In this document: positions 1 through 64,000 of the stretch, piece by piece | Layout of the letters: every line of letters starts with the position of its first letter | How positions within the stretch are numbered: position 1 is the first letter of the stretch | Source of the DNA: Candidatus Hydrothermarchaeum profundi | Lineage (GTDB): Archaea > Hydrothermarchaeota > Hydrothermarchaeia > Hydrothermarchaeales > Hydrothermarchaeaceae | NCBI GenBank assembly: GCA_002011125.2 | Contig: MTMF02000009.1 | Location: 1,332,989 to 1,396,988 of the forward strand | Direction: 5' to 3' | DNA: 64,000 nucleotides | Translations under genes and position numbers: made by a program | Notes under the pieces: generated by a model | Databases searched by the model: none | What the model saw: only the letters and a program-made list of their open reading frames with translations | Told to the model about the DNA's origin: nothing

Positions 1-702
1 TTAGCGAGACATATAGCAGAAAAATTGAATGCTGTACCTGTGATTACTACCGCTACCGACGTACTTGGACTCCCTTCGGTAGAGGAGATAGCTAAAGGTA
101 ATGATCTTGAGATTGAAGACTATGTAGATGTGAAAAAAGTAAATGCTGCAATTGTTAATGGAAAAAAAGTTGGTATTGCGACCGATCTATCTTCACTTTC
201 TAATCTCTCAGATAGATTCCCATTAATAAGACTACAAGATGTTGGCAATACGGATTTGGATGTATTGATTGTAATCACAAACAAAAAAATAGACATAGAG
301 AAACCATGTGTTTTTTTGAGACCAAAGAATCTAATCGTTGGTATAGGCGCAAGAAGGGGTATAAGTAAAGAGAAGGTATTAGCGGCAATACACAGGGCAT
401 TTGATCAAGGTAAGTTGAGTATCCATAGTCTGAAGGCTGTATGTACTCCAGAGTTTAAAGCTAAAGAGAAGGGAATCATAGAAGCATCTTTAGAGCTGGG
501 AGTGCCCTTGATAAAAGTTTCGATTGATGAGATAAAAAGTGTGGAGGATCTTTTTGAGGCATCAGAATTTGTTGCGAGTAAAGTAGGATTAAGGGCGGTA
601 AGTGAACCTTGTGCTATGTTAGGAGGGAAGTCGGCTAAGTTGATAAGGAAAAAAATGAAATCTAATGGTGTTACTGTAGCGGTAGCGGAGGAAGAACTGT
701 GA
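1..702 (+). CDS. cbiG: Cobalt-precorrin-5A hydrolase CbiG, 5'-truncated
   Basis: The reading frame is open from base 1 without a start codon, so the gene begins outside the window. The visible part starts in the central CbiG region (LARHIAEK...PVITTATD) and contains the C-terminal domain (LIVGIGARRG, then SEPCAMLGG near the end). CbiG opens the delta-lactone ring of cobalt-precorrin-5A with loss of acetaldehyde in anaerobic corrin synthesis. It shares a GTGA overlap with cbiH and lies in a run of B12 genes, which supports the call. Confidence 0.93.
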   Translation, partial: LARHIAEKLNAVPVITTATDVLGLPSVEEIAKGNDLEIEDYVDVKKVNAAIVNGKKVGIATDLSSLSNLSDRFPLIRLQDVGNTDLDVLIVITNKKIDIEKPCVFLRPKNLIVGIGARRGISKEKVLAAIHRAFDQGKLSIHSLKAVCTPEFKAKEKGIIEASLELGVPLIKVSIDEIKSVEDLFEASEFVASKVGLRAVSEPCAMLGGKSAKLIRKKMKSNGVTVAVAEEEL

Positions 703-1430
703 TAGGAAAAGTTATACTAGTTGGGATCGGCCCTGGAGCTAAAGAGCATATGAGCCTCAGAGCACTTAAGGCTTTAGAAGAGGCAGAGGTGATTATAGGG
801 TATAAAACTTACTTGGACCTTGTGAAAGAGCTTATTGAGGGAAAGGAGATCATTTCTAAGAGCATGAAACAGGAGATGGAGAGAGCAAAGCTTGCAGTAG
901 AGGAGGCAAAAAAAGGCAAAAAAGTAGCGGTAGTTAGCAGTGGAGATCCTGGAATATATGCGATGGGGAGCGCTGTCTTCGAGTATCTTATGGAAACAGG
1001 TAGTGAAGTTGACGTTGAGGTAGTTCCAGGTATTACTGCAGCAACAGCTGCCGCAGCTCGTTTAGGAGCGCCGTTGGGTAATGATTTTGCGGTTATTAGC
1101 CTTAGCGACTTATTAACGCCTTGGGAAGTCATTGTAAAGAGAGTAGAAGAAGCGGTTAAAGGGGACTTTGTACTAGTATTATACAACCCCAAAAGTAAGG
1201 GTAGAGTAAAGCAGATAGAAAAAGCAGCGGAGATTATAATGAAGTATAGAGGGGAAGAAACGCCCGTTGGGATAGTGAAGAATGCTATGAGGCCAGGTGA
1301 GGAGTTAGTCATAACTACTTTAGGGGAGATGTTAAATTATCCTATTGACATGCTCACTACCGTTATTGTAGGTAATAAAGAAACTTTCATTTATAAAGGT
1401 AAGATGATAACTCCGAGAGGTTATAAATGA
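699..1430 (+). CDS. cbiH: Precorrin-3B / cobalt-factor III C17-methyltransferase
   Basis: A 243-residue SAM-dependent tetrapyrrole methylase of normal length. The N-terminal glycine-rich VGIGPGA motif, SSGDPGIYAMG near residue 85, VVPGITAATAAAA and LVLYNPKSKGR are CobJ/CbiH signatures. It methylates C17 during ring contraction in the corrin pathway. The GTG start overlaps the cbiG stop (GTGA), and the 3' end overlaps cbiJ by ATGA, implying translational coupling. Other cobalamin methylases (CbiF, CbiL) are less likely because of the LSDLLTPWEVI segment. Confidence 0.93.
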   Translation: MIGKVILVGIGPGAKEHMSLRALKALEEAEVIIGYKTYLDLVKELIEGKEIISKSMKQEMERAKLAVEEAKKGKKVAVVSSGDPGIYAMGSAVFEYLMETGSEVDVEVVPGITAATAAAARLGAPLGNDFAVISLSDLLTPWEVIVKRVEEAVKGDFVLVLYNPKSKGRVKQIEKAAEIIMKYRGEETPVGIVKNAMRPGEELVITTLGEMLNYPIDMLTTVIVGNKETFIYKGKMITPRGYK

Positions 1431-2206
1431 TAATGGTCATATCCGGAACCAAGGATAGTAGAGAAATTATTAGACTTATCAAGGAAAATGGATATAAAGT
1501 TCTGGCAACCTCAGTTACAGATTACGGCTCGGAACTTACTAGAGAGTCAGGAGCAGACATTGTTTTAACTGGCGTCTTGGATAGATCAGGGATAGTAAAT
1601 ACGATAGTAAAGAACAATATAGAAGCGGTCATAGATGCTACTCACCCCTTCGCGGTTGAAGCTAGTAGAAATGCTATTCAGGCATGCAAAGAAACGGGAA
1701 TAAGTTATTTGAGATTTGAAAGAAAACCTTCACCTCTTCCGGATGATCCTTTGATCCATTATTCGACAGGATTTGAGGAAGCTGGGCGTATAGCTTCTGG
1801 ACTTGGAGATAATATCTTCTATACAGCAGGTGTAAAAGGTCTTGCTCGTTTTTTAAAAGGCGTAGGGGATATAAACAAGAAAAATATTATCGTGCGGGTT
1901 ATACCTGAGTGTGAATCTATTAGAAAGTGTTTGGAGTGCGGGATACCTATGGCAAACATAATTGCAGTTCAGGGTCCTTTTAGCATGGAATTAAATAAAG
2001 CGATGTTAAGGGAATATAGGAGCGATGTCATTGTTACCAAAGAAAGCGGTAATGTAGGTGGAACTAATACGAAAGTGCAAGCAGCTTTTAAAATAGGGAT
2101 ACCTATAGTTGTTATAAGTCGACCCAGAGTTTCTTATCCAGAGATTGTAAGTACTCCTAAAGAAGTGATAGAATGGATATCGAGAATTTCGTATCAAAAG
2201 AGATAA
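1427..2206 (+). CDS. cbiJ: Cobalt-precorrin-6A reductase
   Basis: A 259-residue protein of the CobK/CbiJ family. It opens with a Rossmann-like strand (MVISGTKDSREI), has DATHPFAVEASRNA near residue 70 and ends with a VTKESGNVGGTNTKV segment; all are typical of precorrin-6A reductases, which reduce the macrocycle with NAD(P)H. The ATG overlaps the preceding stop as ATGA. Its 3' end overlaps the following cobD by 34 bp, an unusually long overlap for this operon. Confidence 0.92.
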   Translation: MIMVISGTKDSREIIRLIKENGYKVLATSVTDYGSELTRESGADIVLTGVLDRSGIVNTIVKNNIEAVIDATHPFAVEASRNAIQACKETGISYLRFERKPSPLPDDPLIHYSTGFEEAGRIASGLGDNIFYTAGVKGLARFLKGVGDINKKNIIVRVIPECESIRKCLECGIPMANIIAVQGPFSMELNKAMLREYRSDVIVTKESGNVGGTNTKVQAAFKIGIPIVVISRPRVSYPEIVSTPKEVIEWISRISYQKR

Positions 2207-3282
2207 GGAAATCTAAGAAGGCAGTCCACGGAGGAGATGTCTGGGAGCTTTTTAAAAGTGGAAAGCGAGAGATACTCGACTTCAGTTCAAATGTTAATCC
2301 ACTAGGCCCTCCAAGGGGCGCTATTAAGGCAATAAGGGACTCGCTGTGGGACATTCCTTTCTACCCTGAGAGTGATTCTGATAGGCTGAAGGACGCTATA
2401 GGCGATTATCTAAAAGTGAATAAGGATAACTTAATAATAGGTAATGGGTCAACAGAGATAATCAAAATTTTTTGCGATGTTTTTCTTAGAAAGGGAGTAA
2501 ATGTAATAATAGTCGAGCCTACTTTTTCGGAGTACCAAGTTTATTGCGGATTCAACGGAGCTACTATTAAGAGAGTATATGCAAGAAGTGAGAGCGACTT
2601 TGCATTCCCACACAGAGATCTACTAAAGAATATTGATTCCTCGGTTAGAGCTGTTTTCTTATGCTCGCCTAATAATCCCACCGGAATGCTGGTGGAGACG
2701 GAAACGCTGGAAAATATCATCAAAACATCTGAAAAAAACAACTGTTTAGTATTTCTCGATGAAGCGTATATAGAATTTTCTGACTCAGAAGGATATGTTA
2801 ATATGGCAGTAGAATATGATAATTTGTTGATTCTAAGATCCTTGACGAAATTTTATTCTTTACCAGGATTACGTATAGGTTATGGAGTTGGAAACCAGAA
2901 ACTAATAAAGATTTTAGAGAAAGGGAAGATCCCCTGGAATGTGAATACTCTTGCTCAAGCAGCTGCAATAGCATCAATTAAAGATAACGCTTTCATAAAA
3001 AAGTCAAAGAGTTATATAAGAAAAGAGAGATTATTCATGAGAAGAGAGCTGGAAAAGTTAGGTATTAAGGTCTATGGAGATGAATCAAATTTCCTGTTGC
3101 TAGACTTCCACAAATATGGCCTCAAAGCAAGGGATATAAAATCAAAATTGATAGAAAAAGGTATCCTCATTAGAGACTGCAGCTCTTTTAATGGACTCGA
3201 TGAATATTTTGTTAGAGTGAGCGTAAGAAAGAGGAAAGAGAATATCAAGCTAATCGGAGAGTTAAAAAATCTCATAAGATAA
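2173..3282 (+). CDS. cobD: L-threonine-O-3-phosphate decarboxylase CobD (PLP)
   Basis: A fold-type I aminotransferase-like protein of 369 residues. The N-terminal VHGGDVWE followed by DFSSNVNPLGPP is the CobD signature that separates it from histidinol-phosphate aminotransferase; the PLP lysine lies in RSLTKFYSLPGLRIGYG and the cofactor Asp in FLDEAYIEF. CobD makes (R)-1-amino-2-propanol phosphate, the linker of the B12 nucleotide loop. The start lies inside cbiJ after an AGAAGTGA stretch. It is the last gene of the corrin run. Histidinol-phosphate aminotransferase is the alternative. Confidence 0.88.
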   Translation: MDIENFVSKEIRKSKKAVHGGDVWELFKSGKREILDFSSNVNPLGPPRGAIKAIRDSLWDIPFYPESDSDRLKDAIGDYLKVNKDNLIIGNGSTEIIKIFCDVFLRKGVNVIIVEPTFSEYQVYCGFNGATIKRVYARSESDFAFPHRDLLKNIDSSVRAVFLCSPNNPTGMLVETETLENIIKTSEKNNCLVFLDEAYIEFSDSEGYVNMAVEYDNLLILRSLTKFYSLPGLRIGYGVGNQKLIKILEKGKIPWNVNTLAQAAAIASIKDNAFIKKSKSYIRKERLFMRRELEKLGIKVYGDESNFLLLDFHKYGLKARDIKSKLIEKGILIRDCSSFNGLDEYFVRVSVRKRKENIKLIGELKNLIR

Positions 3283-3350
3283 CCTATTATTAATGCCGTG
3301 TTTATTAAAAATCAAGATATATTCCTTATTTTTCAAAATCAAATTTCCGT

Positions 3351-3390
3351 AAAACTTTTATAGATGGAAATTTAGGTATAGGGTGGTTGG
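3351..3390 (+). promoter_or_regulatory. TATA-like box and SD of the fpo operon
   Basis: The 117-bp gap between cobD and fpoA is AT-rich and contains CTTTTATAG at about 3355-3363. Purine-rich GGGTGGTTGGTGG follows at 3381-3393, directly before the GTG start of fpoA. Spacing predicts a transcript start near 3385, a short leader. This separates the B12 operon from the Fpo operon. Confidence 0.5.
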
Positions 3391-3399
3391 TGGTTATTA

Positions 3400-3756
3400 G
3401 TGGCGAATGAATACATTTCGGTAGGAGTATTCGCTGTGGTAGGGATAATATTTCCTTTCATCCTGCTAACGCTTTCTCGTCTCCTCAGACCTTCTAAACC
3501 TGAAAAAGAGAAGTATATGACATATGAGTGCAGTATCCCACCTATTGGGGAAGCATGGATACAGCACGATATCCAATATTATATGTTTGCTCTTTTATTC
3601 GCGGTCTTTGATGTAGAAACAGTTTTCCTCTATCCATGGGCCGTGGTATTTCCGAATCTAGGATTGTTAGCAGTAATTGAAATGCTTGTATTCATTATTG
3701 TGCTGGTTGTTGGTTTGGCATATGCTTGGAAGAAGGAGGCTTTGAGGTGGATGTGA
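3400..3756 (+). CDS. fpoA: F420H2 dehydrogenase / complex I subunit A
   Basis: A 118-residue NuoA/NdhC-type membrane subunit with three hydrophobic segments. The family loop [20 protein letters not shown] and the second-helix start [16 protein letters not shown] are clear. It lies at the quinone/methanophenazine-side junction of the membrane arm. The start is GTG after a G-rich SD. It is the first gene of an operon in Methanosarcina fpo order (A-B-C-D-H-I-J-J-K-L-M-N). The fpo symbol is inferred from that order; a quinone-using Fqo would look the same. Confidence 0.93.
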
Positions 3757-4211
3757 TTACAACAACAATGGAAAAGGTCATGCTAAATTGGGCAAGGGCA
3801 AAATCCCTGTGGCCCATGACTTTTGGACTTGCATGTTGTGCTATTGAAATGATGGCCGCTGGCACATCTAGATGGGACACTTTTGAAAGATTTGGAATGC
3901 TATTCAGAGCGTCTCCCAGACAGTCTGATCTTATGATTGTAGCTGGCACAGTTACAAAGAAAATGGCTCCTAATGTCAAAAGACTTTATGATCAAATGCC
4001 TGAGCCTAAATACGTGATAGCTATGGGTGAATGTGCTATATCTGGGGGTCCATATTATGACTCTTACTCAGTTGTAGATGGTGTTGATAAAGTAATACCT
4101 GTCGATGTCTATGTTCCGGGATGCCCACCACGACCTGAAATGTTGATTTATGGAATCCTAGAACTAAGAGAAAAAATCAAAAAGGGAGAGATAAAGAGGC
4201 ACAGGAAATGA
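3753..4211 (+). CDS. fpoB: F420H2 dehydrogenase / complex I subunit B (cluster N2)
   Basis: A NuoB-type soluble subunit of about 152 residues. The tandem Cys pair ([12 protein letters not shown]), GECAISGG and VPGCPPRPE supply four cysteines for the terminal 4Fe-4S cluster N2, the donor to the membrane electron carrier. I chose GTG at 3753, which forms a GTGA overlap with the fpoA stop and has GAGG upstream. An in-frame TTG at 3726 would give nine more residues. It is separate from subunit C, unlike the fused FqoBC known from Archaeoglobus. Confidence 0.93.
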
Positions 4212-4705
4212 GTCCAGATGAAACAAAGGAAGCAGAAGAGAAACCGGAACTTAGAAGTGAAATATTGGAAAAAGTAAGGGAAAAACTGTCGGATTACATA
4301 TTGGATTCAAAAGTTCAGCGAGAAAGAAGGCTGCTAATTAGCGTAGATGGTAAGAATATACTAGAAGTCTGTTCTGCATTGAATGAAATAGGGTTTGATC
4401 ATCTCTCATGTATAGCTACGGTGGAATACGATGATAGATTTGAGGTGGTTTACCATCTATGGTCGTATTCCAATAATAACTTATTAACCGTAAAGGCAAG
4501 ACTACAAAAGGAATCCCCTAGGATAGACTCCGTTACCTCCATTTGGAAAAGTGCTGACTGGCATGAAAGAGAGGCATATGATATGATGGGTATAGTATTT
4601 GAAGGACACCCGGATCTAAGGAGGATTTTAACTCCAGATGATTTTGAGGGTCATCCTCTCAGAAAAGATTTTCAGCTAACTGAAAGGCCCTGGTTTGAGG
4701 AATAA
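4208..4705 (+). CDS. fpoC: F420H2 dehydrogenase / complex I subunit C
   Basis: A 165-residue NuoC / 30-kDa family subunit. The diagnostic C-terminal part reads [15 protein letters not shown], then [13 protein letters not shown] and HPLRKDF. The N-terminal 30 residues are highly charged. It forms the connecting module with subunits B, D and I at the membrane surface. It starts by ATGA overlap with fpoB and is followed two bases later by a CBS-domain gene that is not a known complex I subunit. Confidence 0.92.
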
Positions 4706-4707
4706 AA

Positions 4708-5097
4708 ATGAAAGTCAAAGATGTTATGAAACGTAACGTAGTGAGCGTAGATGTTGATTCCAGCCTCGCTGATGTGAAGAAAAAAATGATTGAAAATAAT
4801 GTCAACTTTGTAGTTGTTAAGGCAGGCGGGGAGATCGTCGGAGTTATTTCAGATACTGATATACTAGCGTATGCCACAAAGGGTAAGAGGCTGGAGGACC
4901 TTAAGGCTGAAAAATATATGACTGCTTGCAAACTTGAAGGTACTAATCCCTGTCTTCAAGTCTTTGAAGACGACCCCTTAGAAGAAGCTGCCACTATAAT
5001 GGCTGCTACTGGAGTGCATCATCTATTAGTGTGGGGTAAGAGCGGTTATCCTGCGGGAGTTATAACTTCTGATGATATTCTTAAGGTGGTAAAGTAA
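4708..5097 (+). CDS. CBS-pair protein inside the fpo operon
   Basis: A 129-residue protein made only of two CBS motifs (a Bateman module): KVKDVMKRNVVSV at the N-terminus and a second unit beginning AEKYMTACKL and ending GVITSDDILKVVK. Such modules bind adenine nucleotides or SAM and act as energy sensors. It has two bases between it and fpoC and one base to fpoD, so it is almost certainly co-transcribed and co-translated with them. A regulatory or accessory role on Fpo is inference. The insert region with CKLEGTNPCLQV carries two cysteines, unusual for a CBS pair. Confidence 0.9.
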   Translation: MKVKDVMKRNVVSVDVDSSLADVKKKMIENNVNFVVVKAGGEIVGVISDTDILAYATKGKRLEDLKAEKYMTACKLEGTNPCLQVFEDDPLEEAATIMAATGVHHLLVWGKSGYPAGVITSDDILKVVK

Positions 5098-5098
5098 A

Positions 5099-6226
5099 AT
5101 GGAATCTGCAATTAGGGTGGTTAAAACTGAAAGACCGAATGAAATGATTTTGAATATGGGTCCCCAACATCCCAGTACTCACGGTGTATGCAGGTTGCTT
5201 TTAAAAGTGGATGGAGAAAAGGCGGTAAAAATTGAGCCGGTTATTGGTTATCTTCATCGTGGAGTAGAAAAAATCGCTGAAAACCGTGAATACTTCCAAT
5301 TTATACCTCACACTGATAGAATGGACTATGTAGCTGCATTGCCACATAATCTGGCTTATGCTATGGCGGTTGAAGAGCTGATGGGGATAGAGGTGCCTGA
5401 AAGAGCGGAATACATAAGAGTAATCATGCAAGAACTGCAAAGATTAGCAAGCCACCTACTATTCGTAGCGACGTTTGGGGCGGATTTAGGTGCATGGACA
5501 GTACTGATGTATGGTTTTCGTGAAAGGGAACGGGTACTGGACCTTATTGAAATGGCTTCTGGTGCTAGGCTTACTCCCTCTTATATATGGATTGGTGGTG
5601 TGCGCAGAGATATTTCAAAGGCATTTGTAGAAAGATGCAGGGAGACAATGAAAATCTTGCCGAAATATTTTGAGGATTATGAGAGGTACTTCTATAAGAA
5701 TGAGATTTTTCTCAAGAGATGTGAAGGCGTAGGAATACTTAATGCTAAGGATGCTATAAACCTTGGGGTTACTGGTCCAATTTTAAGAGCCTCTGGCGTA
5801 CCCTATGATATTAGAAGGATTGATCCATATTCTATTTACGACCGCTTTGATTTTGAGATTATAACTGAAAAAGAGGGCGACACTTTAGCGAGATTTAAAG
5901 TTAGAATGAATGAAATGAAGGAAAGCATTAAAATTGTAAATCAGGCGCTTGATGGCTTACCGGAAGGAGAATTTAGAGCAAAAGTCCCAAAGATACTTAA
6001 GCCTCCTGCGGGAGAAGTATATTCGCGGGTTGAAAGCCCGAGAGGAGAATTAGGGTACTATCTAGTTAGTGATGGGGCTAGTAAGGGACCATATAGGCTT
6101 AAAATAAGAAGCCCTGCATTCTGTAACCTCTCAGCGTTTTCCTATTTTGGTGAGGGGGATATTATACCTGATGTTATTGCCAACTTCGCTAGTATAGATA
6201 TAGTTATGGGTGAGGTAGACAGATGA
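5099..6226 (+). CDS. fpoD: F420H2 dehydrogenase / complex I subunit D (49-kDa)
   Basis: A 375-residue NuoD-type subunit. It carries NMGPQHPSTHGV near the N-terminus, GYLHRGVEKIAE, RMDYVAALPHN, RLTPSYIWIGG and SPRGELGYYLVSDG, and ends in the family terminus GEVDR. The Ni-binding cysteines of related hydrogenase large subunits are absent, as expected for complex I. It forms the electron-acceptor pocket with subunit B. The start has GGTGG upstream; the 3' end overlaps fpoH as ATGA. Confidence 0.95.
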   Translation: MESAIRVVKTERPNEMILNMGPQHPSTHGVCRLLLKVDGEKAVKIEPVIGYLHRGVEKIAENREYFQFIPHTDRMDYVAALPHNLAYAMAVEELMGIEVPERAEYIRVIMQELQRLASHLLFVATFGADLGAWTVLMYGFRERERVLDLIEMASGARLTPSYIWIGGVRRDISKAFVERCRETMKILPKYFEDYERYFYKNEIFLKRCEGVGILNAKDAINLGVTGPILRASGVPYDIRRIDPYSIYDRFDFEIITEKEGDTLARFKVRMNEMKESIKIVNQALDGLPEGEFRAKVPKILKPPAGEVYSRVESPRGELGYYLVSDGASKGPYRLKIRSPAFCNLSAFSYFGEGDIIPDVIANFASIDIVMGEVDR

Positions 6227-7242
6227 TTGCCCTACCAGAAATTAATCCAATAATTGTGAATGTGGTTAAAGGCCTTGTAGGGGCACTAGTCATAATTTCC
6301 TTTATATCACTTAATGTCTTGTTCCTGACATGGCTGGAGAGAAAGGTTGTAGCTAGGTTTCAGGTGAGATACGGCCCCAATAGAGCTTGGAAGTTTGGAT
6401 TGCTTCAGCCTTTGGCTGATGCTATGAAGCTTCTTACAAAGGAAGATATAGTGCCGGATAAGGCTGATAAACTGATTCATGGCATCGCGCCGGCTATTGC
6501 GTTTGCAGTAGCGGTTCTGCCTACGGTTGCTTTACCTTTTGCTGCGGGACTAATAGTATCAGATATAAATGTAGGAGTGCTCTTTATAGTTGCTGTCACT
6601 TCTCTTGCTACAATACCCGTCTTAATGGCTGGATGGGCATCAAATAATAAATATACTCTTTTAGGAGGAATGAGGGCTGTCGCTCAGTCTCTTAGCTATG
6701 AGATTCCTATGGTATTGTCTATAATAGGAGTAATAGCACTAGCAGGATCTCTTAGTCTGACGGATATAGTAAATGCTCAGAGAGGTGTCTGGTATTTTAT
6801 ATTACAGCCCCTCGGTTTCATCGTCTTTTTCATAGCTGCAATAGCTGAAATGGCTAGGATACCCTTTGACTTGCCGGAGAGCGAATCAGAGCTTGTTGCA
6901 GGTTTTCATACCGAGTATAGTGGCATGAAATTTGCTCTATTACTTTTCGCTGAGTATATACACATGATCGTAGCATCTCTGCTTATGGTCACTTTATTCT
7001 TTGGGGGATGGCATCTGCCGGTTATCTCTAGCATACTTTCTGGGGTTCCATTTTATATTCGTTGGCCAATAGAGTTTGGCATCTTAATGGGTAAAACTTA
7101 TGCTATAATATTTATCTTGATGTGGATTAGGAGCACTCTGCCTAGGGTCAAGGTAACACAGATACTAGATATTGGATGGAAGAATCTCTTACCCCTCGCT
7201 CTACTTAATATAGCCGTTACGGGAATTGTTTTGGCGGTGTGA
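6223..7242 (+). CDS. fpoH: F420H2 dehydrogenase / complex I subunit H
   Basis: A 339-residue, eight-helix-type membrane subunit (NuoH/ND1). The signature LERKVVARFQVRYGPNRAW with LQPLADAMKLLTKED is present, as is the acidic loop EMARIPFDLPESESELVAGFHTEY, part of the carrier-access channel. It links the peripheral arm to the proton-pumping arm. The ATG overlaps the fpoD stop. Confidence 0.95.
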   Translation: MIALPEINPIIVNVVKGLVGALVIISFISLNVLFLTWLERKVVARFQVRYGPNRAWKFGLLQPLADAMKLLTKEDIVPDKADKLIHGIAPAIAFAVAVLPTVALPFAAGLIVSDINVGVLFIVAVTSLATIPVLMAGWASNNKYTLLGGMRAVAQSLSYEIPMVLSIIGVIALAGSLSLTDIVNAQRGVWYFILQPLGFIVFFIAAIAEMARIPFDLPESESELVAGFHTEYSGMKFALLLFAEYIHMIVASLLMVTLFFGGWHLPVISSILSGVPFYIRWPIEFGILMGKTYAIIFILMWIRSTLPRVKVTQILDIGWKNLLPLALLNIAVTGIVLAV

Positions 7243-7249
7243 TGAAAAA

Positions 7250-7666
7250 ATGTTAGGTAAATTATTTAGGATTATGCATACCGCTCCTCATGCGGTAGTT
7301 GGAAAGCATTTTCTAGTTAAGCCTATTACAGTGCAGTATCCTGAGGAGAAACTTACTCTGCCAGAGGGATATAGAGGAATACATGTTTTCGATATTGAAA
7401 GATGTAAGGGTTGCGCTGCATGCGCTAGAGTATGCCCAAATAATTGTATTGAGATAAAGGTTTCAACTACTGAGGATCGGAAAAAAAAGATTGAAAAATA
7501 TGAGATCTTCTTGGGCAGATGCATGTTCTGTGGCTTATGCGAAGAATTCTGTGTGGGGGGGGATGTTATCCGTCTTACAAAAGACTATGAGGTAGCAGGT
7601 TCAACACGAAAAGACTTGGTGTATGATATCAAACGCCTATCCCGACATAAGGAGGAAGAGAAATGA
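7250..7666 (+). CDS. fpoI: F420H2 dehydrogenase / complex I subunit I (2x 4Fe-4S)
   Basis: A ferredoxin-like subunit of about 138 residues. The first cluster motif is CKGCAACARVCPNNC and the second CMFCGLCEEFC, where the usual Pro after the last Cys is replaced by Val. These carry clusters N6a/N6b between the input module and N2. The ATG at 7250 lies eight bases after the fpoH stop and gives the usual family N-terminus (MLGKLFRIM). An in-frame TTG at 7226 would add eight residues of fpoH-overlapping sequence and is disfavoured. Confidence 0.92.
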   Translation: MLGKLFRIMHTAPHAVVGKHFLVKPITVQYPEEKLTLPEGYRGIHVFDIERCKGCAACARVCPNNCIEIKVSTTEDRKKKIEKYEIFLGRCMFCGLCEEFCVGGDVIRLTKDYEVAGSTRKDLVYDIKRLSRHKEEEK

Positions 7667-7920
7667 ATTTAGAATTAGGCGTGTTCTTAGTTATAAGCGC
7701 TATAACCGTAATCTCATCGACGTTAGTATTAACTTCAAAAGAGATATTTAGGAGTGCTCTATCCCTCGCCTTAATGTTGCTTGGCGTTGCCGCAATCTTC
7801 ATAATGCTGGGAGCGGAATTTTTAGCAGCTATTCAAATACTAGTTTATGCTGGCGCTATAGTTATTCTCATATTGTTTGCAATAATGCTTACGCAGAGAG
7901 AGGAAAGGGAGGTATCTTGA
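7663..7920 (+). CDS. fpoJ: F420H2 dehydrogenase subunit J, N-terminal half
   Basis: An 85-residue membrane protein matching the first half of NuoJ: three hydrophobic helices with the motif AAIQILVYAGAIVILILFAIML, which contains the conserved pi-bulge helix 3. In Methanosarcina subunit J is also encoded by two short genes, so this is a genuine split and not a frameshift; the second half has its own SD. The ATG overlaps the fpoI stop. Confidence 0.9.
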   Translation: MNLELGVFLVISAITVISSTLVLTSKEIFRSALSLALMLLGVAAIFIMLGAEFLAAIQILVYAGAIVILILFAIMLTQREEREVS

Positions 7921-8162
7921 TGAGAGAGAGGATATCAATTGGTAAGCTAGTTCTATTCATCCTCTTTTATGTGATAATGGCTATCTCTATCCTCCAGGTG
8001 AGATGGTACCAACCTACTGAAATTCCTAGAACGTCGACTGCACTGTTAGGGAAGGTGATATTCAATCTACAAGGTTTTGTCATACCATTTGAAATACTTT
8101 CATTAGTGTTACTTGCAGCAATGATAGGGGCAGTTTATATAGCAAAGGAGGAGGTTAAATGA
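7920..8162 (+). CDS. F420H2 dehydrogenase subunit J, C-terminal half
   Basis: An 80-residue membrane protein with two helices, matching the C-terminal half of NuoJ; the last helix ends EILSLVLLAAMIGAVYIAKEEVK, as in the family. GGGAGG at 7907-7912 is correctly spaced for ATG 7920, whose A is the last base of the preceding stop (TGATG). A TTG one codon upstream is the alternative. Translational coupling of the two halves is likely. Confidence 0.85.
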   Translation: MRERISIGKLVLFILFYVIMAISILQVRWYQPTEIPRTSTALLGKVIFNLQGFVIPFEILSLVLLAAMIGAVYIAKEEVK

Positions 8163-8461
8163 TTCCTTTATCATACTATCTCACTTTGTCGGCTATACTC
8201 TTTAGCATTGGAGTATATGGAGTAATCTCTCGGAGAAACCCTATAAGAATCTTAATGGCAATTGAGATAATGATAAATGCTGCTAATATTAATCTCGCCG
8301 CATTTTCAGCCTATACCCTAGATATTTCTGGGCAGGTGCTAGTGACTTTCTCTATAGCGATAGCTGCTGCTGAGGCCGCGATCGGATTGGCGATATTCCT
8401 CGCCATATATCGTATGTACGGAAATGTTGATATCGAGAAGATAAACTTCATGAGGTGGTGA
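8159..8461 (+). CDS. fpoK: F420H2 dehydrogenase / complex I subunit K
   Basis: A 100-residue NuoK/ND4L-type subunit with three helices. Helix 2 carries the conserved glutamate in MAIEIMINAANINLAAFS and helix 3 the second glutamate in AIAAAEAAIGLAI, both part of the proton path. GAGGAGG precedes the ATG, which overlaps the upstream stop. Usual size and position before fpoL. Confidence 0.94.
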   Translation: MIPLSYYLTLSAILFSIGVYGVISRRNPIRILMAIEIMINAANINLAAFSAYTLDISGQVLVTFSIAIAAAEAAIGLAIFLAIYRMYGNVDIEKINFMRW

Positions 8462-8462
8462 A

Positions 8463-10451
8463 GTGACGTTCGTAGAAAATGCTTATTTAATACCTCTTTT
8501 GCCGATTTCAGGATTCATATTTGAAATGTTCTTAGGAAAGTATAGTTGGAGGAGGGGGGGCATATTTGCAAATCTTCTCATCGCTGGATCTCTAATTATT
8601 TCATTAGGCACTCTCTACGAAGTTTATTTTGCAGGGGTACCTTTCTATGAGCATTCATGGGAATGGTTTTTCCCAGGTATTGTCCTCGGAATAATCGTAG
8701 ACCCTCTCTCCATAGTTATGGTTAGTATGGTGTCTTTTGTGGGGCTATTAATCCACATATTTGCTTTAGGTTACATGGCTGAGGATCCAGATAAGCATGT
8801 CTACTTTGCAGAAACTTCTCTTTTTACTGGGGCGATGCTTGGGTTAGTGCTTTCCAATAACTTCCTTCAACTTTTCATCTTTTGGGAAATGGTAGGACTA
8901 TGTTCTTACCTCTTAATTGGATTTTGGTGGCATAAACCAGAAGCTGCTGCAGCAGCAAAGAAAGCTTGGATGTTTTGCTCTATAGGAGACTTCCTTTTCT
9001 TACTTGGTATAGTGATAACATATAATTTTATGTTTACAGCTCCGGGAGTAACCGAGCCATTGACATTCTCTCAGATATTCACTCACTTGGAGTCAGGAGT
9101 AATACCCGCAGGAGCATTAACACTAATCTGCATATTAATTTTGGCAGGAGTGGCTGGAAAAAGCGCTCAGTTCCCTCTTCATGGATGGATTCCCGATGCT
9201 ATGGAAGGTCCAACAACGGTTTCAGCCCTTATCCATGCTGCAACCATGGTTACTGCGGGGATATATCTAGTGGCAAGGACTTTCCCGATTTTCTTCGCTG
9301 CACCTAATGCCCTTTGGATTGTCGCCCTGCTTGGAGGATTTACAGCTTTGCTGGCTGCTACCATGGGGCTAGTAGTGAACGACTTAAAAAGAGTACTTGC
9401 TTATTCTACTATATCGCAGCTGGGCTATATGCTCTGTATGTTGGGTGTTGGTGCCGCGGTTGGAGCCGTTGCGGTCGGATACTCTATGTTTCATCTGATA
9501 AGTCATGCATTTTTTAAGGCGCTTTTATTCCTCTGTTCAGCATCGATTCTTCATGGACTATGGAATCTCAGGGACATAAAAGAGATGGGAGGACTATTTT
9601 CTCATATGCGTATCGCTGGTATCACAATGTTAGTTGGTTCATTAGCGTTAGCGGGTTTCCCTTTAACATCGGGGTTCTTTAGTAAAGATAAGATAATAGA
9701 GTCAGCATATGAATATGGGGTAACTCATAACAGTGTTATCGCATACTTACCGTGGTTCTTTTTAGTCTTTGGAGTATTACTTACCGCTACATACACATTT
9801 AGAGCATATTTCCTAGTGTTCACCGGAGAGCCACGTAGCCATCTCGCTAAACATCCTCATGAGCCAGGACTATTCTCGTTTATAAATATCCCTCTTGTAA
9901 TCCTAGCGATATTCGCGTTGATATTCGGAGTACTCGCGCAGTCGAGTTTTTACGATTTCCTTGCAAAAACCTTCACTACCGATACACCCTATATGGAAGC
10001 ATTAAACTTTGAGCACTTGGCAGAAATAAGCGGCATACACATGGCGCATGAAAATGCTCATGTTCCTGCGTATATAGTTTGGCTACCTACCGTATTAGCG
10101 TTAGCAGGAATAGGAATAGCGGCTCTATTATATTATAATACCCGCGTGGACGTAGGTAAGTTCATAACAGCTAGGAATCCTCTCTATAGACTTCTTTGGA
10201 ACAAGTACTATCTAGACTATATTTATAAGGATATTATCGCTGAAAAGATCTATATAACGCTAATGACATTCTGGGATGCCTTTGATCTATATGTGATTGA
10301 TGGAGTTGTCAATGGGATTTCATGGGTTACAGTAAAGGTTGGTGGAGTAATAAGAAAGATACAAACGGGGGTAATACAGACTTATGCTACATCTGTTATA
10401 ATAGGGGTTGTTGCTCTAGTGATAGTACTGAAGATTTGGGGGGTGGCGTGA
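8463..10451 (+). CDS. fpoL: F420H2 dehydrogenase / complex I antiporter-like subunit L
   Basis: A 662-residue NuoL-type proton pump. Key regions: FIFWEMVGLCSYLLIGFWW (helix 5 glutamate), AGKSAQFPLHGWIPDAMEGPT (helix 7 lysine), LISHAFFKALLFL (helix 8) and the long C-terminal part forming the lateral helix. The GTG start follows GAGGTGG. It is the most distal pump of the membrane arm. Confidence 0.95.
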   Translation: MTFVENAYLIPLLPISGFIFEMFLGKYSWRRGGIFANLLIAGSLIISLGTLYEVYFAGVPFYEHSWEWFFPGIVLGIIVDPLSIVMVSMVSFVGLLIHIFALGYMAEDPDKHVYFAETSLFTGAMLGLVLSNNFLQLFIFWEMVGLCSYLLIGFWWHKPEAAAAAKKAWMFCSIGDFLFLLGIVITYNFMFTAPGVTEPLTFSQIFTHLESGVIPAGALTLICILILAGVAGKSAQFPLHGWIPDAMEGPTTVSALIHAATMVTAGIYLVARTFPIFFAAPNALWIVALLGGFTALLAATMGLVVNDLKRVLAYSTISQLGYMLCMLGVGAAVGAVAVGYSMFHLISHAFFKALLFLCSASILHGLWNLRDIKEMGGLFSHMRIAGITMLVGSLALAGFPLTSGFFSKDKIIESAYEYGVTHNSVIAYLPWFFLVFGVLLTATYTFRAYFLVFTGEPRSHLAKHPHEPGLFSFINIPLVILAIFALIFGVLAQSSFYDFLAKTFTTDTPYMEALNFEHLAEISGIHMAHENAHVPAYIVWLPTVLALAGIGIAALLYYNTRVDVGKFITARNPLYRLLWNKYYLDYIYKDIIAEKIYITLMTFWDAFDLYVIDGVVNGISWVTVKVGGVIRKIQTGVIQTYATSVIIGVVALVIVLKIWGVA

Positions 10452-11963
10452 ATGTACATTTCGTCCATTCTCCTAGTTCTTTTTATAGGCTCGGTAATCG
10501 CATTTTTAACTAGGACTAGAGAGCAGGCGAGAGTTGTAGCTGTTGTGTCTTCTTGGTTAGCTCTTTTGATATCCATTATGATGTTTATTCAGTATGATCC
10601 TAATAAAGGGCTAAGTAACTTCGAGGAACTTTACTCTTGGATCCCCTCAATAGGAATAAGCTATCATGTGGGTGTTGATGGAGTCGGTATGCCAATGGTA
10701 TTATTGAGCACTCTCATTTCTGCCTTCTGTGCTATATATTCTTGGGGAGAAAATAGAAGGCCTAATCAATTCTTTGCTCTCTTACTTCTCATGGACCTAG
10801 CTTTGGTCGGGGTATTTGTATCTCTTGACTTTTTCCTGTTCTTCATTTTCTGGGAGTTGACTCTAATACCGATGTTCTTTTTGATCGGTATTTGGGGAGG
10901 GCCTAGGAAAGACTATTCTGCTATTAAGTTCATAATTTACACACATGTTGGAAGCGTGGTAATGCTTCTAGGTATATTTGCAATGTATACTTTCCATGGC
11001 ATGGCTACTGGAAACTATACTTTTGATATTCCCACTCTTCTAAATGCCTATGGTACAATTCCTCTCTCACCATTTTGGAGAGAATTCATTTTTGCTGCGT
11101 TGCTATTAGGTTTCTTGATAAAAATGCCAGCAGTACCCTTTCACACATGGCTTCCTGATGCTCACGTTGAGGCTCCGACGGTTGGATCTATAATCTTAGC
11201 AGGGGTTTTGTTGAAAATGGGAGGCTATGGCTTATTTAGATTTTTAGTGCCTATGATTCCGTACGCTTCATCTAAGTTCATACTAGTGATCGCAATTCTC
11301 GGACTAATTAGCATACTTTATAGCCCAATAGCTGCGATAGCCCAACCAGATATCAAAAAACTTATCGCTTTTTCAAGTATTGGGCATATGGGCTTTATAT
11401 CGGTTGGTGTAGCAGCTAGTCTCGCATCAGGCCATGAAATCTCTAGGATATTCGCCTCTACAGGTGCTATGTTCCAGCTATTTGCTCATGGAATAATCAC
11501 CGCTGTTCTTTTCGGGTCGGCAGGCGCTATTGAACATCATACTGGTACGAGGATCATCATGGACTTGGGGGGCCTTGCCAAAAAAATGCCTAAATTCACA
11601 TTTTTAATGGTTGCAGGATTCTTCGCTTCTATGGGATTTCCGGGGATGGTTGGGTTTATTGCTGAGTTCTCTATACTTGCAGGATCTTATCCTCAGCTAC
11701 CATGGGTTGTGATTCTCGCGGTTATCAGTATACCTCTTACTGCGGCTTATCACTTGTGGGCTCTCCAGAGGGCTATGTTTGGACCCTATAACGAGTATCT
11801 CGGAGATGTTCATGAAATTACGTGGTATGAGCTATTAGCTTTAGGCAGTTGGGTTATTTTGATTATTCTACTTGGGGTCTATCCTATGCCTTTATTTGAT
11901 ATGATGAAGGCAACAACGGTAGACTTACTCTCAAACTTACCAGCGGGAGGTATAGTCCCATGA
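10452..11963 (+). CDS. fpoM: F420H2 dehydrogenase / complex I antiporter-like subunit M
   Basis: A 503-residue NuoM-type pump subunit. The helix 5 glutamate is in FFIFWELTLIPMFFLIGIWG, the helix 7 lysine in LIKMPAVPFHTWLPDAHVEAPT. The middle-pump assignment rests on gene order L-M-N and the HVEAPTVGS signature. GGGGTGG lies before the ATG, and the 3' end overlaps fpoN as ATGA. Confidence 0.95.
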   Translation: MYISSILLVLFIGSVIAFLTRTREQARVVAVVSSWLALLISIMMFIQYDPNKGLSNFEELYSWIPSIGISYHVGVDGVGMPMVLLSTLISAFCAIYSWGENRRPNQFFALLLLMDLALVGVFVSLDFFLFFIFWELTLIPMFFLIGIWGGPRKDYSAIKFIIYTHVGSVVMLLGIFAMYTFHGMATGNYTFDIPTLLNAYGTIPLSPFWREFIFAALLLGFLIKMPAVPFHTWLPDAHVEAPTVGSIILAGVLLKMGGYGLFRFLVPMIPYASSKFILVIAILGLISILYSPIAAIAQPDIKKLIAFSSIGHMGFISVGVAASLASGHEISRIFASTGAMFQLFAHGIITAVLFGSAGAIEHHTGTRIIMDLGGLAKKMPKFTFLMVAGFFASMGFPGMVGFIAEFSILAGSYPQLPWVVILAVISIPLTAAYHLWALQRAMFGPYNEYLGDVHEITWYELLALGSWVILIILLGVYPMPLFDMMKATTVDLLSNLPAGGIVP

Positions 11964-13408
11964 GCTATGTACTTTTGCTGCCTGAATTGTTGCTTGTTGT
12001 TGTTTCGTTAGGTATAGTTATATTAGGGTTATTCATGAAGAAAGAGCACAAAAAGATTTTAGGTTATCTTTCTATCTTAGCACTATTAGCTGCCTTATCA
12101 GTTGTTCTGGGGACTTTTAACATAAGTTCCACATTTTTATATAATGCTTTTGTGGTTGATAAGCTAGCACAGTTTTTCAATGTTTTATTCTTATCAGTTG
12201 GAATACTAGTATGTATCGCGTCTTTAAAGTACTATGAGAACCATCCAAATCAAGATGAATATTTCTCTCTGATACTTATGGCTACGGTTGGTATGATGAC
12301 TGTGGCAATGGCTAATGACCTTATAACTCTTTTTGTGGGATTCGAGTTGGCAAGTATCTCGACTTATATCTTAGCGGGCTTTGATAAAGACAAACGTACC
12401 TTAGAGGCGACTATGAAATATTTCATCATTGGAGCACTTTCGTCGTCACTTCTTCTATTTGGTATCTCACTCATATATGGATTGACGGGTTCTACTAATC
12501 TAACCGCTATCTCTACTACTCTTGTTTCTTCTCCTGTCGCTACAGTGGCGATGATTCTGATACTAGCGGGCTTTGGATTCAAGATGTCTCTAGTACCTTT
12601 CCATATGTGGGCTCCAGATACTTATGAAGGTGCGCCCTCTGTTGTATCAGCCTTCTTAGCCGCGGGATCTAAGAAGATGGGTTTCATAGCAGCCTTTAGG
12701 GTTTTCATAGTTGCCTTAGTTGCAATAAGACTGGAATGGTATCTTCCCTTTGCTATACTGGCGGTAATCACTATGACATTGGGAAACGTTGTTGCGATAG
12801 TTCAGGGAAACATAAAGCGTATGCTAGCATATTCAAGTGTTGCACATGCTGGTTATATAGCCATAGCTTTCGTTGTGGTTTCAAAATCACCTTTGGTAGC
12901 TCAGCAGGCTGTCGCAGGCGGAATTTTGCACGCTTTATCTCATGCTATAGCAACAGCTGGAGCTTTTCTCGTAACATCTTTCGTGGCATCCGTGATCCTT
13001 TTAAACGGAGGTAGTAGAGGCGAAGAAATTGAAAGTTATTCTGGTCTCGGAAGATCTGCTCCGATTACTGCGTTGATGATGGCCTTCTTGTTGGGTTCTC
13101 TTGCGGGGATTCCGCCCACTTTTGGATTTTACAGTAAGTTTGTTCTGTTTTTATCTGCTATTAGAGGAGACCTCCTATGGCTTGCTATTATAGCGGTTCT
13201 TAACTCTGCTTTATCAGTTTATTATTATATCCGGGTTGTAATGAAAATGTATTGGGGGGAGCCTATCGTAGGGAAAGTAGAGGAGCCTAAACATTATGTA
13301 GTCGCATTAGCGTTAGCAGCTCTGGGCGTTATAATATTAGGTGTTTATCCTTCTAAAATATATGACCTCGCTTTGTCAGCTGCTAATAACTTGCTAGGGG
13401 GTCTGTAA
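11960..13408 (+). CDS. fpoN: F420H2 dehydrogenase / complex I antiporter-like subunit N
   Basis: A 482-residue NuoN-type pump subunit. GFGFKMSLVPFHMWAPDTYEGAPS contains the helix 7 lysine and the NuoN-specific APDTYEGAPS. TLFVGFELASISTYILAGF holds the helix 5 glutamate. GGGAGG precedes the ATG. It is the last recognisable complex I subunit in the operon; no NuoE/F/G or FpoF homologue follows, so the electron-input subunit must be encoded elsewhere. Confidence 0.95.
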   Translation: MSYVLLLPELLLVVVSLGIVILGLFMKKEHKKILGYLSILALLAALSVVLGTFNISSTFLYNAFVVDKLAQFFNVLFLSVGILVCIASLKYYENHPNQDEYFSLILMATVGMMTVAMANDLITLFVGFELASISTYILAGFDKDKRTLEATMKYFIIGALSSSLLLFGISLIYGLTGSTNLTAISTTLVSSPVATVAMILILAGFGFKMSLVPFHMWAPDTYEGAPSVVSAFLAAGSKKMGFIAAFRVFIVALVAIRLEWYLPFAILAVITMTLGNVVAIVQGNIKRMLAYSSVAHAGYIAIAFVVVSKSPLVAQQAVAGGILHALSHAIATAGAFLVTSFVASVILLNGGSRGEEIESYSGLGRSAPITALMMAFLLGSLAGIPPTFGFYSKFVLFLSAIRGDLLWLAIIAVLNSALSVYYYIRVVMKMYWGEPIVGKVEEPKHYVVALALAALGVIILGVYPSKIYDLALSAANNLLGGL

Positions 13409-13409
13409 A

Positions 13410-13826
13410 ATGCTTAAGGAGGCTTTCTATAGAAGGATGATAGATGCTAACACTCTTAGAGCACAATTTGAAACTATCTATGGCGACGTAGACCTAGTAG
13501 TAAACGTTCTGCAAAACTGTGTAAAATATGGTGAGAAACTTAAATCTATAGCAAAAAGGAAGGAAGACGAAGACATGGCAAACGCTGCTATTGAAAGTAA
13601 CACTGCAATGCTATCAGCTATAAAAGGCGAAATATCAGTTGCGGAATTCAAAAAGAAAATGTGGGAGCTTGAGGAACGTTATCCTGAGTATTTCCAAAGA
13701 GGAAGGAGGGATATAGGCACCTCGAAAGATAATGTGAAAGCCATAATTCATAGGATAGAGTATATGATAGATAGATATGATGTCAGGTATCCAAGCTATG
13801 ATCGACATAGGTGCAATGATGCCTAA
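13410..13826 (+). CDS. Unknown soluble protein downstream of fpoN
   Basis: A 138-residue, charged, mostly helical protein with no hydrophobic segments and a single cysteine. It starts one base after the fpoN stop, with GGGGGTCTG upstream, so it is part of the fpo transcript. In Methanosarcina the gene at this position is fpoO. I see no iron-sulfur cysteine pattern here and cannot claim homology. The middle (FKKMWELEERYPEYFQRGRR) is amphipathic. Function unknown; a peripheral Fpo subunit or assembly factor is possible. Confidence 0.75.
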   Translation: MLKEAFYRRMIDANTLRAQFETIYGDVDLVVNVLQNCVKYGEKLKSIAKRKEDEDMANAAIESNTAMLSAIKGEISVAEFKKKMWELEERYPEYFQRGRRDIGTSKDNVKAIIHRIEYMIDRYDVRYPSYDRHRCNDA

Positions 13827-13836
13827 GGTGGTAGAG

Positions 13837-14097
13837 ATGAGGGAACAGATTAAGGAATGTATTGAAGAGTTTGAAAAGGAAAAGACGGAGGTGGCAGCTG
13901 CTAGGCTTATCATATGTTTATATAATAACAAGGAAACTATTTACTGGGATGATGATCTAAAGAGGTTAAAATGCGCTGCAGAGGTTCATGATGAAAAGTG
14001 GGCTCCGTTAATGGAGGAGATAACTAAAGTCCTAGGGATAAAAAATAGGGATGAATACATTAAAATTAAAAACAAGTATAATTTAACGCAATACTAA
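13837..14097 (+). CDS. Unknown small protein at the end of the fpo operon
   Basis: An 86-residue charged protein beginning MREQIKECIEEFEKEK. I placed the start at ATG 13837 because AGGTGG lies five bases upstream; in-frame ATGs at 13777, 13780, 13816 and 13819 would overlap the previous gene by up to 50 bp. It contains three Cys and a WDDDLKRLKCAAEVHDEKW segment. No family recognised. Position suggests co-expression with Fpo. The next DNA is the paired hairpin element. Confidence 0.65.
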   Translation: MREQIKECIEEFEKEKTEVAAARLIICLYNNKETIYWDDDLKRLKCAAEVHDEKWAPLMEEITKVLGIKNRDEYIKIKNKYNLTQY

Positions 14098-14102
14098 TTT
14101 TT

Positions 14103-14168
14103 AGTGGGAGGGGTGCCTGCGGGGGCGTTACTAAAATAAGTATTTATCCCGCAGGCAAGTGGGAGGGA
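14103..14168. repeat. Hairpin unit 1 bracketed by AGTGGGAGGG repeats
   Basis: A perfect 10-bp inverted repeat (TGCCTGCGGG at 14114-14123, CCCGCAGGCA at 14148-14157) encloses a 24-nt AT-rich loop. The direct repeat AGTGGGAGGG occurs immediately on both sides (14103-14112 and 14158-14167). The unit is intergenic, between the fpo operon and a convergent CBS gene. It could be a structured RNA, a terminator or a protein-binding repeat. A second unit of the same design follows 43 nt later. Confidence 0.7.
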
Positions 14169-14211
14169 GATCTTTGCTTTTTTGTATAAGTGCTGTATAA
14201 ATCTTTCGGAA

Positions 14212-14276
14212 AGTGGGGAGGGGGCCTGTAAGACATTTAAAAATAGGTCTTTGTCTTACAGGCGTATGGGGAGGGT
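14212..14276. repeat. Hairpin unit 2 bracketed by GTGGGGAGGG-like repeats
   Basis: A perfect 12-bp inverted repeat (GCCTGTAAGACA at 14224-14235, TGTCTTACAGGC at 14252-14263) with a 16-nt loop. AGTGGGGAGGGG lies before it and TATGGGGAGGG after it. The stem keeps the outer GCCTG/CAGGC of unit 1 but the inner stem differs while remaining fully paired, as expected of a conserved structure. The remaining bases to 14356 are AT-rich and I see nothing else in them. Confidence 0.7.
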
Positions 14277-14356
14277 AATAATCCATGAAATTTATATCAT
14301 TTATAAATTTTTCCCTATTTCTGGTTTTATTTTTAATGTAGTGATACTACTCTGAG

Positions 14357-15196
14357 TTATAAATTATTGTTTGAAAGGGCATTTAGCATTGTGGTAAACG
14401 TAAAAACGCAAAATTTTGAAATGTCCTTTTCGCTTATAATTCCAACGACTCTACCTCTATCTATAATTGGAAGCCGTCTAATATTGCGTATATTAAATAA
14501 TCTACTAGCATCTCTGATGGACTTTTGAGGTTCTATGGAAGTATGGAGAGGTGTATGTATAATACCTATCATTACATCCTCTGGTGGTAAGGCCTTAGCT
14601 ACGACTTTTTTCAATACATCTCTCTCAGTTGCGATGCCGTATTTCCCCTCTGCGACTTCAACAATTACTTCTCCTACTCCTTTTTCCTTCATTAGTTTAG
14701 AAGAGTCTAATACAGAGGTTTCGGGGTTTTCAATAATTGCATCATGCATGATCTGTGACACTTTACATTCAAGGCTTCTAGCATGTTCTTTACACGTCTC
14801 TGAAAGGATTTGTATGGACTCATCATACAGGAAGATATTGTATCTAGCGACATCTTTGTTGTCTAATATACCCACGATAGTTCCCTTATCTACTACTGGC
14901 AACCTTCTAATATCGTAAAGATTAAAAAGCTGACAGGCACGTCTAACGTCTCTCTGAGCCTCTATAGTACGTAGTTCAATGCTCATGATTTCTTCCGCTT
15001 TGGTTTGAAGGAAGTCTTTATTTTTAGATACTACCTTGTATAGAATATCTCGCTCTGTGACAATACCAAAATCTTTATCTCCGCGATCTACTAGTACAGC
15101 TCCAGCATTTCCTTCGTCCATCAGTTTAGCGACTTCTAGTACGGAGGCATAAGGTTTTACAACTATTGGGGGATACATTAGTTCTCTGATTTCCAT
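14357..15196 (-). CDS. Four-CBS-domain protein
   Basis: A 279-residue protein consisting of two Bateman modules. CBS units start near residues 1 (IRELMYPPIVV), 65 (AEEIMSIELRT), 140 (VSQIMHDAIIE) and 205 (IGIIHTPLHTS). The repeats FGIVTERDILYKVV and YGIATERDVLKKVV, and DIRRLPVVD and NIRRLPIID, show internal duplication. Such proteins sense adenylates or SAM. There is no fused effector domain, so the target is unknown. It converges on the fpo operon. Confidence 0.88.
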   Translation of the reverse strand: MEIRELMYPPIVVKPYASVLEVAKLMDEGNAGAVLVDRGDKDFGIVTERDILYKVVSKNKDFLQTKAEEIMSIELRTIEAQRDVRRACQLFNLYDIRRLPVVDKGTIVGILDNKDVARYNIFLYDESIQILSETCKEHARSLECKVSQIMHDAIIENPETSVLDSSKLMKEKGVGEVIVEVAEGKYGIATERDVLKKVVAKALPPEDVMIGIIHTPLHTSIEPQKSIRDASRLFNIRNIRRLPIIDRGRVVGIISEKDISKFCVFTFTTMLNALSNNNL

Positions 15197-15408
15197 TATC
15201 TTCCCTTCTTACTCCTAGTATCAATTTAGATTATTAACATTCCGAAGAAATCAGGAATTTATCGAGTTAGATTTTTCAAAAAGTATATGGACTATATAAT
15301 TATTCAATAAATTGCTATATTTTATGAATTATAATACGAATATATGATGTATTATTGAATATCAGTACAAAAATTGTTTAAGTCATTAACTTTCTAGTAA
15401 GAAATTAA
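15197..15408. promoter_or_regulatory. AT-rich upstream region of the four-CBS gene
   Basis: About 210 bp of very AT-rich DNA. A 10-bp inverted repeat, TATTCAATAA (15301-15310) and TTATTGAATA (15352-15361), encloses a shorter one, TATATT/AATATA. TATA-like candidates face both ways, including ATTGTTTAAGT at about 15373-15383, which would place a rightward start near 15405. No coding sequence is apparent. Confidence 0.35.
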
Positions 15409-15487
15409 AAAGGCAAAGGCGGGTGTCGCCCCCCTCACCTCTTGGTACACCTCCTAACTACCTCTTGTTTTTCCCGCCTTTGCCTTT
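15409..15487. ncRNA. Candidate structured RNA: 15-bp stem, 49-nt loop
   Basis: Arms AAAGGCAAAGGCGGG (15409-15423) and CCCGCCTTTGCCTTT (15473-15487) are perfectly complementary. On the plus strand the loop has CACCTC (15436), CACCTCCT (15448) and TACCTC (15459), complements of the SD sequence; read leftward these are GAGGTG/AGGAGGTG/GAGGTA. A leftward transcript has a TATA-like TTTTTATAAT about 25 nt before the stem (15508-15517) and would end CCTTTTT, so the minus strand is slightly favoured. It lies in otherwise non-coding DNA. Function unknown. Confidence 0.5.
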
Positions 15488-15530
15488 ACTCCTTTTATAA
15501 GAGTCTAATTATAAAAATATTTTTTTAGCT

Positions 15531-15722
15531 GTGAGAGTAGTGTTGGGTATACTTCTATTTTTTCCCTATTTTTACGTTATGATTATAAATATAGATACAA
15601 ATTTATTTAGCATAGAGGCAATGGTGGGGACTGCTTTGGGGATACTCCTCTCCTTCCTCATATGTTCCTATTATAATTCTCCTACCGTTGCCTCCTCTCC
15701 TCTCCATCCTATTTTTGATTGA
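15531..15722 (+). CDS. Possible small two-helix membrane protein
   Basis: A 63-residue open frame from a GTG start with two hydrophobic stretches (residues 4-20 and about 30-48), a short Ser/Pro-rich tail and no recognisable family. There is no good SD, though TTTTATAAG lies some 35 nt upstream. It sits between the hairpin at 15.45 kb and tRNA-Asn. It may be only chance coding in T-rich DNA. Confidence 0.25.
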   Translation: MRVVLGILLFFPYFYVMIINIDTNLFSIEAMVGTALGILLSFLICSYYNSPTVASSPLHPIFD

Positions 15723-15750
15723 AGTTCAGATTTGTTAAGTTGATGAAAAG

Positions 15751-15823
15751 CGCCGCCGGTCAGACTCGAACTGACGACCACGTGGTTAACAGCCACGCGC
15801 TCTACCTACTGAGCTACGGCGGC
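15751..15823 (-). tRNA. tRNA-Asn (GTT)
   Basis: On the minus strand a 73-nt cloverleaf: acceptor GCCGCCG/CGGCGGC, T arm GTCAG-TTCGAGT-CTGAC, and a GTT anticodon in the loop CTGTTAA. Discriminator base G; CCA is not encoded. A TATA-like ACTTTTAGA lies roughly 25 nt upstream. The 3' flank is T-rich. Confidence 0.95.
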
Positions 15824-15922
15824 ATATCTGTAGGACGTGAATTACCGTCTAAAAGTATCGACAATCGCACATTTCTAAATCTAGTGAAATAAAAATATTA
15901 CGATTACTTGACTATCATGCTA

Positions 15923-16321
15923 TTACTCTTTTTTTAGATAATAGTAGACAGTTGTTAAAGGTATTCCTAGCTCGTCGCTTATTTCCTTTGCAGAGTATCC
16001 CTTGTCTTCTAGCTCGTAAACTTTCTCAATCTTCCAATTAGGGTGTGATCTAGGCCTGCCAGGTGTGAGTAGAAAGGCTTCAAAATTTACTCCTATCTTT
16101 GCTAATGCTTCTCTTATTTTTTTTGGAGTCCTTTCATATAGGCTTGGGGGGCAGGTGATTGTTTTTACGTTTGGTGCGGCTGTCAGTATAGATGCCAGAA
16201 TATTTATCGTGGGTCTCACGCTTAGATGGACTTTCTTCGTGGTTTCATCTAACTTGCGGTTTATTTCTTCGATTAAGACATCTTTTTGACTAGACCTTAG
16301 TACTACTACTTCTTTCATCAT
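15923..16321 (-). CDS. DUF1699-like protein with C-terminal helix-turn-helix
   Basis: A 132-residue protein. The first about 85 residues (VVVLRSSQKDV, VHLSVRPTINILA, IRE.LAKIGVNFEAF) resemble the archaeal DUF1699 family as I remember it. The last 35 (VYELEDKGYSAKEISDELG, then TTVYYYLKK) form a resolvase/homeodomain-type HTH. The ATG overlaps the stop of the DUF530 gene (ATGA) with GGTGAG upstream, so the two are co-expressed. DNA binding is inferred from the HTH only. Confidence 0.7.
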   Translation of the reverse strand: MMKEVVVLRSSQKDVLIEEINRKLDETTKKVHLSVRPTINILASILTAAPNVKTITCPPSLYERTPKKIREALAKIGVNFEAFLLTPGRPRSHPNWKIEKVYELEDKGYSAKEISDELGIPLTTVYYYLKKE

Positions 16322-18006
16322 CTCACCAGATCTAAAAACTGTTTTGCTTTATCTGATATCTTGATCTTTTTAATCTCCTCTAGTCCCTCTAGCTTCTCTA
16401 GTGGTATAACGTCTCTTCTCCCTAATCTTATGATGACTTTTAAAACTTCTTTTAGCTCTTCTACCTCACTGTTAACCACTCGAGCAGCCACTTCTAATGG
16501 CAGGTCTGACATTAGGTATAGTGCAATACCTCCTACCGCTCTGCTAGAGGTGACTTTTAGGTAGTCTTGTAGTATCTCCTCTATCTCAAATTTCTTGAAT
16601 ACAACTTTTGGGGCATCTTTGACTAATATTACGTGCTCATCGATAAATCTCCCTACAGCTGAGATTATTTCCTCGTCACTCAATATCTCTAATGCACTCT
16701 CTAATTGCTCTTTTTCGGGAACGGGCTGAAGTCCAGGGAATATACTGGCATATCTCCGCTCTCTGTATGGTTTTATTAGGAGAAATCTAAATATATCCCA
16801 GGCGAAAAGAGTCCTCGGGATTTTAATTAATGTATCTTTCCTTATTTTTTGCCTATACTCTACCGCCATTTCCAGTTCTGGATCCAGATTGCCATATTCG
16901 TCCATCAATCCTATCTTTTTGAGTTCTTCTTCAAACTCCAGCATAAGTTCTCGCCTTTCTTCTGTAATTCTGAAGTCTAATGATACGGAGGGTGATATCA
17001 CGCCGGCCATACGAGACTCCATTTTCTCCCGTAGGTGTTCATACTTTTTTAGCTTATTGAGATCTACTTTTTTGCTAAGTAAATAATCGAGAATCTCGCT
17101 TCTCTTTTCTTTTAATATTTTTGTATACGCTATTGCTAGAACTTGTCGGTTATATCTTCCGCTTACAAGTATTGATCGCTCATGGTGATACCTTATATGT
17201 TCAATTACAATCCTACCGTATTTTTCTCTGAGGATGGTTTCGTAGTCTAATTTTTTTCCTTTCCGGACAGTTACTTGTTCTTTTTTAATGATCCATTTTC
17301 CGTTTTCTGGTGCTCTAAAGGTTACGGTAGCGGACTTAATCCTTCCTTTTTTCTTTTCTCTCAATACTTCTATTAAGTCTCGATATGCCATTCTCTCGGT
17401 TGGAGTGAATTTGCTTATTTCTAGGGTAAATTCCCCCCCATAAGGTAAGTGTGGCAGGATCTCTAGTCTAAAGATCCCTAGATCATTTTCCTTTATACTT
17501 ATGTTTTTTGAGTTGCATTTTTGGCAAATATATCTGCCAGTTTCTTCTATTATCCTCGTAGCGTCTTTCCCTTTAGCTTCTCTACCACATCTGTTACATA
17601 CTAATTGTACAAACTCTTCTAGGTGGCCGACGGCAATGTTGTGCGAAGCGATCGCTGATTTAGTCCTTTCAAATGTGCCTTTTTTCAGAGAAGCATTGGC
17701 TCTAAAAAACATTTTATGGCGGGCTACATCTCTTTGGTCTTCTATATCCTCTCTTTTATAACCTCCTTTTTCAATCGGTGAACCATATCTCCCCATACCT
17801 AGTGCGAAGTAAGGGGAATCAAAACCCCTCAGTTCCATCTCATCTTTTAGCTCTTTAAGTTCGTCTAGATTCCTCTTTAAAGTGTAGTATAAGTTACTAA
17901 AATAGTCTGCATCTTTACGTAGTCTCGCTAAATCTATTTTGATCTCGGCAGATATCTCATCCAGAGTTTGTATTGCCCGGTTGACTAGGGGGGTAACTTC
18001 GGCCAT
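16318..18006 (-). CDS. Archaeal conserved protein, DUF530-like
   Basis: A large soluble protein of about 562 residues. A zinc-ribbon-like CNRCGR...CQKC lies near residue 150. It has long charged helical segments and no membrane helix. Size and sequence style fit the methanogen-wide DUF530 family, an assignment from memory. I chose ATG 18006 because GGGTGATGA is directly upstream; an in-frame start at 18042 would add 12 hydrophobic residues. It forms an overlapping pair with the HTH gene downstream and follows the Dim2-Rio1-aIF1A genes on the same strand. Function unknown. Confidence 0.65.
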   Translation of the reverse strand: MAEVTPLVNRAIQTLDEISAEIKIDLARLRKDADYFSNLYYTLKRNLDELKELKDEMELRGFDSPYFALGMGRYGSPIEKGGYKREDIEDQRDVARHKMFFRANASLKKGTFERTKSAIASHNIAVGHLEEFVQLVCNRCGREAKGKDATRIIEETGRYICQKCNSKNISIKENDLGIFRLEILPHLPYGGEFTLEISKFTPTERMAYRDLIEVLREKKKGRIKSATVTFRAPENGKWIIKKEQVTVRKGKKLDYETILREKYGRIVIEHIRYHHERSILVSGRYNRQVLAIAYTKILKEKRSEILDYLLSKKVDLNKLKKYEHLREKMESRMAGVISPSVSLDFRITEERRELMLEFEEELKKIGLMDEYGNLDPELEMAVEYRQKIRKDTLIKIPRTLFAWDIFRFLLIKPYRERRYASIFPGLQPVPEKEQLESALEILSDEEIISAVGRFIDEHVILVKDAPKVVFKKFEIEEILQDYLKVTSSRAVGGIALYLMSDLPLEVAARVVNSEVEELKEVLKVIIRLGRRDVIPLEKLEGLEEIKKIKISDKAKQFLDLVR

Positions 18007-18075
18007 TTCATCACCCAAAAAGAGGATGGGTATATTTTGCAAATATTTTTGTAGAGAAGGGTTATTTAAATCTTA

Positions 18076-18618
18076 TTACTTCCAAAGTGAAAAAGACTTT
18101 TCTTTAAGTTCTCTAGCTTTCCTTTGTAAAATCTTGTAAACTACTCCATGGGGTTTTCCTCTTGCTAGCATGAGTATAGCTTCTCTTGCAGCCTGCACTC
18201 TCTCTAGAGTGCCTACGATAGCAACGGTTTTGCCATATACACTCACGTCCGATCCGGTGCATTCTTCAATTATCTTTCTAGTCTTTCCGCCCTGACCAAT
18301 TATCCTCCCCTTCTGTCTTTTAAGTGCTTTAGGAGATTTTCCGACTATATCTTGCAGGTCTATTACTTCGAGTACGTATTCGTCGTGGCAAAGTTTCATT
18401 GCTTTTCTTGGATTAAATCCACGTCCAATTGCGGTGATGATATTCTTTGCCTTCCACTCGGCAAGTACATCTTCGCCCTTGTTCTGTATAGTGACGGTAC
18501 CCTCCTCATTGTCAACTGTAAGTTTAACATTTAATTTTTCTTCAATCTGTGATTTTACTTTACCTTCCTTTCCGATCAACACTCCTATTCTCTCAGAAGG
18601 TATCCTTATATACTCCAT
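18076..18618 (-). CDS. KH-domain RNA-binding protein, Dim2/Pno1 homologue
   Basis: A 180-residue protein with two KH domains: IRIPSERIGVLIGKEGKVKSQIE at the N-terminus, and a second with GRIIGQGGKTRKIIEECTGSDVSVYGKTVAI. This is the archaeal counterpart of eukaryotic Dim2/Pno1, a small-subunit rRNA 3'-end maturation factor. The order aIF1A-Rio1-Dim2 is conserved in archaea and matches here: it starts right after rio1 with GGGATG upstream. Confidence 0.9.
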   Translation of the reverse strand: MEYIRIPSERIGVLIGKEGKVKSQIEEKLNVKLTVDNEEGTVTIQNKGEDVLAEWKAKNIITAIGRGFNPRKAMKLCHDEYVLEVIDLQDIVGKSPKALKRQKGRIIGQGGKTRKIIEECTGSDVSVYGKTVAIVGTLERVQAAREAILMLARGKPHGVVYKILQRKARELKEKSFSLWK

Positions 18619-19365
18619 TTAACATCCCTTCACATATTCTAGCGCTTTCTCAAAATCCTCCCCGAAAAATCTTGTAATATTGTATATGTCACGTCTTAAA
18701 AACTCCTCTGCCATTGGATGTTCTCTAATTACCGCAGCGGAGAAGTCTATGAGAATAGGTTCACTATCTTTCATTAAAATATTATACTCACTTAGATCTG
18801 CATGAACTAGGTTACATCCGCAGTAAAGCCTCTTTATATACTCAAGAATCTTATCGTAGACTGCTGTTGGTTTATCTAATTCTACTTCCTTTAGCATGGG
18901 ATAAGGATGCCCTCTCTTGCCTAGGAATTCCATTACCAGTACATTATTCCTAAAAGATACTGGCTTAGGTGCCGGTATACCGCACTCCATAGCTCGTTTA
19001 AGGTTCTTATACTCCTTCTTCACCCACGTATAAACTATACTTCGTCTATTTTTTTTGATACCTCGAAATCTAATATCTCCATCTATATATTTTAGCATTG
19101 AGCGATAGTCACTTGTTCCCACTAAATGTATCTTAACAGCTAGGTTTTTTCGGCCTTTTTTTCCTAGAAAGATATTAGATTCTTTGCCTGATTTTACTAC
19201 TCCGTAAAGGAGGTCTATCACACCTTTATTAGATAAATAATATAAGGAGAGTAATGTAGACTTATCGAATACTTCGTCATATATTTTGAAGTCTTCGACT
19301 CCTTTTATCTTCTTAAGCATGGAGTCGATTTTCTGGTCCAGTAAAGAGATTTTCTTCTCCAGCAC
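18619..19365 (-). CDS. rio1: RIO1-type serine/threonine kinase
   Basis: A 248-residue atypical kinase. The nucleotide loop is VVKSGKESNIFLG, the catalytic loop LVHADLSEYNIL, and the metal-binding Asp lies in PILIDFSAAV, followed by MAEEFLRRDIYNITRFF, a RIO1 hallmark. RIO1 acts as an ATPase in 40S/30S maturation. In most relatives I recall, the metal loop ends in a G-Q pair; here it is S-A-A, a mild deviation. GTG start with AGGAG upstream. Confidence 0.92.
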   Translation of the reverse strand: MLEKKISLLDQKIDSMLKKIKGVEDFKIYDEVFDKSTLLSLYYLSNKGVIDLLYGVVKSGKESNIFLGKKGRKNLAVKIHLVGTSDYRSMLKYIDGDIRFRGIKKNRRSIVYTWVKKEYKNLKRAMECGIPAPKPVSFRNNVLVMEFLGKRGHPYPMLKEVELDKPTAVYDKILEYIKRLYCGCNLVHADLSEYNILMKDSEPILIDFSAAVIREHPMAEEFLRRDIYNITRFFGEDFEKALEYVKGC

Positions 19366-19366
19366 A

Positions 19367-19654
19367 TTATAAGACTCCTTTGTTAATAAGCCGATTAACC
19401 TGCGGTTTAGTGTACCGCCAGACGATATCTCCTTTTTCTTCTCCTTGGACGTCCCATGGTTTGACTAGAACCACATCTCCTTCTCTAATCCATATCTTTC
19501 TCCTTATTTTTCCCGGTATCCTGCATATGCGTATTTTATCATCTTTGCACCGGACTTGCATTCTGCTTGCCCCAAGCATTCTTTCAACTATGCCAAACAC
19601 TTCGTCGTCTTTTGGCATTCTTAACCGTTTGAGTTCAGGTGCTTCTTCTACCAG
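19367..19654 (-). CDS. Translation initiation factor aIF1A, probable CUG start
   Basis: An S1/OB-fold factor ([46 protein letters not shown]). The first conventional start is ATG 19618 (83 residues), but the reading frame continues upstream as [17 protein letters not shown], which matches the conserved N-terminal R-x-R-x-P stretch of archaeal aIF1A. GGAGG at 19662-19666 is seven bases before CTG 19654, whereas ATG 19618 has no SD. I therefore propose a CUG start and 95 residues. The factor stimulates initiator tRNA and mRNA binding to the 30S subunit. Confidence 0.85.
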
Positions 19655-19693
19655 TAAAATACCTCCAAATTTGTTTAGAAACCTTTATCTATA

Positions 19694-20809
19694 TTATCTT
19701 GTTATCTCATATGATGCAACTGTCTCATATAGTTCTTGTGCTTTTGTATTTTTCTCGAAATGATCTCTAATGGGTTCTATCAGTTCATTCAGGCGTTCTG
19801 CGACTGCAATCTTTAGGTCTTGAGGATGTAAATCCCCCGATACAAAAGCTTTTTCTAACTCTGCATATGAATAAAACGTAACGTCGCCCCCGAATTTTGG
19901 AGGCCTCTTAACCTCCAGTTCATGTGAGCTTCTGAAAATTATCTCTTTACAATATTCTAAGATAGGATTTCCTTCAACTACTTTCATCGGACAAAAGGCG
20001 GAGTTTATTTTTTTAGTAATCTCCTCTTTTGAATCGTGGACGAATATTGCGGTTTCAGGTAAAGATTTAGACATCTTGGAACTTATCTCCACATCTATAC
20101 CCGAGTTCTCGTCAAAACCTTTCCCTTTAACAGGACCTTTAAGTCCCATTAGCATTCTATGACTAACGATTACGGGTCTACCATCGACTCCACAGTCAAC
20201 GTAGTCTAACTGTTCTTTCATTCCTTTTTTTCCAGATATCTCTCTCGCTAACATATTCACTTTTCTTTGGTCCATACCGAGTTGGCAGATATCTGCTTTA
20301 ATATGGAATATATCAGCGCACTGCATACTGGGATAGAATACAAATGCCGTGGGTTGCGAGTCGTCAGCTTCTCTGCCTGCTATAGCTAAGCTTCGTTTGG
20401 TTCTTGTTAGCGAGTGGTTTTTAGCTATTAAAATGACTTTCTTCCAGTATTCTGGATCATCGAAGAAGTCTTTATGCCATATGACTTTTACTTTTTTCAT
20501 ATCTACTCCTGCAGCCTTCCAGACTTCTATGAAATATCTCCCGGCGTCTCTTATTTTCTCAAGATCTCCTCCAAATTTGTTGTTAATCCATGCAAAAGAA
20601 TCTGCGAGCAGTAGTTTTACTTTGACGCCTGCCGTAATCAGGTCTTTTAATAGAAGCGGCCTGTAGACGCCTACTGGCAGATGGGCAATACCACTTGGCT
20701 CGAACCCATCGTATGCTACTGGATGCTTTTTTTCTTCAAGAAGTCTTCGTAGTTCTTCTTCAGTTATTATCTCTTGTCCTATGTTCTTTATGATTTCAAA
20801 CCTATCCAT
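19694..20809 (-). CDS. tyrS: Tyrosyl-tRNA synthetase, eukaryote/plant-like form
   Basis: A class I synthetase of about 371 residues. AYDGFEPSGIAHLPVG holds the HIGH-equivalent, KMSKS is intact, and ICQLGMDQRKVNMLARE is the tyrosine/AMP region. GGDLEKIRDAGRYFIEVWKAAG and YPSMQCADIF resemble plant cytosolic TyrRS more than the Methanocaldococcus enzyme (from memory). ATG 20809 is chosen because GGGTGT lies upstream; an in-frame ATG 39 nt earlier lies in the palindrome region. It has its own promoter, divergent from hdrC. Confidence 0.92.
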   Translation of the reverse strand: MDRFEIIKNIGQEIITEEELRRLLEEKKHPVAYDGFEPSGIAHLPVGVYRPLLLKDLITAGVKVKLLLADSFAWINNKFGGDLEKIRDAGRYFIEVWKAAGVDMKKVKVIWHKDFFDDPEYWKKVILIAKNHSLTRTKRSLAIAGREADDSQPTAFVFYPSMQCADIFHIKADICQLGMDQRKVNMLAREISGKKGMKEQLDYVDCGVDGRPVIVSHRMLMGLKGPVKGKGFDENSGIDVEISSKMSKSLPETAIFVHDSKEEITKKINSAFCPMKVVEGNPILEYCKEIIFRSSHELEVKRPPKFGGDVTFYSYAELEKAFVSGDLHPQDLKIAVAERLNELIEPIRDHFEKNTKAQELYETVASYEITR

Positions 20810-20823
20810 CTCAACACCCAAAA

Positions 20824-20844
20824 AATATTGCTGTGAGCAATATT
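20824..20844. promoter_or_regulatory. Perfect 9-3-9 palindrome in the tyrS leader
   Basis: Arms AATATTGCT and AGCAATATT flank GTG. Read on the minus strand it is a hairpin followed by six T residues and then the tyrS SD. A TATA-like CTTTATCA about 25 nt upstream (20848-20855) would start the tyrS mRNA at the hairpin. It could be an operator or an attenuator-like leader hairpin. Confidence 0.5.
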
Positions 20845-20864
20845 CCATGATAAAGGTAGAAAAA

Positions 20865-20873
20865 CTTTATTAA
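20865..20873 (+). promoter_or_regulatory. TATA-like box of the hdrCB operon
   Basis: CTTTATTAA is centred about 25 nt upstream of the ATG at 20892, which predicts a leaderless or almost leaderless hdrC mRNA. Confidence 0.5.
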
Positions 20874-20891
20874 CTTTATTACAAGAAGTGG

Positions 20892-21410
20892 ATGATTATG
20901 GCGCTAAGAACGTTAAAACCAAAGAAGATAGACCCTTCTTTTATAAATGAAGTCAAGGCCGCTGGAGGAAAAAATATCGGGGCATGTTTCCAATGTGGGA
21001 CATGTGTAAGCTCATGTCCTGCGGGGCTAGTTACTACATATAAGATTAGGAAGATATTGAGGAAAACTTCTCTCGGTTTAAAAGACGATGTTTTAAAGAG
21101 CGAGGATATCTGGAAGTGTACGACGTGTCTAGCGTGCTATGATAGGTGTCCTAGGGGTGTAGAGCCGGTAGAAGTGATATTAGCTATAAGAAATATCGCA
21201 GTAAGGCATGGATATTTTCCTGAGAAACTTAAGAGTAATTTGAGAAATATTATAAACGCTGGGCAGCTGGTGACATTGACTGATGATATAAGTGGTTTTA
21301 GAGTGGAGTTGGGCCTGAGTGAGAACTCTCCTCATATGAAGTCTTCTAAAGCCCTCGATGAAGTTAACAAGATTTTGGAGATTACGGGTATAGAAGGATT
21401 GGAGGTATAA
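20892..21410 (+). CDS. hdrC: CoB-CoM heterodisulfide reductase subunit C
   Basis: A 172-residue iron-sulfur protein with two 4Fe-4S motifs: CFQCGTCVSSCP near residue 32 and CTTCLACYDRCP near residue 77. HdrC transfers electrons between HdrA and the HdrB active site in reduction (or, in reverse metabolism, formation) of CoM-S-S-CoB. The pair of ATGs at 20892 and 20898 leaves the exact start open; TATA spacing favours the first. It is followed two bases later by hdrB. No hdrA is nearby. Confidence 0.92.
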   Translation: MIMALRTLKPKKIDPSFINEVKAAGGKNIGACFQCGTCVSSCPAGLVTTYKIRKILRKTSLGLKDDVLKSEDIWKCTTCLACYDRCPRGVEPVEVILAIRNIAVRHGYFPEKLKSNLRNIINAGQLVTLTDDISGFRVELGLSENSPHMKSSKALDEVNKILEITGIEGLEV

Positions 21411-21412
21411 GT

Positions 21413-22297
21413 GTGAGGTATTCTCTTTTCTTGGGATGTGTTGCACCGCACCGTTATCCTGGGATTGAAGCGGCTACGAGGAAAATATTTGATAGGCTGG
21501 GTATAGATTTAATTGATATGGGCGATGCTTCTTGCTGTCCTGCGCCAGGTGTCTTCAGATCCATAGATAATTTAACATGGTTAGCGCTTGGAGCTAGGAA
21601 TATTACTATAGCCGAGGAGAATAAAGCTGATATTCTGACTGTGTGTAATGGATGTTTTGGCTCATTAAACGAAGTCAATTATAGGTTAAAAAATGATGTT
21701 ATCACTAGGTTGGAAGTGAACGATATTTTATCGAAGATAAATAGGGAATACAAGGGGGAGAGGGAGGTAAAACATGTTGTAGATGTGTTGTATAATGATG
21801 TAGGAGTAAAAGTTATAAAGGAAAGCGTAGCTGTGCCTTTAGAAGCTTTAAAAGTTGCAGTGCACTATGGGTGTCATTTCTTAAGACCTAAGACCCATTT
21901 AGAGCATAATGGCAGTGCTAGAATGAAAGCATTTAATGCGTTGGTAGAGGCAACTGGGGCTACTAATGTCGTCTATAGGGACAAACTTTTGTGTTGTGGG
22001 GCTGGTGGCGGGTTGAGATCTAATGACTTAGAGTCTTCTTTAGAGATTGCTAAACAAAAGTTAGAGAATATCCGTGAATCGGGGGCGGATATTATAGTCA
22101 ATCCTTGCTCGTTTTGTACATTTCATTTAGATACTTCTCAGCCTGCATTAAACGAGAAATATGGGGAAACCTTTAGGATCCCTGTACTCCATTATGTTCA
22201 GTTTCTTGGCCTGGCGATGGGATTAAAGCCCTATGAGTTGGGATTACAGAAACACTTAATACCTCTAGATGATTTACTGGAGAAGGTGGGTGTATGA
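21413..22297 (+). CDS. hdrB: CoB-CoM heterodisulfide reductase subunit B
   Basis: A 294-residue protein with two CCG domains: the first has C9, SCCP and NGCFGS; the second has HYGCH, LLCCGAGGG and NPCSFC. These cysteines bind the two non-cubane 4Fe-4S clusters that cleave the heterodisulfide. GTG start with GGAGG upstream. The downstream gene overlaps as ATGA. The hdrC-hdrB order is the usual methanogen arrangement. Confidence 0.93.
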   Translation: MRYSLFLGCVAPHRYPGIEAATRKIFDRLGIDLIDMGDASCCPAPGVFRSIDNLTWLALGARNITIAEENKADILTVCNGCFGSLNEVNYRLKNDVITRLEVNDILSKINREYKGEREVKHVVDVLYNDVGVKVIKESVAVPLEALKVAVHYGCHFLRPKTHLEHNGSARMKAFNALVEATGATNVVYRDKLLCCGAGGGLRSNDLESSLEIAKQKLENIRESGADIIVNPCSFCTFHLDTSQPALNEKYGETFRIPVLHYVQFLGLAMGLKPYELGLQKHLIPLDDLLEKVGV

Positions 22298-22812
22298 ATT
22301 TAGAAACTTTGCAGCAGGTTTGGTTAGTTACAATGAATATGGCAACCGAAGTTAGACGTAAAGGCATTGAAGTAGGCAATGCCTTTGACTATCTTAGGAC
22401 TGCTAAGGTGATATTAAACGAAAGGACCTTCGGCGAGACCGAGGATAGAGGTTTCCTTTTTAGAGCTTCTGAGCTTATAGACAATGCGCAGAGGGATATC
22501 TTCATTGCAGCCGAAGCTCTTGGTAAAGAATTCACAGTTGACTGGGAGAATAAAATTAGGGAGGTCCTTAATGGAAAGAAAGTGGGAGAATTCCCTGCAA
22601 CTAGATCATCTAAATTTTATTCACAGCTCCCGAGAAGTAAGAATTGGGTTAGGGTGCCAGATAAGAAGGAAGTTAAAGAAAAGGTTGAGGAACTTAAGGA
22701 CATTGAGGTTAGGCCTCATGGAGAGGGATATCTATTATTGATAGGCGATAAAGCTTCTTTGAGAAAAGCTCTTGACGCAATTTCTCCCGTTATGAGGGTG
22801 AAAGAACGATAA
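22294..22812 (+). CDS. Methanogen-type conserved protein, DUF2096-like
   Basis: A 172-residue soluble protein beginning with a helical segment (QQVWLVTMNMATEVRRKG) and ending in a small alpha/beta part (YLLLIGDKASLRKALDAISPVMRV). I assign it to DUF2096 from memory of size and sequence style. It overlaps hdrB (ATGA) and the next gene (ATAA), so it belongs to the hdrCB transcript. A link with heterodisulfide metabolism is inferred from position only. Confidence 0.6.
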   Translation: MNLETLQQVWLVTMNMATEVRRKGIEVGNAFDYLRTAKVILNERTFGETEDRGFLFRASELIDNAQRDIFIAAEALGKEFTVDWENKIREVLNGKKVGEFPATRSSKFYSQLPRSKNWVRVPDKKEVKEKVEELKDIEVRPHGEGYLLLIGDKASLRKALDAISPVMRVKER

Positions 22813-23636
22813 TAGATTGCCATGCCCATGTTTCACAAAAGCCGAGGGCTATACCTGATGACCTTAAAGAAGCCGCCTTCGGGTATCACCTCAGAACAGG
22901 TATAGAAGTTACTCGGTATGGGGTGGTTGATGATCTTTTAGAACAATCTGTCTCATATGGAGTTTCTAAAATTTGCGTTTCGCCGCTAATAAGCTCCGCG
23001 AGGGAGGAATATGAAGGACTTAATGATTTCACTTCCTATGTGGTTAGAGATAACCCCTGTTTCGAAGGATTTGCTGTAGTTCATCCTTTTCAAAAATATG
23101 CGAAAGGAGAGCTTGAGAGAGCCATATACGATCTGGAGTTAAAAGGACTTTTTCTTGATCCTGAGTTACAGGGATTCAGATTTTCTGATGATAGATTCTG
23201 GGATTTTCTGGAATTCGTGAAGACCCTTAAAATTCCTGTTTTTGTTCATTGCGAATATAATTCCGAAAATAAGTTTTTTGTGCCTGAAGAGGTTAATGAA
23301 GTGATTATTAGTTTTCCAAGAGTAAACTTTATTTTCCCTCAAGCTGTAGGATGGGATAAAGTATATTCTGAGGAGAATGTATTCTATGATACATCACATT
23401 CTTCTTCTGACAAGCTATTAGAAATGGTAACGGAATTAGGGGCAGACAAGGTATTATTCGGCTCTGACTTCAAATATAACTTCTACCCGGCTTATGAGAT
23501 AGAGAAAATCCAGGGACTTGACTTGTCTGAGGAAGAAAAGGAGAAGATTCTTGGGGGGAATATGGCACAGCTTTTTGGTGTTTCTGTTGAGAAAGGCACG
23601 AGGTTTTCTGGTTTTTTTAAAAGATTTTTTCGGTAA
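22809..23636 (+). CDS. Amidohydrolase-family metal-dependent hydrolase, probable AUA start
   Basis: A TIM-barrel amidohydrolase of about 275 residues. The metal-binding HxH of strand 1 (DCHAHV) is encoded at 22815-22832, upstream of the first GTG in frame (22923), which would remove it. The only suitable initiator is ATA 22809, giving M-IDCHAHV, with GAGGGTGA seven bases upstream and an ATAA overlap with the previous stop. Later motifs: FVHCEYN, DTSHSSSDKLL and LFGSDFKYN (metal Asp). Substrate unknown; the closest style is the COG2159/TatD-like group. Confidence 0.8.
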   Translation: MIDCHAHVSQKPRAIPDDLKEAAFGYHLRTGIEVTRYGVVDDLLEQSVSYGVSKICVSPLISSAREEYEGLNDFTSYVVRDNPCFEGFAVVHPFQKYAKGELERAIYDLELKGLFLDPELQGFRFSDDRFWDFLEFVKTLKIPVFVHCEYNSENKFFVPEEVNEVIISFPRVNFIFPQAVGWDKVYSEENVFYDTSHSSSDKLLEMVTELGADKVLFGSDFKYNFYPAYEIEKIQGLDLSEEEKEKILGGNMAQLFGVSVEKGTRFSGFFKRFFR

Positions 23637-23642
23637 TTATCC

Positions 23643-24674
23643 TTAATATGTTCTATAGATCAAAAAGTCGGCGAGAATCTTTAATTTTTCCATCGCTTCA
23701 TTATTGATCCCTGTTTTTTCGAGATGACTTATAGCTTCTTTTTCGTATTTATCAGCTATCCGACGTGAATATGTTTGAGCGTTGACTTTTTCTAAGATGT
23801 GAAGTACTTTTTTTATGTCTTCTTCACTGGAAGACTCTTTCTCGTAGATTTCAATTAGTGTCTCCCTATCTTCTTTTGAGGCTTTTTCAAAGGCGTAGAG
23901 AACAGGGAGAGTTTTCTTCTTGTTTTTAATATCACTTGCGTGGGGTTTCCCGGTTTTTTTTGCATCCTGCCATATCCCTAAGATATCATCAACTATCTGG
24001 AAGGCTATCCCGATCTTTCTTCCAAATGCTCTGAAGTGTTTTATTGTACTTTCATCGTTCGTGGCGAGTATAGCCCCTATGTGCGTCGATGCCTCTATTA
24101 AGGCAGCGGTTTTTCTGGAGATCATATCTATATACATTTCGGGAGTTACATCTGTTCTCCCTTCAAAGTCCATGTCTAAGTATTGCCCTTCACATAACTC
24201 GATAACTGTGTTGTTAAGTATAGCGAGTACGTCTACAATTTTTGATTCGGTTACATTACGGTCTCTCAAGTTTAAGGCTGCTAGATTAGCCATTACATGC
24301 ATTCCATCTCCTACGTTTATAGCATGGGGAACTCCCCAAAGCTTCCATACTGTTGGTTTGTGTCTTCTCTCTTCATCCATGTCTTCGATATCATCGTGAA
24401 TTAATGAAAAATTATGTATCAGCTCTAAAGCCGCCGCCGCTGGTAGAGCTTTATCATATACCCCACTTAGGGCATTATAGGTTAAGAGGCAAAGTGTCGG
24501 TCTAAATCTTTTGCCTCTATACTGCTCTATCGGTCTTAAGTTTTCGTCAAGCCAGCCGAGATGATATTTCATCATGTCATAGAGAGGTTTAGGAAACATT
24601 CTTTTCTCGAAAATGGATTTTATTTCGTTGTCTATCATTTCGAGATGCTGGTAGAGTATACTTTCTGCATTCAA
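23643..24674 (-). CDS. idsA: Geranylgeranyl/farnesyl diphosphate synthase
   Basis: A trans-prenyl synthase of 343 residues. The first Asp-rich motif LIHDDIEDMDEERRHK and the second FQIVDDILGIWQDAKKTGK are intact, as is GKRFRPTLCLL. It makes the C15-C20(-C25) isoprenoid chain for archaeal ether lipids. It converges on the amidohydrolase. The 259 bp between it and lonB are AT-rich and hold no convincing gene. Confidence 0.92.
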   Translation of the reverse strand: MNAESILYQHLEMIDNEIKSIFEKRMFPKPLYDMMKYHLGWLDENLRPIEQYRGKRFRPTLCLLTYNALSGVYDKALPAAAALELIHNFSLIHDDIEDMDEERRHKPTVWKLWGVPHAINVGDGMHVMANLAALNLRDRNVTESKIVDVLAILNNTVIELCEGQYLDMDFEGRTDVTPEMYIDMISRKTAALIEASTHIGAILATNDESTIKHFRAFGRKIGIAFQIVDDILGIWQDAKKTGKPHASDIKNKKKTLPVLYAFEKASKEDRETLIEIYEKESSSEEDIKKVLHILEKVNAQTYSRRIADKYEKEAISHLEKTGINNEAMEKLKILADFLIYRTY

Positions 24675-24933
24675 TTTGGAAGACTCTCCGTTTTTTGAGT
24701 TGAAGTATAAGAGCTTTCAATAAAAATATTTCGAAGGATACCGTTTGTATTATGAGTAGTTAAAGTTGTTTGATAGGTAATCCTGGGGTGAGTTGGTAAG
24801 CCTTGTTAGTCTCACTCATTCTCCTTATACTATTTTGGTTCAGAGTCTACTATTTAGATTAATATTTTTTTAGAAGATTGATGGCCTGATAAACTAAGTA
24901 TTTAATAAAATGATGGAGAACAGAACCTTAAAA

Positions 24934-26832
24934 TTAAGCTTTATGTAGCTCTGGCGAAGGCTTATCTATGCCCTGTGGCAGAGGTAGTAGGTCTTTTACT
25001 CTTTCTATTAGACCTTCCTTGTCTCCTTTCCACACAAAGGCTTTTTCTAGGGCCTGAGATAGATTTTTAACAGGTATTATTTCTATGGTCTTTGCTTTCT
25101 TTTTATCTATCATAACATCTTTCATGTTACCTTCCGGTATCACGATCTTTTTAATACCGGCTGAAATTGCTGCTTCTATCTTAGCGTTTACGCCTCCTAC
25201 TGGTAATACATCTCCTCGCACGCTTAGACTACCTGTCATGGCTATAGACTGATCTACCGGTATGTTTTCTAACGCAGATATTACTGCAGTGGCCACAGAT
25301 ATGCTTGCACTGTCTCCTTCTACCCCTTCATAGGTTTGGAGAAACTGTATATGGACATCATATTTTGAGATATCTCTCCCGGTGTGTTTCTTTATTACTG
25401 CGCTAACGTTTTGTATTGCTTCCTTCGCTATTTCTTGCAACTTTCCAGTAGCTATTATCTTCCCCTCCTCTTTACTGTGTGCAGGAGCTACTTCCGCAAC
25501 AATTGGGAGGATAACACCGCTATCACTCCCGATTACAGCGAGACCATTTACTCTACCTATCTCTTCTCCTTCTATCCTGTAAACATTATAGTCTTTCCTG
25601 ATACTTATGTATCTATCTGCAATTTGTTGCTCGAGAGTCCTCGCTATCTTCTTGGCAGTTTTAATATGTTGTGCGGTTACAATTGGTGCGTTCTCGCTTC
25701 TTGCGACATCACCAGCTGCTCGTATAAGTCCACCGAGATTGCGCAACCTAAGGGTTAACTTACCTCGCCTGCCTGACCTTCTCCTAGCTTCCTCTATTAT
25801 CTCTTTTACAGCATCCCTTGAAAAATGAGGTATCTTTTGATCTTTAACTACCTCCTGAGCAACAAATTGAACTAGTTTGTTTCTATTTTCAGGAGTATCC
25901 TCCATTACATCTTTCATGTATATTTCATATCCATATCCTCTAATTCTAGATCTCAATGCGGGATGCATATTTTGGACTGCTTCAAGGTTTCCAGCCGCTA
26001 CTAATATAAAGTCACAGGGCACAGGCTCGGTTCTAACCATTGCACCGCTAGAGCGTTCGCTTCGACCAGTAATTGAAAATTTCTTTTCTTGCATCGCGGT
26101 CAGTAGGTTTTGTTGGGATTCTATCCCTAAAGTGGCTATCTCATCAATGAAGAGAACCCCTTTATTTGCTCTGTGTATTGCTCCAGCTTCAATCAACTCA
26201 TGTGGGGGGGTTTCCAATCCACCGGACTGGAAAGGATCGTGTCTAACATCACCAAAAAGAGCTCCCGCATGGGCTCCAGTGGCATCGATAAAAGGCGCTT
26301 TCTTTTTTTCAGAGTTGTTGATTAGAAGCTTAGGGACCATTACTTCATCTTTGATCTTGATGTATTGTCTGCCCATAAGTAGAAAGACCGAAGCTATGAT
26401 ACCTGCGAATAGTACCATCGGTTGGGCCCCGGGTGCTAGGAAGCCGTAATATAGTACAAGGAATAGGATTGCGAAGAAAAGCATCTTAAACATAGTGTTT
26501 ACAGGAGCCTCTACTTTCCTCTTTTGCTCTCTGAATCGCTCTACTATCTTTTCTCCACTACCTGCTTTTACTACTTCTATTCGAGGATTGTTTTTGTCGG
26601 CAGGGTTCGGATGGACTAGCACATCTTCAAGTTCTTCGGTCGGCAACAGTTCCGACATAGCCATTCCGAGCATACTTTTACCGGTACCTGGCTCACCTAT
26701 CAAGAGGATATGACGTTTTTGTTTCGCTGCTTTCCTGATTATCTCAACTGCATGCTCTTGTCCGATTACTTGATCTATAAGTTTTTTTGGCACTTCGATC
26801 TCTTCGGTTGTCTCGAATTTCATCAACGCCAA
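24934..26832 (-). CDS. lonB: Membrane-anchored ATP-dependent protease LonB
   Basis: A 632-residue archaeal LonB. Walker A is GEPGTGKSMLG. Two membrane helices, inserted in the AAA+ domain near residues 115-155, are the archaeal hallmark. The protease dyad is Ser in EGDSASISVA and Lys in GGVNAKIEAAISAG. It is the main membrane quality-control protease. The TTG start is chosen because GGTGG lies six bases upstream; an ATG three codons later is possible. A TTTAAA box near 26880 serves it, divergent from prs. Confidence 0.95.
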   Translation of the reverse strand: MALMKFETTEEIEVPKKLIDQVIGQEHAVEIIRKAAKQKRHILLIGEPGTGKSMLGMAMSELLPTEELEDVLVHPNPADKNNPRIEVVKAGSGEKIVERFREQKRKVEAPVNTMFKMLFFAILFLVLYYGFLAPGAQPMVLFAGIIASVFLLMGRQYIKIKDEVMVPKLLINNSEKKKAPFIDATGAHAGALFGDVRHDPFQSGGLETPPHELIEAGAIHRANKGVLFIDEIATLGIESQQNLLTAMQEKKFSITGRSERSSGAMVRTEPVPCDFILVAAGNLEAVQNMHPALRSRIRGYGYEIYMKDVMEDTPENRNKLVQFVAQEVVKDQKIPHFSRDAVKEIIEEARRRSGRRGKLTLRLRNLGGLIRAAGDVARSENAPIVTAQHIKTAKKIARTLEQQIADRYISIRKDYNVYRIEGEEIGRVNGLAVIGSDSGVILPIVAEVAPAHSKEEGKIIATGKLQEIAKEAIQNVSAVIKKHTGRDISKYDVHIQFLQTYEGVEGDSASISVATAVISALENIPVDQSIAMTGSLSVRGDVLPVGGVNAKIEAAISAGIKKIVIPEGNMKDVMIDKKKAKTIEIIPVKNLSQALEKAFVWKGDKEGLIERVKDLLPLPQGIDKPSPELHKA

Positions 26833-26845
26833 GCTAAACCACCTT

Positions 26846-26925
26846 CCCTTAGGGGATTTTAATTATTGATTTTCTACTTTAAATACCTTGGGTACCCCCT
26901 CCTTTCTAGGAAATTTTATATATTT
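26846..26925. promoter_or_regulatory. Divergent promoters of lonB and prs
   Basis: Leftward: a GGTATTTAAAGTAG box (plus-strand 26874-26887) about 50 nt from the lonB start, leaving an SD-containing leader. Rightward: ATTTTATATATTT (26912-26924), about 27 nt before ATG 26946, predicting a leaderless prs mRNA. Short palindromes CCCTTAGGG (26847-26855) and GGGTACCC (26890-26897) lie between and could bind a regulator. Confidence 0.5.
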
Positions 26926-26945
26926 TTCAATTATAGCTCTTGGAT

Positions 26946-27806
26946 ATGAGCAGGATAATATTCGGGGGTTCATCATGTGAGGTTCTTGCTAGGGAAGTGG
27001 GATCAGATTTAGAGTTGGGTGTATTGACTATCCGCAAGTTTCCTGACGGTGAGCGTTATATTAGAATCGAGAGCGAGGTGGAAGGTAAGGAATGCATAGT
27101 AATACAGTCAACTAATAGACCGCAGGATGAAAATATTCTGGAGCTATTGGGGGTTCTCAGCACTCTTAGGGACTTAGAAGCAAAACGCATAATAGCAGTT
27201 GTACCTTTCTATGGGTATGGTAGGCAAGACAAAAGGTTTACTCCGGGGGAGTGTGTTACTGCGAAGACAATTGCCCAGTTGATCCAGTTATATTCTGACG
27301 AATTTATAACTATTAACATCCATAAGGAACACATATTGGATTTTTTCGAAATCTCCTCATGTAATTTAGATGCAGGCCCTTTGCTTGGGAGGTATTTTAA
27401 AAACTACGATATGAAGGACCCTTTAGTAATAGGGCCGGATAAAGGAGCATTGAAACTCGCTAAAACGGTTGCAAAAGAGTGTGAATGCGCTTACGATTAT
27501 CTAGAGAAAAAAAGAATAGGCCCCGGAAATGTTGAAATGAAACCTCGGGAAGTGGATGTTAAGGGCAGAGATGTTGTTCTTGTGGATGACATAATAGATT
27601 CTGGCGGCACGATGTTAGAGGCGATGAAGAAGTTAAAAGTAGCTGGTGCTTCAAATATACTAATAGGATGCATCCATCCAGTATTAACGGGTAATATTAT
27701 TACACGGCTCTACTCTTATGGAGCAAAAAAAGTTGTTGCAACCAATACAATTCCAACCCAAATTAGCGAGATATCAGTTGCCTCGTTGATAAGATCCTCT
27801 TTATGA
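26946..27806 (+). CDS. prs: Ribose-phosphate diphosphokinase (PRPP synthetase)
   Basis: A 286-residue enzyme. NxRPQDENILELL, PFYGYGRQDKRF and the PRPP loop VVLVDDIIDSGGTM are all intact. It makes PRPP from ribose-5-phosphate and ATP for nucleotide synthesis. I placed the start at ATG 26946, in agreement with a leaderless transcript from the TATA box at 26912; TTG 26940 is an alternative adding two residues. It overlaps coaD as ATGA. Confidence 0.94.
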   Translation: MSRIIFGGSSCEVLAREVGSDLELGVLTIRKFPDGERYIRIESEVEGKECIVIQSTNRPQDENILELLGVLSTLRDLEAKRIIAVVPFYGYGRQDKRFTPGECVTAKTIAQLIQLYSDEFITINIHKEHILDFFEISSCNLDAGPLLGRYFKNYDMKDPLVIGPDKGALKLAKTVAKECECAYDYLEKKRIGPGNVEMKPREVDVKGRDVVLVDDIIDSGGTMLEAMKKLKVAGASNILIGCIHPVLTGNIITRLYSYGAKKVVATNTIPTQISEISVASLIRSSL

Positions 27807-28249
27807 AATTCAAGAAGGTTGTTGTTGGAGGAAGCTTCGATCATTTACATAAGGGGCATAAGGCTTTGCTTGAGAAAGCTTTTGAGTTAGGCGAGAAGGT
27901 TATAATAGGACTTACCTCTGATGAGATGGTTAATAAGCCTCTTCAGCCATATGGCCATAGAAAAAAGAGGCTGGAGGAGTACTTGTCTAATTTTAACTAT
28001 GAGCTAATTAAACTCAATGACCCTTACGGGATAGCAGTAGAAGATCCTGAGGTTGATGCTATCGTGGTTTCTGAGGAAACTTTAGAGAGAGCGAAGGAAA
28101 TAAACCAAATGAGAAATGAGAAAGGTCTTAAGAGACTGGAGGTAATAGTTGTTCCTATAGTGCTTGCAGAAGATGGTAAGCCTATCTCGTCTACTAGGAT
28201 TAGAAAAGGTGAAATTAACGCTGATGGAGAAATAATAAGAGAAAATTGA
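27803..28249 (+). CDS. coaD: Phosphopantetheine adenylyltransferase (archaeal type)
   Basis: A 148-residue nucleotidyltransferase. VVGGSFDHLHKGHKALLEKAF holds the HxGH catalytic motif and ISSTRIRKGEI the second nucleotide-binding motif (ISSTRI). It adenylates 4'-phosphopantetheine in CoA synthesis. ATGA overlap with prs. Confidence 0.92.
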   Translation: MKFKKVVVGGSFDHLHKGHKALLEKAFELGEKVIIGLTSDEMVNKPLQPYGHRKKRLEEYLSNFNYELIKLNDPYGIAVEDPEVDAIVVSEETLERAKEINQMRNEKGLKRLEVIVVPIVLAEDGKPISSTRIRKGEINADGEIIREN

Positions 28250-28335
28250 GCTATATCCTAATAAGCTTTAGCTTAGTTTATCTGTTTCGGAAATTAAACT
28301 ATTTTTGCTCTAACGTAGGCTCTCTTCACTACAAT

Positions 28336-28351
28336 AACATTTATATATTTT
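28336..28351 (+). promoter_or_regulatory. TATA box of the CBS gene pair
   Basis: AACATTTATATATTTT is centred about 25 nt before ATG 28370, predicting a leaderless mRNA for the first CBS gene. The preceding 85 bp after coaD are AT-rich and non-coding. Confidence 0.55.
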
Positions 28352-28369
28352 TCTTGGGAGTATTCCTCC

Positions 28370-28786
28370 ATGAATTCAGCTTTTGATAAGAGAGTGAAGG
28401 ATGTGATGAGTAGGGGTGTAGTTACCGTGAGGTTTGACGCCCCTCTCAGAGAAGTTATTCGAAAAATGGCAGAGGCAGATGTGTCTGCGGTTATAGCAGT
28501 TGATGGCGAGTCAGAGATAATGGGGACAATCTCTTCAATTGATGTTATAAAATATCTAAAAAGCAGACCGCCTGAGGATTTAAAGAAGGCTGTTGCTGAG
28601 GACGTTATGACTCCTACTATACATATTGAGCCTAATAAGACTTTGAAGGATGCTGCTGAGATCATGATTGGTAAGAGGATTCACAGGTTGGTTGTGCTTC
28701 ATCCTCATCAGGTCGCTGGCAATCGGCCAGTTGGAGTCCTATCGATTACAGACATTATAAGAGAAGTTAAGAATAGCATAATGTGA
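28370..28786 (+). CDS. CBS-pair protein (copy A)
   Basis: A 138-residue Bateman-module protein: the first CBS from KDVMSRGVVTVRFD, the second from VAEDVMTPTIHIE, ending VGVLSITDIIREVK. A loop HPHQVAGNRPVG interrupts the final strand pair. It is a tandem paralogue of the next gene, with two blocks of perfect DNA identity. Ligand and partner unknown. Confidence 0.88.
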   Translation: MNSAFDKRVKDVMSRGVVTVRFDAPLREVIRKMAEADVSAVIAVDGESEIMGTISSIDVIKYLKSRPPEDLKKAVAEDVMTPTIHIEPNKTLKDAAEIMIGKRIHRLVVLHPHQVAGNRPVGVLSITDIIREVKNSIM

Positions 28787-29179
28787 GATTATAAATGAGG
28801 TTTTGATATGTATTCGGCTTTTGCGAGGAAAGTTAGAGATGTGATGAGTAGGGGTGTAGTTACCGTGAGGTTTGACGCCCCTTTAAAGGAGGCCGTAAGG
28901 ATTATGGCAGATGCGGATGTTACCGCTATAATAGCGGTAGATGATAGGGGAGAAATAATGGGCGTGGTTTCTTCAATTGATGTAGTAAAATACCTTAAAG
29001 ATAGAACTCCTGAGGAACTGGACACCGCGGTAGTTGAAGATGTTATGACACCCTCAGTGATACAGGTTGAGCCTAATAAGACTTTGAAGGATGCTGCTGA
29101 GATCATGATTGGTAAGAGGATTCACAGGTTGGTTGTGCTTCATCCTCATCAGGTCGCTGGCAATCGGCCAGTTGGAGTC
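28626..29179. repeat. 113-bp perfect direct repeat between the CBS paralogues
   Basis: Bases 28626-28738 and 29067-29179 are identical over 113 bp. A second identical block of 45 bp lies at 28400-28444 and 28838-28882. The about 180 bp between the blocks differ clearly in both copies. Confidence 0.9.
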
Positions 29180-29227
29180 ATTTCAACGACGGATCTTATT
29201 AGGGAATTAAATAAAACTATCGACTAA
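28808..29227 (+). CDS. CBS-pair protein (copy B)
   Basis: A 139-residue paralogue of the preceding gene, starting at ATG 28808. The N-terminal (RDVMSRGVVTVRFDAPLKEA) and C-terminal (KTLKDAAEIMIGKRIHRLVV) parts are identical or nearly identical to copy A, whereas the middle has diverged. The stop codon is two bases before tRNA-Val. GAGGTTTTGAT precedes the start. Confidence 0.88.
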   Translation: MYSAFARKVRDVMSRGVVTVRFDAPLKEAVRIMADADVTAIIAVDDRGEIMGVVSSIDVVKYLKDRTPEELDTAVVEDVMTPSVIQVEPNKTLKDAAEIMIGKRIHRLVVLHPHQVAGNRPVGVISTTDLIRELNKTID

Positions 29228-29229
29228 GG

Positions 29230-29302
29230 GGGCCCGTGGTCTAGTGGTTATGACGCCACGCTTACAACGTGGAGGTCGGGAGTTCAATTCTCCCCGGGCC
29301 CA
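29230..29302 (+). tRNA. tRNA-Val (TAC)
   Basis: A 73-nt cloverleaf: acceptor GGGCCCG/CGGGCCC, anticodon stem CCACG/CGTGG with loop CTTACAA (TAC), T arm GGGAG-TTCAATT-CTCCC, discriminator A, CCA not encoded. It begins two bases after the CBS stop codon. A T-rich TTTCTTTTTG follows. Confidence 0.95.
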
Positions 29303-29365
29303 TTTCTTTTTGTTCAAATATTTGGGGTTATTTTTTTCTTTTGTAAATTTTGTTATCTAATATAC

Positions 29366-29557
29366 CTACCTATATCTTAATTGTAGTGCGATTGATGTTA
29401 AGAATTTAAATACTCCTGCGATTATGACCACTATTCCTGTAATATATGAGGCCCTTGCAGCTATACTATTGCCAGTTCCAATAAAATTCATTGTAATCCC
29501 TAGAACAACCAGTGAGACACCGAGGATAATCTCTACCAAGCCAAGCCTTCTAAGCAT
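29366..29557 (-). CDS. Small two-helix membrane protein
   Basis: A 63-residue protein with two strongly hydrophobic helices (about residues 8-27 and 36-57) separated by a polar loop with GTGNS. No family recognised. Minus-strand TTTAAATTTAG about 25 nt upstream of the ATG would give a leaderless mRNA. It is divergent from the third CBS gene. A real gene is likely but not certain. Confidence 0.5.
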   Translation of the reverse strand: MLRRLGLVEIILGVSLVVLGITMNFIGTGNSIAARASYITGIVVIIAGVFKFLTSIALQLRYR

Positions 29558-29624
29558 TAAAAAAATATATACCTCTAAATTTAAAAAACTTGTGTGTTTA
29601 ATTATTAAGCGGGTGATATTATCT

Positions 29625-30017
29625 ATGAGTAAAAAAGTTAGAGATGTGATGACTTATGGTGTAATAGCTGTTAATTTTTCTACTCCTGTAACTCAGGTTA
29701 TAAAAAAACTAGTAAAGGAAAATATTTCTGGGCTAGTGGTAGTTGACAATGCGGGGGACATGATTGGGGTGATCTCAGCTCTCGATGTATTCAAGATAAT
29801 GAATGAGGGAGATAAAAGCTGGGAGTTTGTGGCTGAAGATATTATGACTCCTTTTACTATAAGCATCACCCCTGACGTAGATATTGAGGAAGCAGCTAGG
29901 ATGATGCTCCAACACGATATTCATAGGTTAATTGTAACAGAATCTCCCTCTAGAAAAAAGCCTATAGGAATTATTTCTTCAACCGATATACTCAGGGAAT
30001 TTGGGAGGATGGTATAG
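29625..30017 (+). CDS. CBS-pair protein (third copy)
   Basis: A 130-residue Bateman-module protein. ATG 29625 is chosen because GGGTGAT lies at 29611-29617; it gives MSKKVRDVMTYGVIAV. The second CBS starts AEDIMTPFTISI and the protein ends IISSTDILREFGRMV. It is related to the two CBS genes before tRNA-Val but without blocks of DNA identity. The 3' end overlaps the methyltransferase if the latter begins at ATA 30014. Confidence 0.88.
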   Translation: MSKKVRDVMTYGVIAVNFSTPVTQVIKKLVKENISGLVVVDNAGDMIGVISALDVFKIMNEGDKSWEFVAEDIMTPFTISITPDVDIEEAARMMLQHDIHRLIVTESPSRKKPIGIISSTDILREFGRMV

Positions 30018-30508
30018 TTTTCACGAGCGAGATTTATTCGGATTGGATGAAGAATGCTCAAGAAACAAAAATAAAGGACATACTCAAAAAAGTGAAACCG
30101 GAGGGTAGGGTACTGGATATAGGCGCAGGACCGGGATTTTTAAGCCAGTTTGTCCCAGTATTATCAGTAGATATCGATCTTCCTAATCTAAAGAAGGCTA
30201 AAGGGGCTAGGATACTGGCTGATGGAAGAAATTTACCTTTTAAGGATGAATGCTTTTCAACCATATTTTGCATTGATACATTCCATCTTTTAGATAACTC
30301 TGATGAACTCATGAGGGTCTTAAAGCCTAACGGAAAGGCAGTAATTTCTGCATACTGTAATAAATATACTAGAATAGAAAAACTCAAGGCCTTGGAGTCT
30401 GTATTTAACAATTATAAGATCGTAAGTAAATTTATTGTGGGTAAAGAAGAACTGGATGCAGTAGTGGTAGTAGAAAAACATAAAAACGAGTTGAGGAAAG
30501 GGATATAA
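30014..30508 (+). CDS. Class I SAM-dependent methyltransferase, probable AUA start
   Basis: A small Rossmann-fold methyltransferase: RVLDIGAGPGFL (motif I), SVDIDLPNL (motif II), LADGRNLPFKDECF and VLKPNGKAVIS. The first ATG (30047) cuts off an apparent N-terminal segment VFTSEIYSDW that fits the Y-x-x-W start common in this family. ATA 30014 has GGGAGG five bases upstream and overlaps the previous stop as ATAG. I extend the gene to ATA; the ATG version is 153 residues. Substrate unknown. Confidence 0.75.
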   Translation: MVFTSEIYSDWMKNAQETKIKDILKKVKPEGRVLDIGAGPGFLSQFVPVLSVDIDLPNLKKAKGARILADGRNLPFKDECFSTIFCIDTFHLLDNSDELMRVLKPNGKAVISAYCNKYTRIEKLKALESVFNNYKIVSKFIVGKEELDAVVVVEKHKNELRKGI

Positions 30509-30512
30509 ATCT

Positions 30513-30586
30513 GCGGCCGTAGTCCAGCCTGGTTAAGACATCTGCCTGCCACGCAGACGACCCGGGTTCAAATCCCGGCGGCCGCA
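30513..30586 (+). tRNA. tRNA-Gly (GCC)
   Basis: A 74-nt cloverleaf: acceptor GCGGCCG/CGGCCGC, anticodon stem TCTGC/GCAGA with loop CTGCCAC (GCC), T arm CCGGG-TTCAAAT-CCCGG, discriminator A, no CCA. It starts four bases after the methyltransferase stop; a TATA-like ACATAAAAAC (30478-30487) inside that gene is at the right distance. Confidence 0.95.
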
Positions 30587-30607
30587 TTCATCTTTTGAGG
30601 AAGGCTT

Positions 30608-31111
30608 ATGAAAAACTCCAAAGTAATATTAGTAGCACTTGTATTGGTTGCATTTACCTATGGGTTTATCTCTTCTCAGACCGAGAAGAAAGAGGTAAAT
30701 ACATCGTATGGGGAATTGATCCAAGAATTTGCGAAAGAAGGAATCATTGTTGAAGATTTTTATGTGACCACCGGAGAAGAGGTGAGGAAAGCTTTCAATT
30801 CAACAGTAGTCCCAGATGAGGCGCAGGTTATTTTCGTTATCTACCGTACTTCGTCGAATGAATCAGATGAAGAATACATGAAGGGTCATGTTAAAGTAAT
30901 ATATGGTATATTAGATGCGTATCCGGCTATTGATGGAGTATTAGTATGGGATGCCACTTATTCTAGCTTCACAGATATTGCAATGATAATATATGCAGAA
31001 AAGAATCTAGCTCTTAAAATAAGAAACACGACTAAAAGCTATGAAGAGCTTTTAAATAATTTTCAACTAATAGAGTTTAGTTCAAATAGATTTATAAATG
31101 AGGGTATGTAA
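30608..31111 (+). CDS. Exported or membrane-anchored protein of unknown function
   Basis: A 167-residue protein with an N-terminal signal/anchor helix (residues 5-21) after a KNSK start, then a soluble extracytoplasmic domain with acidic and Asn/Thr-rich stretches and several N-glycosylation sequons (NTS, NST, NES, NTT). GAGGAAGG precedes the ATG. It overlaps rnp4 by one base and so heads the translation cluster. No family recognised. Confidence 0.75.
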   Translation: MKNSKVILVALVLVAFTYGFISSQTEKKEVNTSYGELIQEFAKEGIIVEDFYVTTGEEVRKAFNSTVVPDEAQVIFVIYRTSSNESDEEYMKGHVKVIYGILDAYPAIDGVLVWDATYSSFTDIAMIIYAEKNLALKIRNTTKSYEELLNNFQLIEFSSNRFINEGM

Positions 31112-31437
31112 TGAGGCGTAAGACAACAAAGTCTATAGCCAGAGAGAGAATTGAGATACTAATGCAGAGAGCAGAGAAGATTTTTCATGAAGACAAGGAA
31201 AGAGCAGACCGCTATGCGCATTTGGCAAGGAAAATAGCGATGAGATGCACATTGCGATTTCCTAGAAAATGGAAACGTAGGATATGCAAAAATTGCAAAT
31301 CCTTCCTGGTGCCAGGAGCAAACTGCAGGGTAAGGCTTTATAGGAGCACAGTATTTATAACCTGTCTCGAATGCGGAAAATCTTATAAGTACCCCTATAA
31401 GAGAGAAAAGAAGATAAAAAGAAGATTAAAGGCTTAA
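31111..31437 (+). CDS. rnp4: RNase P protein component 4 (Rpp21/Rpr2)
   Basis: A 108-residue protein with a zinc ribbon formed by CKNCKSF...CRVRL and CLECGKSY, and a basic N-terminal helical region (ARKIAMRCTLRFPRKWKRR). Archaeal Rpp21 binds the specificity domain of RNase P RNA together with Rpp29. The ATG shares a base with the previous stop. It is followed by eS19, as in many archaea. Confidence 0.9.
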   Translation: MRRKTTKSIARERIEILMQRAEKIFHEDKERADRYAHLARKIAMRCTLRFPRKWKRRICKNCKSFLVPGANCRVRLYRSTVFITCLECGKSYKYPYKREKKIKRRLKA

Positions 31438-31482
31438 AATTATTTGCAATTGTCAAAAATATATGGAAAAGGAGGATTTAAT

Positions 31483-31920
31483 ATGACAAAGGTCTATGAT
31501 GTTCCAGCATCGATTCTCATAAATAGGGTTTCTGAAGAACTCAAAAAGATAGAGAACATTAAACAGCCGGATTGGGCAGCTTATGTTAAGACTGGAGCTG
31601 ATAGAGAGAAAGCACCTGAGAATGAGGACTGGTGGTATACTAGAAGTGCCTCGATACTAAGGAAGATATACATTTATGGTCCAGTGGGGATCCCTACTTT
31701 AAGAAGACTCTATGGCGGGAAGAAAAATATGGGGTATAAGCCGGAGAGAAAAAGAGGAGGAAGCGGGTCTGTGATAAGTGAGATCTTGAAGCAGCTTGAG
31801 GAAGCCGGTTTAGTTGAGAAGACTGATAAAGGTAGAGTACTTACTAATAAAGGGATATCTTTTATGGACCGTATTTCTCATCAGATAAAGAAAGAGATTC
31901 CAGAGCTCAGTAAATACTAA
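31483..31920 (+). CDS. rps19e: Ribosomal protein eS19
   Basis: A 145-residue protein: VYDVPASILINRVSEEL, then DWWYTRSASILRKIYIYGPVGIP and a winged-helix C-terminus (ISEILKQLEEAGLVEKTDKGRVLT). ATG 31483 is chosen because AAGGAGG lies directly upstream; an upstream in-frame TTG at 31444 lacks an SD. It is a structural component of the 30S subunit. Confidence 0.95.
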   Translation: MTKVYDVPASILINRVSEELKKIENIKQPDWAAYVKTGADREKAPENEDWWYTRSASILRKIYIYGPVGIPTLRRLYGGKKNMGYKPERKRGGSGSVISEILKQLEEAGLVEKTDKGRVLTNKGISFMDRISHQIKKEIPELSKY

Positions 31921-31936
31921 AGGTAAGGGGTTCTGT

Positions 31937-32263
31937 ATGGGTGAGGATATAGAAGAGCTAAAAAGGAAAAAACTGGAGGAGCTTCAACGTAGACTAGCTG
32001 AAGAAAGTGCTAGAGAGGAAGAGAGAAGGCAGATCGAGGTACAGAAGCGCTCCATATTGATGGCGATTCTCACTCCAGAGGCTCGCAGCAGGCTAGCTAA
32101 TATCAGGCTTGCTAAACCAGAGTTTGCAGCACAGATTGAGAGTCTCCTCATACAGCTTGCTCAGGCAGGGAGAATCCAGCAACAGATTACAGACGAGCAG
32201 CTAAAGAGCATCCTCGCTAGATTATCAGAAAAGAAAAAAGAATTTAGGATAAGGCGAATATGA
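31937..32263 (+). CDS. PDCD5-family DNA-binding protein
   Basis: A 108-residue PDCD5/TFAR19 homologue: a charged N-terminal helix (LKRKKLEELQRRLAEE) and a three-helix core (ILTPEARSRLANIRLAKPEFA...). Members bind nucleic acid; the cellular role in archaea is unsettled. It is found between eS19 and the eL39/eL31 genes in many archaeal genomes, as here. Confidence 0.9.
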   Translation: MGEDIEELKRKKLEELQRRLAEESAREEERRQIEVQKRSILMAILTPEARSRLANIRLAKPEFAAQIESLLIQLAQAGRIQQQITDEQLKSILARLSEKKKEFRIRRI

Positions 32264-32264
32264 A

Positions 32265-32843
32265 ATGGAGGTCACTGTGCTTTATAGTGGGGGAAAGGAT
32301 AGTTCTTTGGCCGCATATATTTTAAATAAGCTGGGATATGAGATCCGCTTATTAAATGCTAACTTCGGTATCCTTGATTCGTGGAGGCATGCAGAAGAAG
32401 CTGCATATGCAATTGGATTCGATTTCGAGGTTAAAAAATTTGAAAGAAAAATCGTGATGGAAGCATTAGAGATGATCTTACAGGATGGGTATCCAAGAAG
32501 AGGGATAAATTATATCCACAGGAGAGTGCTAGAAGAGGTTGCAAAGGAATATGATATAATAGCTGACGGGACAAGAAGAGACGATAAAGCACCCTGTCTT
32601 GATTTAAGCGAGATTAGGAGCATTGAAGATAGATATGATATCGAATATATTGCTCCCCTCCGCGGAATAGGATATAAAACCCTCAATTCATTAGCTAGGA
32701 TGTGTTATGAATTTGAAGAAGGAAACGCTCTGTTAAAAGGCGATTATGAGAGCGAGATTAGATATTTACTTAAAAGCGAGGGAAAAAAAGAAGAAGACTA
32801 TTTCCCAAAACATATTCAAACTAAAGTAATACGGAGGATATGA
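32265..32843 (+). CDS. PP-loop ATPase of the tRNA-modification/thiolation superfamily
   Basis: A 192-residue protein with the ATP-pyrophosphatase loop YSGGKDSSLAAY at the N-terminus and IADGTRRDDKAP further on. It is shorter than ThiI or TtuA and lacks their zinc ribbons. Members adenylate substrates such as tRNA bases; the substrate here is unknown. It starts one base after the PDCD5 gene and sits in a translation operon, which favours an RNA substrate. Confidence 0.8.
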   Translation: MEVTVLYSGGKDSSLAAYILNKLGYEIRLLNANFGILDSWRHAEEAAYAIGFDFEVKKFERKIVMEALEMILQDGYPRRGINYIHRRVLEEVAKEYDIIADGTRRDDKAPCLDLSEIRSIEDRYDIEYIAPLRGIGYKTLNSLARMCYEFEEGNALLKGDYESEIRYLLKSEGKKEEDYFPKHIQTKVIRRI

Positions 32844-32846
32844 AAA

Positions 32847-32999
32847 GTGTCTAAAGTAGAGTTACCTCGGAAGATCAGAATGGCGAAAGCAATAAGGCAA
32901 AATAGACCAGTTCCGATTTGGGTTATTGCAAAAACCCTTAGAAATGTAAGAACTCATCCCAAGAGGAGATACTGGCGTAGAAGTAAACTTAAAGTATGA
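32847..32999 (+). CDS. rpl39e: Ribosomal protein eL39
   Basis: A 50-residue basic protein encoded from GTG 32847 with GGAGG upstream. [14 protein letters not shown] and the C-terminal [11 protein letters not shown] are characteristic of eL39, which lines the peptide exit tunnel. Its position before eL31 and aIF6 is conserved in archaea. Confidence 0.93.
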
Positions 33000-33012
33000 G
33001 GGTGCTGGAAAA

Positions 33013-33258
33013 ATGGAGAGGACATATATTATTCCCTTAAGGAACCCGAAAAGAGCTCCGCAGAAAAAGAGAGCTAAACTTGCAGTTAGGGAGGTTAGAG
33101 ATTTTATAGCTAAGCATATGAAAAGCGAGGAAGTGAAGATAGATAAGGCCCTCAATGAGCGCATATGGGCGCATGGTATGAAAAACATTCCATCCAAAAT
33201 AAAGGTCAAAGCAACTTCAAGGGATGATGGAAGCGTTCTAGTAACCTTGGCAGAGTGA
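33013..33258 (+). CDS. rpl31e: Ribosomal protein eL31
   Basis: An 81-residue protein: [28 protein letters not shown] and [17 protein letters not shown] are the eL31 signatures. It is located near the tunnel exit of the 50S subunit. GGGTGCTGG precedes the ATG. Confidence 0.95.
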
Positions 33259-33262
33259 TAAT

Positions 33263-33925
33263 GTGACTCAGCTGATCTCATATAAGAGAAACCCTAATAT
33301 TGGGGTTATCGGTAGAGCAAATGATCAGCTGGCGGTATTACCTACGGAGTGTCCTAAGAGTTTTGAGGAAGCAGTGATAGAGACTCTAGATGTTAATGTC
33401 ATAAAGACAAACATAGCTGGTACAAGTCTTATTGGAACCATGATGGCTATGAATAACAATGGGATAATCTTGCCCTCACAAGTGTACGGCGAGGAAGTAA
33501 GTAAGTTGAAGAAACACGATATTAGTATTGGAATAATAAAAGACAAGTATACTGCATTAGGCAATCTTGTTCTTTTAAACGATAAAGGCGCAATAGTTGC
33601 TGAGGGATTCACCAAACGAGCTATAAAAACTATGGAAGATGTTTTAGGATGTGAAGTTGTTAAGGGTACAATAGCGGGCTACCGTATTGTTGGTAGTGCG
33701 GGTGTAGCTACAAATAAGGGGGGGTTAATTCATCCCCTGGCTAATGATGAGGAATTAGAGTGGATCGAGGGTATACTTAAGGTGGAAGTTGATGTTGGCA
33801 CAATAAATAGAGGCTCAGGATTCGTTAGAGCTGGGCTGATAGCGAACTCTAAAGATGTTATGATAGGTAATCTAACTACAGGACCAGAGATTACAAGGAT
33901 AGAAGAAGCATTAGGGTTGCTGTGA
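33263..33925 (+). CDS. Translation initiation/anti-association factor aIF6
   Basis: A 220-residue pentein-fold protein (five pseudo-repeats: NPNIGVIGRANDQLAVLP, TSLIGTMMAMNNNGIILP, TALGNLVLLNDKGAIV, YRIVGSAGVATNKGGLIHP and FVRAGLIANSKDVMIG). It binds 50S subunits and prevents premature joining. GTG start four bases after eL31; LX follows. Confidence 0.95.
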   Translation: MTQLISYKRNPNIGVIGRANDQLAVLPTECPKSFEEAVIETLDVNVIKTNIAGTSLIGTMMAMNNNGIILPSQVYGEEVSKLKKHDISIGIIKDKYTALGNLVLLNDKGAIVAEGFTKRAIKTMEDVLGCEVVKGTIAGYRIVGSAGVATNKGGLIHPLANDEELEWIEGILKVEVDVGTINRGSGFVRAGLIANSKDVMIGNLTTGPEITRIEEALGLL

Positions 33926-33935
33926 GGTGGTTTGA

Positions 33936-34121
33936 ATGGTTAAGGTTTATGAGATAAGAGGTAAATTTTTGATGGGTGAAAAATTTCAACCATTTGTTAA
34001 AGAATATCGAGCGTTGAACGAGAAGCAAGCATTAGAGTACGTTTATTCTAACCTTGGCAGTAAACATAAAACCCCTAGGAATAAGATAAAGATCCTTGAG
34101 ATTAAAGAAAAGGGGGAGTAA
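33936..34121 (+). CDS. rplX: Ribosomal protein LX (eL20/L18a)
   Basis: A 61-residue small basic protein ([23 protein letters not shown]...[14 protein letters not shown]), the archaeal LX form of eL20. GAGGTGG lies before the ATG. It is the usual neighbour between aIF6 and prefoldin alpha. Confidence 0.92.
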
Positions 34122-34125
34122 AAAA

Positions 34126-34542
34126 ATGGAGGAAACTGAAAGAATCTTAGAAGAATATGAACTCTATAGAGCCCAGGCGGAGGTCTATCGTCAGAACCTA
34201 GATCTGTTAAATGCGAATATTCTCGATCTCATGGTTGTAAAAGAAAGTCTAGATCAGATAAAGGAGATAGGTACTGATAACGAAGTGTTGGTGCCAATAG
34301 GAGGAGGCACATTAGTTAAAGCGAAGATAATAGACACGGAAAAGGTGATCGTTGGATTAGGCGCTGATGTATCAGTAAAGAAGACTATATCAGATGCAAA
34401 GGGATATTTAGAGAACAGAATTAGCTGGATGGAAAAAACACGAAATGAAACCACGGAAAGGCTCCAATATATTTTATCAAAGCTTGAAGAAATCACCCCT
34501 AAAGTACAGCAGATCTTGGCTCAAGCTCAAGAAAGAGGCTGA
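34126..34542 (+). CDS. pfdA: Prefoldin subunit alpha
   Basis: A 138-residue protein with N- and C-terminal coiled coils (ILEEYELYRAQAEVYRQNLD and ISWMEKTRNETTERLQYIL) around a central beta hairpin (VLVPIGGGTLVKAKI, KVIVGLGADVSVKKT). Prefoldin hands unfolded proteins to the thermosome. ATG 34126 follows GGGGGAG; an upstream TTG-type start overlapping LX is rejected. Confidence 0.94.
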   Translation: MEETERILEEYELYRAQAEVYRQNLDLLNANILDLMVVKESLDQIKEIGTDNEVLVPIGGGTLVKAKIIDTEKVIVGLGADVSVKKTISDAKGYLENRISWMEKTRNETTERLQYILSKLEEITPKVQQILAQAQERG

Positions 34543-34546
34543 TTAG

Positions 34547-35443
34547 TTGTTTGGCTCTATTAAAGAGAAATTTTCTGATTTTACAAGGGCCTTACAAGGC
34601 GATGTTCTGCTTAGTGAAAAGAAGCTGGACGAGGTCCTTCAATCACTAGAAATAGCCCTGCTTGAAAGCGATGTCGCTTTTGATGTAGTGGAAAAGATCG
34701 TCTCTAAACTTAAAGCTGACCTTCAAGGGATGAAGGTAAAAAGAAGGGATATTTCACAGGTTGTAAGAGACTCCTTAAAAAGATCCCTCGTGGAAATTTT
34801 TGTAAAAAGCCAGAAGACACTGCCCGAGTTGGTTAAAGAAAAAAAATCTAGGCCGTATGTAATAGCATTTGTAGGCGTCAATGGTTCTGGAAAAACCACT
34901 ACTATCGCAAAAATAGCTAGGCTTATGATGAAAAGAGGATTCAGCTGTGTTTTTGCTGCGAGTGACACTTTTAGAGCTGGAGCTATCGAGCAACTTCAAA
35001 AGCATGCAGATAGATTAGGAGTAAAAATGATTAAACATTCAAAGGGAGCGGATCCTGCGGCTGTAGCCTTTGATGCGATTTCGCATGCTAGGGCTCACAA
35101 TAAGGATGTAGTGCTGATAGATACCGCAGGCAGAATGGAAACGAATGTTAATTTGATGGATGAGATGAAGAAGATCATTAGAGTCGCAAAACCCGATATA
35201 ACTCTATTTGTTGGTGATGCTCTTACGGGGAATGCAGCGGTAGATCAGGCTGAGATATTCAATAAGGCAATTAATATTGATGGAGTTATATTAACAAAGG
35301 CTGACGCAGATGCTAAGGGAGGCTCCGCCATCTCTATAGCATATGTAGTAAAGAAACCTATATTCTATTTAGGAACTGGCCAGGGATATGATGACTTAGT
35401 AGAGTTTAACCCTGAGTGGTTTATAAATGAGATATTATCATGA
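34547..35443 (+). CDS. ftsY: SRP receptor GTPase FtsY
   Basis: A 298-residue protein: an N domain followed by the G domain with GVNGSGKTTTIAKIA (G1), DTFRAGA, DTAGRMETN (G3), TKADADAKGG (G4) and LGTGQGYDDL. It docks SRP-ribosome complexes at the membrane. It has no long acidic A domain. TTG start with GAGG upstream. SRP54, often adjacent, does not follow here. Confidence 0.95.
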   Translation: MFGSIKEKFSDFTRALQGDVLLSEKKLDEVLQSLEIALLESDVAFDVVEKIVSKLKADLQGMKVKRRDISQVVRDSLKRSLVEIFVKSQKTLPELVKEKKSRPYVIAFVGVNGSGKTTTIAKIARLMMKRGFSCVFAASDTFRAGAIEQLQKHADRLGVKMIKHSKGADPAAVAFDAISHARAHNKDVVLIDTAGRMETNVNLMDEMKKIIRVAKPDITLFVGDALTGNAAVDQAEIFNKAINIDGVILTKADADAKGGSAISIAYVVKKPIFYLGTGQGYDDLVEFNPEWFINEILS

Positions 35444-35593
35444 CCAAGTTTTATTTTGAATTATTCCTAAACGTATTAATCTTTCTACAATTTCGTTAAT
35501 AATCTCGGGGTCTATTCCCAATTTTCCCGCTATTTCATAGGAATTATAGTTCCCCTTATTATACAGTTCCACAATTATTCCTTCTAATATCAT
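35438..35593 (-). CDS. Leaderless micro-HTH protein
   Basis: A 51-residue protein, IVELYNKGNYNSYEIAGKLG followed by DPEIINEIVERLIRLGII: a compact helix-turn-helix of winged-helix or FeoC-like shape. A TATATAAA box (plus-strand 35616-35626) lies about 25 nt upstream of GTG 35596 / ATG 35593, fitting a leaderless transcript. The stop overlaps the 3' end of ftsY by six bases on the opposite strand. Probably a small transcription regulator; target unknown. Confidence 0.65.
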   Translation of the reverse strand: MILEGIIVELYNKGNYNSYEIAGKLGIDPEIINEIVERLIRLGIIQNKTWS

Positions 35594-35701
35594 CACTTTA
35601 TATTTTTATTCGAGGATATATAAACCTTTATTGTCAACATACTTGTTCATGAAAGATACATCTATGATAATATTTTAAAGAGGAAAGAGTGATTAATTAA
35701 C

Positions 35702-36403
35702 ATGCGATACCTCCTCCTATTAATAATATTATTAGCAGGATGTGTTGGTAAGTCTGGAGAAATAAAAGATCAACAAGTAGATATAACCTTAACTACATCT
35801 GATGGCATAAAAATTGCCGGGACGTTTTATAGTTCTCAGAATGAGAACCCTAAGGGAGTAATTCTATTGCATATGCTTGGGAGAAACAGAGGTGACTGGA
35901 ACAACTTTGCAAGGGTTCTTCAGGATCATGGATATTCGGTTATTGCGATCGATTTACGGGGGCATGGTGAAAGCGAACTTGACTGGAAAAATTTTAATTC
36001 AGAAGATTTCAATGCAATGATTAAGGATGTTGAAGTAGCAGTTGAGTACTTATTTAATAGCGGAGCATCTGAGATAGATATAATAGGGGCGAGTATAGGA
36101 GCTAATGTGGCCTTAAACTACGCAGTGCTTGATAAGAGAGTTAAAAAGCTTGTTTTACTCTCTCCAGGCCTTGATTATAGAGGGGTTAATACTGAGATCG
36201 CTATAGGAGAATATGGTGAAAGGCCGATTTTAATAGTAGCGAGCGAAGAGGACGAATACTCTGCTCAGTCGGCCAGAGTTCTTTTCAATAGAGCTTTAGG
36301 TAATAAGCAGATAAAGATTTTCAAAGGTGCGGGCCATGGTACAAAAATGTTTTCTAATAAAGATCTAGAGCCTTTATTATTAGAATGGTTGGAGGCAGAA
36401 TAA
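35702..36403 (+). CDS. Alpha/beta-hydrolase lipoprotein
   Basis: A 233-residue protein with a signal peptide and lipobox (LLAGC, Cys14). The hydrolase fold has the oxyanion motif HMLGRNRGDW, nucleophile elbow GASIGAN, probable acid in ASEEDEYS and His in GAGHGT. It is likely an extracellular esterase or peptidase-like enzyme anchored by lipid. It overlaps the next gene by one base. Confidence 0.85.
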   Translation: MRYLLLLIILLAGCVGKSGEIKDQQVDITLTTSDGIKIAGTFYSSQNENPKGVILLHMLGRNRGDWNNFARVLQDHGYSVIAIDLRGHGESELDWKNFNSEDFNAMIKDVEVAVEYLFNSGASEIDIIGASIGANVALNYAVLDKRVKKLVLLSPGLDYRGVNTEIAIGEYGERPILIVASEEDEYSAQSARVLFNRALGNKQIKIFKGAGHGTKMFSNKDLEPLLLEWLEAE

Positions 36404-36747
36404 TGAGACAGATTATGGTGTCAGAAAGTACTTTCAGGAAGTTAATTGAATTAAAAAATCATTGGTCTTTTCAGCAGGGCAGAGTTACAAATCCCGAGGT
36501 ATTGAGGATTCTTAATAAAGTGAAGAAGGAAATCTTCGGTTATACAGATTCAACTCCTCCTAGGGAGATTGAAGAGATATGTAAAAAGAAAAGTAGAGAA
36601 CAATTGGAAATGGAAAGGGAGAGATTTACAGAAGCTTATCAAAAGCTCTTAGTCTCTGGATATGACTTTGAGCCTGAATATACCTTGGATGAGCATATTA
36701 GAAGGATGCTGGAGTTAATAGATGAGGAGAAAGAAATTTATCTATAG
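36403..36747 (+). CDS. Unknown soluble protein
   Basis: A 114-residue charged helical protein starting MRQIMVSESTFRKLIELK, with GGAGG seven bases before ATG 36403, which shares its A with the previous stop. The N-terminal part resembles short DNA-binding or antitoxin-like openings (VSESTFRKL), but no family is recognised. It is co-transcribed with the lipoprotein hydrolase. Confidence 0.65.
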   Translation: MRQIMVSESTFRKLIELKNHWSFQQGRVTNPEVLRILNKVKKEIFGYTDSTPPREIEEICKKKSREQLEMERERFTEAYQKLLVSGYDFEPEYTLDEHIRRMLELIDEEKEIYL

Positions 36748-36749
36748 TT

Positions 36750-36757
36750 TTTTTATC
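36750..36757 (+). terminator. T-run terminator after the hydrolase operon
   Basis: A run of T residues directly after the stop codon at 36747, the archaeal type of termination signal. No strong stem precedes it. Confidence 0.4.
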
Positions 36758-37117
36758 ATCTTTCTATAAGCTTATTGTAGCGTCTAGATGTAAGTAAAAC
36801 GATTAACCGGAATGCGAAAAAGAATTCATAAGCTAGGTGAAGAAAATTGTTGAAAAAATGGCAGATTATTTTACTAGATCGCTTTCCGATTGATTTTATT
36901 AATGATTTCTGAAGTATTACTAGGCGTAAATAATTTTCTTAGCATAAGAATAACTATAACTGGCCCTCAATATAGAGCCGGATATTTAAATTTTTCACCG
37001 GTGACTTTAAATATTAGGAGATGAAATCAAAACTTCAAAGAAGTTGGAAAACCAGAAGATTAGGCCTGGAGTCTAATTTTTCCTAGTTTTTTCGGCTTCT
37101 AAAAAGGTGTGTATAAA
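36758..37117. other. 360-bp non-coding leader region with alternative hairpins
   Basis: No gene longer than about 21 codons is visible. Two TATA-like boxes occur (GATATTTAAAT at 36981 and CTTTAAATATT at 37005). Downstream, GGAAAA (37046-37051) pairs with TTTTCC (37078-37083) and ATTAG (37059) with CTAAT (37073); CCAG (37052) can instead pair with CTGG (37066). T-runs follow at 37078-37092. This looks like a structured leader or attenuator before the zinc-ribbon gene. Confidence 0.35.
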
Positions 37118-37387
37118 ATGGAAGATACGACGTTAGTATGTGTGGAATGTGGAGAAGAGTTTACCTTCTCTGCCGACGAGCAAGAATTTTACATGAGTAA
37201 GGGGTTCATGACCCCGAAAAGGTGTAAGCCCTGTAGAAATAAGATGAAATCTCGTAGAAGAGGTTATGGAGAAAGGAGAATGTATTCGGCGGTATGCGCT
37301 GACTGCGGTATGGAAACGCAGGTTCCTTTTAAGCCTAGAGATGACCGTCCGGTATACTGCAGGGATTGTTACCAGAAAAGAAGGTAG
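37118..37387 (+). CDS. Double zinc-ribbon protein (CxxC-x17-CxxC)
   Basis: An 89-residue protein with two zinc ribbons. The first pairs CVECGEEFTFSADEQEFY with CKPC. The second is CADC, exactly 17 residues, then CRDC, the CxxC-x17-CxxC pattern. A basic linker (RNKMKSRRRGYGERR) joins them. ATG 37118 is chosen with AAGGTG upstream. A nucleic-acid-binding role is likely but not demonstrated. Confidence 0.8.
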   Translation: MEDTTLVCVECGEEFTFSADEQEFYMSKGFMTPKRCKPCRNKMKSRRRGYGERRMYSAVCADCGMETQVPFKPRDDRPVYCRDCYQKRR

Positions 37388-37569
37388 ATTAGCTATTTTG
37401 TAAACCGCTAGATTGTCAATTTAAAGTTGAGAGCATTAGCAAGAGAAAGCTCTACTAAAGAAATTTGACTAAGCTAGATTTATAATTAGCTTTTTTTATA
37501 TATTTATATTGAAAACCTTTTTAATTAGATTGTTTCTGTAATAGTACTGGAGAGCGTTTGGAGGAAATA

Positions 37570-38505
37570 ATGGAAAGGGAGATATCACTCAGGGAGTATA
37601 TCTTAGGGATATTTCTAATGAGCATGGGATTTCTATTGAATATCTTATACTGGGGTACCGAATTGCTAATACGTGGTAAGAGTCCTTATGAAGATTTTAT
37701 TGAGGATCCTGTTTCTCATACGTTCATCATCCTTGCAATACCGATGATGATGCTCGTAGGGTACCTATTCATAAGAGAGCGTAAAATGAGGATCCGCCTA
37801 AGAGAGGCCAATAACTTTAAAGACCTCTTCACTGATATCCTGAGTCATGATCTGTTAAATCCGGCAGGAGTTATCAAAAATGCTACAGAGCTGTTATTGG
37901 ATGACTTACCGGAGAGAAAAGAGGCAAAGGTGATAAAGAGAAGTACGGAAAGACTCATAGAAACTATAGAAAACGCTGCAAAGCTCTCTAAGCTCAAGTC
38001 TATTAAAGAAATGGAAAAGGAGATTATAGATTTGAGTAAGATTATAGAGGAAGCTATATCTGAGATGTCTCCTCTAGTCGATGAAGCAGGAATGGTTCTG
38101 GAGAATAAGGTTACTAAACCTCTCCCTGTATACGCTAACCCGTTTATTAAAGATGTCTTCACTAACCTCATCGGCAATGCTGTGAAATATGCTTCTACTG
38201 GTAAAAGGATTATAATAGATTCTGAAGAAAAAGGCAGTAGGGTTAGAATACTAGTTAAAGATTTTGGCCCTGGAATAAAAGATGAAGATAAAGAATACAT
38301 ATTCAGCCGGTTCAAAAGAAGAGAACGAAAGGGAGTTAAAGGTACTGGTCTTGGTCTAGCTATCGCTAGAAATATTGTCAAGCAACATAATGGCAAGATA
38401 TGGGTAGAAGATAATTGGGTAGAATATCGTGATGAAGAAGGGCAAGTTCGTAGGAGGAAACAGGGGAGCATCTTTGTTATAGAATTACCCAAAGCTAAAA
38501 GTTAG
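37570..38505 (+). CDS. Membrane sensor histidine kinase
   Basis: A 311-residue kinase with two N-terminal membrane helices (about residues 12-30 and 50-68) and almost no extracellular loop. The H box is DILSHDLLNPAG, the N box FTNLIGNAVKYA, the G boxes KDFGPGI and GTGLGLAIARNIV. ATG 37570 follows GGAGG. No response regulator is adjacent. It converges on the second kinase. Confidence 0.9.
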   Translation: MEREISLREYILGIFLMSMGFLLNILYWGTELLIRGKSPYEDFIEDPVSHTFIILAIPMMMLVGYLFIRERKMRIRLREANNFKDLFTDILSHDLLNPAGVIKNATELLLDDLPERKEAKVIKRSTERLIETIENAAKLSKLKSIKEMEKEIIDLSKIIEEAISEMSPLVDEAGMVLENKVTKPLPVYANPFIKDVFTNLIGNAVKYASTGKRIIIDSEEKGSRVRILVKDFGPGIKDEDKEYIFSRFKRRERKGVKGTGLGLAIARNIVKQHNGKIWVEDNWVEYRDEEGQVRRRKQGSIFVIELPKAKS

Positions 38506-38542
38506 TCTAATACTATATACCGATAAAGTTTGTAGAAGAGCA

Positions 38543-40891
38543 TTATAAAGGCAGCGAGAAAGTAAATTTTGTACCTTTCCCAACTTCACTTTCAATCCAT
38601 ATTTTCCCTTTGTGAGCTTCTATGATGTCTTTAGCTACTGCGAGCCCCATCCCAGTCCCACCGTACCTCCTAGTTGATGTAGCATCTATCTGAAATAGGG
38701 GCTCGAAGATTTTTTTATGATACTTCTCCGGAACGCCGGGTCCGGTGTCTTCAACACAGATTTCTATCTCCCTCTCTTTTTTCATTGCGGTTATCCTCAC
38801 TACTCCCCCCTTTCTGTTAAACTTTATTGCATTATTAATTAGATTCCGTAAAACTTGTACAATTTTATCTTCGTCAGCCGCTATTTCAGCCTCTGCCGGC
38901 ACATTTACTTTTATTGAAATCTCTTTTCGTTTAGCTTCTAATTCTAATTCTGAGATAGCTCTCCTAACTACTTTAGTGAGGTTTATGGCTGTATACACGA
39001 GATGCGTTCTACTTTTATGTTTTCTACCAGCTTCGACTAGGTCCTCGACAATTAGGTCCTGCTTTCGTAGAGCATCTAGAGCTTTAGCGAGTAGTTTATT
39101 TCTCAGCTCTCTATTTTCTTCCTCCATAGCTAGTTCAATCGTGCCCTTAGCAATAGTGATAGGCGTTCTTAGCTCATGACTCACGTTGGCTATAATGTCA
39201 TCCTTAACTTTACCTAGAGATTTTAGCTCGTTATACGCTAGCAATAGGTTTTCCTCTGCTCGCTTTTTCTCGGTTATATCTTCAATCAGGAGTATGGCTC
39301 CATTAAATCTCTTATTCCGATAGAGCGGCACTCCTCGCAATTTTAAAAAAGTTTCTTTACCATAGATAGACTTGAAGGGAGTTTCAATAAAAATCTCTTC
39401 TCCGTTTAATAATCTCTCAAACTCTTCCGCAATCCCTATACTAACGAGGGAGGGTACTCTTCTAATATCCATTCCCATTGCTTTGGATTCTTCTCCTTCA
39501 GGAACTCCCATAATCCTCTTAGCTGCAGCGTTCTCATATATTAGGCGCATATCCTTATCTAGTCTTAGGATACCTAGGGGGGACTTTTCAACTATCTCTT
39601 CGTTAAAGTTTTTAATAAATAGGATCTCTTCATAGGCGCGGTGAAGTTCTCTCTCAGCTTTTTTTAGTGTCGTTATATCTCGTAAGGATAGATGATACGC
39701 AGGCTCGTTATTCCATATGGTTTCTACGACTTGCATCTCTGTGATCTTTTTTTCTTTTTTATGAGGAACACCGACTTCTATAACTTCTTCTGAGACTACT
39801 GGAAATCCAAAGTCTTCTCCGATGAGGTCTTCTGGTTTTTTACCAAAAAGTATTCCTGCGCTTTTATTTGCAAAGCGTATAATACCCCTTTTATCAACAA
39901 TTAAAATAGCGTCAGCGCTCTTTTCAACTAGCGTTCGATATCTGGTTTCGCTCTGTTGTAATGCGTCTTTTACGTGTTCACGTTCTACGTTACTTCGTAG
40001 CACTTTAATACCGAAGGATAGGCTAGATGCTAGGTTTTCCAGTAACTCTACCTCAGTTTTATCGAAGGAATCAGTTCTTTGAGAATAGATATTCAAGGCT
40101 CCAATTACGTTTCCGTCAATAGCTAGTGGAAGAGCAATAGAAGATACATAGTCATGTTTTACGGCAGCATTCCGCCATGGCTTATAATGAGGCTCAGTTA
40201 AAATATTCTTAATTATACATGTCTTTTTCTCCCGGATAGCGGTACCTGTTGGGCCTTTACCTGTCTCTTTATCTCCCCATGTTATCCTGATCTTATCTAA
40301 ATAGCTGTCTTCATAACCAAACCAAGCTATAGGCTGCACGGTCTTTCTTATATCTTGCTTAGCAAAGCCGATCCAAGCTAGTCGGTACCCTCCTTCTTCA
40401 ACGATGATCCTACAGATCTCTCTTAAAAATTCTTTTTCTTCCTTTGCCTGAGCAAGTGCCTGATAGCACTTGCTAATCACTTTAAATGCTCTACCGGTTT
40501 TTTCTAGATCTCTTTTTACTCTCATATGTTCAATAGCGCAGTTAATAGCATGCTGTAGCCTAACGCCACTGACCGGCTTAACTAGATAACAATCAGCACC
40601 CGCTCGTATTGATAGAATACCTAACTCTGGTTTGTTTCGAGCTACAATAATAACAAGGGGTTTATCCGGATGTTGTCTTCGAATTTGAAGTATCTCGCTA
40701 AGTTGATTGTTTTGTCTAAGATTTAATAATAATAGGTCAAAATCCTCCGTTACTAGGGGACCTTCTCCATCTGAGAAGCGGCTAATACGAGTAACTGAAA
40801 TATCGGCAGGTAATGTCTTTTGAATTATTCTGAAGTCGGTAGCGTCGACTCCGATTAAAAGAGTTTTTAGAGTTTTACTCATCCAAGCCAT
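38543..40891 (-). CDS. Soluble multidomain histidine kinase (REC-like/GAF/PAS/PAS/HisKA/HATPase)
   Basis: A 782-residue protein. Residues 1-125 form a receiver-like domain in which the usual phospho-acceptor Asp is Asn (DLLLLNLRQNN). It is followed by a GAF domain (about 150-310, GPTGTAIREKK), two PAS domains (about 325-430 and 435-560), HisKA with NVSHELRTPIT and HATPase with LRNLINNAIKFNRK, EDTGPGV and GGTGMGLAVAKDI. It has no membrane helix. Such kinases are common in Methanosarcinia. The partner is unknown. Confidence 0.9.
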   Translation of the reverse strand: MAWMSKTLKTLLIGVDATDFRIIQKTLPADISVTRISRFSDGEGPLVTEDFDLLLLNLRQNNQLSEILQIRRQHPDKPLVIIVARNKPELGILSIRAGADCYLVKPVSGVRLQHAINCAIEHMRVKRDLEKTGRAFKVISKCYQALAQAKEEKEFLREICRIIVEEGGYRLAWIGFAKQDIRKTVQPIAWFGYEDSYLDKIRITWGDKETGKGPTGTAIREKKTCIIKNILTEPHYKPWRNAAVKHDYVSSIALPLAIDGNVIGALNIYSQRTDSFDKTEVELLENLASSLSFGIKVLRSNVEREHVKDALQQSETRYRTLVEKSADAILIVDKRGIIRFANKSAGILFGKKPEDLIGEDFGFPVVSEEVIEVGVPHKKEKKITEMQVVETIWNNEPAYHLSLRDITTLKKAERELHRAYEEILFIKNFNEEIVEKSPLGILRLDKDMRLIYENAAAKRIMGVPEGEESKAMGMDIRRVPSLVSIGIAEEFERLLNGEEIFIETPFKSIYGKETFLKLRGVPLYRNKRFNGAILLIEDITEKKRAEENLLLAYNELKSLGKVKDDIIANVSHELRTPITIAKGTIELAMEEENRELRNKLLAKALDALRKQDLIVEDLVEAGRKHKSRTHLVYTAINLTKVVRRAISELELEAKRKEISIKVNVPAEAEIAADEDKIVQVLRNLINNAIKFNRKGGVVRITAMKKEREIEICVEDTGPGVPEKYHKKIFEPLFQIDATSTRRYGGTGMGLAVAKDIIEAHKGKIWIESEVGKGTKFTFSLPL

Positions 40892-41083
40892 CTCATAGTA
40901 TTATATATTGCAGGTTTCCTAGATATCTATTTACCCCTACTCACTTTTAATATACTAATCCTAAATTTTTATTATTATATATCTCTTCATGTTTAACCAT
41001 TTATGCTTTTTCTTTAGTGTCAATATATAAAAGAGCTATAAATCAATATAGCTTTCAATAATCAGTACAACAAGTGAGATCAT

Positions 41084-41788
41084 TCAGTGCTCCATTTTTT
41101 TCTTTAATGCAAATATAAATCCAGTCATAACCATTAGAAGATAGAATGCTCCTGCTTTATAAGGAATTCTTTTGGTTTGGATCTCAATAGAAAAATTAGG
41201 ATTTCGCCTAGCACTAAGATTTATTTTGACCGTGTTTTCTCCCTCATTATACACACAGTTAACGCAACTAACCTTTTTAACATCAGCTGAGATCCTTATT
41301 TTTCCTTCGATCCCCCCATATATATAGACGGGATTTCTATCCGCTTCAATGCTTATAGGAAGATAAAAGTAATACGTGTCCCCCCACAGTCTCCTACTAA
41401 ATCCCCTAATCCTCGTGGGGTACTCCATCTTAGCGGATATAATTGCGCTTTGGTTTCCCATCAAGACTACCGGAACTCTATACTCCGTTCTAAACTCGTC
41501 CTCATAAATAATATCCGGGTTGACACTCTGATTGTTTAAATGAATCTCCAATAAGTCGGGCTTACCATTAAAACTATATCTTAAAGCTATCCTCATTTCT
41601 TGACTATAAGGGTTAGATAAGACATATTCATGTTCTAAAATCGTCTTGAATAAAGTTAGCTCCCCCGATACTCTCGCACTCCCCAAGATCTCAATACCCT
41701 CTACCGGTACCGGTTCCCTCACTAATATCGGTTGAGCCATAACTCCTGCAATCAAGATGAGTAATGGTAATAAAACAACCCGTTTCAT
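41084..41788 (-). CDS. Secreted, membrane-anchored protein of unknown function
   Basis: A 234-residue protein with an N-terminal signal peptide (residues 2-18), a beta-rich extracellular domain with several N-glycosylation sequons (NQS twice) and the Cys pair CVNC, and a C-terminal membrane helix (YLLMVMTGFIFAL) with a KKK tail. It starts directly after the SpoIIM-like gene on the same strand. The pair may form an envelope complex. No family recognised. Confidence 0.75.
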   Translation of the reverse strand: MKRVVLLPLLILIAGVMAQPILVREPVPVEGIEILGSARVSGELTLFKTILEHEYVLSNPYSQEMRIALRYSFNGKPDLLEIHLNNQSVNPDIIYEDEFRTEYRVPVVLMGNQSAIISAKMEYPTRIRGFSRRLWGDTYYFYLPISIEADRNPVYIYGGIEGKIRISADVKKVSCVNCVYNEGENTVKINLSARRNPNFSIEIQTKRIPYKAGAFYLLMVMTGFIFALKKKMEH

Positions 41789-42358
41789 TTACATCACCAA
41801 GAGAATATACTGGAGGACGATACCGACTCCTACAAGGCAAGAAGCTACAATAAAATGGTCATAAAAGGACTTCTCTATCACCAGCCTTTTTTCCTTTATA
41901 AAAAAATAAACAGAATAGCCGAGGTGAAAGGCAGTACTAGCAGAAAACATCATAGCAGATACGAATACACCTAGAACCACGATTACCTTAATGTTAACTA
42001 AGAAGGGGGTAAACTCTAATATCTCGGCAAATGAGGAACCAGAAGCAATACCGATAACAAAAAGAAGGGTCACGGAGGGTATGGTAAGCAGGACCCCTGA
42101 AGCTACGATCGATACCGCAGGAACAATGTTAGATCTAAGAACATCCAAGAATTCTATCTCGGAGTTAACTCCATAGGCCCTACCGTACTCGTATCCCAGA
42201 GATTTCATAGCATAGACAGTCTCCTGATGAATTGGGAATATTGGTTCAAAGCCAAAAGCTGGGCCACGGATAACATCCAGCAACCTGAGAGTGTACCCTA
42301 TAAAGAAACCTGCAAAAAACACTATAGCCGAGATCACCAAAAACTTCCTGTTTTCCAT
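41789..42358 (-). CDS. SpoIIM/DUF95-like integral membrane protein
   Basis: A 189-residue protein with five hydrophobic helices. The FLDVLRSNIVPAVSIVASGVLLTIPS region, with a buried Asn and glycines, and IGIASGSSFAEIL match the SpoIIM (stage II sporulation M / DUF95) pattern. In archaea such proteins accompany membrane-remodelling or lipid-related genes; the function is unknown. It is one base from the downstream secreted-protein gene. Confidence 0.7.
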   Translation of the reverse strand: MENRKFLVISAIVFFAGFFIGYTLRLLDVIRGPAFGFEPIFPIHQETVYAMKSLGYEYGRAYGVNSEIEFLDVLRSNIVPAVSIVASGVLLTIPSVTLLFVIGIASGSSFAEILEFTPFLVNIKVIVVLGVFVSAMMFSASTAFHLGYSVYFFIKEKRLVIEKSFYDHFIVASCLVGVGIVLQYILLVM

Positions 42359-42533
42359 TTTTTCACTTCATTAGGTTATAGAAAAGAGGGATTTAAGCTT
42401 TTCCTCATTTGACCCATGTATTACATAACACAATTTCCGTATAGGATATCCAACTCATAAGGATAATTAAGGAATATCTGTTGAGAACATGGTACAAGGA
42501 AGATAAAAAGAAGTAGACAGTATTATAATATAT

Positions 42534-42600
42534 AAAAAAGCCCTTCGAAGCAACGTTATGAAACGCTTTTTATTAGCTTCGCCCTACGTAGGCTAATAAT
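42534..42600. repeat. Cluster of nested palindromes 3' of tRNA-Ser
   Basis: AAAAAGC (42535-42541) pairs with GCTTTTT (42565-42571), enclosing the palindromes CTTCGAAG (42543) and AACGTT (42552). Next, TTATTAGC (42570-42577) pairs with GCTAATAA (42592-42599) around the palindrome CCTACGTAGG (42583-42592). It lies in the 290-bp gap between the SpoIIM-like gene and tRNA-Ser; the rest is AT-rich without a gene. Confidence 0.55.
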
Positions 42601-42653
42601 AACTATAATTCATAGATTTAAAAGTTCCTTCTCAATTTTTAAATATTAAAAGT

Positions 42654-42738
42654 CGCCGGGGGGAGGATTTGAACCCCCGTGCTCCATAGGAGCAGTGGAT
42701 CTCGAGTCCACCGCCTTACCAGACTAGACTACCCCGGC
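42654..42738 (-). tRNA. tRNA-Ser (CGA)
   Basis: An 85-nt class II tRNA on the minus strand: acceptor GCCGGGG/CCCCGGC, anticodon stem GTGGA/TCCAC with loop CTCGAGA (CGA), a long variable arm (TGCTCC/GGAGCA), T arm GGGGG-TTCAAAT-CCTCC, discriminator G, no encoded CCA, no intron. Confidence 0.95.
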
Positions 42739-42769
42739 TTTAGGTTTTTATAAAGGATTAACTCTAAAA

Positions 42770-43042
42770 CTAGTCTTTTTTTATTTTTCTTTCAAAAAAA
42801 TCCCCGATTATAGTTCCTACTATAAATGCTAATGTCAGATAAATAACACCTATAATAGTTCCAATTAAAGTTGCTCCGAACTTCAGGAAACCGCCAGTTA
42901 TTAAATTTAAGAAAGCAAAGAAGATACCCAAGCCTAAACCTATTTTAAATCCTTTCTTAAGGAGTTCGCCTTTTTTTTCTTTTCCAGGATTGATATATCC
43001 ATAGATAATACCTGTAACAAAAGCTAATAAGTCAAATACCAT
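42770..43042 (-). CDS. Small integral membrane protein
   Basis: A 90-residue protein with an N-terminal helix ending GYINPGKEKKGEL, then two glycine-rich hydrophobic helices (residues 30-50 and 53-78) and a basic tail. It resembles many short archaeal membrane proteins of unknown role. A minus-strand ATAATAAAAT is about 25 nt upstream of the ATG, consistent with a leaderless message. It lies directly upstream of tRNA-Ser. Confidence 0.6.
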   Translation of the reverse strand: MVFDLLAFVTGIIYGYINPGKEKKGELLKKGFKIGLGLGIFFAFLNLITGGFLKFGATLIGTIIGVIYLTLAFIVGTIIGDFFERKIKKD

Positions 43043-43125
43043 GGTTAACTTTATTACGAAATTTTATTATTTATTTTTATTGGGGGTAAGTATTTAAAAA
43101 ATAAAAACTTTTTGGAAAATTCGAT

Positions 43126-43278
43126 ATGCAAGTAAACAAAAATCCGACAATAAAAGAGGTAAATAAAAAAGCTGTTTGTAAATGTGCCTATTGCGGCCAA
43201 GTTATCGAGATTTGTACTAGGGACAACCCTTGTCCTATTTGCGGCAGTTCTTTATTCACAGTTGTCTATAAATCCTAA
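43126..43278 (+). CDS. 50-residue zinc-ribbon protein
   Basis: A short gene from ATG 43126. CKCAYCGQVIEIC and CPICGSSLF provide two CxxC knuckles 12 residues apart plus extra cysteines, a rubredoxin- or zinc-ribbon-like pattern. A TATTTAAAA box (43091-43099) lies about 30 nt upstream; there is no clear SD. It sits in the AT-rich accessory region before the recombinase. The 214 bp after it contain no gene. Confidence 0.65.
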   Translation: MQVNKNPTIKEVNKKAVCKCAYCGQVIEICTRDNPCPICGSSLFTVVYKS

Positions 43279-43492
43279 ATCTTTAAAAAAGCAAACATTT
43301 TTGTAAATTGAATATAATAAATAATATATTTAGAAAAGTATATTATAAAACATATAAATAATTACAATATCTTTTTAAAATTTAAAACATTATTGTAAAA
43401 AAGAGAATTCTGAGGTAGTTAGATAATTAGAGGATATAAATTATTCTACAGCTCTAAAAGTCCGCTTAGAATTGTTCTCATGCGGTCAAATT

Positions 43493-44167
43493 TCAAAAAT
43501 TTTTTAACAATTGTCCTGAAGAAGATAACTTCTCCATAATTTTTACTGTTCTCCAGACTTTTGAATGTGATATTCCTAGTTTTTTAGCTATTTCTCTATA
43601 GCTCATACCTTCCTTTCTAAGATTGATTATATCATGAACTTCACGTTTGGGATATATTTTTTTATGACCATTTTCTGTTCTCGTTTCAAATAGATCAGGG
43701 ACACGGCCCATCCAAAAGCCTTCTCTTTTTAATTTCTGCATTCCAAAGCTAGTTTTTCTTGCTAAATCTTTTCTAAAGTATGTAGCAAACCCTGCCTGCA
43801 TTGTGAACATTAGTTCCCCCTCTGGAGTGGTTATATCAATATCTAAATTGCTGAATCTTAAAAAAACACCATGCTCTGAAAGCTTTTCCACAATAGTTAA
43901 CGCATCCCTAGTATTTCTCGATAATCTATCATTGTGATAGCATAAAACAACTTTAAATAGTCTTTTTTCAGCATCTTCGAGTAATTGAGCTAGGGCAGGT
44001 CTCCCTTCAATAGATTTCCCGCTAACTCCATCGTCGATGTAGATCTTGGTTACCTCAAGCCCCTCTTTTTTTGCCCAATCTATTAAATACTCTTTTTGGG
44101 CTTCGATAGAAGCACCGTAGCTAGCTTGTTCTTCGGTTGAAACTCTTACGTATAACGCAGCTTTCAT
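43493..44167 (-). CDS. Serine recombinase (resolvase family)
   Basis: A 224-residue recombinase. The nucleophile Ser10 is in YVRVSTEEQ; GVSGKSIEGRPAL, CYHNDRLSRNTRDAL and the E-helix region follow, then a C-terminal HTH (GMSYREIAKKLGISHSKVWR). All catalytic Arg/Ser positions I can identify are present, so it may be active. It is resolvase-sized, not a large serine integrase. A strong palindrome lies 34-59 bp upstream. It is probably a mobile or plasmid-derived gene. Confidence 0.9.
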   Translation of the reverse strand: MKAALYVRVSTEEQASYGASIEAQKEYLIDWAKKEGLEVTKIYIDDGVSGKSIEGRPALAQLLEDAEKRLFKVVLCYHNDRLSRNTRDALTIVEKLSEHGVFLRFSNLDIDITTPEGELMFTMQAGFATYFRKDLARKTSFGMQKLKREGFWMGRVPDLFETRTENGHKKIYPKREVHDIINLRKEGMSYREIAKKLGISHSKVWRTVKIMEKLSSSGQLLKNF

Positions 44168-44200
44168 AACTGATTTTAGTAAATCGGTGCTTATATTAGT

Positions 44201-44226
44201 GTTTCGGAAGGGACCCCTTTCGAAAC
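44201..44226. promoter_or_regulatory. 26-bp palindrome upstream of the recombinase
   Basis: Arms GTTTCGGAAGGG (44201-44212) and CCCTTTCGAAAC (44215-44226) match at 11 of 12 positions, the remaining one a G-T pair, with a 2-bp centre. It may be the recombination site or operator of the adjacent recombinase, or a hairpin after the regulator gene, which ends at 44259. Confidence 0.6.
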
Positions 44227-44258
44227 AGAATTTTTACAGATAACATAATAAGCAACGT

Positions 44259-44774
44259 TTACTTTGGAGTACCAACCAGCATTTCTATTTCTCTAATAAG
44301 AGAGGATACCTCTTCCTTTAATTCTCTGCCCTCTTTGTTCCTTGGTTTTAGCTTATTATTGAGAGATTTAAATCTACCTAAAACTCTTGCCTTGTTATAT
44401 CTGTCTTTTTTGGAGATATTTTTGGATTGCAATTCCTTTTTCATAGATAATAGGGATTCTCTATATCTAATGAGTTTCTCAATAGTGGGGGTGACTCTAG
44501 TGATTGTTTTATCGGTTCTCCCGGAAAGAATTTCGTTAAAACTCTTTATATTTAAAGCTAACATTTCACCTTTCGATGAAAGTCTGATATATTTGGTTCT
44601 GCCTTTTTTTATTGATTCGAGTATGCCTAAGTTCTCCATTTCTTTAATAAGATTAAAAGTATGGGCATATGTACTCTTTATTTCATTGGCTATTTCTGAT
44701 ACATACTTTCTCTTTTTTCCTGCAAGGGAAAGTAAAATCTCTTTACTTACTCTTTGAAAAAATATATCTTCCAT
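44259..44774 (-). CDS. Winged-helix transcription regulator (MarR/ArsR-like)
   Basis: A 171-residue protein. An N-terminal winged helix (KYVSEIANEIKSTYAHTFNLIKEMENLGILES, then KGRTKYIRLSSKGE) is followed by a basic coiled-coil region (LIRYRESLLSMKKELQSKNISKKDR) that could dimerise. A plus-strand GTATATTTAAAC (44798-44809) gives a TATA box about 25 nt upstream of its ATG, so the mRNA is probably leaderless. It is in tandem with the recombinase and may regulate it. Confidence 0.8.
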   Translation of the reverse strand: MEDIFFQRVSKEILLSLAGKKRKYVSEIANEIKSTYAHTFNLIKEMENLGILESIKKGRTKYIRLSSKGEMLALNIKSFNEILSGRTDKTITRVTPTIEKLIRYRESLLSMKKELQSKNISKKDRYNKARVLGRFKSLNNKLKPRNKEGRELKEEVSSLIREIEMLVGTPK

Positions 44775-45046
44775 AATATATTTAATAGTATATAAGTATA
44801 TTTAAACTTTTCCTTTTTTTTTCAAAAAAGTTTGCATAATTAAAAAATAATTGAAAAAAACTCTAAGGTAATATTTTAGATACAGAGGTATTATTTGTTC
44901 TATTGTTTTTATTGGATGCCTCTGATCTGAAGAAGCTAAAGAGAAGGAATTCGTAGCTCAATCAATATTATGAGTCCCAACTAGAGGAACTAAGATTAAG
45001 ATAGTACGCAACTTTTAATAGTTACTAGATAAAGAAAATAACTACT
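44775..45046. promoter_or_regulatory. AT-rich divergent promoter region
   Basis: 272 bp between the winged-helix gene and the CBS gene. It holds repeated ATATTTAATAGTATATAAGTA sub-elements near 44779-44805 that could be regulator sites overlapping the TATA box. No coding sequence or RNA was seen in the remainder. Confidence 0.35.
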
Positions 45047-45445
45047 ATGAAGAAAGTAAAAGATGTTATGACTCCCTATGTTAGGACCATCGGTCCAGAA
45101 GCGACAATGGATGAAGCTGCAAAGTTAATGAAAAAATTTAGAATAGGCTCTTTAGTTGTAGTTGAAAATGACAAACCAGTAGGCATAATAACTGAGCGTG
45201 ACCTAGCATATAAGATAGTCGCTGAAAGGAAACAGAATGCCAAAGTAAAAGAAATTATGTCAAGGGATCTTAAAACAATAGAGAAAGAGAAGACCCTTGT
45301 TGAGGCTGCTAAACTTATGGCTGCTCATGTGATCCGAAGGTTGCCGGTAATGGATAAAGGGAAGCTTGTGGGTATAATTACTCTGGAAGATATAATGAAG
45401 GCAGAAAAGGTAGGTGGAGAGGCAGGGGCTTATTCATTTACCTAA
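45047..45445 (+). CDS. CBS-pair protein
   Basis: A 132-residue Bateman module: VKDVMTPYVRTIG, VGIITERDLAYKIV, VKEIMSRDLKTIE, VIRRLPVMDKGKLVGIITLEDIM. The TERD/RRLP motifs resemble the four-CBS protein at 14.4 kb. Its 3' end overlaps the end of valS by 12 bp on the opposite strand. Confidence 0.88.
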   Translation: MKKVKDVMTPYVRTIGPEATMDEAAKLMKKFRIGSLVVVENDKPVGIITERDLAYKIVAERKQNAKVKEIMSRDLKTIEKEKTLVEAAKLMAAHVIRRLPVMDKGKLVGIITLEDIMKAEKVGGEAGAYSFT

Positions 45446-47821
45446 AAATATTCTTGGCGCATCTCCGTATTCTACCTCTTTTATACTATGCATTTCTTTT
45501 AGATCTTTTTCAAATGGTTTAAGTACTTCCGGTAAGACAACTTTCTCTACCGGAGATTTTAACGAAAGGCCCGCTTCTTTCTTCTTTTTCCATATTAGGC
45601 TATTTATCTCAAGGATATCTGATGTTTTTATTTCTAATTCATAATCTTCCTCGACCTTTGGAAACTCTGTAAAGTGGATATCTTCGCCTCGGAGTTCCAT
45701 ATATAGTTTGTAAGTTATAAAAGGCACTATAGGAGCCAGTAATTTTAATATAGCCTCTAAGCACTTGTTCAAAGTGTATATAGCCGCATTTTGTTCTTCT
45801 TGGCTAAATTTACCCTCGTGGTTATATGCTCTATTCTTTACCATTTCTAAATAGTGGGATGCAAAAGTCTCCCACAGGAAATGTTTTATCCTTATGGCAG
45901 GATTATGAAAGTCATATTTCTCATATCTCTCTCTCGTGAACTTTATCAGCTTATTAATCTCTGAAAGTATCCATTTATCTGATTCCATCAGCTTATATTT
46001 CCCCTCTACTTTTGGGAATAGAGATATAAAGCGAGCTAAGTTCCAGAGCTTTGTAAGCGTTTTTTTCGTTCCAGCTATTCTTTGAAAAGAACATCTAAAG
46101 TCTGTTCTATCTAAGTTACCCTCTACGGCGGCCCATAATCTAAATGGCTCTGCCCCAAACTCGTCGAGTACGTCCTTAGGATCAATCACGTTCCCCACAG
46201 ATTTACTCATCTTTCGTCCTTTTTCGTCAACAATATGGTAGTTTATCCAGACATCCTTGAAAATCACCTTCCCTGTGAGCAAATAATCTTTTAAAACGGT
46301 ATAATATAGCCAGGTCCTTATGATTTCTTTCCCTTGTGGACGGAGGGAGCACGGAGAGTTTTTTTCAAAAAACTCTGGGTCCCTTGAATATTTCAGTATA
46401 TATAGGGGAGTTATAGATGAATCGAACCAAGTATCAAATACTCTCTCATCGCCTTTAAATTCTGAAGACCCGCATCTTGGGCAGTTTTTAACCGGAGCTA
46501 TGTCTTTCCAAGGCTTATAATAACGGCCTTTTTTAGGAACTATTATCTCTCCACAGTTTTTGCAGTGCCACACAGGTACTTCAGTTGCATAATATCTCCT
46601 GCGCGATATAGGCCAATCTATCTTTATAGAGTCGATCCAATCTAGTAAGATCTGTCTACTTTGGGGCGCATAAAAATTCATCTGATAAGCGAGTTTCCGC
46701 ATTTCATCCTTGTAATCCAATTGCTTTAGATAGAATTCTTCCATTTCAATAAATTCTATATCATCTCCCGATCTCTCGCAAGTAGGGGTTCTATGCACAA
46801 TTTCATGTTGTCTTACAAGTAAACCTCTCTTCTTTAGCTCTTCAATCATTTTTTTTCTAGCTTCTTTTACAGGTAGCCCTGCAAGAAATCCAGCGTTTTC
46901 ATTCATTTTACCATCTTGGTTTATTGCTATCGTAGGCTCAAGTCCCATTTCTATAAAGAATCTAATATCTGAGGTATCCCCAGCAGAACACATCATAACC
47001 AGGCCTGTGCCTTTCTCCATGTCAGCCATCGGATGAGCTTTAACTGGGACTTCCTTCTCAAATATTGGGGTAATGGCAGTTTTACCCTCCAATCGTTGGT
47101 ATCTTTCATCCTTGGGATTAAAAATCACCATGCCACAGGTACACACAAGCTCTGGCCTAGTTGTACTTATTATTATTTCCTCCCCAGTTTCTTTTATCTT
47201 AAAGATAATATCATTAAAAGTGGTAGGCTCTTCCTTGTAAACGATCTCAGCATCCGCTATAGTTGTTCTACATCCAGGACAATAATTTGTAATTCTTTTG
47301 TCTATGTATATTAGGCCTTTGTTCCAGAGATCTATGAAGGTCTCTTGAGTAAGGGTTCTATAATCTTCAGAGTCAGTTTCATATACTTCACCTAGTCCCG
47401 TACCAATCTCGAAAGAGTTAAAACTTATACCTAATCTCAAAAAAGATTCTATAGTTTTAGTGCCAGCATCTTCTAGTACCCCCTTACAAAGTTCAATGAA
47501 TTTTTCTCTAGGCGTTTCAGACAGCTTAATACCATATTTCTTTTCAGTTGCCATTTCAATAGGTAAACCATTCTTGTCAAGTCCAAGGGGGAATAAGACA
47601 TTATAACCTATCATCCTCCGGAATCTAGCGAACATATCCATAATCACGTAGGTTGTAGCTTGGCCGATATGTACTGGGGTGTTAACATAAGGAGGGGGGG
47701 TATCTATAGAATAAACAGGTTTGTCGCTTTTCTTATTAAATGCGTAGAGTTTTTCTTCTTTCCACTTAGTGTATATCTCCTCTTCAAACTCTTTTTTCCA
47801 TCTTTTTTCTTTAATTGGCAT
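45434..47821 (-). CDS. valS: Valyl-tRNA synthetase
   Basis: A 795-residue class I synthetase, the usual archaeal length. TPVHIGQ is the HIGH motif and KMSKSVGNVIDP the KMSKS motif. The editing domain (STTRPELVCTCGMV) and zinc-binding pairs (CPGC; CKNC...CPRC) are present. ValRS is preferred over IleRS because of the YCPGCRTTIADAE and AGDTSDIRFFIEMGL segments. Confidence 0.93.
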   Translation of the reverse strand: MPIKEKRWKKEFEEEIYTKWKEEKLYAFNKKSDKPVYSIDTPPPYVNTPVHIGQATTYVIMDMFARFRRMIGYNVLFPLGLDKNGLPIEMATEKKYGIKLSETPREKFIELCKGVLEDAGTKTIESFLRLGISFNSFEIGTGLGEVYETDSEDYRTLTQETFIDLWNKGLIYIDKRITNYCPGCRTTIADAEIVYKEEPTTFNDIIFKIKETGEEIIISTTRPELVCTCGMVIFNPKDERYQRLEGKTAITPIFEKEVPVKAHPMADMEKGTGLVMMCSAGDTSDIRFFIEMGLEPTIAINQDGKMNENAGFLAGLPVKEARKKMIEELKKRGLLVRQHEIVHRTPTCERSGDDIEFIEMEEFYLKQLDYKDEMRKLAYQMNFYAPQSRQILLDWIDSIKIDWPISRRRYYATEVPVWHCKNCGEIIVPKKGRYYKPWKDIAPVKNCPRCGSSEFKGDERVFDTWFDSSITPLYILKYSRDPEFFEKNSPCSLRPQGKEIIRTWLYYTVLKDYLLTGKVIFKDVWINYHIVDEKGRKMSKSVGNVIDPKDVLDEFGAEPFRLWAAVEGNLDRTDFRCSFQRIAGTKKTLTKLWNLARFISLFPKVEGKYKLMESDKWILSEINKLIKFTRERYEKYDFHNPAIRIKHFLWETFASHYLEMVKNRAYNHEGKFSQEEQNAAIYTLNKCLEAILKLLAPIVPFITYKLYMELRGEDIHFTEFPKVEEDYELEIKTSDILEINSLIWKKKKEAGLSLKSPVEKVVLPEVLKPFEKDLKEMHSIKEVEYGDAPRIFLGK

Positions 47822-47851
47822 ATTGGTCTCACTGAAAAGATCCCATGATAT

Positions 47852-48610
47852 TTAAATTTTGAGCTTCATTTCATCTTTAGCTGCTATAGTATTTATTCCG
47901 GTTTCCTTCTGTGCTCTTCTAGCCTCATTATCTGCGATATCGATCATTTTCAATCCAAAGTGCTGAATTATAGCGAGTTCAGGTTTTGCTTCTTTACAAA
48001 TCTTTATGACATCATCTATACATAGATGCCAAGCTATTCTTTCGTTTCTAGGCCGAATTACGTTAAAGATAATTACATTTGCATTTTTATAATAGTTGGA
48101 TATTCCTTCAAAATATTGTGTGTCAGATGTATAGACTATAGTACCATTATCTTTAGTTAAAAACTTTAATCCAACCGTTGTTGGATCACTATGTTTTGTA
48201 GGCAAACACTCTACCCGGCATCCTCCTATATCAAAAGACTCCCTTGGTTTCATCACAATTTTTTTTCCTACTTTTTGCTGGTGATAAGCGGAGATAGCTG
48301 GTCCGAGGTTGTCTATCCCTATTAATGTGCTTTCACTTCCGGCGAGGATCCCTTTTTTTAGGGTCATACCCTTGGTCATAGCTTCGATAAGAATCTCTGC
48401 GTCATTGTAATGGTCAGGATGGCAGTGTGTCACGACGACGGCATCCGTTTTTATTGGGCTAATATTCATTTTTTTCATTGCTACTAAGGCACCGGGGCCT
48501 GGGTCAATGTGTATGTTATTTCTTGAATGTAATCTGAAACCACCTGTTTGGAGGCGCTGTAAGAGCGTGGTCCATCTACCTCCTCCCGAACCCAGAAAGA
48601 CTAATTCCAC
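47852..48610 (-). CDS. Metallo-beta-lactamase-fold hydrolase
   Basis: A 252-residue protein. The zinc motif is THCHPDHYND, with further ligands in TKHSDP and TSDTQY and a final IIQHFG. It resembles RNase Z-like and phosphodiesterase-like MBL proteins but lacks the RNase Z exosite arm. N-terminal VFLGSGGGRW is typical. Substrate unknown. It precedes valS on the same strand. Confidence 0.88.
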   Translation of the reverse strand: MELVFLGSGGGRWTTLLQRLQTGGFRLHSRNNIHIDPGPGALVAMKKMNISPIKTDAVVVTHCHPDHYNDAEILIEAMTKGMTLKKGILAGSESTLIGIDNLGPAISAYHQQKVGKKIVMKPRESFDIGGCRVECLPTKHSDPTTVGLKFLTKDNGTIVYTSDTQYFEGISNYYKNANVIIFNVIRPRNERIAWHLCIDDVIKICKEAKPELAIIQHFGLKMIDIADNEARRAQKETGINTIAAKDEMKLKI

Positions 48611-48660
48611 ACTATCACAGGAAATTCATAGTAGAGAAAAGTTTAATAAATTTTTCTAAT

Positions 48661-50376
48661 TTAGAGAAGGGAGAATATTTGGTGAAAAAAGAGCTTTATA
48701 CCTTCAATATTAAGGGGATATGAGATCGTATAAATATTATTAGATCTATCGGATTCCAAAATCCAATGGTCTTTATCAATTTTAATATACTCAGGTTTAG
48801 CTTCTGTTTCAAACGATACTTGTTCTTTCAAGTTTCGCATCCAAACTTTTTTAGTAATCTCGCCATCGGCAGTGTATAACGTGACATCAATCGGCATCTC
48901 TGTTATATCACCTACCTGCGCTATTTTGACTATGACAGAATGTCCTTTTGTAATTGCGCTTTCAACTTTATAATCCGGTAAATTAGTGCCGTATACCCAC
49001 TGCTTAAAAAACCAGCTAAGGTCTTTTCCAGAGACTCTCTCACTTACTTTCTGGAAGTCCTCAACAGATGAACTTTTTCCAGAATACTGGCTTGCGAAGC
49101 TTTCCATTATACTTTTAAAGGTATTGTCCCCCACGACGTATCTTAACATGTGGAGTACAAGTGCGCCTTTAGAATAAACAACGGCATGGTAGATCCCTCC
49201 ACCATACTCCTCCTCAACCCTTGTAATTGGCAGGTCTCCAAGTTCAGTGACTTTATCCAAATATTCTTTTCTCTTCTTTTCTAAAGCGGAGATCAATGCA
49301 TCTCTCCCATACTTATCTTCTAGGAACATGGCTCCAGAATATGTAGCAAATCCTTCCAATAACCAGTAGTGCTGCTCTGTTGGTGATTCCTCGATTTCTG
49401 GTTTAGGGGGGGTAAGGATCATACTGAATTTCTCAATAGATCTTAAGCTAGGCTCTCCTTTAGCGAATACCAGTGCTCCCCACCAATTATGGGCGATTTC
49501 ATGGGCAATGAATTCGGGTGAAGGTTCTTTTCTAAAAATGCCTGCCGAGAGCATTATTAGCCCTTGATCGCCATGTCCTCCGTAAAAGAATTCAGGGATC
49601 TCTACAACTGAAAATTTTTGAAAGGGATAACACCCAAAAGCCGAGGAGTAAAATTCTATGATATCGGATGAAAGTTTAAATGATTTTTCTGCACGGAAGT
49701 ATTCTTCCGGATAAAGATAATACTCTACCTCTAAAAATTTATGAGGACAGTTCTGAATAAATATCTCTCTCTTTGCTTGAAGATATTTTCCAGAAGCGAA
49801 GGAGATACCACGGGTCGGATTTTTAATATCCCAAACAAAGGTTTTATAAGCGTTTTCTTTGAGTACTTCAACTAATTCTCCTACAGTGACCGCTGTTTCG
49901 TCTTCTGGAACTGTAAGTGATATTCTAGCAGTAGCTCTGTCGCCCCAGATTAGTGGGTACCACACGGACTCATAGATCATATAACTACCTTCCCTGCCTA
50001 TGTAACCCCATATAAATTTTCCAGATTGAAAATTAGTATCAGAGATACCTGAATATTCGAAAGTAAGTGTTTCAAGGGTTCCATTTTTAAGTGTTTTTTC
50101 TAAAGTCACTTCTATCTTGTTATCGTGTCTCTCAAAATGCAAAGGTCTACTTTTACTATCTGTTATCCTTGAGATAGAAAGGTCCTTATTTAAAAAAAAG
50201 GCCACTTTATCTATATCTCCGAGAGCTTTTATCTCGAGAGATATCTTTGCAGTGAATTTGTGTTCTTGGGGAAGTAAATTTATATGAAAGTCGTAGTGTT
50301 GTATATCAACATTATTTTCAGCATAAGCTATTGGTAGCATAAATAAAAAGATAACTCCAACGAGTATTACTCTCAT
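48661..50376 (-). CDS. Secreted M1-family metallopeptidase, divergent
   Basis: A 571-residue protein with a signal peptide (LPIAYA cleavage region). Zinc motif HEIAHNWWG, with the third ligand probably the Glu of WLLEGFATYSG. The spacing between them is 44 residues, not the usual 18, because of an acidic/proline insert. The exopeptidase GxMEN motif is replaced by GGHGDQGL. A C-terminal hydrophobic stretch may anchor it. GGAGATAGG precedes the ATG. Aminopeptidase activity is therefore uncertain. Confidence 0.85.
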   Translation of the reverse strand: MRVILVGVIFLFMLPIAYAENNVDIQHYDFHINLLPQEHKFTAKISLEIKALGDIDKVAFFLNKDLSISRITDSKSRPLHFERHDNKIEVTLEKTLKNGTLETLTFEYSGISDTNFQSGKFIWGYIGREGSYMIYESVWYPLIWGDRATARISLTVPEDETAVTVGELVEVLKENAYKTFVWDIKNPTRGISFASGKYLQAKREIFIQNCPHKFLEVEYYLYPEEYFRAEKSFKLSSDIIEFYSSAFGCYPFQKFSVVEIPEFFYGGHGDQGLIMLSAGIFRKEPSPEFIAHEIAHNWWGALVFAKGEPSLRSIEKFSMILTPPKPEIEESPTEQHYWLLEGFATYSGAMFLEDKYGRDALISALEKKRKEYLDKVTELGDLPITRVEEEYGGGIYHAVVYSKGALVLHMLRYVVGDNTFKSIMESFASQYSGKSSSVEDFQKVSERVSGKDLSWFFKQWVYGTNLPDYKVESAITKGHSVIVKIAQVGDITEMPIDVTLYTADGEITKKVWMRNLKEQVSFETEAKPEYIKIDKDHWILESDRSNNIYTISYPLNIEGIKLFFHQIFSLL

Positions 50377-50598
50377 CCTATCTCCTTCCTCAGGACCCTG
50401 GGGGGAAGAGCGATCAAACTTTGCATTATATTGGCCGAGATGTCATATATAAATTATTCTATTAAAAAAGATTTAGTTAAACTGGAATCCTTCTTTTTTA
50501 TACGTTTATATCGTCTTTAGCGGTTTTCTAGGGGTAAATGGTATAATTTATATTTGTGGCATAGTATGCAAGTCATATCATCTAATTAGAAAGTAATT

Positions 50599-51531
50599 CT
50601 ATTGATGTAAGAGCTGAGATAAAAGCTCACTAATGTCGGCTTCTGCTACACATACGTACTTGTCTGCTGCACCGTAGTAGACTAGTAGTCGGCCGTCAAT
50701 AACAACGGCGGCTTCTGGGAAAACTACATTTTGAACATCGCCATGCTTCTCGTATTCCTCCCTAGGCTCTAACACAGGTTTTTTAGTTCTACTAATAACG
50801 ATGCTAGGGTTTCTAGAGTCTAGGAGGGCTATACCTGCACGGTATACCTTCTTATTATCAACACCGTGATAAATGAGGAGCCACCCTTCTTCAGTTTTTA
50901 TTGGAGGTGAACCCGCGCCAACTTTGAATTCTTCCCATTTTTCTTCTGGTTTTAATAAAAGTTTATGGTTTTTCCAATCTCGGAGATTCTTGGAATAAGC
51001 TATCCAAATACTCGGTTTAGCTGTGCCATACTCTTTCCCAATCCAATTGTGAGGACGATGAAGCATAACGTATGAGCCATCTATTTTTTCGGGAAATAAT
51101 ACTACATCTCTGTCATCAGCTCCTGGCGGGGTTATTACTCCTATCTTGTGGAATTTTTTGAAATCCCTAGTTTTAGCAAGAGCTGTTCGTGGTGGACCTC
51201 CTCCTTGCCTTGCGGGTTTTTTAAGGGCAACGTAAGTCATATATACTTCGCCCTCTATCTTGGTTATTCTAGGGTCCTCACATCCCCACTTGTCATATTC
51301 TCTATCAGGTTGAAAAACTGGGTTAGTGGATACTCTTCTAAAAACGTAGCCATCTTCACTTATAGCATATCCTATCCTAGATATGTAGTAGTCATATTCC
51401 CCAATAGCACGGTAAAGTAGATGAATTCTTCCTTCCGTGTATAACGCCGCAGGATTAAATACTGCTTTTGATTCCCACCAGTTCTTGGAGATCGGCTTTA
51501 GTACTGGATTAAATTTGTAACGCACAAGCAT
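50599..51531 (-). CDS. GH130 glycoside phosphorylase
   Basis: A 310-residue five-bladed propeller enzyme: FNPAALYTEGRIHLLYRA, GCEDPRITKIEGEVYMTY (catalytic Asp region), GAGSPPIKTEEGWLLIYHG, FPEAAVVIDGRLLVYYGAAD. GH130 enzymes phosphorolyse beta-1,4- or beta-1,2-mannosides. It has no signal peptide, so it acts in the cytoplasm. It is followed on the same strand by a second GH130 gene. Confidence 0.88.
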   Translation of the reverse strand: MLVRYKFNPVLKPISKNWWESKAVFNPAALYTEGRIHLLYRAIGEYDYYISRIGYAISEDGYVFRRVSTNPVFQPDREYDKWGCEDPRITKIEGEVYMTYVALKKPARQGGGPPRTALAKTRDFKKFHKIGVITPPGADDRDVVLFPEKIDGSYVMLHRPHNWIGKEYGTAKPSIWIAYSKNLRDWKNHKLLLKPEEKWEEFKVGAGSPPIKTEEGWLLIYHGVDNKKVYRAGIALLDSRNPSIVISRTKKPVLEPREEYEKHGDVQNVVFPEAAVVIDGRLLVYYGAADKYVCVAEADISELLSQLLHQ

Positions 51532-51590
51532 AGCTTACTCTACCTTGCAATTTCTATTATTTTAGAATCACATAAAAAAGAATTTTAAAA

Positions 51591-52616
51591 CTATAGTCTG
51601 TTTTTATCGAGGATGCTCATAATCTCGCTAATATCGATTTCTCCTATGCCTATGACTGAGTCTGTGGCGCCATACGATATTAAAATCGTGTCATCTATCT
51701 TAGCAGCGCCGCAAGGGAAAACAACGTGAGGTCTGTCTCCGTATATTTCATATATTTCCTTTGGGGCCATTATATAGTTGGGTGTGATGGCGGCCACTTT
51801 AGAATCATGGGTTAACACAGCAAAAACACGGTAAGATTGTGTATCCCTATCTACACCGTGCAATAATATAAGATTTTCATTGTCTATTTTTATAGGCGGG
51901 GTCGCCCATCCTACCTTTTGCTCAAAATCGGCAGGTTCAAAGGCCGTTAGGGTATCTTGGACTCTGATTTCTTCTAGTTGATCTGTATTAATATTATTGC
52001 TTACTTTGCTTATCGTTAGATAAAACTTCCCATCTGTGAGGTGTAGTCTATGAAAAAGAAGGAGCTCATTATCTTCTTTTACTAAAAACGCATTTTTGTC
52101 ACTTATTACATATTCCTTTAATTTCTCAGGCATTCTAAAAACTAAAATCTTTTTCCACTTGCCGGATTTATAAGCAGCCGTTACTGGAAGCGTCCTTTCG
52201 TGTTTAATAATAGGATTGAAATAATTTACTGTTCTACCACAGTAGGTCATTAGGAGTTCCCCCTCTAGTTCATAAACGCGTGGATCTTCCACTCCCCAAT
52301 AGTCGTACTTACAGTCAGGGTACACCTTTATTTCTGCCTCGTAGAATTTATTCGAGTTAGAATAAATATCGCTTAAAGGGAGAGTAATTTGAGCTACTGC
52401 ACTTGAATAAGTGTAATATCCTAGAATAATCCGAGCGTATAATCTAACTTGATCACCATTAATAGCTAAAGAGGGATTAAAGATAGTAGCAGGTTTCGCT
52501 ACTGGATGACCTACTAATCTTATTCTATCTGCTGTAATTACTTTAAGTCTCCTAACAATATCTATTGTTTTAAACTCTCTTTTCTCCTTTGGTTCTTTAT
52601 GTATTACCTCAAACAT
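51591..52616 (-). CDS. GH130 glycoside phosphorylase, divergent paralogue
   Basis: About 341 residues from ATG 52616; an upstream TTG at 52664 would add 16 basic residues. FNPSLAINGDQVRLYARI, GVEDPRVYELEGELLMTY, GWATPPIKIDNENLILLHGVD and FPCGAAKIDDTILISYGATD align with the preceding paralogue throughout. Pairs of GH130 genes are known for beta-1,2-oligomannan turnover in Thermoanaerobacter, from memory. It is divergent from the glycosyltransferase. Confidence 0.85.
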   Translation of the reverse strand: MFEVIHKEPKEKREFKTIDIVRRLKVITADRIRLVGHPVAKPATIFNPSLAINGDQVRLYARIILGYYTYSSAVAQITLPLSDIYSNSNKFYEAEIKVYPDCKYDYWGVEDPRVYELEGELLMTYCGRTVNYFNPIIKHERTLPVTAAYKSGKWKKILVFRMPEKLKEYVISDKNAFLVKEDNELLLFHRLHLTDGKFYLTISKVSNNINTDQLEEIRVQDTLTAFEPADFEQKVGWATPPIKIDNENLILLHGVDRDTQSYRVFAVLTHDSKVAAITPNYIMAPKEIYEIYGDRPHVVFPCGAAKIDDTILISYGATDSVIGIGEIDISEIMSILDKNRL

Positions 52617-52766
52617 GACGTGGTAGTTTAAATGAAACCTTTTTTTAATTTTTTGCTTAATCAAATACTAGATTTATGGTTTTGGTGGTTCCTAAAATTT
52701 TTTTAAATAGTTATTGTTTTTTTCTTCTAACAGGGATTTTTGTTTTAATAGTTGGGGGTGGTAGCA

Positions 52767-53912
52767 GTGAAAATAGGCATGATGACCAGATGGAACTCAG
52801 CTTGTGGAGTTTCTGTGCACGCAGAACTAATTGGGAGAGAATGGGTGTCGAGAGGACATGAGTTGAAAATTTTCGCCCCCATAGAGTATAGCGAGACCGT
52901 TAATATTGAACTTCAGGATGAGGATTATGTCACGAGATGTTATAGATTAGATGGATACTATAGAAAGAAGAAAGCGTATATGTATCGTGCACAGGAGCCG
53001 CCTTATTTTGATCCAGAGCCTTTTCTACAAGATGATTACGATGTATTTGTAATACAAAATCTAGAGATAATGCCAATGAAAGAACTCTTAAAAATTTATC
53101 CAGAAATAAGAAAAGGGACATCGACTGTATTTGTAGTTCATGAAGGAAGACTGCCAGATGACCCTCTGTTCTATAAGTTTGATTTTGATGCGGTAGTATG
53201 CTTTGATGAGCGATATAAGAACTTCCTTAAAAAGATTTACCCTGAGGAAAAAATCCATATTATACCCTATCCCTGTTATCCTCCTATTGAGGGTGACAAA
53301 GCTATTGCGAGAGAAAAGCTCAAGTTACCTGAGGACTTGGCTGTCATATTTAACTATGGTATAGGTATTTTTAGACATCTTCATTTACTACCCTCCATTA
53401 AGAGAGTGGCTAAGAAGTACCCATTACGATTCTTGGTTTTAACGGATCACCCTGATTGGTATGAACTCTTTGATACTGTAAAGCAAAAATATGACTTTGT
53501 AGATCTACGAAGAGGCGCACCGGAGATTCAGGAGCTATATGAGTATTTATCTGCCTCAGATGCGCTCCTTTTCCACAAGGACCATAGCCCAAATGTAGTA
53601 GTTTCAAGTAGCGCTTATTTATGTATGGGTTCTCTTTGTCCGATTATTGCATACGATTCAAACTATTTTGAAACACTGGATAAAGAGGTGATAAAATATC
53701 GGTCGCTTATTGAGTTAGAAGAAAAACTTGAGTCTATTATCAAAGGCGATGAAATAGTTGAAGAGACAAAACAGGCAGCAAAGCGATATGTAGAGTTGAA
53801 TTCAAGTGAAAAGATAGCAGAGAAGTTCTTGCAGCTATTTGAGAATTTAATATTGAGTAAACAAGTGATACTTAGTACTCCAACACTGCAAGAAAAACAT
53901 GGGGTGGCGTAA
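52767..53912 (+). CDS. GT-B-fold glycosyltransferase (GT4-like)
   Basis: About 381 residues. N-terminal KIGMMTRWNSACGVSVHAELIG is the classical GT4 opening; the C-terminal half has ASDALLFHKDHSPNVVVSSSAYLCMGS, the donor-binding part. GTG 52767 is chosen because GGGGGTGG is directly upstream; it is five codons inside a longer TTG-started frame. Genes around it suggest a mannose-nucleotide donor. It is separated from the GH130 gene by a 150-bp divergent promoter region with TTTTTTAAATAG. Confidence 0.85.
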   Translation: MKIGMMTRWNSACGVSVHAELIGREWVSRGHELKIFAPIEYSETVNIELQDEDYVTRCYRLDGYYRKKKAYMYRAQEPPYFDPEPFLQDDYDVFVIQNLEIMPMKELLKIYPEIRKGTSTVFVVHEGRLPDDPLFYKFDFDAVVCFDERYKNFLKKIYPEEKIHIIPYPCYPPIEGDKAIAREKLKLPEDLAVIFNYGIGIFRHLHLLPSIKRVAKKYPLRFLVLTDHPDWYELFDTVKQKYDFVDLRRGAPEIQELYEYLSASDALLFHKDHSPNVVVSSSAYLCMGSLCPIIAYDSNYFETLDKEVIKYRSLIELEEKLESIIKGDEIVEETKQAAKRYVELNSSEKIAEKFLQLFENLILSKQVILSTPTLQEKHGVA

Positions 53913-53932
53913 AGCCCAAGTATCTAGTGTTA

Positions 53933-54943
53933 TTACCTTTCGTAGAAGTCTTTAACTCGCACAGTATCCTGTGGATGGGGGGTAGAGTACTCAAATATCC
54001 TAAGGTTCTTTTTTGCAATGATGCTGTGAACTTTTCCAGGCTCTATATGGATTATGCTACCTGCCGTAGCACTGAGTTTTTTATCCTCATTGGGAAACTC
54101 TATGTATCCCTCTCCTTCCAATACATGCATGCTTTCATCCTTATACCGGTGATAATGTAGACTGGTACGGAAACCTTTCTTTAAATATAGCTCCTTAACT
54201 AGATATTTCTCGTTATTAACGATGATTTTTTCATAGCCCCAAGGCTTATCCATTCTATTCTCATATTCTCTCCTTACAGCCTCTAAGTCCTTCATACCAT
54301 CTACACTACGCCAGAAAACTCCATCCTCAAAGTAGCTTCCGACTTTACGTTCCTCAACTAACTCTGGAAATACGGTCTTCTCTATCTCTTTATGATCATA
54401 TTCCTTTGAGAAGTATGGGAATGCTTCTGTTTTTATATAATATATCCCAGCGTTAATGAAAAGGTCCAGCGGAGGCTTTTCCCTGAAAGAGGTGATAATT
54501 CTATCGTTAAATTCTATTATTCCGTAGGGGCTCTGCATTCGTGTAATAGCGATAGTCATTATTCTATCATTCTTTCTAGCTACATCTACCAAGTTCTTGA
54601 TGTTTATATCAGTAACAACATCCCCGTTCCTCACTACAACATCATTATCAATATCCTGTAAGGCGTTATTAAGAGCCCAAAGAGTACCCATAGGCTTTTC
54701 TTCTGTAAGGTATTTTATTTTAACTCCAAAACGCTCTTTTCCTACCCTCTCTCTTATCTTCTCTTCAAGATAGCTTACGAGCAAGAATACCTCTCCTATC
54801 CCAGCGTACTTGAAATCAAGGATCTGTTTGTCTAGAATAGTATAGCCTTCTTTAATTTCTAGCAACGGTTTAGGGGTTTCGTTAGTCAAAGGCAAAAGGC
54901 GCTTACCATACCCCCCTGCGAAGATGATTCCAGTAACCTCCAT
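53933..54943 (-). CDS. Sugar-1-phosphate nucleotidyltransferase fused to a cupin
   Basis: A 336-residue protein. Residues 1-225: GIIFAGGYGKRLLPLT signature, PKPLLEI, VVVRNGDVVTD. Residues 230-336: a cupin like the C-terminal domain of bifunctional mannose-6-phosphate isomerase/GDP-mannose pyrophosphorylase (DKPWGYEKIIVN, SLHYHRYKDESMHVLEGEG, GKVHSI). A likely product is an NDP-sugar such as GDP-mannose. The nucleotide preference cannot be read from sequence. It converges on the glycosyltransferase. Confidence 0.83.
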   Translation of the reverse strand: MEVTGIIFAGGYGKRLLPLTNETPKPLLEIKEGYTILDKQILDFKYAGIGEVFLLVSYLEEKIRERVGKERFGVKIKYLTEEKPMGTLWALNNALQDIDNDVVVRNGDVVTDINIKNLVDVARKNDRIMTIAITRMQSPYGIIEFNDRIITSFREKPPLDLFINAGIYYIKTEAFPYFSKEYDHKEIEKTVFPELVEERKVGSYFEDGVFWRSVDGMKDLEAVRREYENRMDKPWGYEKIIVNNEKYLVKELYLKKGFRTSLHYHRYKDESMHVLEGEGYIEFPNEDKKLSATAGSIIHIEPGKVHSIIAKKNLRIFEYSTPHPQDTVRVKDFYER

Positions 54944-55081
54944 CTTCCCACCCCGTCTACCTAAGGCTTAATGAACAAGTGCTAGGTGATGTAAAGCTCC
55001 CCCCTCTGCTAGGGGATGCATTTTATTTCTCAATCTTCTTAAATAAAAAAATCTTTAATGACATGCTAAAAAATTTCTAAC

Positions 55082-57043
55082 TTAATTTACTACTAATAAG
55101 TGATACTTCCCCAACCTCCCAGTCAGCCTGCTATTTTCAAGTTTAACTTTGGAATCATATACCTTTTCACCATTTTCATCAAATTCTATAACCTTATCTC
55201 CCCCAAGCAAGTTAATGTCTATCTCTACCTCATATGGTGCAAAGAAGGCGGATCGTGTTTCTCCATTTGTAAAGTAGCCATATGAAGGTTTATTATAAAC
55301 AGCAGGTGATCCCCTGGTTTCGGCCATAATATTCGCTAGAAAGGTGGAAGCATCCAAATGTAAATACCCGCCATTCACAAAATAGACATTCCCATGCCTT
55401 AATATTAAAGCAGTTTTATCATCAAATTTTTTATCTCCATCTTTTGCGGTAAAACCTGATAAAAGAACATCTACGCTTTCGTCAAGCTCCTCTGGATTGA
55501 TGTAGTTAAGGTAGTGACCTACATTAAACGTTCCAGCATCATCTTTGTTCCAGAACTCAAAGCTATAGCCTCTATATTTAATTTTGTATTCTCCCAAGGG
55601 GAAAACTGCGAGCACAGATCTTGGGATAGGATCAAAAGAAGCAGCGCTGGAAATTGGAGTATATTTTCTTGAAATACCTAAGGCTAAGGTAACAATATTC
55701 CAATGTGGCATATCCGGGATTCCTCCAGCAACCTGATAAAAAACTGGCACATTGCTTTTTGAGAGAGCAGCTAACTGTAAGGGTAAATCCTGCATTTCAT
55801 CGAATATTTCGCCTGCCGAGAACACATAATATAATGAGGCATTTATTACGGGTTGTGCTGTAACTACAATATCATAACCAGATGCCAAAAGCGAATTTGT
55901 TACTGCACTCATAGAGGATAAAAAAGCTTGATTATAAAAATCTATAATATCCTCTCCTTTTTTAGGCTCGTCTATAATTAGATTAGCAACCGGTTTTAGT
56001 GGATCTGATTTTTTCCTACCAAACTCTTCGAGGAGGGGCAGTAAACGTTCTTTAAAGTTATAGTTTTCTACATATTCGACCTCTTCTCCATAAATAGGTC
56101 CTTCACCGCCTTCAGCCACTACAAAATAATATGTTCTTGGACCATATTGTACACTCCGGAAGAGGGCTATATTCTGATGAGTTCTCGGTCCTAGACCCCA
56201 GCCGCCTGCTGTTAGGGTTTGTGCCTCTATACCACATCCTTTTGCCGTAGCATACATTACGTTTAGGTTTCCAAGTTCGCCGTAATATGTTCCAAGTTTC
56301 CAGAGTTTTTGGAGATATGCTCGGTCCTTAGGGTCTTTTTCTGCATTTCTCGGGTAATAGGCGTAGTCTTCAGAAATAAAGACATCTGCTCTACATTTAA
56401 GATCCTCAAAAAAGTGCATATATCCTACACCATAAGTTTTAGAAGCCCTCGCAATAGAGTCAATATATTCTTCTTCAAAAGCTTCTTCGCTAATATAAAT
56501 GTCCACGTCTTCTTTTTTTGCAAGATTTGCGATATCTCTTATTAGATTTTCCACAAGTTTTGGTATAAGTTTCTCTTTCTTTATTTCCTCAGAATAAGGC
56601 ATCATGTCCCCTATTATATGTGCTATGCCCTCAATCATAAGCACGACGGTCATGTTATGCATTTTAGCCTCGCTTAGAATATCTGAGAGAAGATTTGGAT
56701 ACTCCGGGTCAAGTTTAAAGCCAGCTTCTCTGAGTGCGGGAGAGTCAAATATCATGTAACCCTCGAGGTCAAAGGGCGAAAAAGAAATTATATTTATTCC
56801 TTTTGCCGTTTGTTCATCAAACCATCCTTCTGCATCTCCGATGATGTATGGGTCGAGGTCTTCTAAGCCGAAGTTATATTCTGCGCCAAGTGAAATTAAG
56901 GGTCTTTCCGCGGGATAATTTGCATTAGTTTCATCTATTTCCTCGGCAGGGGGTTGGCTAATTGGACTTTCTCCAACACATCCGAGCATTAAAATTAAAA
57001 AAATACATGATAATACCAATAAGGAATGTCTCTTATATTTCAT
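55082..57043 (-). CDS. Large extracellular lipoprotein, possible glycoside hydrolase fold
   Basis: A 653-residue protein with a signal peptide and lipobox (LMLGC, Cys22) followed by an Asp/Glu/Pro linker. The main part suggests a TIM-barrel (GINIISFSPFDLEGYMIF; VVLMIEGIAHI; YISEEAFEEEYID; VGYMHFFEDLKCRADVFISEDYAYY) with acidic residues at strand ends, then a second alpha/beta domain and a beta-rich C-terminus. I do not recognise the family. Next to the mannose-glycan genes, carbohydrate binding or hydrolysis at the cell surface is plausible. Confidence 0.7.
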   Translation of the reverse strand: MKYKRHSLLVLSCIFLILMLGCVGESPISQPPAEEIDETNANYPAERPLISLGAEYNFGLEDLDPYIIGDAEGWFDEQTAKGINIISFSPFDLEGYMIFDSPALREAGFKLDPEYPNLLSDILSEAKMHNMTVVLMIEGIAHIIGDMMPYSEEIKKEKLIPKLVENLIRDIANLAKKEDVDIYISEEAFEEEYIDSIARASKTYGVGYMHFFEDLKCRADVFISEDYAYYPRNAEKDPKDRAYLQKLWKLGTYYGELGNLNVMYATAKGCGIEAQTLTAGGWGLGPRTHQNIALFRSVQYGPRTYYFVVAEGGEGPIYGEEVEYVENYNFKERLLPLLEEFGRKKSDPLKPVANLIIDEPKKGEDIIDFYNQAFLSSMSAVTNSLLASGYDIVVTAQPVINASLYYVFSAGEIFDEMQDLPLQLAALSKSNVPVFYQVAGGIPDMPHWNIVTLALGISRKYTPISSAASFDPIPRSVLAVFPLGEYKIKYRGYSFEFWNKDDAGTFNVGHYLNYINPEELDESVDVLLSGFTAKDGDKKFDDKTALILRHGNVYFVNGGYLHLDASTFLANIMAETRGSPAVYNKPSYGYFTNGETRSAFFAPYEVEIDINLLGGDKVIEFDENGEKVYDSKVKLENSRLTGRLGKYHLLVVN

Positions 57044-57164
57044 CTCTTTCGTAATAATTGCTCATACTTTTTTTAACTTATTCCCTAAGCTACTAATAGA
57101 ACTTTGCATTCACAGTTCTAAAAATGATTAGAAAACGACATTAAAAATAAGAAAATGAAAGTAG

Positions 57165-57238
57165 TGGACCCGCCGGGATTTGAACCCGGGGCCTCTCGCA
57201 TGCCAAGCGAGCGATCTTCCAGGCTGAGCTACGGGCCC
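57165..57238 (-). tRNA. tRNA-Ala (GGC)
   Basis: A 74-nt cloverleaf on the minus strand: acceptor GGGCCCG/CGGGTCC, anticodon stem CTCGC/GCGAG with loop TTGGCAT (GGC), T arm CCGGG-TTCAAAT-CCCGG, discriminator A, no CCA. It begins 12 bases after the purF stop codon on the same strand. Confidence 0.95.
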
Positions 57239-57250
57239 ATTTTTGAATTT

Positions 57251-58723
57251 TCACCGATTATTATTACTCAGTTCTCGGTCTACAAAGGATGGCAGTAGGA
57301 CCTGTTCGAATTTTTGGATTTCTACAGGATACTTTGCGGTTAAGCATCCCATGCATAAATCATTTTCTCGTAGTCCTATAGCTTCAGTTAACCCTTCTAT
57401 ACTTAAATATTTTAAGGAATCCGCACCAATTATCTTTCTAATAGCCTCAACATCTCTCCCAGAAGCGATTAGTTCCCTATCAGTGGGCATATCTATTCCT
57501 AGTTTACATAAAGATTTTATCGGCGGGCATCCCACTCTCATATGTACCTCCTTTGCACCAGCTTCCCTCAATAAGCTGATTATCCTTTTGGAAGTGGTTC
57601 CCCGTACTATGCTGTCATCAAAAATAATAATATTCTTCCCTTCGATTTCTGAGGCCATGGGATTCAGTTTTAGCCTAACCGCCAACTCTCTCGCTTGCTG
57701 ATGTGGCAGTATGAATGTCCTACCTACATATCTGTTCCTTATCAAACTTTCTCGATAAGGTATGCCTGAGGCATTTGAATAGCCGAGGGCAAAAGGAATT
57801 GCAGAGTCAGGTATTGGCGAAACGAAATCAGCATCTATATCGTCTTCCTCTGCGAGTATTCTACCGATCTTCTCCCTTACATCATATATGGGAATGCCAT
57901 TCAAAATAGAGTCTGGACGAGAGAAGTATACGTACTCAAACATGCAGTAAGCCTTTCTACTACGCTTAAACGCACGGATGCTTTTAATTTCCTCTCCATC
58001 TATTAAAGCTATCTCACCCGGTTTTATATCTCTCAAAATTCTTGCACCCAATACATCAAAGGAAACACTTTCTGAGGATATCATTATTAGGTCATCGTTT
58101 TTTCCGAGAGATAGAGGTCTTATTCCCAGAGGATCTCTAACTGCTATTAAATTATCGTCTGTTAGGATAACGAGGGAGTAGGATCCTACAAGCTTTTTCA
58201 TTACTTCTGTTATCGAATATACGATATCCTCAGACTTTACATATTCTCTAATTATCAGATGGGCGATTACTTCAGTATCTGAGGTTGATATAAATGCTTG
58301 CCCAGCTTTTTCGAGTTTTCTACGTAACTCCATAGAATTCACTATATTTCCGTTGTGGCATATCGCTAATGTTCCCATAGAGTGCCTAACGACAAAAGGC
58401 TGTGCATTCTCGATTCTAGACTCCCCCGTGGTAGAATACCTCACGTGCCCTATACCCACATAACCTTTAAGGCTTTCAAGAGTTTTAAGATCAAAAAATT
58501 CTGTGACAAGGCCCATGCCTTTTTCAGTGTGAAAAGACCCATCATAAGTTGTTATACCACATGATTCCTGACCCCGATGTTGTAAAGACAGCAGAGAATA
58601 AAAGAGATAAGGGGAAACATCCTGCTCAGAACGCGAATATACCCCCGCAACACCGCACTTATCTCTAGGTTTGATAAGGCGGTATGAAGACCTATCCTCA
58701 ATGATTTCTTTTGTTCCAGGCAT
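57251..58723 (-). CDS. purF: Amidophosphoribosyltransferase PurF
   Basis: 490 residues. Glutaminase domain with the nucleophile Cys of [10 protein letters not shown] about residue 23 (a propeptide precedes it), [14 protein letters not shown] and CHNGNIVN. The PRTase domain has [17 protein letters not shown]-terminal cysteines ([12 protein letters not shown]) are compatible with a 4Fe-4S cluster. It performs the first committed purine step. The only usable start is ATG 58723, which lies inside the eL37 gene (26-bp overlap) with no clear SD; translational coupling is likely. Confidence 0.93.
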
Positions 58724-58865
58724 ATTTACGCAACTTTTTGGTTCTTCCAAATCCGCAGGATGCACAATACCCATGTTTGGCGTGAAAAGAATTTTTCCCG
58801 CATCTTCTGCACCTTATATGTAGGCGCTTATTCCTTTTTCCTTTTGAAGGTGTTCCTTTTGACAT
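58698..58865 (-). CDS. rpl37e: Ribosomal protein eL37
   Basis: A 55-residue zinc-ribbon ribosomal protein: [33 protein letters not shown] 58865 is chosen because GGCGGTGAT lies directly upstream. In archaea it normally follows the LSm gene and precedes purF; here a gene of opposite orientation sits between LSm and eL37. Confidence 0.94.
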
Positions 58866-58982
58866 TATATCACCGCCAGATTTTGACGAAGGCAAGAATT
58901 TTCATTGTGGGTATTTAAGGTTTGTGGAACCGATTAGCATATTATGAAAAAATATAAATTAAATTTGTGTAAAAATAATAAT

Positions 58983-59515
<533 letters not shown>

Positions 59516-59580
59516 TTAGAGTAGGAATTCTTCTAAGTCGGAAATGTATTTAAATCTGTCGGTAGGATGTGAGTCGTAGG

Positions 59581-60066
59581 ATGAAGATAAAAAAACGGTA
59601 TTTTGCTCGAAAAGATATGATTAATAAAATCCAATCAAATTTAGAGGGAATTTCTACTGAATTCTCAAAATTAATCCAAAGAGGCATCGAGGTAGTTGAA
59701 ACAGATGTAGGGGTTACTCTAATTTTATACGCAGGAGAGCCCGTAATTTTTAAAATTGAAGGGCGATTTTTTCCAACTGTTAAAGGAGCTTTAAAAATTA
59801 ATATAGAGCATATGTATGTGACAGTTGATAAAGGCGCGGTACCCTATATAATAAATGGAGCAGATATAATGCGCCCCGGCGTAGTTGACTTTGATAAAAA
59901 TATAAGGAAAGGGGACCTTGTTGTGATCAATGAAGAAAATTATAGAAAGCCTCTGGCAATAGGTAAATCTCTCTGGGACGCTGAAGAATTTAGCTTAAAA
60001 GATAAGGGGAAATGTGTAGAGAATCTTCATTACATAGGTGATTCTATTTGGAATCTAGAATTGTGA
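59581..60066 (+). CDS. PUA-domain RNA-binding protein (MCT-1/Tma20-like)
   Basis: 161 residues. The C-terminal PUA domain (YVTVDKGAVPYIINGADIMRPGVVDFDKNIRKGDLVVI, then KPLAIGKSLW) is clear; the N-terminal part (VTLILYAGEPVIFKIEGRFFPTVKG) matches the pre-PUA of MCT-1/Tma20, an RNA-binding translation factor group. A GTATTTAAAT box about 27 nt upstream supports ATG 59581 as a near-leaderless start; GTG 59569 is an alternative. Confidence 0.85.
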   Translation: MKIKKRYFARKDMINKIQSNLEGISTEFSKLIQRGIEVVETDVGVTLILYAGEPVIFKIEGRFFPTVKGALKINIEHMYVTVDKGAVPYIINGADIMRPGVVDFDKNIRKGDLVVINEENYRKPLAIGKSLWDAEEFSLKDKGKCVENLHYIGDSIWNLEL

Positions 60067-60163
60067 GCGCCTTTTATTTCCCCTCAGTCCTCTGTTGCTA
60101 TTTGTAGAAAAGTATAAAAATGCATAAACTAGAAATGTAGTAAGAAAATAAGGAGGATTGCTC

Positions 60164-60595
60164 ATGGGAATCAAAGATTGGTTTGGAAAATTATCAGGTA
60201 GCAGCACTCCGAAGGAGCCAGAAGAAGTGGGAGATGATTATGCAGAGCTGGAAATACCAGAAGGAGCGGCTCAATTTGAGATTCCTGCTAGATATGTTAA
60301 AGTTTTCAAACTCAAGGGTTTTGCAGATATAGATGTTGCTGCGAGAGAGTTAAGCGAGGGTAATATAGTGATAATGGACATAAAGCCGTTAGCAGAACGC
60401 AGTATGAATGAACTCAGACACGCGGTAGATGAAATGAAGGATATTTGTATTTCTATGGGCGGGGATATAGCCGGGCTTAGTGAGTATCATTTGATCCTTA
60501 CACCACCAAATGTTAAAATTGAACGAGCTTCAGAATCAAAATCTGAGGATTTCGAAGAGACGATGGAGAGAGTAAGAAGGAAAACAGCAACTTAA
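60164..60595 (+). CDS. sepF: Cell division protein SepF
   Basis: 143 residues. The N-terminal GIKDWFGKLSG is the membrane-binding amphipathic helix. After an acidic linker comes the SepF core (YVKVFKLKGFADIDVAARELSEGNIVIMDIKPL...HAVDEMKDICISMGGDIAGLSEYHLILTP). In archaea SepF anchors FtsZ to the membrane. AAGGAGG precedes ATG 60164, and AGTATAAAAAT about 60 nt upstream is a likely TATA box. ftsZ is not in the window. Confidence 0.9.
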   Translation: MGIKDWFGKLSGSSTPKEPEEVGDDYAELEIPEGAAQFEIPARYVKVFKLKGFADIDVAARELSEGNIVIMDIKPLAERSMNELRHAVDEMKDICISMGGDIAGLSEYHLILTPPNVKIERASESKSEDFEETMERVRRKTAT

Positions 60596-60659
60596 ATCTA
60601 ATTTTTGAGAACTATCCTAGAAATTCTCTAACTAGTAGTCATTTTTGGAGAAGTAATAG

Positions 60660-61154
60660 ATGAAATTTCGTCCTTTAAACAATTTAGAAAGAGAAGTAAT
60701 TAGAAAGGCAGGCAAAGACTACGGACTAAATGTGGATACTGCTCTGAAAGGAAAGAAGCTTATTATTTCTTCCGGTAGAAAAGAAGTATTTGCCACTAAC
60801 AAGTTGACTGTTAAGATTATTGAAAAAATGAATAAAGAGCCATATTGTGCTGGACTTTTCATAGGGGAAATAAGGAAGAATAGATTTGAGCTTAGTTTGG
60901 AAGGAGCTTATCTATTCGCTCCTTTTGCAAATAAGAAGATAATTATAGATGATAAAGCCGAACAGTTAGTTTTATATGGTAGAGATGTTTTTTCTAACTC
61001 AATCGTTTCGTCTCCTAAGCTAAAGGAAGGTGAAAGGTGTATAATTCTCAATAAGTTTGGAGACGCATTGGCGATTGGCGAGGTAAAGGGAGGAACTCAA
61101 GTCTCTATTAGAAATATCAAAGACCGTGGATGGTATCTGCGAAGGGGAAGATAA
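60660..61154 (+). CDS. PUA-domain protein, Nip7-like
   Basis: 164 residues. The N-terminal FRPLNNLEREVIRKAGKDYG and central YCAGLFIGEIRKNRFELSLEGAYLFAP resemble the pre-PUA part of Nip7 (UPF0113), a ribosome biogenesis factor; the C-terminal PUA part includes GERCIILNKFGDALAIGEVKGG. The assignment to Nip7 is from sequence style and position and is less certain than the PUA fold. GGAG precedes the ATG; FKBP follows one base later. Confidence 0.7.
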   Translation: MKFRPLNNLEREVIRKAGKDYGLNVDTALKGKKLIISSGRKEVFATNKLTVKIIEKMNKEPYCAGLFIGEIRKNRFELSLEGAYLFAPFANKKIIIDDKAEQLVLYGRDVFSNSIVSSPKLKEGERCIILNKFGDALAIGEVKGGTQVSIRNIKDRGWYLRRGR

Positions 61155-61155
61155 A

Positions 61156-61896
61156 ATGGTATTGGAAAAAGGTGACTTCGTTAGAATAAATTACACAGGT
61201 AAAATTAAAGAAAGTGGGAAAGTATTCGATACTACGCTAGAAGAGGTAGCAAAAGAGCATGGGATATATGAGGAAAAAATAAGCTTCAAGGCGGTTCCCA
61301 TAGTCATAGGAGCAGGCCATGTTATAAAGGGCTTAGACGAGGCCCTGGTTGGAGCGGAGGTTGGGGAAAGAAAGGTTGTAGTGATTCCACCAGAAAAAGG
61401 TTACGGCCTCAGGGATCCTAAGCTTATTAAGGTTATTCCATTAAAAGACTTTAAAAAGCAAGGCTTAAAGCCCTATCCGGGGATGAGGGTGGAAACTGAA
61501 GGGAAAGTCGGCAAAGTTCAAAGCGTTAGTGGAGGTAGGGTGAGAGTAGATTTTAATTATGAGTTGGCAGGAAAAGTATTAGAATACGAGGTTACGGTAG
61601 AGGAAAAGGTAAACAAAACAGAAGAGAAAGTGAGACTTTTATTGGAATACCATTTCCCTTACGCTGATCCTAATGAGCATGAAATAAATCTTGATGGTAA
61701 AAAAGCCACGATTACATTGGCTGAAAACGTAAAATACCGTAATGAAGCATTAATTGGAAAACATTCTCTTGTGAGAGATATATTTAGATATATAGATGGG
61801 ATTGAAGAAGTTGATTTCTTAGAGGTATTTAAAAAACAGAAAGAAGAGAAACCCGGAAAAGAGGACTCTGATACTAAAGAAGCCTCTTCAGACTGA
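61156..61896 (+). CDS. FKBP-type peptidyl-prolyl isomerase (SlyD-like, long form)
   Basis: 246 residues. The FKBP domain VRINYTGKIKESGKVFDTT, VIGAGHVIKGLDEALVGAEVGE and IPPEKGYG carries the inserted IF domain of archaeal/SlyD-type FKBPs (about residues 85-140). A roughly 90-residue C-terminal domain typical of archaeal long FKBPs follows, ending in an acidic tail. ATG 61156 follows GGGGA. The last 23 bp overlap the opposing UPF0179 gene. Confidence 0.92.
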   Translation: MVLEKGDFVRINYTGKIKESGKVFDTTLEEVAKEHGIYEEKISFKAVPIVIGAGHVIKGLDEALVGAEVGERKVVVIPPEKGYGLRDPKLIKVIPLKDFKKQGLKPYPGMRVETEGKVGKVQSVSGGRVRVDFNYELAGKVLEYEVTVEEKVNKTEEKVRLLLEYHFPYADPNEHEINLDGKKATITLAENVKYRNEALIGKHSLVRDIFRYIDGIEEVDFLEVFKKQKEEKPGKEDSDTKEASSD

Positions 61897-62302
61897 CTAA
61901 TGTGATTTTATTTCCCTTCTTACATTCCAGAGTATCTCTAACATCGGTTATTCTACATTTATCGCCGTCTTTTAGTCCTTCAGGGGCGCAATAAGTATAG
62001 TTCTCACAAAATATTTCTTCACAATCAGTGGGATGGAAATCAAGTTTAGCTCCAGTAAAGGCTTGTTTTTCATTTATAGCACAGAGGACATCACCCTCCA
62101 CTACCTGTGCCACTTTAACTTTTCCATATAGAGGGCATTTATGTTCTATCTCTTTTACTTCTTCAACTCTATATTTCCTACCTTTTTCAAGATTTTCAGT
62201 GCAAGCTTTCAATAGCCTACATTTACTGCATTCGTCAGCTACTCCAAGGTAGATAAATTCGTATCCTTTCTTTGCGGACTTAGAGTCAATCAAGGTAATC
62301 AT
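61874..62302 (-). CDS. UPF0179 family Cys-rich protein
   Basis: 142 residues with ten cysteines, including CSKCRLLKAC, HKCPLYG, DCEEIFCENYTYC and LECKKG, the UPF0179 pattern. The arrangement suggests iron-sulfur or zinc binding; function unknown. It starts with an ATGA overlap with egsA, so it is coupled to the ether-lipid enzyme. Confidence 0.88.
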   Translation of the reverse strand: MITLIDSKSAKKGYEFIYLGVADECSKCRLLKACTENLEKGRKYRVEEVKEIEHKCPLYGKVKVAQVVEGDVLCAINEKQAFTGAKLDFHPTDCEEIFCENYTYCAPEGLKDGDKCRITDVRDTLECKKGNKITLVSLKRLL

Positions 62303-63345
62303 ATTACCTCCGTATTTTTTGCCAAAGTAATGGCAGACTCTCTATCTAACGGTTTATGTTCAAGTATAGTGTAACGATGAGGCCTTATCTCTCTTGCCTT
62401 TAATAAAGCTTCTACGATATACTTTTCTCTTATTCCTAGTTCTTTGGAGTTTACTGGGGCACCTAGAGTGCTCAGGGTTTTTCTTATCTTCTCCCAATTT
62501 CCTTCATGAAGATACATCATCATTATTGCGCCAACTCCGCATTGTTCCCCATGAAGAGCGGGTGATGGCGCTATCATATCTAGGGCATGGCTAAATTTAT
62601 GTTCTGAGCCACTCCCCGGCCTAGATGATCCTGCTATACTCATTGCAACTCCTGAAGAAATGAGGGCCGTTACGACTTTTTTGATACTATCATCACTTCT
62701 ATTCTTAATTTTACGGCTGTTTTTCATTATTATTTTGGCCGTCATATTAGATAGGGAAATAGCGTATTCGCTAATTTCCTCTCCTGTGATTTTATGGGCA
62801 AGTTCCCAATCTTTTATTGCGGTGTATTTTGATATAAGGTCACCACAGCCGCTTGCTAAGAGCCTATAAGGGGATTTTCTTATTATCGCTATGTCAGCTA
62901 TGACTGCTATTGGAGCATGAGCCTCAAGAGAAACAGACCCACTCTCACTTTTAATCGATGCTCTAGAGGAGGCTATCCCATCGTGAGAGGCTGCTGTAGG
63001 AACGCTGATAAATTCTCTGTGGCACTGTTTTGAAGCAAGCTTTGCAACATCAATGACTTTACCCCCACCTACTCCGATTATGAAATCTATGTTCTCCTTT
63101 ATAATAATTTGTTCGACTATTTTGACCTCTCTCACAGTTGCATTGTCAATTATATGACTCCTTAATTCGTGGCTTGCTTGTAGAAGTGATACTACTTCTT
63201 TACCTGCTATTTCATAAGTGATAGGATCTGAGATCACTAAGGCTCTCTCATTTAGTTTTAGTTCTGTACAAACAGATCCGATTTTGTCAATAGCACCCTT
63301 TTCAACCAGCACTATTCTAGGTAGTTGCATCATTTTAGAATTCAT
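62299..63345 (-). CDS. egsA: sn-Glycerol-1-phosphate dehydrogenase
   Basis: About 348 residues. IIGVGGGKVIDVAKLAS (NAD(P)-binding), SVPTAASHDGIASSRASI (metal Asp) and SRPGSGSEHKFSHALD (metal His residues), with a third ligand in LHGEQCGVG. It makes the archaeal G1P lipid backbone from dihydroxyacetone phosphate. ATG 63345 is chosen: it is about 27 nt from a TATA-like box, and the upstream frame to 63411 runs through that box and the divergent gene start. Confidence 0.94.
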   Translation of the reverse strand: MNSKMMQLPRIVLVEKGAIDKIGSVCTELKLNERALVISDPITYEIAGKEVVSLLQASHELRSHIIDNATVREVKIVEQIIIKENIDFIIGVGGGKVIDVAKLASKQCHREFISVPTAASHDGIASSRASIKSESGSVSLEAHAPIAVIADIAIIRKSPYRLLASGCGDLISKYTAIKDWELAHKITGEEISEYAISLSNMTAKIIMKNSRKIKNRSDDSIKKVVTALISSGVAMSIAGSSRPGSGSEHKFSHALDMIAPSPALHGEQCGVGAIMMMYLHEGNWEKIRKTLSTLGAPVNSKELGIREKYIVEALLKAREIRPHRYTILEHKPLDRESAITLAKNTEVI

Positions 63346-63367
63346 CGATGAAAGTTTCTCCACAAAG

Positions 63368-63376
63368 TTTATTAAG
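63368..63376. promoter_or_regulatory. Shared TATA box for egsA and the DUF63 gene
   Basis: GTTTATTAAG (plus) reads CTTAATAAAC on the other strand, and its centre (about 63372) is 26-27 nt from both divergent ATGs (63345 and 63398). Only 52 bp separate the two starts, and I see no second AT-rich box. Confidence 0.5.
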
Positions 63377-63397
63377 TTTCCTTTTAATTCCGCTCTT

Positions 63398-64000
63398 ATG
63401 GCGGAATACACGGTTCAAGACTATGTAATATACTTGGGAATTCTTTTGCTTATCTTATGGGGATTTTCACGGTTCATATTCAAAAGGATAGAATTCGATA
63501 ATAGATTTTTATGGGCTGCCGCCCCTTACATAGTCTTTGGCGTTACATTAAGGATGCTTGCAGATGTAGGGATGTATGAAAGAAACCAGCTGTGGAATAT
63601 CACTCCCGGAGTTTATATCACTTCAATAACTCTTGGGCTAATTGCCATTGCTATTGGACTCGTGATCGAAACACGCTTTAAGATAGAGTATTGGTATACC
63701 CCCTTACTAATTGGGATTTTTGCTGCATTGTTCACCTCTTATAATCTCTCAAAGTTTATTGTAAGAGGAGAAAGAATATTATATCCATTCATTTTGGCAT
63801 TTGGTATAACGCTTGCTATTTACCTTTTGTCTTCCTTTACTAATCAAACAAGAGTTTTTAGAAAGTTAGATAATGTTGCTATCATCTACGCTCATCTCCT
63901 TGATGGGTCTGCAACTTTTTTAGGCATTGATTTTTATCATTTTTCGGAGGAACATCTTTTACCAGATATTTTCATAAAGACTACAGGAACAGCGTTTATA
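63398..64000 (+). CDS. DUF63 family membrane protein, 3'-truncated
   Basis: The frame is open from ATG 63398 to the end of the window (201 codons). It has several hydrophobic helices beginning at residue 9, the motif WAAAPYIVFGVTLRMLADVG, and the DUF63 signature AHLLDGSATFLGIDFYHFSEEHLLP with acidic/His residues at a membrane interface. Function unknown; the family is widespread in Euryarchaeota. It is leaderless from the shared box. The remaining C-terminal part lies outside the window. Confidence 0.85.
   Translation, partial: MAEYTVQDYVIYLGILLLILWGFSRFIFKRIEFDNRFLWAAAPYIVFGVTLRMLADVGMYERNQLWNITPGVYITSITLGLIAIAIGLVIETRFKIEYWYTPLLIGIFAALFTSYNLSKFIVRGERILYPFILAFGITLAIYLLSSFTNQTRVFRKLDNVAIIYAHLLDGSATFLGIDFYHFSEEHLLPDIFIKTTGTAFI

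Follow-up and report, generated by a model that had tools for sequence, protein, structure and literature searches.

Two tandem hairpins of Candidatus Hydrothermarchaeum profundi as probable members of an archaeal small-RNA gene family with a putative Shine-Dalgarno-masking tail

Two hairpins surrounded by G-rich repeats are found in tandem at positions 14103-14276 of a 64,000-nucleotide stretch of the genome of Candidatus Hydrothermarchaeum profundi (hereafter, the window). What are they? The original prediction, made from the letters of the window, saw in them a new structured RNA family or a protein-bound repeat, possibly forming G-quadruplexes, at the end of the Fpo operon. Archaeal regulatory RNAs defined by comparison throughout a phylum are few, and the Hydrothermarchaeota are uncultured. 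The best explanation as a whole, to which we give an even chance, is that of small RNA genes transcribed from their own promoters on the minus strand, belonging to a Hydrothermarchaeota family and carrying a tail that masks Shine-Dalgarno sequences. One component of it, the existence of a small-RNA gene family on the C-rich (minus) strand, is judged highly probable from comparative data.

The hairpins and their distribution

Both stems are perfect, with 10 bp and a 24-nt loop in hairpin 1 and 12 bp and a 16-nt loop in hairpin 2 (coordinates in Table 1). They have GCCTG/CAGGC in common on the outside, while the inner pairs differ and are compensated. G-rich copies flank hairpin 1 (AGTGGGAGGG, 14103-14112 and 14158-14167) and hairpin 2 (TGGGGAGGG, 14214-14222 and 14267-14275). 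In 5000 mononucleotide shuffles of 14103-14276, one such stem appeared in 2 and two stems in none. The coordinates and the shuffles thus confirm the stems, and the sequence confirms the four G-rich copies, as originally described. The motif GTGGGRGGG, with one mismatch at most, has 16 matches in the window against 11.2 expected, so that alone it is not clearly enriched; it is the combination of stems and G-rich motifs that matters.

Searched at the DNA level (E<=0.001), the own genome yielded the query place alone. Among relatives of the same order, hairpin 2 was matched in two (E 9.7e-9 and 0.007), where reading shows the same layout. A pattern search of 23 genomes of the class gave further copies, and of these the own genome has four (the two of the window and two elsewhere). 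Fifteen copies formed alignment A1, from which an untidy pattern match (L025) and pattern matches without the G-rich layout were left out. The covariance model built on these copies found matches in 20 of the 23 class genomes at E<=0.1, several weak ones (R1) being left out of further reading. A second model, built from 45 matches and searched over 297 genomes at E<=0.01, gave 59 matches in 21 of the 23 Hydrothermarchaeota class genomes, with 1-6 per positive genome and no copy in G020 and G022. Alignment A2, a separate set of 59 rows, lost 8 that repeat, on the reverse strand, hairpins counted before. The count within the class depends on the model, 45 of the 59 matches being training rows. 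The near-absence elsewhere does not: two of 274 other archaeal genomes had one match each (E ~0.006), where chance expects 2.7.

A strict-pattern scan of genome contigs found 7 contigs of archaeal MAGs and three bacterial contigs, the latter being taken as chance from their titles. A viral origin was also rejected, given that two viral-contig pattern matches are chance-like and have no A+T-rich promoter, and a second pattern gave none. Rfam (release 15, gathering threshold) reported nothing but tRNAs, both in the window and in 10 copy-bearing loci, and at E<=10 it gave only two chance matches in 14050-14350, far below threshold. A literature search on small or noncoding RNA in Hydrothermarchaeota returned nothing on such a family. 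It is well supported by these comparisons that the hairpins are two members of a dispersed multi-copy family restricted to Hydrothermarchaeota. The copies that a covariance model was expected to reveal have been found both in this genome and in relatives, and the proposal of a new structured RNA family is upheld by the lack of an Rfam match, the copies in 21 of 23 class genomes and the compensated stems.

Related to this, 90.9% of the stem cells are paired in 40 distinct rows of an alignment that was fitted to the structure, and pairing falls to 51.6% or less when the partner is slid by 1-3 columns. The first pattern required some outer pairs and none of the inner ones. Cells with both sides changed number 86 against 27.7 in shuffles, and 0 of 500 shuffles reach that value. 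Further pair types (17 against 19.6) are not above the shuffles, and pairs with changes on both sides (9 against 7.8; 107 of 500 shuffles) are weakly above them at most. As judged from the alignment, the RNA secondary structure of the family is conserved and changes in it are compensated, in line with the early remark that the inner stems differ while pairing is kept.

Transcribed strand, promoters and predicted RNAs

The G-rich strand was first assumed to be the transcribed one, an assumption that promoter direction, wobble bias and fold z-scores all speak against. Among 29 distinct stems read on the G-rich strand, imperfect pairs of the core comprise 15 cases of A·C or C·A and 2 of G·T. As A·C on that strand means G·U on the C-rich strand, the latter contains 15 wobble pairs and 2 mismatches (15/17; two-sided binomial p ~0.002, relatedness ignored). 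For the two window units, the fold z-scores of the C-rich strand are -5.06 and -6.28, and those of the G-rich strand -2.35 and -2.58.

The promoter points in the same direction. On the C-rich strand, a TATA-like box precedes the hairpin at a fixed distance; in its strict form it occupies -36..-27 of 22 of 39 distinct copies, against 2.1 on average and 8 at most in 2000 shuffles. A CCGAAA-like BRE comes before it, on the side pointing at the hairpin, and the A+T fraction reaches 0.95 at -30..-28. Neither flanks nor promoter took part in any search criterion. The remaining 17 copies are without a strict box at the expected place, some of them with looser boxes. The count, in which 57 copies were collapsed to 39, excludes L148 and L062 (cut by contig ends), one copy with fewer than 70 bases of flank, and L100, L145, L146 and L147. 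Taken together, the direction of the promoter, the wobble bias and the folding make the C-rich strand most likely the transcribed one.

In Thermococcus kodakarensis, the reported median distance to the start is 23 bp for the TATA box and 33 bp for the BRE (PMC4247193). The family promoter is at this archaeal distance, which would place the start of transcription on the first hairpin base or close to it. In the window the boxes are ~13 nt further out than usual, that of RNA 2 being at -44 from the hairpin; both RNAs should therefore begin just 5' of an additional C-rich motif, which would explain why the window has four G-rich copies. A subfamily of the f2 genomes (L098, L099, L101 and L102; stem GAACCCATGAG) is without the box at -31 and has an A+T-rich box further upstream, so its start may be well before the hairpin.

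According to the model proposed here, ~14097-14316 of the minus strand would hold two tandem small non-coding RNA genes, each separately promoted and each producing an RNA (Table 1). The BRE/TATA promoter would be followed, at or just after the start, by a stable hairpin with a U-rich loop, which would protect the 5' end, and then by a single-stranded C-rich tail around CCUCC; the two window RNAs would have the additional C-rich motif 5' of the hairpin. Both C-rich tails are unpaired in the predicted folds.

Table 1. Predicted parts of the two small RNA genes in the window
Feature	Position	Strand	Basis
RNA 2 BRE/TATA promoter AGGGAAAAATTTATAA	14301..14316	-	sequence and family-wide promoter position
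Predicted RNA 2, ~72 nt	14205..14276	-	start deduced from box; both ends predicted
C-rich motif 5' of hairpin 2, CCCTCCCCA	14267..14275	-	sequence
Hairpin 2, stem 14252-14263/14224-14235, loop 14236-14251 with UUUUU	14224..14263	-	fold, covariation
RNA 2 C-rich tail CCCCTCCCCAC, CCTCC inside	14213..14223	-	sequence
RNA 1 BRE/TATA promoter CCGAAAGATTTATAC	14195..14209	-	sequence; missed by strict family box motif
Predicted RNA 1, ~74 nt	14097..14170	-	ends predicted
C-rich motif 5' of hairpin 1, CTCCCTCCCAC	14159..14169	-	sequence
Hairpin 1, stem 14148-14157/14114-14123, loop 14124-14147 with UUUU	14114..14157	-	fold
RNA 1 C-rich tail CCCCTCCCAC, CCTCC inside	14104..14113	-	sequence

The C-rich tail and its possible action

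From 5' to 3', the members of the family consist of a GCCYAUGGG-like stem arm, a U-rich loop, the second arm and the C-rich tail. The loop contains UUUU in 53 of 60 copies, and the tail contains CCUCC in 57/60 and CACCUCC in 20/60 (L100, L145, L146 and L147, doubtful or control matches, being left out of the tail counts). In one subfamily of the f2 genomes the tail extends as CCCCCUCCCCAACACCUCCC and meets a U-run in several copies. Across the family, a U-run of at least four after the tail, a possible RNA end, is present in only 23/60, and A-runs in 13/60. The tails of the two distant own-genome copies (L051 and L068) share CCACUUAU after the C-tract, which could mark a common target or 3' end.

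The anti-Shine-Dalgarno sequence has CCUCC at its core. Many genes of the window have a GGAGG- or GAGGT-like sequence before the start codon, although the start was chosen by its match in that listing. As precedents, the bacterial C-rich sRNA IsrR is described as acting on Shine-Dalgarno regions (PMC9410917), and masking of ribosome-binding sites has been reported for sRNA154 and sRNA41 of archaea (PMC5867862). The tail, the precedents and the Shine-Dalgarno-like sequences are the reasons to propose that the CCUCC tail would pair in trans with GGAGG-type Shine-Dalgarno sequences and block ribosome binding. The U-rich loop would be bound by a protein, for example the archaeal Sm-like (Lsm) protein. 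That Shine-Dalgarno masking is the main action of the family is a tentative proposal, which we place just short of an even chance.

In a duplex test, each of four tails paired more strongly with the start regions of genes than with their interiors (p 0.0006-0.005). However, shuffled tails prefer start regions nearly as strongly (mean difference -1.49 versus -1.62 kcal/mol), so that what is supported is base composition and not order-specific pairing. Of the own genome's 16S gene, the first half alone was recovered, at a contig end (L154, G000:C8), and the test therefore used an assumed anti-Shine-Dalgarno sequence. Starts of the neighbouring Fpo operon have a slight advantage in pairing over other starts (p 0.04-0.07; six correlated tests), and have it with the tails of the two distant own-genome copies as well, which is a lead only. 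In the 23 genomes, GGGGAGGGG stands before ATG 96 times, family members included, against 67 for the reversed control, and is not clearly enriched.

These results bear on a different reading, in which the RNAs are small RNA genes and their tail and U-rich loop are sites for a protein (a chaperone, a ribosomal protein or a processing factor), the RNA being a scaffold or sponge. It would suit the conservation of tail and loop composition beyond length or exact order, and it does not need the order-specific pairing that the shuffled-tail control leaves unsupported. Nevertheless, a protein site need not match the anti-Shine-Dalgarno core, as 57 of the 60 tails do, and we consider this reading rather unlikely, though the most serious of the alternatives. 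Equally speculative is a broader version of masking, in which phylum-wide decoys copying the anti-Shine-Dalgarno core, from several promoters per genome, would rival 16S rRNA in binding mRNA leaders and in this way set the translation of large gene groups. Literature searches on FttA with C-rich RNA, on anti-Shine-Dalgarno small RNAs and on archaeal covariance-model screens gave no lead.

With regard to known systems, IsrR resembles the family in its single-stranded C-rich regions, one of them abutting a stem, which in IsrR pair with Shine-Dalgarno regions; the same paper names FsrA as another C-rich sRNA of Firmicutes (PMC9410917). As described there, IsrR carries three stem-loops together with a bacterial terminator, whereas in the Hydrothermarchaeota family a single hairpin goes with an archaeal promoter and a C-rich tail. 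The sRNA154 and sRNA41 of Methanosarcina mazei are archaeal intergenic sRNAs for which ribosome-binding-site masking has been proposed, as here (PMC5867862), but by their description they are single sRNAs of Methanosarcina, whereas the present family is multi-copy and of another phylum. Should the tail mask Shine-Dalgarno sequences, archaea would have in this family a counterpart to the C-rich sRNAs of Firmicutes, and one that may have evolved independently. The 6C RNA of Actinobacteria is a hairpin RNA with conserved C-runs located in the hairpin loops, in contrast to the C-runs of the Hydrothermarchaeota family, which lie in the tail after the hairpin; the family itself has no Rfam match. 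The hairpins look like a new archaeal small-RNA family resembling C-rich, Shine-Dalgarno-directed sRNAs, whose expression and action on targets are predictions. Its strand, promoters, alignment and covariance model make a direct test possible in existing metatranscriptomes.

Genomic context and the remaining explanations

The window units are flanked on one side by the 3' end of a complex-I-like (Fpo/Nuo-type) operon and on the other by that of a CBS-domain gene, encoded on the strand opposite to the operon. They do follow the operon, as originally stated, but are not part of it, since they are convergent to it and have their own promoters. A role as terminator of the Fpo operon was discarded too, because the copies have promoters of their own and adjoin unrelated genes. 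The operon ends in two overlapping ORFs without Pfam match (13410-13826, 138 aa; 13777-14097, 106 aa). The CBS-domain gene (14357-15196) ends beside the small RNAs, and a search of genome contigs for its relatives gave none; a two-CBS-domain protein is encoded at 4708-5094, inside the operon, between the genes of the 30-kDa and 49-kDa subunits.

The neighbouring genes are also relevant to the possibility that hairpin and tail are 5' leaders, with which the message of the following same-strand gene would begin and which would control that gene in cis. The next tail-side ORF shares the strand of the copy in 30 of 51 cases (53 rows, two without ORF; ORFs called mechanically, orthologues uncollapsed), and in f2 genomes it is repeatedly ~87 nt away, the sole one checked (L061) being a lyase. 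Against this, it is convergent in the other 21, including the window, where the operon is convergent and there is no gene to lead; the downstream genes checked are unrelated, twenty neighbour proteins belonging to unrelated Pfam families or to none, and in several f2 copies the tail is followed by a U-run. Convergent and unrelated neighbours fit stand-alone genes better, and leaders are improbable.

An RNA of the G-rich strand, or a DNA element at the operon end (G-quadruplex, terminator or protein site), appears more improbable still. The G-tract GGGAGG is near-invariant across copies and the window units come after the operon, but promoter direction, wobble bias and folding point to the other strand. 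By inspection, most other copies have one G-tract with two G-runs, four or more not being conserved. G-quadruplexes are disfavoured, and with the C-rich strand transcribed the G-rich repeats would be the complement of single-stranded C-rich RNA.

A mobile palindromic repeat, REP- or MITE-like, would account for dispersed, palindromic matches (1-6 per positive genome) with a conserved flank, but it is the least credible of all, given that copies of the same genome have divergent stems and loops yet retain the pairing, the tail and the promoter, that the own-genome search gave the query place alone, that some copies are common to different genera (f2), and that the 20 neighbour proteins scanned include no transposase.

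Small RNA genes with their own promoters are thus the preferred reading of the family. As a minor observation on its surroundings, a tRNA intron endonuclease gene is found near L052 and L068, in two genomes, with different orientation and distance, perhaps by chance.

Follow-up and report, generated by a model that had tools for sequence, protein, structure and literature searches.

Hairpin A, a stem-loop in the window (the whole 64,000-nucleotide stretch of DNA analysed here), appears to be one of about a dozen paralogous genes for trans-acting sRNAs whose anti-SD loops would mask ribosome-binding sites. We assign this reading a probability of about 0.55. The hairpin itself is a real structure, and together with its siblings it very likely constitutes an RNA gene family. 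To our knowledge, the number of archaeal trans-acting sRNAs that are understood is very small, and the literature searched contained no sRNA study of Hydrothermarchaeota. A paralogous set with loops that copy the 16S tail provides named loci, strands and ends, and a simple rule: an anti-SD core with a variable flank.

A perfect stem presenting copies of the anti-SD

The source genome is a MAG of 2.19 Mb, with Hydrothermarchaeota / Ca. Pyrohabitans as its nearest named relatives. The arms of hairpin A are 100% complementary (15/15 bp) and enclose a 49-nt loop, in which the three motifs start 12 and then 11 nt apart (Table 1). The perfect stem, the loop length and the motif spacing of the initial annotation were confirmed at their exact positions. 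That annotation also equated CACCTCC with the archaeal 16S anti-SD. The 3′ end of this genome's 16S reads GGATCACCTCCTG (...GGTTGGATCACCTCCTG), a normal archaeal anti-SD, which bears out the equation and makes the CACCTCCT in the loop a true anti-SD copy.

Such structures are rare on the window's contig, C9. Perfect stems of at least 13 bp with an arm GC of at least 45% and a loop of at most 120 nt occur only three times, hairpin A included, and 13-mer seeds of such stems number 10, compared with 0–3 per first-order Markov version of the contig. The loop contains seven anti-SD 5-mers; across 1.92 Mb, just 5 intergenic positions reach a density of 7 per 45 nt. The RNA folding z-score is −4.6 for the plus strand and −1.8 for the minus strand.

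Hairpin A lies in the intergenic space between a gene for a CBS-domain protein and a tRNA-Asn gene. The CBS-domain protein is part of a large CBS-domain set, with 25 matches to it in the same genome. The position of tRNA-Asn beside a 574-aa gene is kept across the order; the sequence past the tRNA is not. In one relative (G004), tRNA-Asn runs directly into homologs of 13410–14097, without the CBS gene and without the hairpin. A tandem second copy, element D, starts 126 nt to the right of hairpin A and is accompanied by a TATA-like ATTATAAATA upstream and CTATTTTTG downstream. The 63-aa ORF annotated at this place has no clear SD, and because it overlaps element D it is probably not a gene.

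Two other observations concern tRNA genes. Outside the window, ARAGORN predicts a tRNA-Pyl (CTA) at C9:1321583–1321652, so TAG may mean pyrrolysine in this archaeon. A repeat, GCCAYGTCYTRAGCC...ATTTATTAGC, follows three tRNA genes, those for tRNA-Cys, tRNA-Thr(CGT) and tRNA-Glu (C9:158004–158060 plus 3′ flanks), with a hairpin in one case.

Table 1. Hairpin A, its surroundings and its siblings on contig C9. Window position is C9 position minus 1332988; for hairpins A to M2 the strand given is the C-rich strand.
Feature	Window	C9	Strand	Description
Intergenic space	15197–15749			contains hairpin A
CBS-domain gene	14357–15196		−
tRNA-Asn	15750–15823		−
63-aa ORF	15531–15722		+	probably not a gene
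Candidate BRE/TATA of A, rightward	15368–15382		+	CAAAAATTGTTTAAG; first base 41 nt upstream of stem; tRNA-gene matrix score 6.6
A, 5′ arm	15409–15423		+	AAAGGCAAAGGCGGG; half of 15-bp stem
A, loop	15424–15472		+	C-rich, 49 nt; anti-SD matches CACCTC 15436–15441, CACCTCCT 15448–15455, TACCTC 15459–15464
A, 3′ arm	15473–15487		+	CCCGCCTTTGCCTTT
A, 3′ flank	15488–15497		+	ACTCCTTTTA; weak pyrimidine/T-rich, T4; possible rightward RNA end
A	15409–15487	1348397–1348475	+
D	15614–15695	1348602–1348683	+	tandem second copy; stem GAGGCAATGGTGGGG / CTCCTACCGTTGCCTC; C-rich loop with ATACTCCTCTCCTTCCTC; folding z −3.4
B		1487834–1487925	−
C		1788851–1788929	+
E		495266–495337	−
F		1175140–1175218	−	19-bp stem; loop GATCACCTCC identical to 16S tail
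G		734790–734847	−
H		392447–392506	+
K1		92642–92699	−
K4		1579892–1579952	+
M1		193104–193163	+	GGCAAGGTAGGAG arm
M2		874532–874589	+

A family of diverged hairpins

Hairpin A itself is present once in its own genome. A scan of contig C9 (1.92 Mb) identified about 12 hairpins in intergenic DNA that combine a long GC-rich stem with anti-SD sequence in the loop; several carry a AGGCAAAGG-type arm. At least three anti-SD/SD 5-mers are found in the loops of 9 of 32 intergenic stems (28%) and in 2.9% of random intergenic segments, an enrichment of about tenfold. Copies A, B, D and E have in common arms of the form AGGCAA[A/T]GG, in which 5 of 15 base pairs differ between copies through paired changes on both sides of the stem. 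These four were selected on pairing, but not on the AGGCAA sequence that their arms share. A covariance model built on these four copies also recovers two others independently, F at 32 bits (E = 9e-8) and C at 19 bits (E = 0.0014). M1 and M2 were picked up through their loop sequence rather than their stem.

The C-rich strand is probably the one transcribed

Promoters were scored with a position weight matrix trained on the BRE/TATA elements of the genome's 42 tRNA genes. Across the family, the C-rich strand scores above intergenic background (p=0.0015), whereas the G-rich strand is at background (p=0.15). The better tRNA-type BRE/TATA is on the C-rich strand in 10 of 12 copies (p=0.005), and the best sites on this strand begin 33–42 nt upstream of the stem. 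The candidate list shifted during the work: K2 and K3, weaker candidates that failed the promoter test, were dropped, and M1 and M2 (promoter scores 8.2 and 5.3) were added. For a list that has K2 and K3 but lacks M1 and M2, the C-rich strand is higher in 9/12 and the p-value of the paired test is 0.065, compared with 0.004 for A–H alone. Runs of at least five T within 30 nt downstream follow 7/12 hairpins on the C-rich strand and 0/12 on the G-rich strand. T7 runs on the C-rich strand follow four copies, E, K4, M1 and M2 (null 1.9%); the other strand has none.

For hairpin A the rightward and leftward scores are close (6.6 versus 5.3), and this copy alone is ambiguous. Its rightward site, CAAAAATTGTTTAAG, is at the 91st percentile among intergenic positions, and the T run downstream of the stem is weaker than those of the sibling copies. 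Based on the promoter and T-run signals of the family, hairpin A is probably read rightward, with the anti-SD motifs in its loop. The initial annotation had favored a leftward transcript, and the family counts on both signals run against it. Of the sequences that could serve as its leftward TATA-like box, TTATAAAA (15500–15493) is too near the stem to direct a start there; TTTTATAA, at about −29, fits better. The rightward site scores slightly higher.

If a leftward RNA were made, its loop (GAGGTAG, AGGAGGTG, GAGGTGAG) would mimic SDs, bind the 16S tail and sequester 30S subunits. Consistent with such an RNA are the minus-strand site TTTTATAA (score 5.3; about −29 relative to the stem), a T-rich TTTTTAATTTCTT past the stem and a pairing energy of −19.6 kcal/mol between the G-strand loop of A and the 16S tail. 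We nevertheless consider it unlikely, given that promoters on the family's G-rich strand score at background and T runs of at least five are absent there. Of the initial proposal of a small RNA acting through SD/anti-SD pairing, the discrete RNA and the option of titrating SDs fit the family; the SD mimic that sponges 30S subunits fits it less well. We dropped the possibility that the leftward loop encodes a 14-codon leader peptide (GTG-AGG-GGG...), as it has no family support.

A proposed model for masking of ribosome-binding sites

In the preferred reading, each gene of the family would be transcribed from its own promoter into an RNA of 60–90 nt. A stem of 10–19 bp would keep open a pyrimidine-rich loop of 30–60 nt, in which the 16S anti-SD would be displayed one to three times. 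By base-pairing with SD sequences of mRNAs, the loop would block access of the 30S subunit and switch genes off. The 7–8 nt anti-SD core by itself confers little target specificity; target choice may come from the extra loop bases that flank the core and vary among the siblings.

SDs are commonly used in this genome: GAGG is found upstream of 381/1483 genes, compared with 47/1483 for CCTC. The 7-mers of loop A are complementary to the SD windows of genes at 5.9 times the upstream background, and their matches exceed those of all 10 composition-matched shuffles (256 versus 96 ± 34), a test that partly repeats the criterion by which the loops were selected. The opposite, G-strand loop has no such complementarity. 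The common use of SDs and the complementarity of loop A make masking of ribosome-binding sites the simplest action for the predicted RNA. Whole-loop duplex-energy target prediction was uninformative because the duplexes covered the whole target, and 7-mer matching was used instead. A 12-nt match before an ammonium-transporter-like gene (C9:1887524–1889137; identity by eye only) was rejected as a single target, being at about chance level for SD-rich starts.

RNAs from the C-rich strand might instead bind a protein with a preference for single strands rich in C or U, as a sponge like RsmY/CsrB, without pairing to mRNA. Sponge RNAs are typically encoded in multiple copies, with several motifs in the loop of each hairpin. 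The family hairpins share both features, and the target specificity of their loops looks low. However, the loops match the anti-SD specifically, SD windows are matched better than by composition-matched shuffles, and no archaeal regulator recognizing C-rich motifs was identified in the analysis; we therefore regard a protein sponge as improbable.

We give a comparably low weight to the idea that the hairpins act only at the DNA level, as inverted repeats left by small mobile elements or as intrinsic terminators with no RNA function of their own. They are intergenic and multicopy with perfect inverted arms, and tRNA genes are nearby in two cases (tRNA-Asn at A/D and tRNA-Trp at B). But the copies are too divergent for recent transposition, yet their stems remain paired, their anti-SD loops are kept and their promoters are at similar distances; the loops are also far longer than those of terminators. 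A chance stem in AT-rich intergenic DNA is very unlikely: a few are expected in 1.9 Mb (0–3 seeds per Markov sequence), but not the tenfold loop enrichment, the shared arms and the promoter and terminator asymmetry.

Comparison with characterized sRNAs

The closest archaeal parallels are sRNA41 and sRNA154 of Methanosarcina mazei, intergenic sRNAs with an anti-RBS loop proposed to mask ribosome-binding sites (PMC5867862). The hairpin A family is likewise archaeal and intergenic with an anti-RBS loop, a likeness drawn by description. An intergenic gene with its own promoter is indicated for hairpin A through the family signal and weakly by A alone; a single-stranded loop complementary to the RBS/SD is supported by the predicted fold, the 16S tail and the SD-window complementarity. 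Unlike the M. mazei sRNAs, the family comprises about a dozen sibling genes, each built from a single long stem and a single large loop. For the M. mazei sRNAs a regulator (nitrogen) and targets have been described; the hairpin family is predicted from sequence.

Listeria LhrC1–5 are multicopy sRNAs in which three redundant CU-rich (UCCC) sites pair with SDs (PMC4132741). The family resembles LhrC in having several paralogous copies per genome, about 12 here. In contrast to the bacterial LhrC, whose copies are highly similar, have two stem-loops and distribute the sites over two loops and a linker, copies here diverge and have one stem, with all sites in one large loop. Masking of the ribosome-binding site has been shown for LhrC and for Staphylococcus aureus IsrR (PMC9410917); IsrR differs in being a single Fur-controlled gene with three stem-loops and a terminator. 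The family would also bear on whether C-rich-loop, SD-directed sRNAs arose independently in archaea and Firmicutes. A broader proposal, which we consider speculative and unlikely, is that an expanded family of anti-SD hairpin RNAs would form a genome-wide layer of translational control in Hydrothermarchaeota, perhaps slowing SD-led initiation in general, through competition with the 16S tail, rather than acting as specific regulators.

Distribution in relatives

A DNA search of 40 relatives gave no match to the hairpin A locus, and the arm pattern was found in its own genome only, none of the relatives searched having it. The initial annotation had suggested looking for the same stem and loop spacing in relatives. 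The pattern GAGGT...GGAGGTG...GAGGTG matched in 9 of 23 genomes of the phylum, and the reversed pattern also matched in many of these, so this search carries little information. With Rfam covariance models, only tRNAs were found in the window at the gathering threshold, and the permissive threshold gave chance matches. When the phylum and 247 relatives were searched with the R1 covariance model, most inspected matches outside the source genome fell within coding sequence and are attributed to chance. This search was a fast first look of limited sensitivity, which missed copy F even in its own genome, and absence from relatives is therefore weak evidence.

Three intergenic look-alikes with C-rich loops, L188 (in G003, TATA score 8.1), L192 (G010) and the less certain L182 (G007), are only suggestive as relatives of the family. 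In G003, a second strongly C/T-rich stretch (CCCCCACGGTAGGTGGGCCGTTCTCCCTCCCCCCC...) lies in the intergenic region about 130–200 nt downstream of the L188 hairpin and recalls the tandem layout of A and D.

Follow-up and report, generated by a model that had tools for sequence, protein, structure and literature searches.

An amidohydrolase gene of Candidatus Hydrothermarchaeum profundi that probably starts at an ACG codon

We analyzed a window of 64,000 nucleotides, i.e., the whole stretch G000:C9:1332989-1396988, from an assembly of Candidatus Hydrothermarchaeum profundi (designated G000; 2.19 Mb, 19 contigs). Two adjoining genes of its plus strand are considered here. The upstream gene (22294..22812) matches DUF2096 (PF23100; E=8.1e-10 for the window copy) and ends with TAA at 22810-22812; HdrC- and HdrB-like genes (window 20892-22297) lie directly 5' of it. 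The downstream gene (22806..23636) encodes an amidohydrolase-like protein. Its reading frame is open between a TGA shortly upstream and the stop codon TAA at 23634-23636, and it has 276 codons if read from the ACG at 22806. The protein matches the Amidohydro_2 profile (PF04909) with E=1.2e-17 and 65 bits, against a gathering cut-off of 26.4. The alignment spans profile positions 1-288 of 289, and position 1 corresponds to residue 2 counted from the ATA at 22809.

The first ATG, GTG, or TTG in the amidohydrolase frame is the GTG at 22923-22925 (plus strand), 39 codons past ACG 22806. We reject this GTG as the start, since both the coding signal (log-odds of about +6 for the composition upstream of the GTG) and homology extend upstream of it. 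The original prediction had pointed out that the motif IDCHAHV is encoded before any of these three codons in frame, which is correct, and had proposed the ATA at 22809-22811 as the start. We uphold that translation should begin 5' of GTG 22923 with a codon that is not ATG, GTG, or TTG; we do not uphold ATA as this codon. The earlier reading passed over the ACG at 22806-22808, directly before that ATA, and mis-assigned the start by one codon.

The codons of the start region are GGT GAA AGA ACG ATA ATA GAT TGC CAT GCC CAT. As was described earlier, GAGGGTGA (22794-22801, plus strand) stands upstream, and ATA 22809-22811 overlaps the DUF2096 stop at 22810-22812 as ATAA; a second ATA follows directly at 22812. 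GAGGGTGA contains a Shine-Dalgarno-like (SD) motif, GGTGA (22797-22801, plus strand), which lies within the 3' end of the DUF2096 gene and is followed by ACG after 4 nt. The junction reads ACGATAA and is thus not a -4 (ATGA/GTGA) overlap. A T at 22807 would give AATGATAATAG: DUF2096 would end in TGA (GAA TGA) and overlap as ATGA with an amidohydrolase gene that begins with ATG ATA ATA. As it stands, DUF2096 ends one codon (CGA) past the TGA that this T would create. A frameshift fusion of the two genes was considered and rejected: no slippery heptamer was seen by eye at GTG AAA GAA CGA, and the genes are separate in relatives.

We searched 23 genomes of the class for the amidohydrolase. A match was found in 17 and the close form, as judged by score, in 12, G000 included; the weaker-scoring matches were taken as paralogues. 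An initial scan of the genome contigs with the single amidohydrolase protein had found no relative. In all 11 syntenic relatives, which belong to the same order, the ORF directly upstream has a DUF2096-like C-terminus; these ORFs were compared by eye, and the DUF2096 profile scan covered the window copy. The starts of the relatives, which are assignments from alignment and gene context in a set where several genes have an in-frame GTG or TTG further upstream, are ATG in ten cases and GTG in one. The distance from the assigned start to a conserved Asp is 3 codons in 8/11 relatives and 4 codons in 3/11. In the window it is 3 codons from ACG 22806 and 2 codons from ATA 22809, and the latter distance is found in 0/11 relatives. 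The relatives with 3-codon spacing begin with MIID (seven) or VTID (one), and those with 4-codon spacing with MKIFD or MKVFD. In a MAFFT alignment of 9 of the 11 relatives every start falls in the ACG column. In the eight relatives with 3-codon spacing, it is the second codon that corresponds to ATA 22809; it is ATA (Ile) in seven (L002-L006, L011, L012) and ACC in one. The assigned ATG or GTG codons of most relatives thus stand at the ACG, and none at the ATA where the original prediction expected them. ATA 22809-22811 is most likely the second codon (Ile) of the gene, and ACG 22806-22808 most likely its start.

The stop of the upstream ORF is at +1 relative to the start (ATGA or GTGA) in 7/11 relatives, and the ATGA overlap is absent in 4/11. 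A single T-to-C difference at 22807 from the ATG of the relatives is enough to explain the missing ATG as well as the shifted DUF2096 stop. The ATAA overlap, previously read as a parallel to ATGA overlaps, looks like a by-product of this difference.

Spacing was assessed on 405 confident ATG starts of G000, of which 238 have an SD match of at least 4 nt. The commonest aligned spacing is 4 (54/238), followed by 6 (38), 5 (30), 3 (25), and 7 (19). Counted from GGTGA, the ACG lies at 4, ATA 22809 at 7 (19/238), and the second ATA at 10 (4/238). The ACG is one base from AUG and has an SD motif at a normal spacing, as a near-cognate start should. Initiation at AUA 22809 is unlikely. Its spacing is within the range used, and ATA starts look real elsewhere in the order (uS9 and archaeosortase C in genome G003, NadA and CbiQ in genome G013); against it, a spacing of 7 is less favored than the 4 of the ACG, and in 0/11 relatives is the start assigned to that codon, which aligns with their second one.

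The metal ligands of the amidohydrolase, which we take to be the HxH motif, the His of FVHC, the Asp of GSDF, and a His at the Gln position of FIFPQ, differ between relatives. The window protein has the first three; at the last position it has Gln, where 8 of 9 aligned relatives have His. One His of HxH is missing in 6/11 relatives (L004, L006, L007, L008, L009, L010). The relatives (L002-L012) thus lose metal-ligand residues in different ways, and on their sequences some of them may be non-catalytic. It is true that a start at the GTG would delete HxH, as had been argued; the argument is weakened by the relatives that lack one of its His residues. The case for an upstream start rests on N-terminal homology, not on the HxH motif. 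With ligands so variable, the protein might cope without its first strand, and the gene could have lost its start and be decaying, or be made as the short form from GTG 22923. We consider this hardly credible in view of the 276 codons without a stop, the coding composition upstream of the GTG, the Amidohydro_2 match from profile position 1, and the same pattern in uS9 and fibrillarin (see below), which are not expected to be dispensable.

Other genes of G000 were surveyed in the same manner. Genes were called by composition in 850 kb (875 genes), and a gene was flagged if its coding signal began at least 8 codons before the first ATG, GTG, or TTG. Of 26 flags, 8 are supported by homology that extends 5' of the first canonical start, 3 are possible, and 15 are false or undecided. 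These verdicts rest on profile scans for 10 flags, on tblastn for aIF1A, and on inspection by eye for the remaining 15. The 8 supported cases are best read as starting with ACG (4), ATT (2), and ATC (1), the eighth being ambiguous.

The genes that fit ACG are those of the amidohydrolase, uS9, fibrillarin, and thioredoxin. The uS9 gene appears to begin ACG AAA GTA ATT CAA ACA TCT after GAGGTGAT with an SD spacing of 5, and its residue 2 corresponds to position 3 of the profile NF001749. Among 20 relatives of uS9, ATG or GTG stands at the ACG codon in 13, the start lies 1-4 codons earlier in 4, ATA is found in 1, and 2 were not read. For fibrillarin, residue 5 corresponds to profile position 6 and the first canonical start is 86 codons in; a GTA two codons after the ACG is a possible alternative start. 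For thioredoxin, residue 4 corresponds to position 5 of PF00085, and an ATA directly precedes the ACG. The remaining supported cases include threonine ammonia-lyase at ATT (residue 1 at position 1 of TIGR02991 and the first canonical start 69 codons in, with the best model, TIGR01127, beginning only at residue 20), a TIGR00284 protein at ATC (residue 1 at profile position 1), a PRS2-type AAA protein at ATT (match to the N-terminal domain beginning at residue 30, with the first canonical start at 50), and a PIN_9 protein (residue 3 at profile position 1, first canonical start at 27). The 3 possible cases, in which a non-canonical start may also be used, are an EMC3-like gene, aIF1A, and a VWA gene (1881242, TAACG). 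For another ATA candidate outside the 26 flags (1764194, minus strand), profile scans gave no family match.

The aIF1A gene lies in the window itself (19367-19660, minus strand). Its first ATG (19618) would remove the N-terminal tail, and the ATG of aIF1A from G001, a genome of the same family (L251), aligns with a window ATT (19660-19658) directly after GGAGGT. In eukaryotes, tails of eIF1A influence the stringency of start selection.

The survey was also applied to control genomes. In 250 kb of E. coli, chosen to contain infC and pcnB, it gave 4 flags among 210 genes with infC (ATT) at the top; pcnB was missed because of an in-frame TTG upstream. The survey thus works but undercounts. In G013, a Pyrohabitans genome, there were 10 flags among 825 genes, 9 of them away from contig edges. 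Three were profile-scanned: NadA and CbiQ, both ATA, are supported by homology, and the profile of PurL begins near its ATG. NadA (quinolinate synthase) and CbiQ thus seem to start at ATA (G013:C2, L216-L226 and L196-L215). A change of the nadA start from ATG to ATA in an engineered archaeal strain, mentioned in PMC11834397, is not used as evidence here. G001 gave 2 flags among 134 genes, and the one away from contig edges is not convincing. G003 gave 13 flags among 165 genes, 11 of them away from edges, and all four that were profile-scanned are supported: uS9 and archaeosortase C with ATA, methanogenesis marker 12 with ATT, and a KaiC protein with either ATT or ATA. The apparent ATA start of G003 uS9 is at L260:3481, and those of archaeosortase C and methanogenesis marker 12 are at L269 and L274. 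Homology-supported ACG starts were found in G000 only, among G000, G001, G003, G013, and E. coli as surveyed.

For 793 G000 genes we also took the in-frame codons that lie 5' of the first canonical start and asked how many are preceded by an SD motif at a spacing of 3-7. In tests framed after the window gene had been seen, this holds for 6/28 ACG codons versus 136/4174 of all other codons (Fisher p 3e-4), and for 6/28 ACG in frame versus 0/29 out of frame (Fisher p 0.01). Two of these six ACG have a canonical start one codon downstream and are unlikely to be starts themselves. Among codons followed by a coding extension of at least 8 codons, the counts are 4/7 for ACG versus 12/448 (p 3e-5, post hoc), or 3/6 if the amidohydrolase is left out (p 6e-4, post hoc). 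ACG is not the sole codon with such a signal: ATA is also raised in G000 (13/204 in frame versus 3/293 out of frame), and 7 of these 13 have a canonical start one codon downstream. Of the in-frame ACG of G013, 1/17 is preceded by an SD motif. Four of 141 G000 genes aligned N-terminally with G013 were flagged, and only uS9 is convincingly without a canonical start; therefore the phenomenon appears rare, about 1%.

The C at 22807 could be a sequencing or assembly error, the cell having ATG and an ordinary ATGA overlap, and indeed the single change would restore exactly the arrangement of 7/11 relatives. As a check, 723 G013 proteins were compared with G000, and 187 matched at 38% identity or more (51,478 aligned codons). 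The matched genes contain no frameshift-like breaks, and their 6 in-frame stops are, by eye, gene ends or lie upstream of the start. Random substitutions costing 5-8 starts predict 14-23 nonsense codons in these 51,478; the comparison makes random assembly error unlikely and does not address pure T-to-C errors, which create no stops. A proxy for lost stops, same-strand overlaps of more than 60 nt, has little power and gave no excess (G000 4/547, G013 8/401). Three other SD-preceded, homology-supported starts in the 850 kb also read ACG, and a T-to-C change would not produce the starts at ATT and ATC. Taken as a whole, an error at 22807 is an unlikely explanation.

The same ATT and ATC starts are left unexplained by C-to-U editing of the mRNA, a process of plant organelles that would here convert ACG to AUG and CGA to UGA. 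Plastids are known to restore ACG starts in this way, C-to-U editing of an archaeal tRNA is known in Methanopyrus, and ACG is the largest class in G000 (4/8 supported cases). Even so, we regard editing at this junction as very improbable.

We conclude that the amidohydrolase probably starts at ACG 22806-22808 by near-cognate initiation, likely coupled to the upstream stop. What the computation shows is the homologous position of the start, its spacing, the recurrence of such starts, intact reading frames, an ordinary-looking initiator tRNA gene, and the presence of aIF1. The ancestral junction would have been an ATGA overlap of the start ATG with the DUF2096 stop TGA. A T-to-C change at 22807 would have converted ATG to ACG and TGA to CGA; the TAA that follows would have rescued DUF2096, lengthening its product by one Arg. 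After finishing DUF2096, ribosomes may be retained by GGTGA, which lies 4 nt before the ACG, and reinitiate at this codon, where the ordinary CAU initiator tRNA (Met-tRNAi) would read it with a middle-base mismatch, presumably giving Met. From the sequence of one assembly we infer that the ACG is translated, that its use is coupled to DUF2096, which amino acid it gives, and in which direction the base changed.

A special initiator tRNA was considered and rejected, since the presumed initiator (L107, CAU) looks ordinary; one distinct tRNA-Thr(CGT) is present among the tRNAs read, which are part of 47 tRNA matches. Absence of aIF1 is ruled out: its gene is present and intact (G000:C9:1411747-1411959, L166). 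This aIF1 has Ala18 where 17 other aligned sequences of the class have Asp or Glu, which we mention as a lead only. Outside the window, at G000:C9:1317278-1321652, there is a likely complete pyrrolysine cassette. Its genes, named by eye, resemble pylD, pylC, pylB, pylSc, and pylSn. Pfam gives class II synthetase matches for the pylSc-like gene and none for the pylSn-like gene, and ARAGORN calls a tRNA-Pyl (CTA) in the cassette. TAG ends 115/663 confident G000 genes. PylSc in Hydrothermarchaeota has already been published (PMC11764691).

To our knowledge, ACG is not among the start codons of NCBI table 11, and archaea are without the bacterial IF3. The closest familiar case is infC of E. coli, which encodes IF3, starts at ATT, and is autoregulated. 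As appears to be the case here, a near-cognate codon starts a conserved translation gene, and the same survey finds it; ATT keeps the first two bases of the start codon, whereas ACG mismatches the middle one. Plant organelle mRNAs are edited, and AAV uses the ribosome of its eukaryotic host. Plant organelle and AAV capsid genes have ACG at the start position of the coding sequence, as here.

The Streptomyces gene sigR has a GTC start (PMC5472188). It resembles our case in having a very unusual start codon in a functional gene, and differs in being a single bacterial gene repressed through IF3. The Asgard (Kariarchaeaceae) tubulin AtubA likely has a rare ATT start (PMC13394414); there too the start in an archaeal metagenome assembly is deduced from homology and distance to the ribosome binding site, and it differs in being ATT and in a single gene. 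Termination-reinitiation at -4 overlaps (ATGA/GTGA) is described for Haloferax and other prokaryotes in the available sections of PMC10666635, where a non-canonical start is mentioned only for ATT in -5 overlaps, and ACG is absent. Such an overlap is the arrangement that we presume to be ancestral for the DUF2096-amidohydrolase pair; the present junction departs from it in having ACG as the start and the stop moved 3 nt downstream. An archaeal ACG start was not found among the literature matches listed, which cover titles and abstract openings and thus part of the literature, and the sole ACG in PMC5316973 belongs to an adapter. As judged by sequence comparison, the ACG start appears to be a real case of near-cognate initiation.

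Since ACG also suits uS9, fibrillarin, and thioredoxin (and perhaps the VWA gene), and ATT or ATC suits further genes, initiation in this lineage of Hydrothermarchaeales seems tolerant of near-cognate codons. A wider reading, which we hold tentatively, is quite possible: the lineage may use ACG regularly in several genes, including those of uS9 and fibrillarin, either because start selection is lax about the middle base or, with lower probability, because start codons are edited from C to U. If true, Archaea would offer a natural example of a start codon that NCBI table 11 does not list. Gene finders that rely on ATG, GTG, and TTG, or on all of table 11, are expected to truncate such proteins; counted from ACG, the loss would amount to 86 residues in fibrillarin and 39 in the amidohydrolase. 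If ACG does start uS9 and fibrillarin, archaeal start selection can accept a mismatch at the middle base even in conserved genes, a point relevant to how its stringency is set by aIF1, aIF1A, and aIF2. It also makes testable whether termination-reinitiation or a strong SD motif relaxes the choice of the start codon.
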